In this document: positions 1-9,546 of the stretch, one piece after another | Numbering within the stretch: position 1 is the first letter of the stretch | Layout: each line of letters begins with the position of its first letter | The notes under the pieces: generated by a model | Told to the model about the DNA's origin: nothing | Database searches by the model: none | What the model saw: only the letters and a program-made list of their open reading frames with translations | Translations under genes and position numbers: made by a program | Assembly (NCBI GenBank): GCA_021835265.1 | Contig: JAKBQK010000445.1 | Span: 1-9,546, forward strand | Direction of reading: 5' to 3' | Source: Thermoplasmata archaeon | Lineage (GTDB): Archaea > Thermoplasmatota > Thermoplasmata > Thermoplasmatales > Thermoplasmataceae | Length of the DNA: 9,546 nt

Positions 1-214
1 CATTGAACCCTTCCTTAGCCAATGGGATGGCAAATCTGCCTACTCCAGCCCCTATGTCGATCACCGTACCATCAGTTTCAAGGTGAGTGATTATCTCACC
101 ATATAACGGTGTCGTCCTCGGGTCTGTTTCACTGGCTGACTTGTTTAAATTATCAGCCATTGTCTTCATAAAGGGTGAGGATAATAATGTGTTAGTCCAG
201 TCTTTTTCAATCAT
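1..214 (-). CDS. Class I SAM-dependent methyltransferase, N-terminal fragment (runs off the left edge)
   Basis: Only the first 71 codons are in the window; the gene continues beyond position 1. The start ATG (214-212) overlaps the TGA of the DUF302 gene in the arrangement ATGA, which suggests translational coupling and fixes the start. The readable part has an N-terminal region of about 45 residues and then a strand-glycine loop, VIDIGAGVGRFAIPLA at residues 51-66. This is motif I of Rossmann-fold class I methyltransferases, where the acidic residue and GxGxG-like loop bind S-adenosylmethionine. The substrate cannot be told from this fragment: small-molecule, arsenic-type and protein methyltransferases all share the motif. 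It is the third gene of an operon with the SHOCT and DUF302 genes. The methyltransferase fold is well supported; any narrower function is unknown. Confidence 0.85.
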   Translation of the reverse strand, partial: MIEKDWTNTLLSSPFMKTMADNLNKSASETDPRTTPLYGEIITHLETDGTVIDIGAGVGRFAIPLAKEGFN

Positions 215-612
215 GGTCTTAACCCAGATAATTCTTCCACGATTGCCTTAAGCTTCGTTTCGACTTCACCTAAAAAACTTTCCATGTCCTCAGATTTCTC
301 TCGATGAAGAGATTCAAACATCTCTCTGGGCATCTGGACGGATACTTCTGTGTGATCCTCAATCCCCTTCACTATAAGGTGGCATGGAACAATTGTTTCA
401 ACTCCTGAATCAAAAGAAAGTGCCTTGTTAGCATAACCGGCATTGCATATATCGTAAGTACGCAGATTGGCATAGTCAAATCCCTTGGATTTCAGAATGT
501 CACTCGTTCTTATCTCTGCCAGAACCGCAAAACCATTCTTCTGGACAACTTCAGGAACTCTCGCGCATAAATTCTCAAATGAAAGTTTGGATTTTTTTCT
601 ATATTCTGACAT
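211..612 (-). CDS. DUF302-family protein
   Basis: This 133-residue protein resembles the DUF302 family, small alpha/beta proteins of unknown biochemical role found in many archaea and bacteria. The family pattern is visible: an N-terminal helix with GFAVLAEI (residues 27-34), then YDICNAGYA (53-61) with Cys56, then the VPCHLIV strand (75-81) with Cys77, and an amphipathic C-terminal helix from about 96 to 128. There is no signal peptide or membrane segment, so it should be cytoplasmic. The start ATG directly follows the TAA of the SHOCT gene (TAAATG), with a weak purine-rich GGATGA stretch ahead of it. Its stop overlaps the methyltransferase start by 4 nt. The two family-type cysteines and the Cys/Met-rich neighbour could point to metal or redox handling, but that is inference. 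Family assignment is by motif recognition only. Confidence 0.8.
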   Translation of the reverse strand: MSEYRKKSKLSFENLCARVPEVVQKNGFAVLAEIRTSDILKSKGFDYANLRTYDICNAGYANKALSFDSGVETIVPCHLIVKGIEDHTEVSVQMPREMFESLHREKSEDMESFLGEVETKLKAIVEELSGLRP

Positions 613-807
613 TTAATCATCCTTAATAATGTCTTCACGCATCTTTATATATTCTTCCCTGCCTAATTCCCCTTTGGCATAACGTTCATTTAAAATTGCA
701 AGAGCATTTGAACTGCCACTGCTCACTACTTTCTTTCCATCGGATTCTGCCTGCATGTTGTCCATGCCCATATTTTTTACTGAATTATTCATACATCCGC
801 AAGACAT
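613..807 (-). CDS. Small SHOCT-domain protein with Cys/Met-rich N-terminus
   Basis: This 64-residue protein has two parts. The N-terminal 20 residues (MSCGCMNNSVKNMGMDNMQ) hold a Cys-Gly-Cys pair and five methionines including the start, a composition that can bind soft metals such as copper(I). A Ser/Gly linker follows. Residues 34-61, including ILNERYAKGELGREEY, match the SHOCT (short C-terminal) domain, an oligomerisation or regulatory helical pair usually found at the end of other proteins. It is the first gene of the operon with DUF302 and the methyltransferase; its TAA abuts the DUF302 ATG. No Shine-Dalgarno sequence precedes its ATG. Upstream AT-rich sequence (about 818-866) holds only weak TATA-like matches. 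A role as a small metal-responsive or metal-carrying protein is inference; the domain call is good. Confidence 0.75.
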   Translation of the reverse strand: MSCGCMNNSVKNMGMDNMQAESDGKKVVSSGSSNALAILNERYAKGELGREEYIKMREDIIKDD

Positions 808-938
808 ATTTTCAAGATTAAATAACAGTACTTAACCATGTGTTTGACAATATGTGAAATATTAGAACGCAGTTTATACAAAATGAAAAGATAACTTCAT
901 ATTTTCTTTCCAATTCTTTTGTCAAAGGTATGGTCGTA
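808..938. other. AT-rich intergenic segment upstream of the SHOCT operon
   Basis: No open frame with gene-like features is seen on either strand. It should contain the minus-strand promoter for the SHOCT-DUF302-methyltransferase operon. The minus strand around 857-866 reads CTAATATTTC, which would place a start site near 835, and around 818-825 reads TTATTTAA; neither is convincing. On the plus strand TTTATACA near 873-880 is another weak TATA-like match pointing into the hairpin-rich region. Confidence 0.4.
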
Positions 939-985
939 GTGCCGTGTAGTTATTGTCCCTTGAAAGTTGAAGATCAGCACGGCAC
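939..985. repeat. 8-bp inverted repeat GTGCCGTG/CACGGCAC
   Basis: GTGCCGTG at 939-946 is perfectly complementary to CACGGCAC at 978-985, with a 31-nt loop. It marks the left end of the palindrome-rich segment. Confidence 0.6.
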
Positions 986-1010
986 GAGAACCCCTCTTAT
1001 CCCTGTAATT

Positions 1011-1038
1011 CCGCACTGAGCGGAACGAGATTGTGCGG
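1011..1038. repeat. 6-bp stem CCGCAC/GTGCGG
   Basis: CCGCAC at 1011-1016 pairs with GTGCGG at 1033-1038. The loop contains a smaller CGGAACG motif, a 2-bp stem around a GAA triloop. Confidence 0.45.
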
Positions 1039-1114
1039 TCAAAAATTCCCCTCCCCTTATCCCCCTCAAATTGCACTCCGCAGGAGAGAATAATGTGCCC
1101 GAAGCGAGCCGGAA

Positions 1115-1131
1115 GTCTTGCGCAGCAAGAC
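1115..1131 (+). repeat. Perfect hairpin with GCA triloop
   Basis: GTCTTGC (1115-1121), loop GCA, GCAAGAC (1125-1131): a 7-bp perfect stem closed by a C-G pair over a GNA-type triloop when read on the plus strand. No T-run follows, so it is not an obvious terminator. Confidence 0.7.
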
Positions 1132-1154
1132 CGAGTGGTGTAAGCGTTAGCGGT

Positions 1155-1234
1155 GGGTGGTGTGGAACACCAAGCGAAGCGAAGGTGTGTAGCACCACAC
1201 ATACACCACGAGCGGCGAGCACAGGACACCACCC
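1155..1234. repeat. Nested inverted repeats: 9-bp outer arms around a GGA-triloop hairpin
   Basis: GGGTGGTGT (1155-1163) is perfectly complementary to ACACCACCC (1226-1234). Inside it, TGGTGT-GGA-ACACCA (1158-1172) makes an alternative 6-bp hairpin using the same left arm. Extra copies of GTGGTGT (1135-1141) and ACACCAC (1203-1209) allow further pairings, so several mutually exclusive folds are possible. Confidence 0.65.
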
Positions 1235-1345
1235 TGAATGAGCATGGCGAATGAAGGGCTCTTCGAAGAAGAGTGCGAGATGGAAATCAAAAGAGGGGTT
1301 AGGGGTGAATTTTGATTGAAGGCGAAGCATGGGGTCCTGTGCTCG
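1216..1345. repeat. 12-bp long-range inverted repeat
   Basis: CGAGCACAGGAC at 1216-1227 is perfectly complementary to GTCCTGTGCTCG at 1334-1345. The arms enclose the GAA-triloop hairpin and one G-rich repeat, so they could form the basal stem of a larger multibranched structure. Confidence 0.65.
1259..1273 (+). repeat. Perfect hairpin with GAA triloop
   Basis: CTCTTC (1259-1264), loop GAA, GAAGAG (1268-1273): 6 bp, extendable by one G-T wobble. As with the other two central hairpins, the loop is GNA only when read on the plus strand. Confidence 0.65.
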
Positions 1346-1420
1346 GTGTGCAGGCGAGCGAAGGGCACATAGTAATTGGCGAAGGCTCAAAGAGGGGTGG
1401 CTGAAAGTCGGGGTGAATTT
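1290..1420. repeat. Paired direct repeat AAAGAGGGGT...GGGGTGAATTT
   Basis: AAAGAGGGGT occurs at 1290-1299 and 1389-1398, and GGGGTGAATTT at 1302-1312 and 1410-1420, so a composite G-rich unit is present twice with an offset of about 100 bp. The second copy has a longer spacer. The 9-mer ACCCCTCTT at 990-998 is the perfect reverse complement of part of the first element, and 1044-1068 resembles a complete inverted copy. Confidence 0.6.
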
Positions 1421-1440
1421 GAGACTGAGCGATAAGTTTC

Positions 1441-1448
1441 TATATAAA
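1441..1448 (-). promoter_or_regulatory. TATA-like box just downstream of res, pointing into the hairpin-rich element
   Basis: The minus strand reads TTTATATA immediately after the res stop codon, a close match to the archaeal TATA box. With normal spacing a transcript would begin near 1418, exactly at the right end of the palindrome-rich segment, and run leftwards. The same AT-rich stretch could also just be spacer, or act in the other direction. Confidence 0.35.
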
Positions 1449-1449
1449 T

Positions 1450-4425
1450 TTATAAAACTGAAAAAATCTGACTAACCTTATCAATCCAGTACTTTCTGTA
1501 ACCCTCACCCACCACACTCAAATTGTCTGTCTTCATGAACAGGTAAACTTTTATAGAAAAATCACCGAATGTAAACACCTTCTGAGAACCATTATCTTCA
1601 AACAGTTTACTGAAATAATCTGCTTTTTGTTGATAATCTGTATATTTAGTGCTTTTAGGGTCTACAAACACTATTCTATATTCACTTCCTTTTTTGAGCC
1701 AGAATATGAAGTCTGGAGAGTAGTCTCTCATCTTGTTCTTGTATGCGTCGTAGTACGGAACACCGATTCTGTCCAAACTCTCATCGATCTTAGAGAAAAT
1801 CCACCAGTCTATTTTGAGATCCTTTGCTTCATCACTGGAGATGAATGTGTCTAGATCATACACAAATTCCTTCTCACTATTAACCTTTATTATGTGGTTT
1901 ATGAAATCAGCCTTATCAGAGGCTGACAAGATTATTGGTAAGTAGTAATGATGTGCCAGATTGATTAACTCTATTTTGCTTTCATCGTAGTCAAACAATA
2001 ATCTCTTCTTGGTTTTTGTTAACTTTTCTATCTGAGAAGTATATTCATTTATGTCTATTTCTTTAGATTCAAACTTCCTTTTTAGATCTTTCTTTATTAT
2101 TTCTGGATTTTTAAAGCTTCTTACCTCTTCTAATTTTTCTGTCAACTCTTTCTTCTTCTCGTCAGAGACCATTTCCACACCGATTTCTTTAAAATGAATG
2201 ATCTCATCTTCAAGCTCCTTAAATTTGTCCATTTCCCTCATGGAGGTATTAAGATGGTCTATGAGGTTCGATAATTGTTTATGGGCATTGTTCAAATCAT
2301 TATTTACAAAATTGGCCTCATCTAGATAATTATGTAATCGACCTAAAGTGGCAGGCGACGCTCTATCAGAATAGAGTGCATAGATCACTCTATCATCTTC
2401 GATCCAGTTAACATAATTCTCCAAAAGCTTGAAATTGCCTCGGAATTTTGGCAGCTCCTTTAACCGAACTTCTTTCTTTTCAACGTAGACTGGTAAAAGA
2501 AGTGTTGGATTGAAATCAAAGTTACTCTTCCTGACATCTATAAGTTCACCAGCCTTTTCTCGCTCAAATTTTATACTTTCCATTATTTCTCTTAAGTTTT
2601 GTTCGTTCGTTCCAAAAACGAACAACGTTTCCATGAGCGATATTGAGCCCACTCTCTTCTTTTCCTGTACAAGAGAGAATATTTGCTTTGCTTCGACATC
2701 TCCATTATTTGATAAGGTTTCAAGTCTTTGGCGTTTATCCTTAAGCGGCTCTATCCTTACTCCTCTGCCTAAGGATTGGAGAACATATTTTTTTGCATCT
2801 CCACTTCCTATATTTACAAAAACCATTACGTTTGGTCTGTTGGAGTCCCAGCCTTCGTAAAAAGCCCTGGAACCCATAAGTATGTTAATAGAACTGCCAT
2901 TACTATTAAGACTACCAAAAAAGCTGTCTTCCATGGGATTTTCACTCACCTCGTAGTCTGACAGGGTGTCCTTCAGCCATTTTGTTATATCACCTATCTT
3001 TATTGAGGCAAAATACCTATCTGATGTCTTAAGTTTGAATGCAAGTTCTTCCTTGTTCATCTGTGTCTTAACGACCTCTATTTTTCCAGTGCTGTCAGCA
3101 TTGTATACGAATTTTAAAACATCATCAAAGGTTAGATTTGAAAAATCAGTGTTCCCCAATGCAAGTTTTCTATTGCCGAACACATAATTTGGCTGATTTT
3201 TGAATTCATCTGCTATAGAACTCTTAACCTCCTCAAATAAACTAGTGTCGATCTTGTTAAGTGCTATTTCTCCCAATGTTTCAAAGAATATTTGAAGATC
3301 TGAATTCTCTATACTTGTGGTATTTCCGTAAAGTACCAGCAGTGGGTTATGATAAATATTATCAGAAGTGCGGGATAATTCTTGGTAAGCTTTCTTAACC
3401 ATTGCTAGAGTGATCAGAGTCTTCAGCACAACAATTTTTCTTTCCTCAAAATCTGTGTTATCATTTCCTCTTTCAAAGGCCTCCATGCTCTGTTGCGAAA
3501 CGTAAACATTCTTCCCATATCCTCTCTCTGTAAAAGCCTCAAGATTCAGGTTAAATACTGTTGTTATCAAATCCCATGCATCAGTAAAAGTAGCAGAGAA
3601 ATTGAATAGAAATCCGTTGCGGGAGAGAATTGAGTAGAAAATCTGTCTTTTGGAGTCTTCCTTATTGCCTTTATGCGCTTCATCCAGGATAATGTACCAT
3701 TTACCATTGTTCTCTATATCCTCAAATGAGAGGAGTTTTTCACTGGAGGTATCAGATATTAAATCGGAGCGGTAGATAAATACGTTTACGTCGTCCTTGC
3801 TAAATAGTAAGTTATGCTTGACATTGTCGTATTCCTTTAAATCCCAATACCTTATCTTTAATGGTGAAAATGAATTGAACTCATCGATATGGGCCTTGAT
3901 TTGCTTTATTAAATCTTCTCGATATGTAAGAAATAAGATGTCTTCATCGGGGATTGCCCCTCTTTTCTTAAGTTCATATAAAATTTCTATTAATTTAACT
4001 ATAACAAGGCTTTTTCCGCTACCAGTTGCCATCCAGAATCCCATTCTATTCGTAAAGTTGAAAAACGGTATTCTTTCATCTTCCGATTCATAGAACCTAT
4101 TCACAATTTTGAAAATAGTGCTATTCTTAGCGGAGATTCCCAACGCATCGGCCTGCTTTAGGTATGTTTTGATTGAGTTAAAGAGTGACTTTTTGCCGTC
4201 TAAGACGCTCTTGTCGTAGTCGGGCTCCTGATAGTGTAGCAGATTAACATAATAATGGTATAGGAACTTTAATCCTGACTTCAAAGCTTCCTTTTGATAA
4301 TCATACAGAAATTTCTTATCAGAAAACCTTTCAAATTTGAAATCCCACGAATCTGGTAGAGCCTCAAATGTAATATCTGCTATGAGTCGTTGATAAACTG
4401 GTCGTATTTTTTCATTATTGGCCAT
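1450..4425 (-). CDS. res: Type III-like restriction enzyme Res subunit (SF2 helicase-nuclease)
   Basis: This 991-residue protein has the layout of type III Res subunits, which use ATP to move along DNA and cut it when bound to Mod at unmodified sites. An SF2 helicase core is visible: FLYDYQKEAL (39-48, Q-motif region), Walker A ATGSGKS (133-139), DEAH (248-251), motif III SAT (277-279), SRAFYEGWDS (519-528, motif V region) and QSLGRGVR (550-557, motif VI, arginine finger). Residues about 700-810 are charged and probably coiled coil. The C-terminal nuclease shows SPDF (903-906) followed by FVDPKS (920-925), a PD-(D/E)xK site with aspartate in the middle position. Length is typical of the family (about 900-1000). 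The ATG lies 1 nt after the mod stop with GGTGG just upstream, so it is the last gene of the cdc6-like/mod/res operon. It appears intact. A coupled type ISP or other translocase is less likely because methylase and helicase are separate genes. Confidence 0.92.
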   Translation of the reverse strand: MANNEKIRPVYQRLIADITFEALPDSWDFKFERFSDKKFLYDYQKEALKSGLKFLYHYYVNLLHYQEPDYDKSVLDGKKSLFNSIKTYLKQADALGISAKNSTIFKIVNRFYESEDERIPFFNFTNRMGFWMATGSGKSLVIVKLIEILYELKKRGAIPDEDILFLTYREDLIKQIKAHIDEFNSFSPLKIRYWDLKEYDNVKHNLLFSKDDVNVFIYRSDLISDTSSEKLLSFEDIENNGKWYIILDEAHKGNKEDSKRQIFYSILSRNGFLFNFSATFTDAWDLITTVFNLNLEAFTERGYGKNVYVSQQSMEAFERGNDNTDFEERKIVVLKTLITLAMVKKAYQELSRTSDNIYHNPLLVLYGNTTSIENSDLQIFFETLGEIALNKIDTSLFEEVKSSIADEFKNQPNYVFGNRKLALGNTDFSNLTFDDVLKFVYNADSTGKIEVVKTQMNKEELAFKLKTSDRYFASIKIGDITKWLKDTLSDYEVSENPMEDSFFGSLNSNGSSINILMGSRAFYEGWDSNRPNVMVFVNIGSGDAKKYVLQSLGRGVRIEPLKDKRQRLETLSNNGDVEAKQIFSLVQEKKRVGSISLMETLFVFGTNEQNLREIMESIKFEREKAGELIDVRKSNFDFNPTLLLPVYVEKKEVRLKELPKFRGNFKLLENYVNWIEDDRVIYALYSDRASPATLGRLHNYLDEANFVNNDLNNAHKQLSNLIDHLNTSMREMDKFKELEDEIIHFKEIGVEMVSDEKKKELTEKLEEVRSFKNPEIIKKDLKRKFESKEIDINEYTSQIEKLTKTKKRLLFDYDESKIELINLAHHYYLPIILSASDKADFINHIIKVNSEKEFVYDLDTFISSDEAKDLKIDWWIFSKIDESLDRIGVPYYDAYKNKMRDYSPDFIFWLKKGSEYRIVFVDPKSTKYTDYQQKADYFSKLFEDNGSQKVFTFGDFSIKVYLFMKTDNLSVVGEGYRKYWIDKVSQIFSVL

Positions 4426-4426
4426 T

Positions 4427-6970
4427 CTACCACCAAATCAGGGGCTTTATTGTTTGGAAATCTATTTCTGAGAAGTTTACTTTTTCATCATCCTCAAAGA
4501 CAACCGCATCTTTTTCTATTCTCTTGATGAACTTTCCTTTAATATTCGACAAAGTCTCGGCGAGGTCAATATTAGGGTAAATCTCATCATACTTTATCTT
4601 TATTTTATTATTTTTATAATCTACTTCCATTCTGTCAATCATTTTCTTATCTTTTAGGAAAACATATTGATTGTAGACATCATCATCACTATTCAAATTA
4701 AGAAAGGGCTCAGAATCACTGTAATGGGTGTTTTTTAGTGTCTGTTGATAATGTTCCACCTCATAGTACTTGAAGAAGCCCCCCCCATCCCAATTTACAT
4801 CTTTGCTTAGATGTGGTCGCCTAACAACAGGGCTATGGATAGCTCGGAACTCTTTATCTCCACGCAATACGATTTTCATTCTTCCGAGTGCCCCAATTTT
4901 TCTCATGATAACGGTCATTTCATTCTTTGTTTCAGAAATTACTTTTATGACAGATGGATTATTTTGTTCTATCAACTCTTCATTGTTTTCCGTGTCCTCT
5001 TCAGCGTTTGTTTTACTTATTTTTACCACGTCTAAGTAGGTTTCGTTGAAGTAGTCTCCCATTTCAATTCCTATCCACTTTCTTGAAAGCTTCTGAGCTA
5101 CGCTGGTAGTAGTACCACTCCCAAGAAAGCAATCTAACACTAAATTTTGTGGGTTTGATGAGGTTTGAATAATCCGTCTAAGCAAATTCTCCGGTTTCTG
5201 GTTACTAGCAAACGATAAACTCTCTGTGATCCTGGGCTCGCTATACTGGAAAGAATAGATGTCGTTCCAGACGGTACCTTTGGCTTTAACTTTATACTTA
5301 ACACTCTCACGAACAAAACTTCCTTTGATCCATTTTTCTATGTAAAGTGACTTTTTATTATCGCCAAGGACATCCAGCCAACCTATGTTGGCATCTTCCC
5401 GATTTAGCAGTTCATATGCTTTATGAAAGACAGGGGATGGTCCTTTTACATAATAGTGTATAAAGTCAGCTTGCCGGATCCAGTTCAATGCCTGAGACTT
5501 AAATCCAGAAATATTTTCACCAGTATTCCATGTTATCTTCGCTCTGAAGTTATCAACTCCGAAAGTATTGTCCAATAAGATTCTCGCATAATGCTCTGAT
5601 ATGTGGTCAAGGTGTAGATATAGATTGCCTTGTGGATTGAGGAAAGGATATAAAATGTCAAGTCTATTTTTGATCATTGTCAGCCAAGAAGATACTTGAT
5701 AGTTATCGAGGAAGATAAAATCGTTACCTGTATTAAATGGGGGGTCCAAATAAATCAATTCAACTCTTTCCTTCCATTTGGGAAATATTGTCCTAAGAAC
5801 CTGATAATTTTCGCCATGTATTAAGTACCCATCAAGCTCCGCGTCTAAATTAGAAAATAACTGTATTATATTTAGCTCCATGTCTTTAAAATATTTGGTA
5901 TCTATAGGAAGGGTTTCGTACTTGCTGTTTAGACTGATTGAAGAACCTTCCTCAACTATAATCGAATACTTTTTAAAATTATCCTCGACTATTCCTAAAT
6001 CTACCCATTCTTTAACCTGTTCAGAAAAATTAGCATGATCTATTATTTCACGAAGGAGTTGACCACCACCTTCCTTCTGCGCAATTCGGTCCATGGTTAC
6101 GACATAGTTCGAGTTTAGAATGAATTTAGGTTTATTCCATATTTTTACCAGTTCATCCTCAAATTGAGCAACAAAATCAATAACTTTGTAAGCAATATTT
6201 TTTAGGATTTTTAACTGTTTAAGTCTCTTTTCCGAATAATCGCTCTCATCATCAAAAATGTAATTTTTTAACCACAAATCGAATTGCTCTCTCAAGAATG
6301 CCTTTGCATCTTTATTGATAAAGTAATCCACCTCTGTCTGTTTCTTAAATGTCTTGAATAATTCATCTAGGCGTTCTTCTGTTATATTTATGTGTTTTAC
6401 ATGCAACTCTTCTAAAATCTCAGATATCTTTGTTTCTTTTCCATGTTCTGAATATTGCGGTTTGAACGTTATGGCTTTATCGTTTATGCTCTCAAGCTCA
6501 AAGATTAGTACCCTTTTCTCGTTAGATCTCTTTCCCTCTATCTGAGTAGCATCAAATTTGATTATATATTCTGAACCTTCGATTTCGCAACTAATTGATA
6601 AAGTCTTGTATAGATTATCAGTTTTAACATAATAAAGCATGTTGGTCTTCCAAAAAAGGATCACATCCTGATTGTTGGTATATATTTTTTCATAGACCTT
6701 TGATCTTAAAGGCGTATAACTGAAATATATACTCCCTGATTCTGAAAAATAGGTTCTGAAGAATGTATGGAGCCTAGTGAACAACTCTTCTTTGAATTCT
6801 GGGAATTCTGCTGTTTCATTTTCAATATCGGATTTCAACGATTTGAGAATCTTTTCAAGGTATGTCGACTTAATTTTCATTAGATTTACAAAGCCAGAAT
6901 TTCCTTCCACTTTAGCACCGATAAAAATATTCTTTAAATCTTGGTAAAATTCTTCTTCATTTCTGACCAT
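4427..6970 (-). CDS. mod: Type III-like Mod DNA methyltransferase with long N-terminal extension
   Basis: This 847-residue protein should methylate DNA within the recognition sequence (adenine N6 by family precedent) and supply specificity to Res. The order of motifs is that of beta-class amino-methyltransferases: motif IV DPPFN (409-413), a variable target-recognition stretch of about 475-585, motif X-like NQKPENLL (590-597), then motif I DCFLGSGTT (613-621) followed by WIGIEMGDYF. Near the C-terminus WDGGGFFKYYEVE (727-739) resembles a conserved segment of Mod-type enzymes. The first 370 or so residues have no motif that I recognise; classical type III Mod proteins are about 600-650 residues, so this extension is unusual. 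A G8 tract encodes the GGG of the C-terminal motif. The ATG lies 1 nt after the stop of the ATPase gene, with GAGG at good SD distance. Target sequence cannot be predicted. Confidence 0.92.
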   Translation of the reverse strand: MVRNEEEFYQDLKNIFIGAKVEGNSGFVNLMKIKSTYLEKILKSLKSDIENETAEFPEFKEELFTRLHTFFRTYFSESGSIYFSYTPLRSKVYEKIYTNNQDVILFWKTNMLYYVKTDNLYKTLSISCEIEGSEYIIKFDATQIEGKRSNEKRVLIFELESINDKAITFKPQYSEHGKETKISEILEELHVKHINITEERLDELFKTFKKQTEVDYFINKDAKAFLREQFDLWLKNYIFDDESDYSEKRLKQLKILKNIAYKVIDFVAQFEDELVKIWNKPKFILNSNYVVTMDRIAQKEGGGQLLREIIDHANFSEQVKEWVDLGIVEDNFKKYSIIVEEGSSISLNSKYETLPIDTKYFKDMELNIIQLFSNLDAELDGYLIHGENYQVLRTIFPKWKERVELIYLDPPFNTGNDFIFLDNYQVSSWLTMIKNRLDILYPFLNPQGNLYLHLDHISEHYARILLDNTFGVDNFRAKITWNTGENISGFKSQALNWIRQADFIHYYVKGPSPVFHKAYELLNREDANIGWLDVLGDNKKSLYIEKWIKGSFVRESVKYKVKAKGTVWNDIYSFQYSEPRITESLSFASNQKPENLLRRIIQTSSNPQNLVLDCFLGSGTTTSVAQKLSRKWIGIEMGDYFNETYLDVVKISKTNAEEDTENNEELIEQNNPSVIKVISETKNEMTVIMRKIGALGRMKIVLRGDKEFRAIHSPVVRRPHLSKDVNWDGGGFFKYYEVEHYQQTLKNTHYSDSEPFLNLNSDDDVYNQYVFLKDKKMIDRMEVDYKNNKIKIKYDEIYPNIDLAETLSNIKGKFIKRIEKDAVVFEDDEKVNFSEIDFQTIKPLIWW
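4779..4786 (-). repeat. G8 homopolymer inside mod (C8 on the plus strand)
   Basis: Eight consecutive G residues on the coding strand encode Gly729-Gly731 of Mod (GAT GGG GGG GGC TTC). It is the longest G/C homopolymer I see in the window. Slippage would shift the frame about 117 codons before the end, leaving the catalytic motifs but losing the C-terminus. Confidence 0.9.
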
Positions 6971-6971
6971 T

Positions 6972-8072
6972 TTATAGCCTCTTTTTCAGCTCTCCATATA
7001 CAATAGACTCATCCGATAATAATATTTGTGACTCCATGGTGTAATATCTGCCTATCTTCTTCTTGATCAGTGTGATAAGGCCAAGGTTCTGCAGATAGTT
7101 GACGCTCTGGAAGAACGTTGACTTGCTCACTCCCCTGAGCAATAAATGACTGGATGCTGAAACTTCGGAATACGCCCTGTTCGTATCCTGATTCTTGACC
7201 AGTGCTGCCAGTATCAGCAGGTCCCGGTCTCCAAGATTCTTCAATGTTTCGCCTTCCACCTCCACGTAAGCCTGCTTCAGTGCTGTCTTGATCGAGTCCT
7301 CGTCCCATTTATTGCTTCTTCCAAGAATTTCCAGGGCCTTTATTCCGATCCTTGCGTCACTCCTGTAGTCCCTAACAAGCAGTGCAGACAATAAACCCAG
7401 AGACTCTTTGTCATATTCATTCAGCCCTTCCTTTGCCCTCATCCTCAATATCTCACGAATCTCCTCCGTGCTGTATTCATGGAATACGATATGATCAGGC
7501 TGCAGTGAGCTCTTAACGCTCTCATCATTCATGTTCTTGTACCAGTAGACCTTCTGCGTCAGCAGGATGAGGTTTGCCTTTGTGTGCCTCGTTATGTGGT
7601 AAAGGATGTCGTAATCCTGCAGAAAGTCAACCTCGTCCAGGACCACGAGAGAGCTGCTGGAAAGCATCTCATCGCATCTGTTCTTCACCTCCTCCACCTC
7701 GTGTCCCTTGCCGAACAGGCGGGCTATGTTTCGATAGATTTTCGTAGAAGTCGGATTCTCCCTCACGTTAACATAGAAGTATGGGACGGATTTCGTGTCT
7801 CTGAGGGCCTTTGCCATGATAAGGGCGCTGAGCGTCTTCCCCGATCCCTTGGATCCGTAGATGATGATGTGCCTTGGAAGACCAAGATTCACGTAATCAG
7901 CCAGATCGTCGGTCACTCTTCCCAGCTCAGACCTTATGAGTATCTCTCCTGGCGTGTAGCTTATGTTGAAGACCTGTGCATTCTTCATGTTGCTTGTTTC
8001 CACAGCCCTTGCACTGAGCTTTGCAGCCATGAACGATTTGGGATTCTTTGTATCCATCTCCCGCACCAGCAT
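6972..8072 (-). CDS. Divergent Orc1/Cdc6-like AAA+ ATPase with winged helix
   Basis: This 366-residue protein has the architecture of archaeal Orc1/Cdc6 initiators, which bind origin DNA and load the MCM helicase. Visible are Walker A GSKGSGKT (73-80), Walker B LVVLDEVDF (142-150), a sensor-1 region LILLTQ (168-173), the sensor-2 block SDARIGIKALEIL (238-250) like the GDARxAL motif of the family, and a C-terminal winged helix about 280-350. It is divergent: Walker A is not the usual GPPGTGKT, and the proline-rich N-terminal family motif is not clear. It is the first gene of an operon with mod and res. It may be the initiator of a mobile element, a regulator, or a partner of the restriction system. 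The start is uncertain: Met1 (8072), or Met6 (8057), which fits the GTTATTAA box better. The gene looks richer in G+C than mod and res. Confidence 0.82.
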   Translation of the reverse strand: MLVREMDTKNPKSFMAAKLSARAVETSNMKNAQVFNISYTPGEILIRSELGRVTDDLADYVNLGLPRHIIIYGSKGSGKTLSALIMAKALRDTKSVPYFYVNVRENPTSTKIYRNIARLFGKGHEVEEVKNRCDEMLSSSSLVVLDEVDFLQDYDILYHITRHTKANLILLTQKVYWYKNMNDESVKSSLQPDHIVFHEYSTEEIREILRMRAKEGLNEYDKESLGLLSALLVRDYRSDARIGIKALEILGRSNKWDEDSIKTALKQAYVEVEGETLKNLGDRDLLILAALVKNQDTNRAYSEVSASSHLLLRGVSKSTFFQSVNYLQNLGLITLIKKKIGRYYTMESQILLSDESIVYGELKKRL

Positions 8073-8090
8073 TAATACTTCAATGGTAAG

Positions 8091-8098
8091 GTTATTAA
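8091..8098 (-). promoter_or_regulatory. TATA-like box for the ATPase-mod-res operon
   Basis: The minus strand reads TTAATAAC here. Normal archaeal spacing places the start site near 8068-8069, giving a short leader to Met6 of the ATPase or a nearly leaderless transcript. The same 8-mer (plus strand GTTATTAA) occurs in front of the recombinase gene. The AT tract at 8257-8275 is an alternative promoter with a leader of about 160 nt. Confidence 0.35.
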
Positions 8099-8103
8099 CG
8101 CTA

Positions 8104-8118
8104 TCGAACGAGTCGAAC
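8104..8118. repeat. Short direct repeat TCGAAC-GAG-TCGAAC
   Basis: Two perfect TCGAAC hexamers (8104-8109 and 8113-8118) lie 9 bp apart in phase, just upstream of the proposed TATA-like box. Their position would suit a transcription factor or initiator binding site. Chance occurrence is possible. Confidence 0.3.
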
Positions 8119-8136
8119 AGATGTGTGTGGGAAAAT

Positions 8137-8152
8137 GGTGATTTTAGTCACC
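8137..8152. promoter_or_regulatory. 16-bp dyad GGTGA-N6-TCACC
   Basis: GGTGA (8137-8141) and TCACC (8148-8152) form a perfect 5-bp dyad with a 6-bp spacer, 65-80 bp upstream of the ATPase start. It could be an operator for a dimeric regulator or a binding site for the ATPase's own winged helix. Confidence 0.35.
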
Positions 8153-8303
8153 GGAATGAGTGTGTTAAAAAACGCGTAGAGCCTTGCGGTGATCGGATGT
8201 TATTCAAAAATTAAGAAAATTTCCATTTTTCTGGTATGTAATGTTCATTGTATCAGTTATATATATAATATATAAGAAAGAGCCTGACGCGTTCGGAGAC
8301 ACA

Positions 8304-8318
8304 CACAGTCATCCTGTG
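8304..8318 (-). terminator. Weak hairpin after the recombinase gene
   Basis: CACAG (8304-8308) pairs with CTGTG (8314-8318) over a 5-nt loop, 3 nt past the recombinase stop. Further along the minus strand come pyrimidine-rich CTCTTTCTT and the AT tract, which could end transcription. Archaeal termination depends mainly on T-runs, so the hairpin itself may be irrelevant. Confidence 0.25.
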
Positions 8319-8320
8319 GC

Positions 8321-8926
8321 TTACATGTTTTCTCTCAGAATCCTGAGCACGGGAGTGATGGAGCATCCCAGAAACTTCGCTATGGCTCTGGCGGACAAGC
8401 CTTTCTCCTTCAATTCGATAACTTTCCTCCTGTCTAAGAAGCTCCCGTTCCTTGTCTTCAGTGCCGGTCTTCCGAACTTGACTCCTCTGTTCATGGCCTG
8501 CTCCCTTCCTGCCTTCGTGCGAGAATTGATCATGTTCCTTTCGAATTCAGCAAATGCGCCCAGAATCTGCAGCAGGAGTCTTCCATTGGGGGTGGTAGTA
8601 TCTATGCCTGGATCGTTGACACTGATGAATCCTATGCCCTTCTGGTCAAGGTATTCGAGCATTCTCAGCAGATCTGACAAAGAGCGGGCAAACCTGTCTA
8701 TCTTTGCCACAATAACCACCTTTGGCCTGGCATCAAGGGTATTCAGCATCCTTTCAAAGTCTGGTCGCTGGGTGTTCTTCCCGGACTTTGCCCTGTCTTC
8801 GAAGAATTCTAGATCATATCCTTTGGATTCTGCATACTGTCTGATTATGTCCTTCTGCCTCTCGTTGGAGCCCTGCCTGACCTCTTCCTGTGTGCTGGCG
8901 CGAACGTAGGCGAAAGCGAGTGTCAT
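8321..8926 (-). CDS. Small serine recombinase (resolvase/invertase family)
   Basis: This 201-residue protein would cut and rejoin DNA through a serine-DNA intermediate, for resolution, inversion or integration of a mobile unit. The catalytic domain is complete: Arg9 and nucleophile Ser11 in YVRAST, Arg45 in EDRAKSGK, Lys75, Asp77, Arg78 and Arg81 in KIDRFARS, and the long E-helix region with GRLLLQILGAFAEFER (115-130). Residues 171-196 (ELKEKGLSARAIAKFLGCSI onward) form the small helix-turn-helix that binds DNA. Length and domain order match Tn3-type resolvases and Hin-type invertases. They do not match IS607 recombinases, which carry the helix-turn-helix first, or large serine integrases. 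The ATG is preceded by TTAA and no SD; a TATA-like box 29-39 nt upstream suggests a nearly leaderless transcript. No key residue appears to be missing, so it is probably active. Confidence 0.92.
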   Translation of the reverse strand: MTLAFAYVRASTQEEVRQGSNERQKDIIRQYAESKGYDLEFFEDRAKSGKNTQRPDFERMLNTLDARPKVVIVAKIDRFARSLSDLLRMLEYLDQKGIGFISVNDPGIDTTTPNGRLLLQILGAFAEFERNMINSRTKAGREQAMNRGVKFGRPALKTRNGSFLDRRKVIELKEKGLSARAIAKFLGCSITPVLRILRENM

Positions 8927-8954
8927 TTAAGTCATAGAATTCAGGGACGCATAT

Positions 8955-8965
8955 GTTATTAAAAT
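8955..8965 (-). promoter_or_regulatory. TATA-like box for the recombinase gene
   Basis: The minus strand reads ATTTTAATAAC, centred about 34 nt upstream of the start codon. This spacing predicts a transcript starting within about 10 nt of the ATG, which fits the absence of an SD sequence. Confidence 0.4.
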
Positions 8966-8970
8966 CCAGT

Positions 8971-9016
8971 GTTTAGTGGCGTTACTGAAATTACAAGTTT
9001 AGTGACAGATGTTACT
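8971..9016. other. Tandem imperfect dyads, candidate recombinase (res-like) site
   Basis: GTTTAGTG followed by GTTACT occurs twice: 8971-8978 with 8981-8986, and 8997-9004 with 9011-9016, 26 bp apart. In each unit AGTGGC or AGTGAC faces GTTACT, giving imperfect inverted half-sites with different spacers. Resolvase genes in Tn3-type systems normally have such multi-dyad sites just upstream of the gene, and this pair lies 45-90 bp upstream of the recombinase ATG. The second unit overlaps the end of the 79-residue gene. Confidence 0.4.
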
Positions 9017-9238
9017 CGCCAAGATCGAGTTGATTGTCTGGAGAATTCCGTTCAGCAAATTAAGGAAGTTCTCAATATTGTTTTCGGCCATCAAATCTAT
9101 TTTTGCCACAACACTTCGGAATTGCTCAAGGAAACTTTCAACTATTTTTCTGCATTTTTTTGATCTTAGGAACTTGACCGACTCGGAAAACGTAGAAAAA
9201 ACTGCCTTTATTGTATCGAATATTTCTTCTGGAGTCAC
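8999..9238 (-). CDS. Small helical protein of unknown function
   Basis: I do not recognise this 79-residue protein. It starts with GTG (9238-9236), 10 nt after the stop of the preceding gene, with AGGT as a modest SD at suitable distance. The sequence is almost wholly suited to amphipathic helices, for example IVESFLEQFRSVVAKIDLM and NFLNLLNGILQTINSIL, with regular leucine/isoleucine/phenylalanine spacing. A basic patch RSKKCRK lies at about residues 25-31. No membrane segment, signal peptide or known motif is evident; it could form a helical bundle or associate with the membrane-anchored protein encoded just before it. Overlapping plus-strand frames exist, but strand consistency, spacing and the SD favour this one. 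Coding status is probable, not certain. Confidence 0.55.
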   Translation of the reverse strand: MTPEEIFDTIKAVFSTFSESVKFLRSKKCRKIVESFLEQFRSVVAKIDLMAENNIENFLNLLNGILQTINSILASNICH

Positions 9239-9248
9239 TGAAAGACCT

Positions 9249-9546
9249 TTATCTTCTGCTGCCGAGTAAGGCTATCAAGGCTGCGCCTATTATTCCGACA
9301 ATAGCCAATCCAATGAGGGTATTGCCAGCATCAGGGTATCCGCACGCATCAAGTGTTGCACCAACTATTATCTCAAGTATGTCCCTATCGGGATTAGCGA
9401 TTCCTTGAATCACAGACAAGATGCTCTGTTTTTCTTGGCCCTTTGCATAAGTTCTAAGATAGCTACATATCTCTTGTTTGAAGGTTTCTCCGTCATTTAG
9501 GAGATCTGATTTTATGCCTGGTCTACCAGCAGCTCTAACATAGGTC
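9249..9546 (-). CDS. C-terminal part of an unknown protein with a membrane tail (runs off the right edge)
   Basis: An open frame enters from the right edge and stays open for 98 codons to a TAA at 9251-9249; its start lies outside the window. I do not recognise it. The visible part begins with a charged, probably helical soluble region containing two cysteines. It ends with about 20 hydrophobic residues (LIGLAIVGIIGAALIALLG) and a short basic tail SRR, as in C-terminally membrane-anchored proteins. It directly precedes the 79-residue gene in the same orientation, so the two are likely co-transcribed. No catalytic motif is visible, and signal peptide status is unknowable from this fragment. 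Confidence 0.6.
   Translation of the reverse strand, partial: TYVRAAGRPGIKSDLLNDGETFKQEICSYLRTYAKGQEKQSILSVIQGIANPDRDILEIIVGATLDACGYPDAGNTLIGLAIVGIIGAALIALLGSRR

Follow-up and report, generated by a model that had tools for sequence, protein, structure and literature searches.

An archaeal Orc1/Cdc6-type ATPase gene followed by a type III restriction-modification pair: probable initiator and cargo of a Thermoplasmatales integrative plasmid

The closest described systems include two plasmids, pPO1 of Picrophilus oshimae (NC_016049) and pTA1 of Thermoplasma acidophilum, the latter with an origin-like layout and an Orc1/Cdc6 homologue that shares 38% identity with the pPO1 protein (PMC3177234). 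In pPO1, transcription of the methyltransferase begins within cdc6, and 5' RACE revealed no polycistronic RNA; genetic tools are missing for Picrophilus (PMC3177234). Type III restriction-modification (RM) is prevalent in Thermoplasmata according to the accessible part of a survey (PMC10609329).

Here we analyze a stretch of 9,546 nucleotides from a Thermoplasmata archaeon (contig JAKBQK010000445.1), hereafter the window, which has the following features:

2..807, minus strand: accessory genes (partial ORF, DUF302, SHOCT)
~1000..1425, minus strand: structured non-coding block c3 behind Res, downstream border of the cargo slot
1450..4425, minus strand: type III restriction subunit Res, 991 aa, helicase plus PD-DxK nuclease motif, cargo
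4427..6970, minus strand: type III modification methyltransferase Mod, 847 aa, cargo (PADLOC MTase_III; N6_N4_Mtase 4.4e-34)
6972..8072, minus strand: Orc1/Cdc6-type AAA+ winged-helix ATPase, 366 aa, predicted plasmid initiator
6972..7193, minus strand: 3' end of the ATPase gene, with cargo breakpoints nearby; residue ~294 is the equivalent of the pPO1 methyltransferase start site
8073..8320, minus strand: predicted origin, inverted repeat around an AT-rich tract
8321..8926, minus strand: serine recombinase (resolvase/invertase), 201 aa, Pfam Resolvase 2.4e-45, also on pPO1
8999..9545, minus strand: pair of short ORFs preceding the resolvase, common to elements L059 and L060

The ORF coordinates confirm the originally stated places of the ATPase, Mod and Res genes, which lie head to tail on the minus strand, and both junctions (ATPase/Mod and Mod/Res) read stop-A-ATG, as claimed. 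The upstream serine resolvase, the intergenic inverted repeat and the structured block behind Res were absent from that first reading. In the accessory region, the partial ORF shows a SAM-binding-like motif by eye and has no Pfam match.

Mod matches the PADLOC profile MTase_III (PDLC03638) at 714 bits (4.9e-215) and has DPPF at 409 followed by FLGSG at 615. Res matches ResIII (5.9e-17) and REase_III (82.7 bits), with DEAH at 248 and, C-terminally, PD at 904 followed by DPK; it has zero PDB sequence matches at E 0.01. We take DPPF/FLGSG to be methyltransferase signatures, DEAH a helicase signature and PD...DPK a nuclease signature. Judged by these profiles and motifs, the two genes would constitute a type III RM system: a Mod with DPPF before FxGxG and a type III profile, and a Res with an SF2 helicase and a PD-(D/E)XK motif.

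The ATPase carries a Walker A motif, GSKGSGKT, whose Lys is residue 79, and a Walker B motif, LVVLDE. Its AlphaFold2 model (mean pLDDT 89.6) has the AAA+ core and C-terminal winged helix of the Orc1/Cdc6 fold according to Foldseek, in keeping with the Orc1/Cdc6-like assignment made at the outset. Ranks 1-7 are all archaeal Orc1/Cdc6 proteins, with TM-scores by query of 0.56-0.68, so that the domains are not closely superposed, and the family profile matches 2qby_A at 3e-36. The curated TIGR02928 cut-off (181.3 bits) is reached neither by the ATPase (100.1 bits) nor by the pPO1 Cdc6 (127.4 bits). MADS mad8 was considered and rejected, its match being 18.9 bits over residues 60-148 only, the ATP-binding part; no other mad family is among the matches listed for four window proteins (25 of 46 matches listed for Mod), and no relatives in viral contigs were confirmed by sequence or alignment.

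A protein of this fold could be the product of an ordinary chromosomal orc1 gene lying beside an RM pair by accident. The phylogenetic comparison speaks against this: a tree sets 15 family rows and 14 of 20 relatives apart from chromosomal orc1 (support 96/97), so the homologues do not cluster with the sampled chromosomal orc1 genes. In addition, a wide score gap separates the family (E <=1e-92) from the rest (1e-45 and weaker; among the matches listed, pseudogene fragments apart), and the family is sporadic, multi-copy and accompanied by a plasmid backbone. We give this reading almost no credence.

That backbone is conserved around the close homologue. Of 23 loci, 22 have the resolvase immediately before the ATPase, 20 have ParA upstream and 18 an integrase; the window and three other contigs end before the integrase, while one locus, L075, lacks integrase, ParA and resolvase. 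The order of the element is: tRNA-Ala / tyrosine integrase - VirB4/HerA-like ATPase - ParA - resolvase - origin-like repeats - Cdc6 - cargo / tRNA-derived repeat. It should be noted that the integrase, ParA, the HerA-like gene and the att sites are known from relatives and would all lie outside the window itself. On single-contig genomes, tRNA-Ala is upstream in all six element copies, and an exact 19-nt repeat of the tRNA end is downstream in five of these six (the nearest copy in 4). From att to att, the L062 element measures 15.3 kb and holds homologues of the first two accessory genes of the window (partial ORF and DUF302); L062 and L094 share a layout and may be one population. At L068, a second integrase starts beyond the right repeat. 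The integrase has no Pfam match and only sub-cut-off matches to XerA/C/D, and the VirB4/HerA-like gene has weak or sub-cut-off matches. A search for circular contigs by exact end overlap of >20 nt gave 0 of 16 contigs. Two of the genomes, G001 and G058, match MAG records and may mix strains.

Upstream of the ATPase gene, inverted repeat arms at 8154-8177 and 8287-8310 (24 nt, 71% complementary, a value taken with no chance control) flank an AT-rich tract. Conserved blocks are seen in the origin region in an alignment of 16 elements and, by eye, the arms vary jointly between element groups, reading GTGTGTG or GAGAGAG. The layout resembles that of the IG1 region of pPO1. Likewise, the resolvase-Cdc6-RM order of pPO1-type plasmids is present in the window, and a linked HerA/VirB4-like ATPase is predicted from relatives.

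Taken together, these data indicate, with a probability of roughly 0.88, that the window is an internal piece of a Thermoplasmatales integrative plasmid, that the ATPase is its Orc1/Cdc6-type initiator and that the genes behind it occupy a cargo slot. The option of a plasmid-like element's initiator, one of several offered originally, is thus strongly supported by the conserved integrase, ParA, resolvase, origin-like repeats and tRNA-Ala att sites, and by the relative pPO1. Going by fold, layout and pPO1, the initiator would bind the inverted repeats that precede its gene, melt the AT-rich tract and bring in the replication machinery of the host. The tyrosine integrase would insert the plasmid into tRNA-Ala genes, as the att repeats of relatives suggest. 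The slot behind the initiator would usually hold one RM system of variable kind, type III in the window, which probably aids plasmid persistence and shields the host.

The original prediction asked how often RM genes follow homologues of the ATPase. An RM system is directly behind the ATPase in 14 of 19 testable loci, a majority; five RM kinds occur, and the five loci with no RM retain an open ATPase frame. L079, L103 and L107 (56, 49 and 30% identical) and L080 and L081 (cut by contig ends) are left out of these counts. Among the distant relatives whose neighbours were inspected, pPO1 has the RM link, L079 has AAA_14/DUF4143 next to its ATPase and the contig of L103 ends. Because the homologues are mostly linked to RM and are separate from sampled chromosomal orc1, the linkage is not accidental, and to this extent the prediction stands; the linkage points to a plasmid cargo slot instead of a new three-gene system.

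The tight stop-1 nt-ATG junctions and the frequency of RM in next position would also suit an ATPase that works as a third RM subunit or as an RM regulator, such as an ATP-powered switch coupling the timing of restriction to replication, and the occurrence of several RM kinds would allow a general regulator. However, the ATPase frame is open in the five loci with no RM, and 12 of 13 testable decayed copies have an RM gene next to an ATPase stub, an indication that RM can do without the ATPase. The stubs were found via ATPase matches, so loci with total ATPase loss are undercounted; second copies in L066 and L071, the contig-cut L081 and further small fragments are uncounted pieces. RM genes with no close ATPase match are found in G004, G006 and G008 (completeness 96, 79 and 87%; the helicase gene of G004 is split). 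At L073, a stop codon cuts the ATPase to 347 of its 361 residues, and the type III pair next to it has a Mod gene with 93% identity to that of the window; with only 14 residues missing, this ATPase may still work.

Comparison of site patterns shows that type III cargo and ATPase have conflicting histories in one trio, namely the window, L068 and L073. In the resolvase region, 117 sites unite L068 and L073 (other pairings 71 and 49), as do 123 sites in ATPase codons 1-250 (other pairings 42 and 53), whereas 375 sites in Mod unite the window and L073 (other pairings 69 and 88). Comparison along the element was done for 12 pairs, several of which have no clear step. With RM of five kinds or none, RM beside stubs or lacking an ATPase match, and this conflict, the suggested extra defence subunit is not supported, and we consider a working subunit or regulator quite improbable. 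Being neither specific to one RM type nor retained with RM, the ATPase probably does not form a new three-gene defence system with Mod and Res. The contents of the plasmid cargo slot, which itself looks unusual, would be swapped through recombination, the breakpoints falling at the 3' end of the initiator gene or close to it; upon decay, mobility and replication genes would be lost and RM would stay, in most cases together with the terminal portion of the ATPase gene and often with the c3 block.

The c3 block (~430 nt) has a fold z of -5.65 and recurs with 84-95% identity at 17 of the 18 other loci. A protein gene was rejected here because the ORF length varies from element to element and single-base indels break the frame. 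An Rfam scan of the window gave zero matches at gathering scores. In the c3 alignment, 1 pair in 110 shows a change in both partners (covariation term +1.5), which does not prove an RNA. Only the short hairpin arms differ jointly across diverged sites: of 47 distinct sites, 39 have stems of at least 6, whereas shuffling gave 16.7 on average and 25 at most, but these sites fall into 8 arm pairs and are related to each other. The block follows RM genes even in places with no close ATPase match. Counted by eye with matches <150 nt dropped, 25 copies are left, 3 of which end at a contig edge. An RM operon is nearest upstream in 17 of the 22 countable copies; in some, the operon ends in a single small or unidentified ORF, and some, such as L149 and L153, have split genes. 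In the remainder, one has RM with another large ORF between, three follow the ATPase directly (empty slot) and one has neither.

Co-expression of ATPase, Mod and Res had been called almost certain from their spacing; such certainty is not warranted, given the internal start site in the relative pPO1, where 5' RACE detected no polycistronic RNA. That start site lies 78 codons before the cdc6 stop. Such a position would fit an initiator that moonlights by binding to sites within the 3' end of its gene or in the region upstream and thereby repressing or timing RM expression as a form of copy-number control, a role compatible with that of plasmid initiator. Synonymous conservation at ATPase codons 301-347 is above that of the middle (0.548 vs ~0.46; permutation p 0.027, from 16 non-independent pairs), but the 5' end of the gene is equally conserved (0.540), by eye the window has no TATA-like match at the equivalent site, and cargo recombination could instead yield 3' conservation. 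We consider moonlighting unlikely. Retention of stubs for their promoter is only partly supported: among the 13 testable stubs, L087, L089 and L112 begin at or after residue 294, and L090 matches just 153-192.

Returning to the plasmid cargo slot, we tentatively propose that Thermoplasmatales plasmids carry an RM cassette-exchange slot, consisting of the initiator 3' end (with the RM start site), any RM and the structured ~430-nt block, which may be swapped between plasmids as a unit via recombination in its two conserved edges and left in chromosomes upon decay; much of the order's RM repertoire might then stem from one plasmid family. If so, c3 would represent a new kind of recombination site, replication site or RNA. 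The lead of a defence subunit is replaced by a testable picture, in which one tRNA-Ala-integrating plasmid family delivers interchangeable RM. The c3 block and the pPO1 start site within the initiator gene offer handles on how defence genes may be swapped with no loss of expression, and origin plus initiator are a candidate genetic tool for acidophilic archaea. The element would also be one concrete carrier of the type III RM whose prevalence in Thermoplasmata the accessible part of the survey describes (PMC10609329).

Among known systems, pPO1 shows the order of the window, with a resolvase, then a Cdc6 with AT-rich repeats upstream and then an N6/N4 methyltransferase (overlapping in pPO1); it has an FtsK/HerA-like ATPase, and bears a GC-rich intergenic region (IG2) with hairpins after its RM genes (NC_016049). 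It differs in being a free circle of 7.6 kb, with a Cdc6 44% identical to the window ATPase, no integrase or ParA match at 1e-5 and another RM, namely a methyltransferase plus an ORF that the authors of PMC3177234 annotate as a type II restriction enzyme. By its description, pTA1 is likewise a plasmid with an Orc1/Cdc6 homologue and an origin-like layout (PMC3177234). The mobile elements of Thaumarchaeota are similar in being integrated in archaeal chromosomes, as the accessible part of their description has it (PMC6563490). Finally, Mod and Res carry the usual motifs of type III RM of the EcoP15I kind, the window Mod aligning along a short segment with EcoP15I Mod (4zcf, 2.3e-11), but unlike that system they appear to be plasmid cargo behind an initiator.

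The results as a whole are best fitted by a plasmid initiator followed by exchangeable restriction-modification (RM) cargo. The genes of the window are listed below in transcription order; as first noted, the ATPase, Mod and Res genes (type III RM) stand in tandem with single-nucleotide spacing, both junctions reading stop-A-ATG.

Genes of the window
First in transcription order, ahead of the serine recombinase, minus strand: two small ORFs
8926-8321, minus strand: serine recombinase
8072-6972, minus strand: Orc1/Cdc6-type AAA+ ATPase
6970-4427, minus strand: Mod
4425-1450, minus strand: Res
~1425-1000, minus strand: GC-rich region without a convincing gene (the structured block)
807-2, minus strand: small accessory genes, including a DUF302 gene and the partial ORF 214-2

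AAA_22 is the sole Pfam model that the ATPase clears by a wide margin, and it scores 100 bits against the NCBIfam orc1/cdc6 model, below the cut-off of 181. The top seven Foldseek matches of its AlphaFold2 model (mean pLDDT 89.6; input alignment of 37 sequences) are archaeal Orc1/Cdc6 proteins (TM-scores by query 0.56-0.68), among them 2v1u and 2qby, both structures with DNA. In a tree of 47 proteins, one branch (96/97) unites 15 family rows, including the Cdc6 of pPO1, a plasmid of Picrophilus oshimae, with 14 of 20 relatives; on its opposite side are 12 presumed chromosomal orc1 rows and 4 of the 20, and two long relatives are placed between. The orc1 rows were chosen automatically (longest ORF with a P-loop) and one, L027, forms a very long branch, so single rows may be wrong. 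The ATPase family thus falls apart from the presumed chromosomal initiators with which the original prediction had proposed to compare it.

Of 101 genomes around the nearest available genome, 15 contain close ATPase matches (E 1e-60 or better), several of the 15 in two or more copies, and further genomes of the 101 contain broken pieces. In a sample of 389 genomes from the phylum, the close matches listed all come from the same order. Gene order was counted at 23 loci whose close ATPase is complete or almost so: a resolvase lies directly upstream in 22, ParA farther upstream in 20, and 18 have a tyrosine recombinase of 429 aa (longer extracted stretches counted). The contigs of the window, L067, L094 and L097 stop short of the recombinase position, and L075 is without all three genes. 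ParA is assigned clearly (AAA_31, 4.1e-60). The recombinase has weak matches to XerA/C/D and carries conserved Arg, His and Gly-His motifs, which we take to be those of tyrosine recombinases; matches of a VirB4/HerA-like gene are weak or below cut-off. Outside Thermoplasmatota, a short contig of Candidatus Methanolliviera (L103) encodes, downstream of a ParA gene, an ATPase with 49% identity. Two records titled Micrarchaeota MAG contain a near-identical element (L097) and a stub of the ATPase C-terminus accompanied by an N6/N4 methyltransferase (L112), reflecting either transfer to small archaea or a binning error.

All six copies on single-contig genomes have a tRNA-Ala gene, with a CGC or TGC anticodon, ahead of the recombinase. 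In five of them a 19-nt stretch of the tRNA 3' end is repeated exactly downstream; this is the nearest copy in four (G013, G010a, G010b and G025; 17.5 to 31.9 kb between repeats), a one-mismatch repeat precedes it in G014a, and G014b has a tRNA-end match of 18 nt. In L062 the distance between these integration repeats (att) is 15.3 kb. The window's DUF302 gene and ORF 214-2 both have homologues between the att sites of L062, and the window is therefore probably entirely internal to such an integrated element, as judged from gene content. A second, different integrase starts beyond the right repeat of L068, a pattern like that of a tandem array. L078 carries more defence-type cargo, DndB-like and Schlafen/AlbA_2 genes (13474-15833), in the interval from the structured block to its right repeat. 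The resolvase, ParA and tRNA-Ala associations, together with the pPO1 relative, favour the initiator of a plasmid-like element among the roles originally proposed for the ATPase.

The resolvase-ATPase intergenic stretch has conserved blocks across 16 aligned elements. In the window, inverted arms (8154-8177 and 8287-8310, 71% complementary) surround a TATATA-rich tract, and both arms vary in concert between element groups, with GTGTGTG or GAGAGAG (by eye). At the same place in pPO1, arms at 231-262 and 446-477 (81%) surround an AT-rich tract; AT-rich pairs arising by chance abound there (68 found). We infer from its layout that this stretch is a candidate origin.

At four of the 23 loci the sequence stops no more than 300 nt beyond the ATPase, and these were left out of the cargo count. 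In 14 of the remaining 19 an RM gene is directly next to the ATPase, and five (L060, L062, L075, L076 and L094) have none, L075 with just 694 nt of sequence left. The slot usually holds RM genes, of several kinds. These kinds are not all unrelated, as N6/N4 methyltransferases from three of them share one sequence cluster.

RM cargo next to the ATPase
Type III like the window's: window, L065, L068, L073
Second type III group: L064, L069, L071, L072, L078
Type IIG-like methyltransferase with IrrE-, DUF4411- and SNF2/PLD-helicase genes: L070, L074; decayed in L067
Small N6/N4 methyltransferase with 315-aa ORF: L059
827-aa methyltransferase: L066

Inside the type IIG-like cargo of L070, the IrrE/HTH and DUF4411 pair (12216-13852) is possibly a toxin-antitoxin.

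Sequence identity was followed in 100-nt steps along twelve element pairs. Between the window and L073 it is 62-81% in ATPase nucleotides 1-1000, 89% in the last piece and 87-99% across Mod; in Res it is lower and varies more. The pattern is opposite between L069 and L072, with 89-98% in ATPase nucleotides 1-800 and 79-83% in the final 300 nt, and their cargo is too diverged for DNA alignment, yet belongs to the same protein clusters. Identity steps are weaker or absent in the remaining pairs, with none in W-L065 (W, the window's locus), L070-L074 and L078-L071. Among the window, L068 and L073, the pairing with the most sites is L068-L073 for the resolvase region (117 vs 71 and 49) and for ATPase codons 1-250 (123 vs 42 and 53), window-L073 for Mod (375 vs 69 and 88) and, more weakly, for Res (371 vs 201 and 194), and window-L068 for the terminal 300 nt of the ATPase gene (36 vs 21 and 17). 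These conflicting groupings do not fit a single history of an ATPase-Mod-Res three-gene system in this trio; the sequence comparisons indicate that cargo moves independently of the ATPase. In L073 (7216-8259) a stop codon cuts the ATPase short at residue 347 of 361, and the adjacent type III pair has a Mod gene 93% identical to the window's.

Fourteen of the loci covered retain only a piece of the ATPase gene (a stub), 13 of them testable as the contig of L104 ends there. In 12 of the 13, the next same-strand gene of at least 150 aa is an RM gene, within 242 nt; in L088 the next ORF has no assignment and RM pieces lie farther on. An att core stands immediately before the stub in L085 and L086, and an integrase piece does so in L104 and L111, as deletion of the backbone of an integrated copy would leave behind. 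Three genomes (G004, G006 and G008; 96, 79 and 87% complete, the helicase gene split in one) have RM genes followed by the structured block and no close ATPase match. From the stub loci and these genomes, RM genes persist without a whole ATPase. The stub loci add a further RM type, the ThaI restriction enzyme family, with genes directly behind the stub in L089 (7124-7774) and L110 (10356-10991) by Pfam; BLAST with these two genes also places ThaI-family genes ahead of the structured block in L152, L153 and L157 (a 90-nt block match in L157).

Of 18 other loci compared with the window, 17 match its structured block at 84-95% identity (308-548 aligned columns) and L060 at 78%, while ATPase genes of the window and the main other groups are 72-76% identical. 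One-base indels occur in the block, and its folding energy is 5.65 standard deviations lower than that of shuffled sequence. Of 22 testable copies, 17 stand behind RM operons (by eye), and matches were found in 18 of 61 genomes searched. Covariation was looked for over the whole fold and was not shown. The block is GC-rich and non-coding, with repeated hairpins whose arms surround ATTCACCCC...CCCCTC. The GC-rich intergenic region after the RM genes of pPO1 (IG2) has the same hairpin design, ATTCACCCC...CCCCTC, but with different yet complementary arms.

In a tblastn search of 72,556 plasmid records, 55 had matches, and among the 20 listed the pPO1 Cdc6 alone exceeded 30% identity (44% to the ATPase). 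This 7.6-kb circular plasmid shares with the window the order resolvase, Cdc6, N6/N4 methyltransferase, and also carries a HerA-like ATPase gene. Its authors put Cdc6 forward as the initiator, suggested that the repeat-rich AT region upstream of it serves as origin, and also proposed an RM system; they mapped the methyltransferase start site and did not see polycistronic RNA (PMC3177234). That site lies 78 codons upstream of the cdc6 stop, equivalent to residue ~294 of the window ATPase.

The literature searched, with subscription papers and bioRxiv mostly outside it, yielded no description of the integrative form, RM variety, breakpoints, stubs or structured block, nor did passages of PMC10609329, PMC5155288, PMC12350378, PMC8371274 and PMC12988326. 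For Cuniculiplasma, defence islands with RM genes and tRNAs nearby are described, the words Cdc6 and plasmid being absent (PMC5155288). The core arrangement was already shown by pPO1 in 2011; the present analysis adds its integrative form, the range of RM systems that share a slot, the breakpoints, the ATPase stubs and the structured block.
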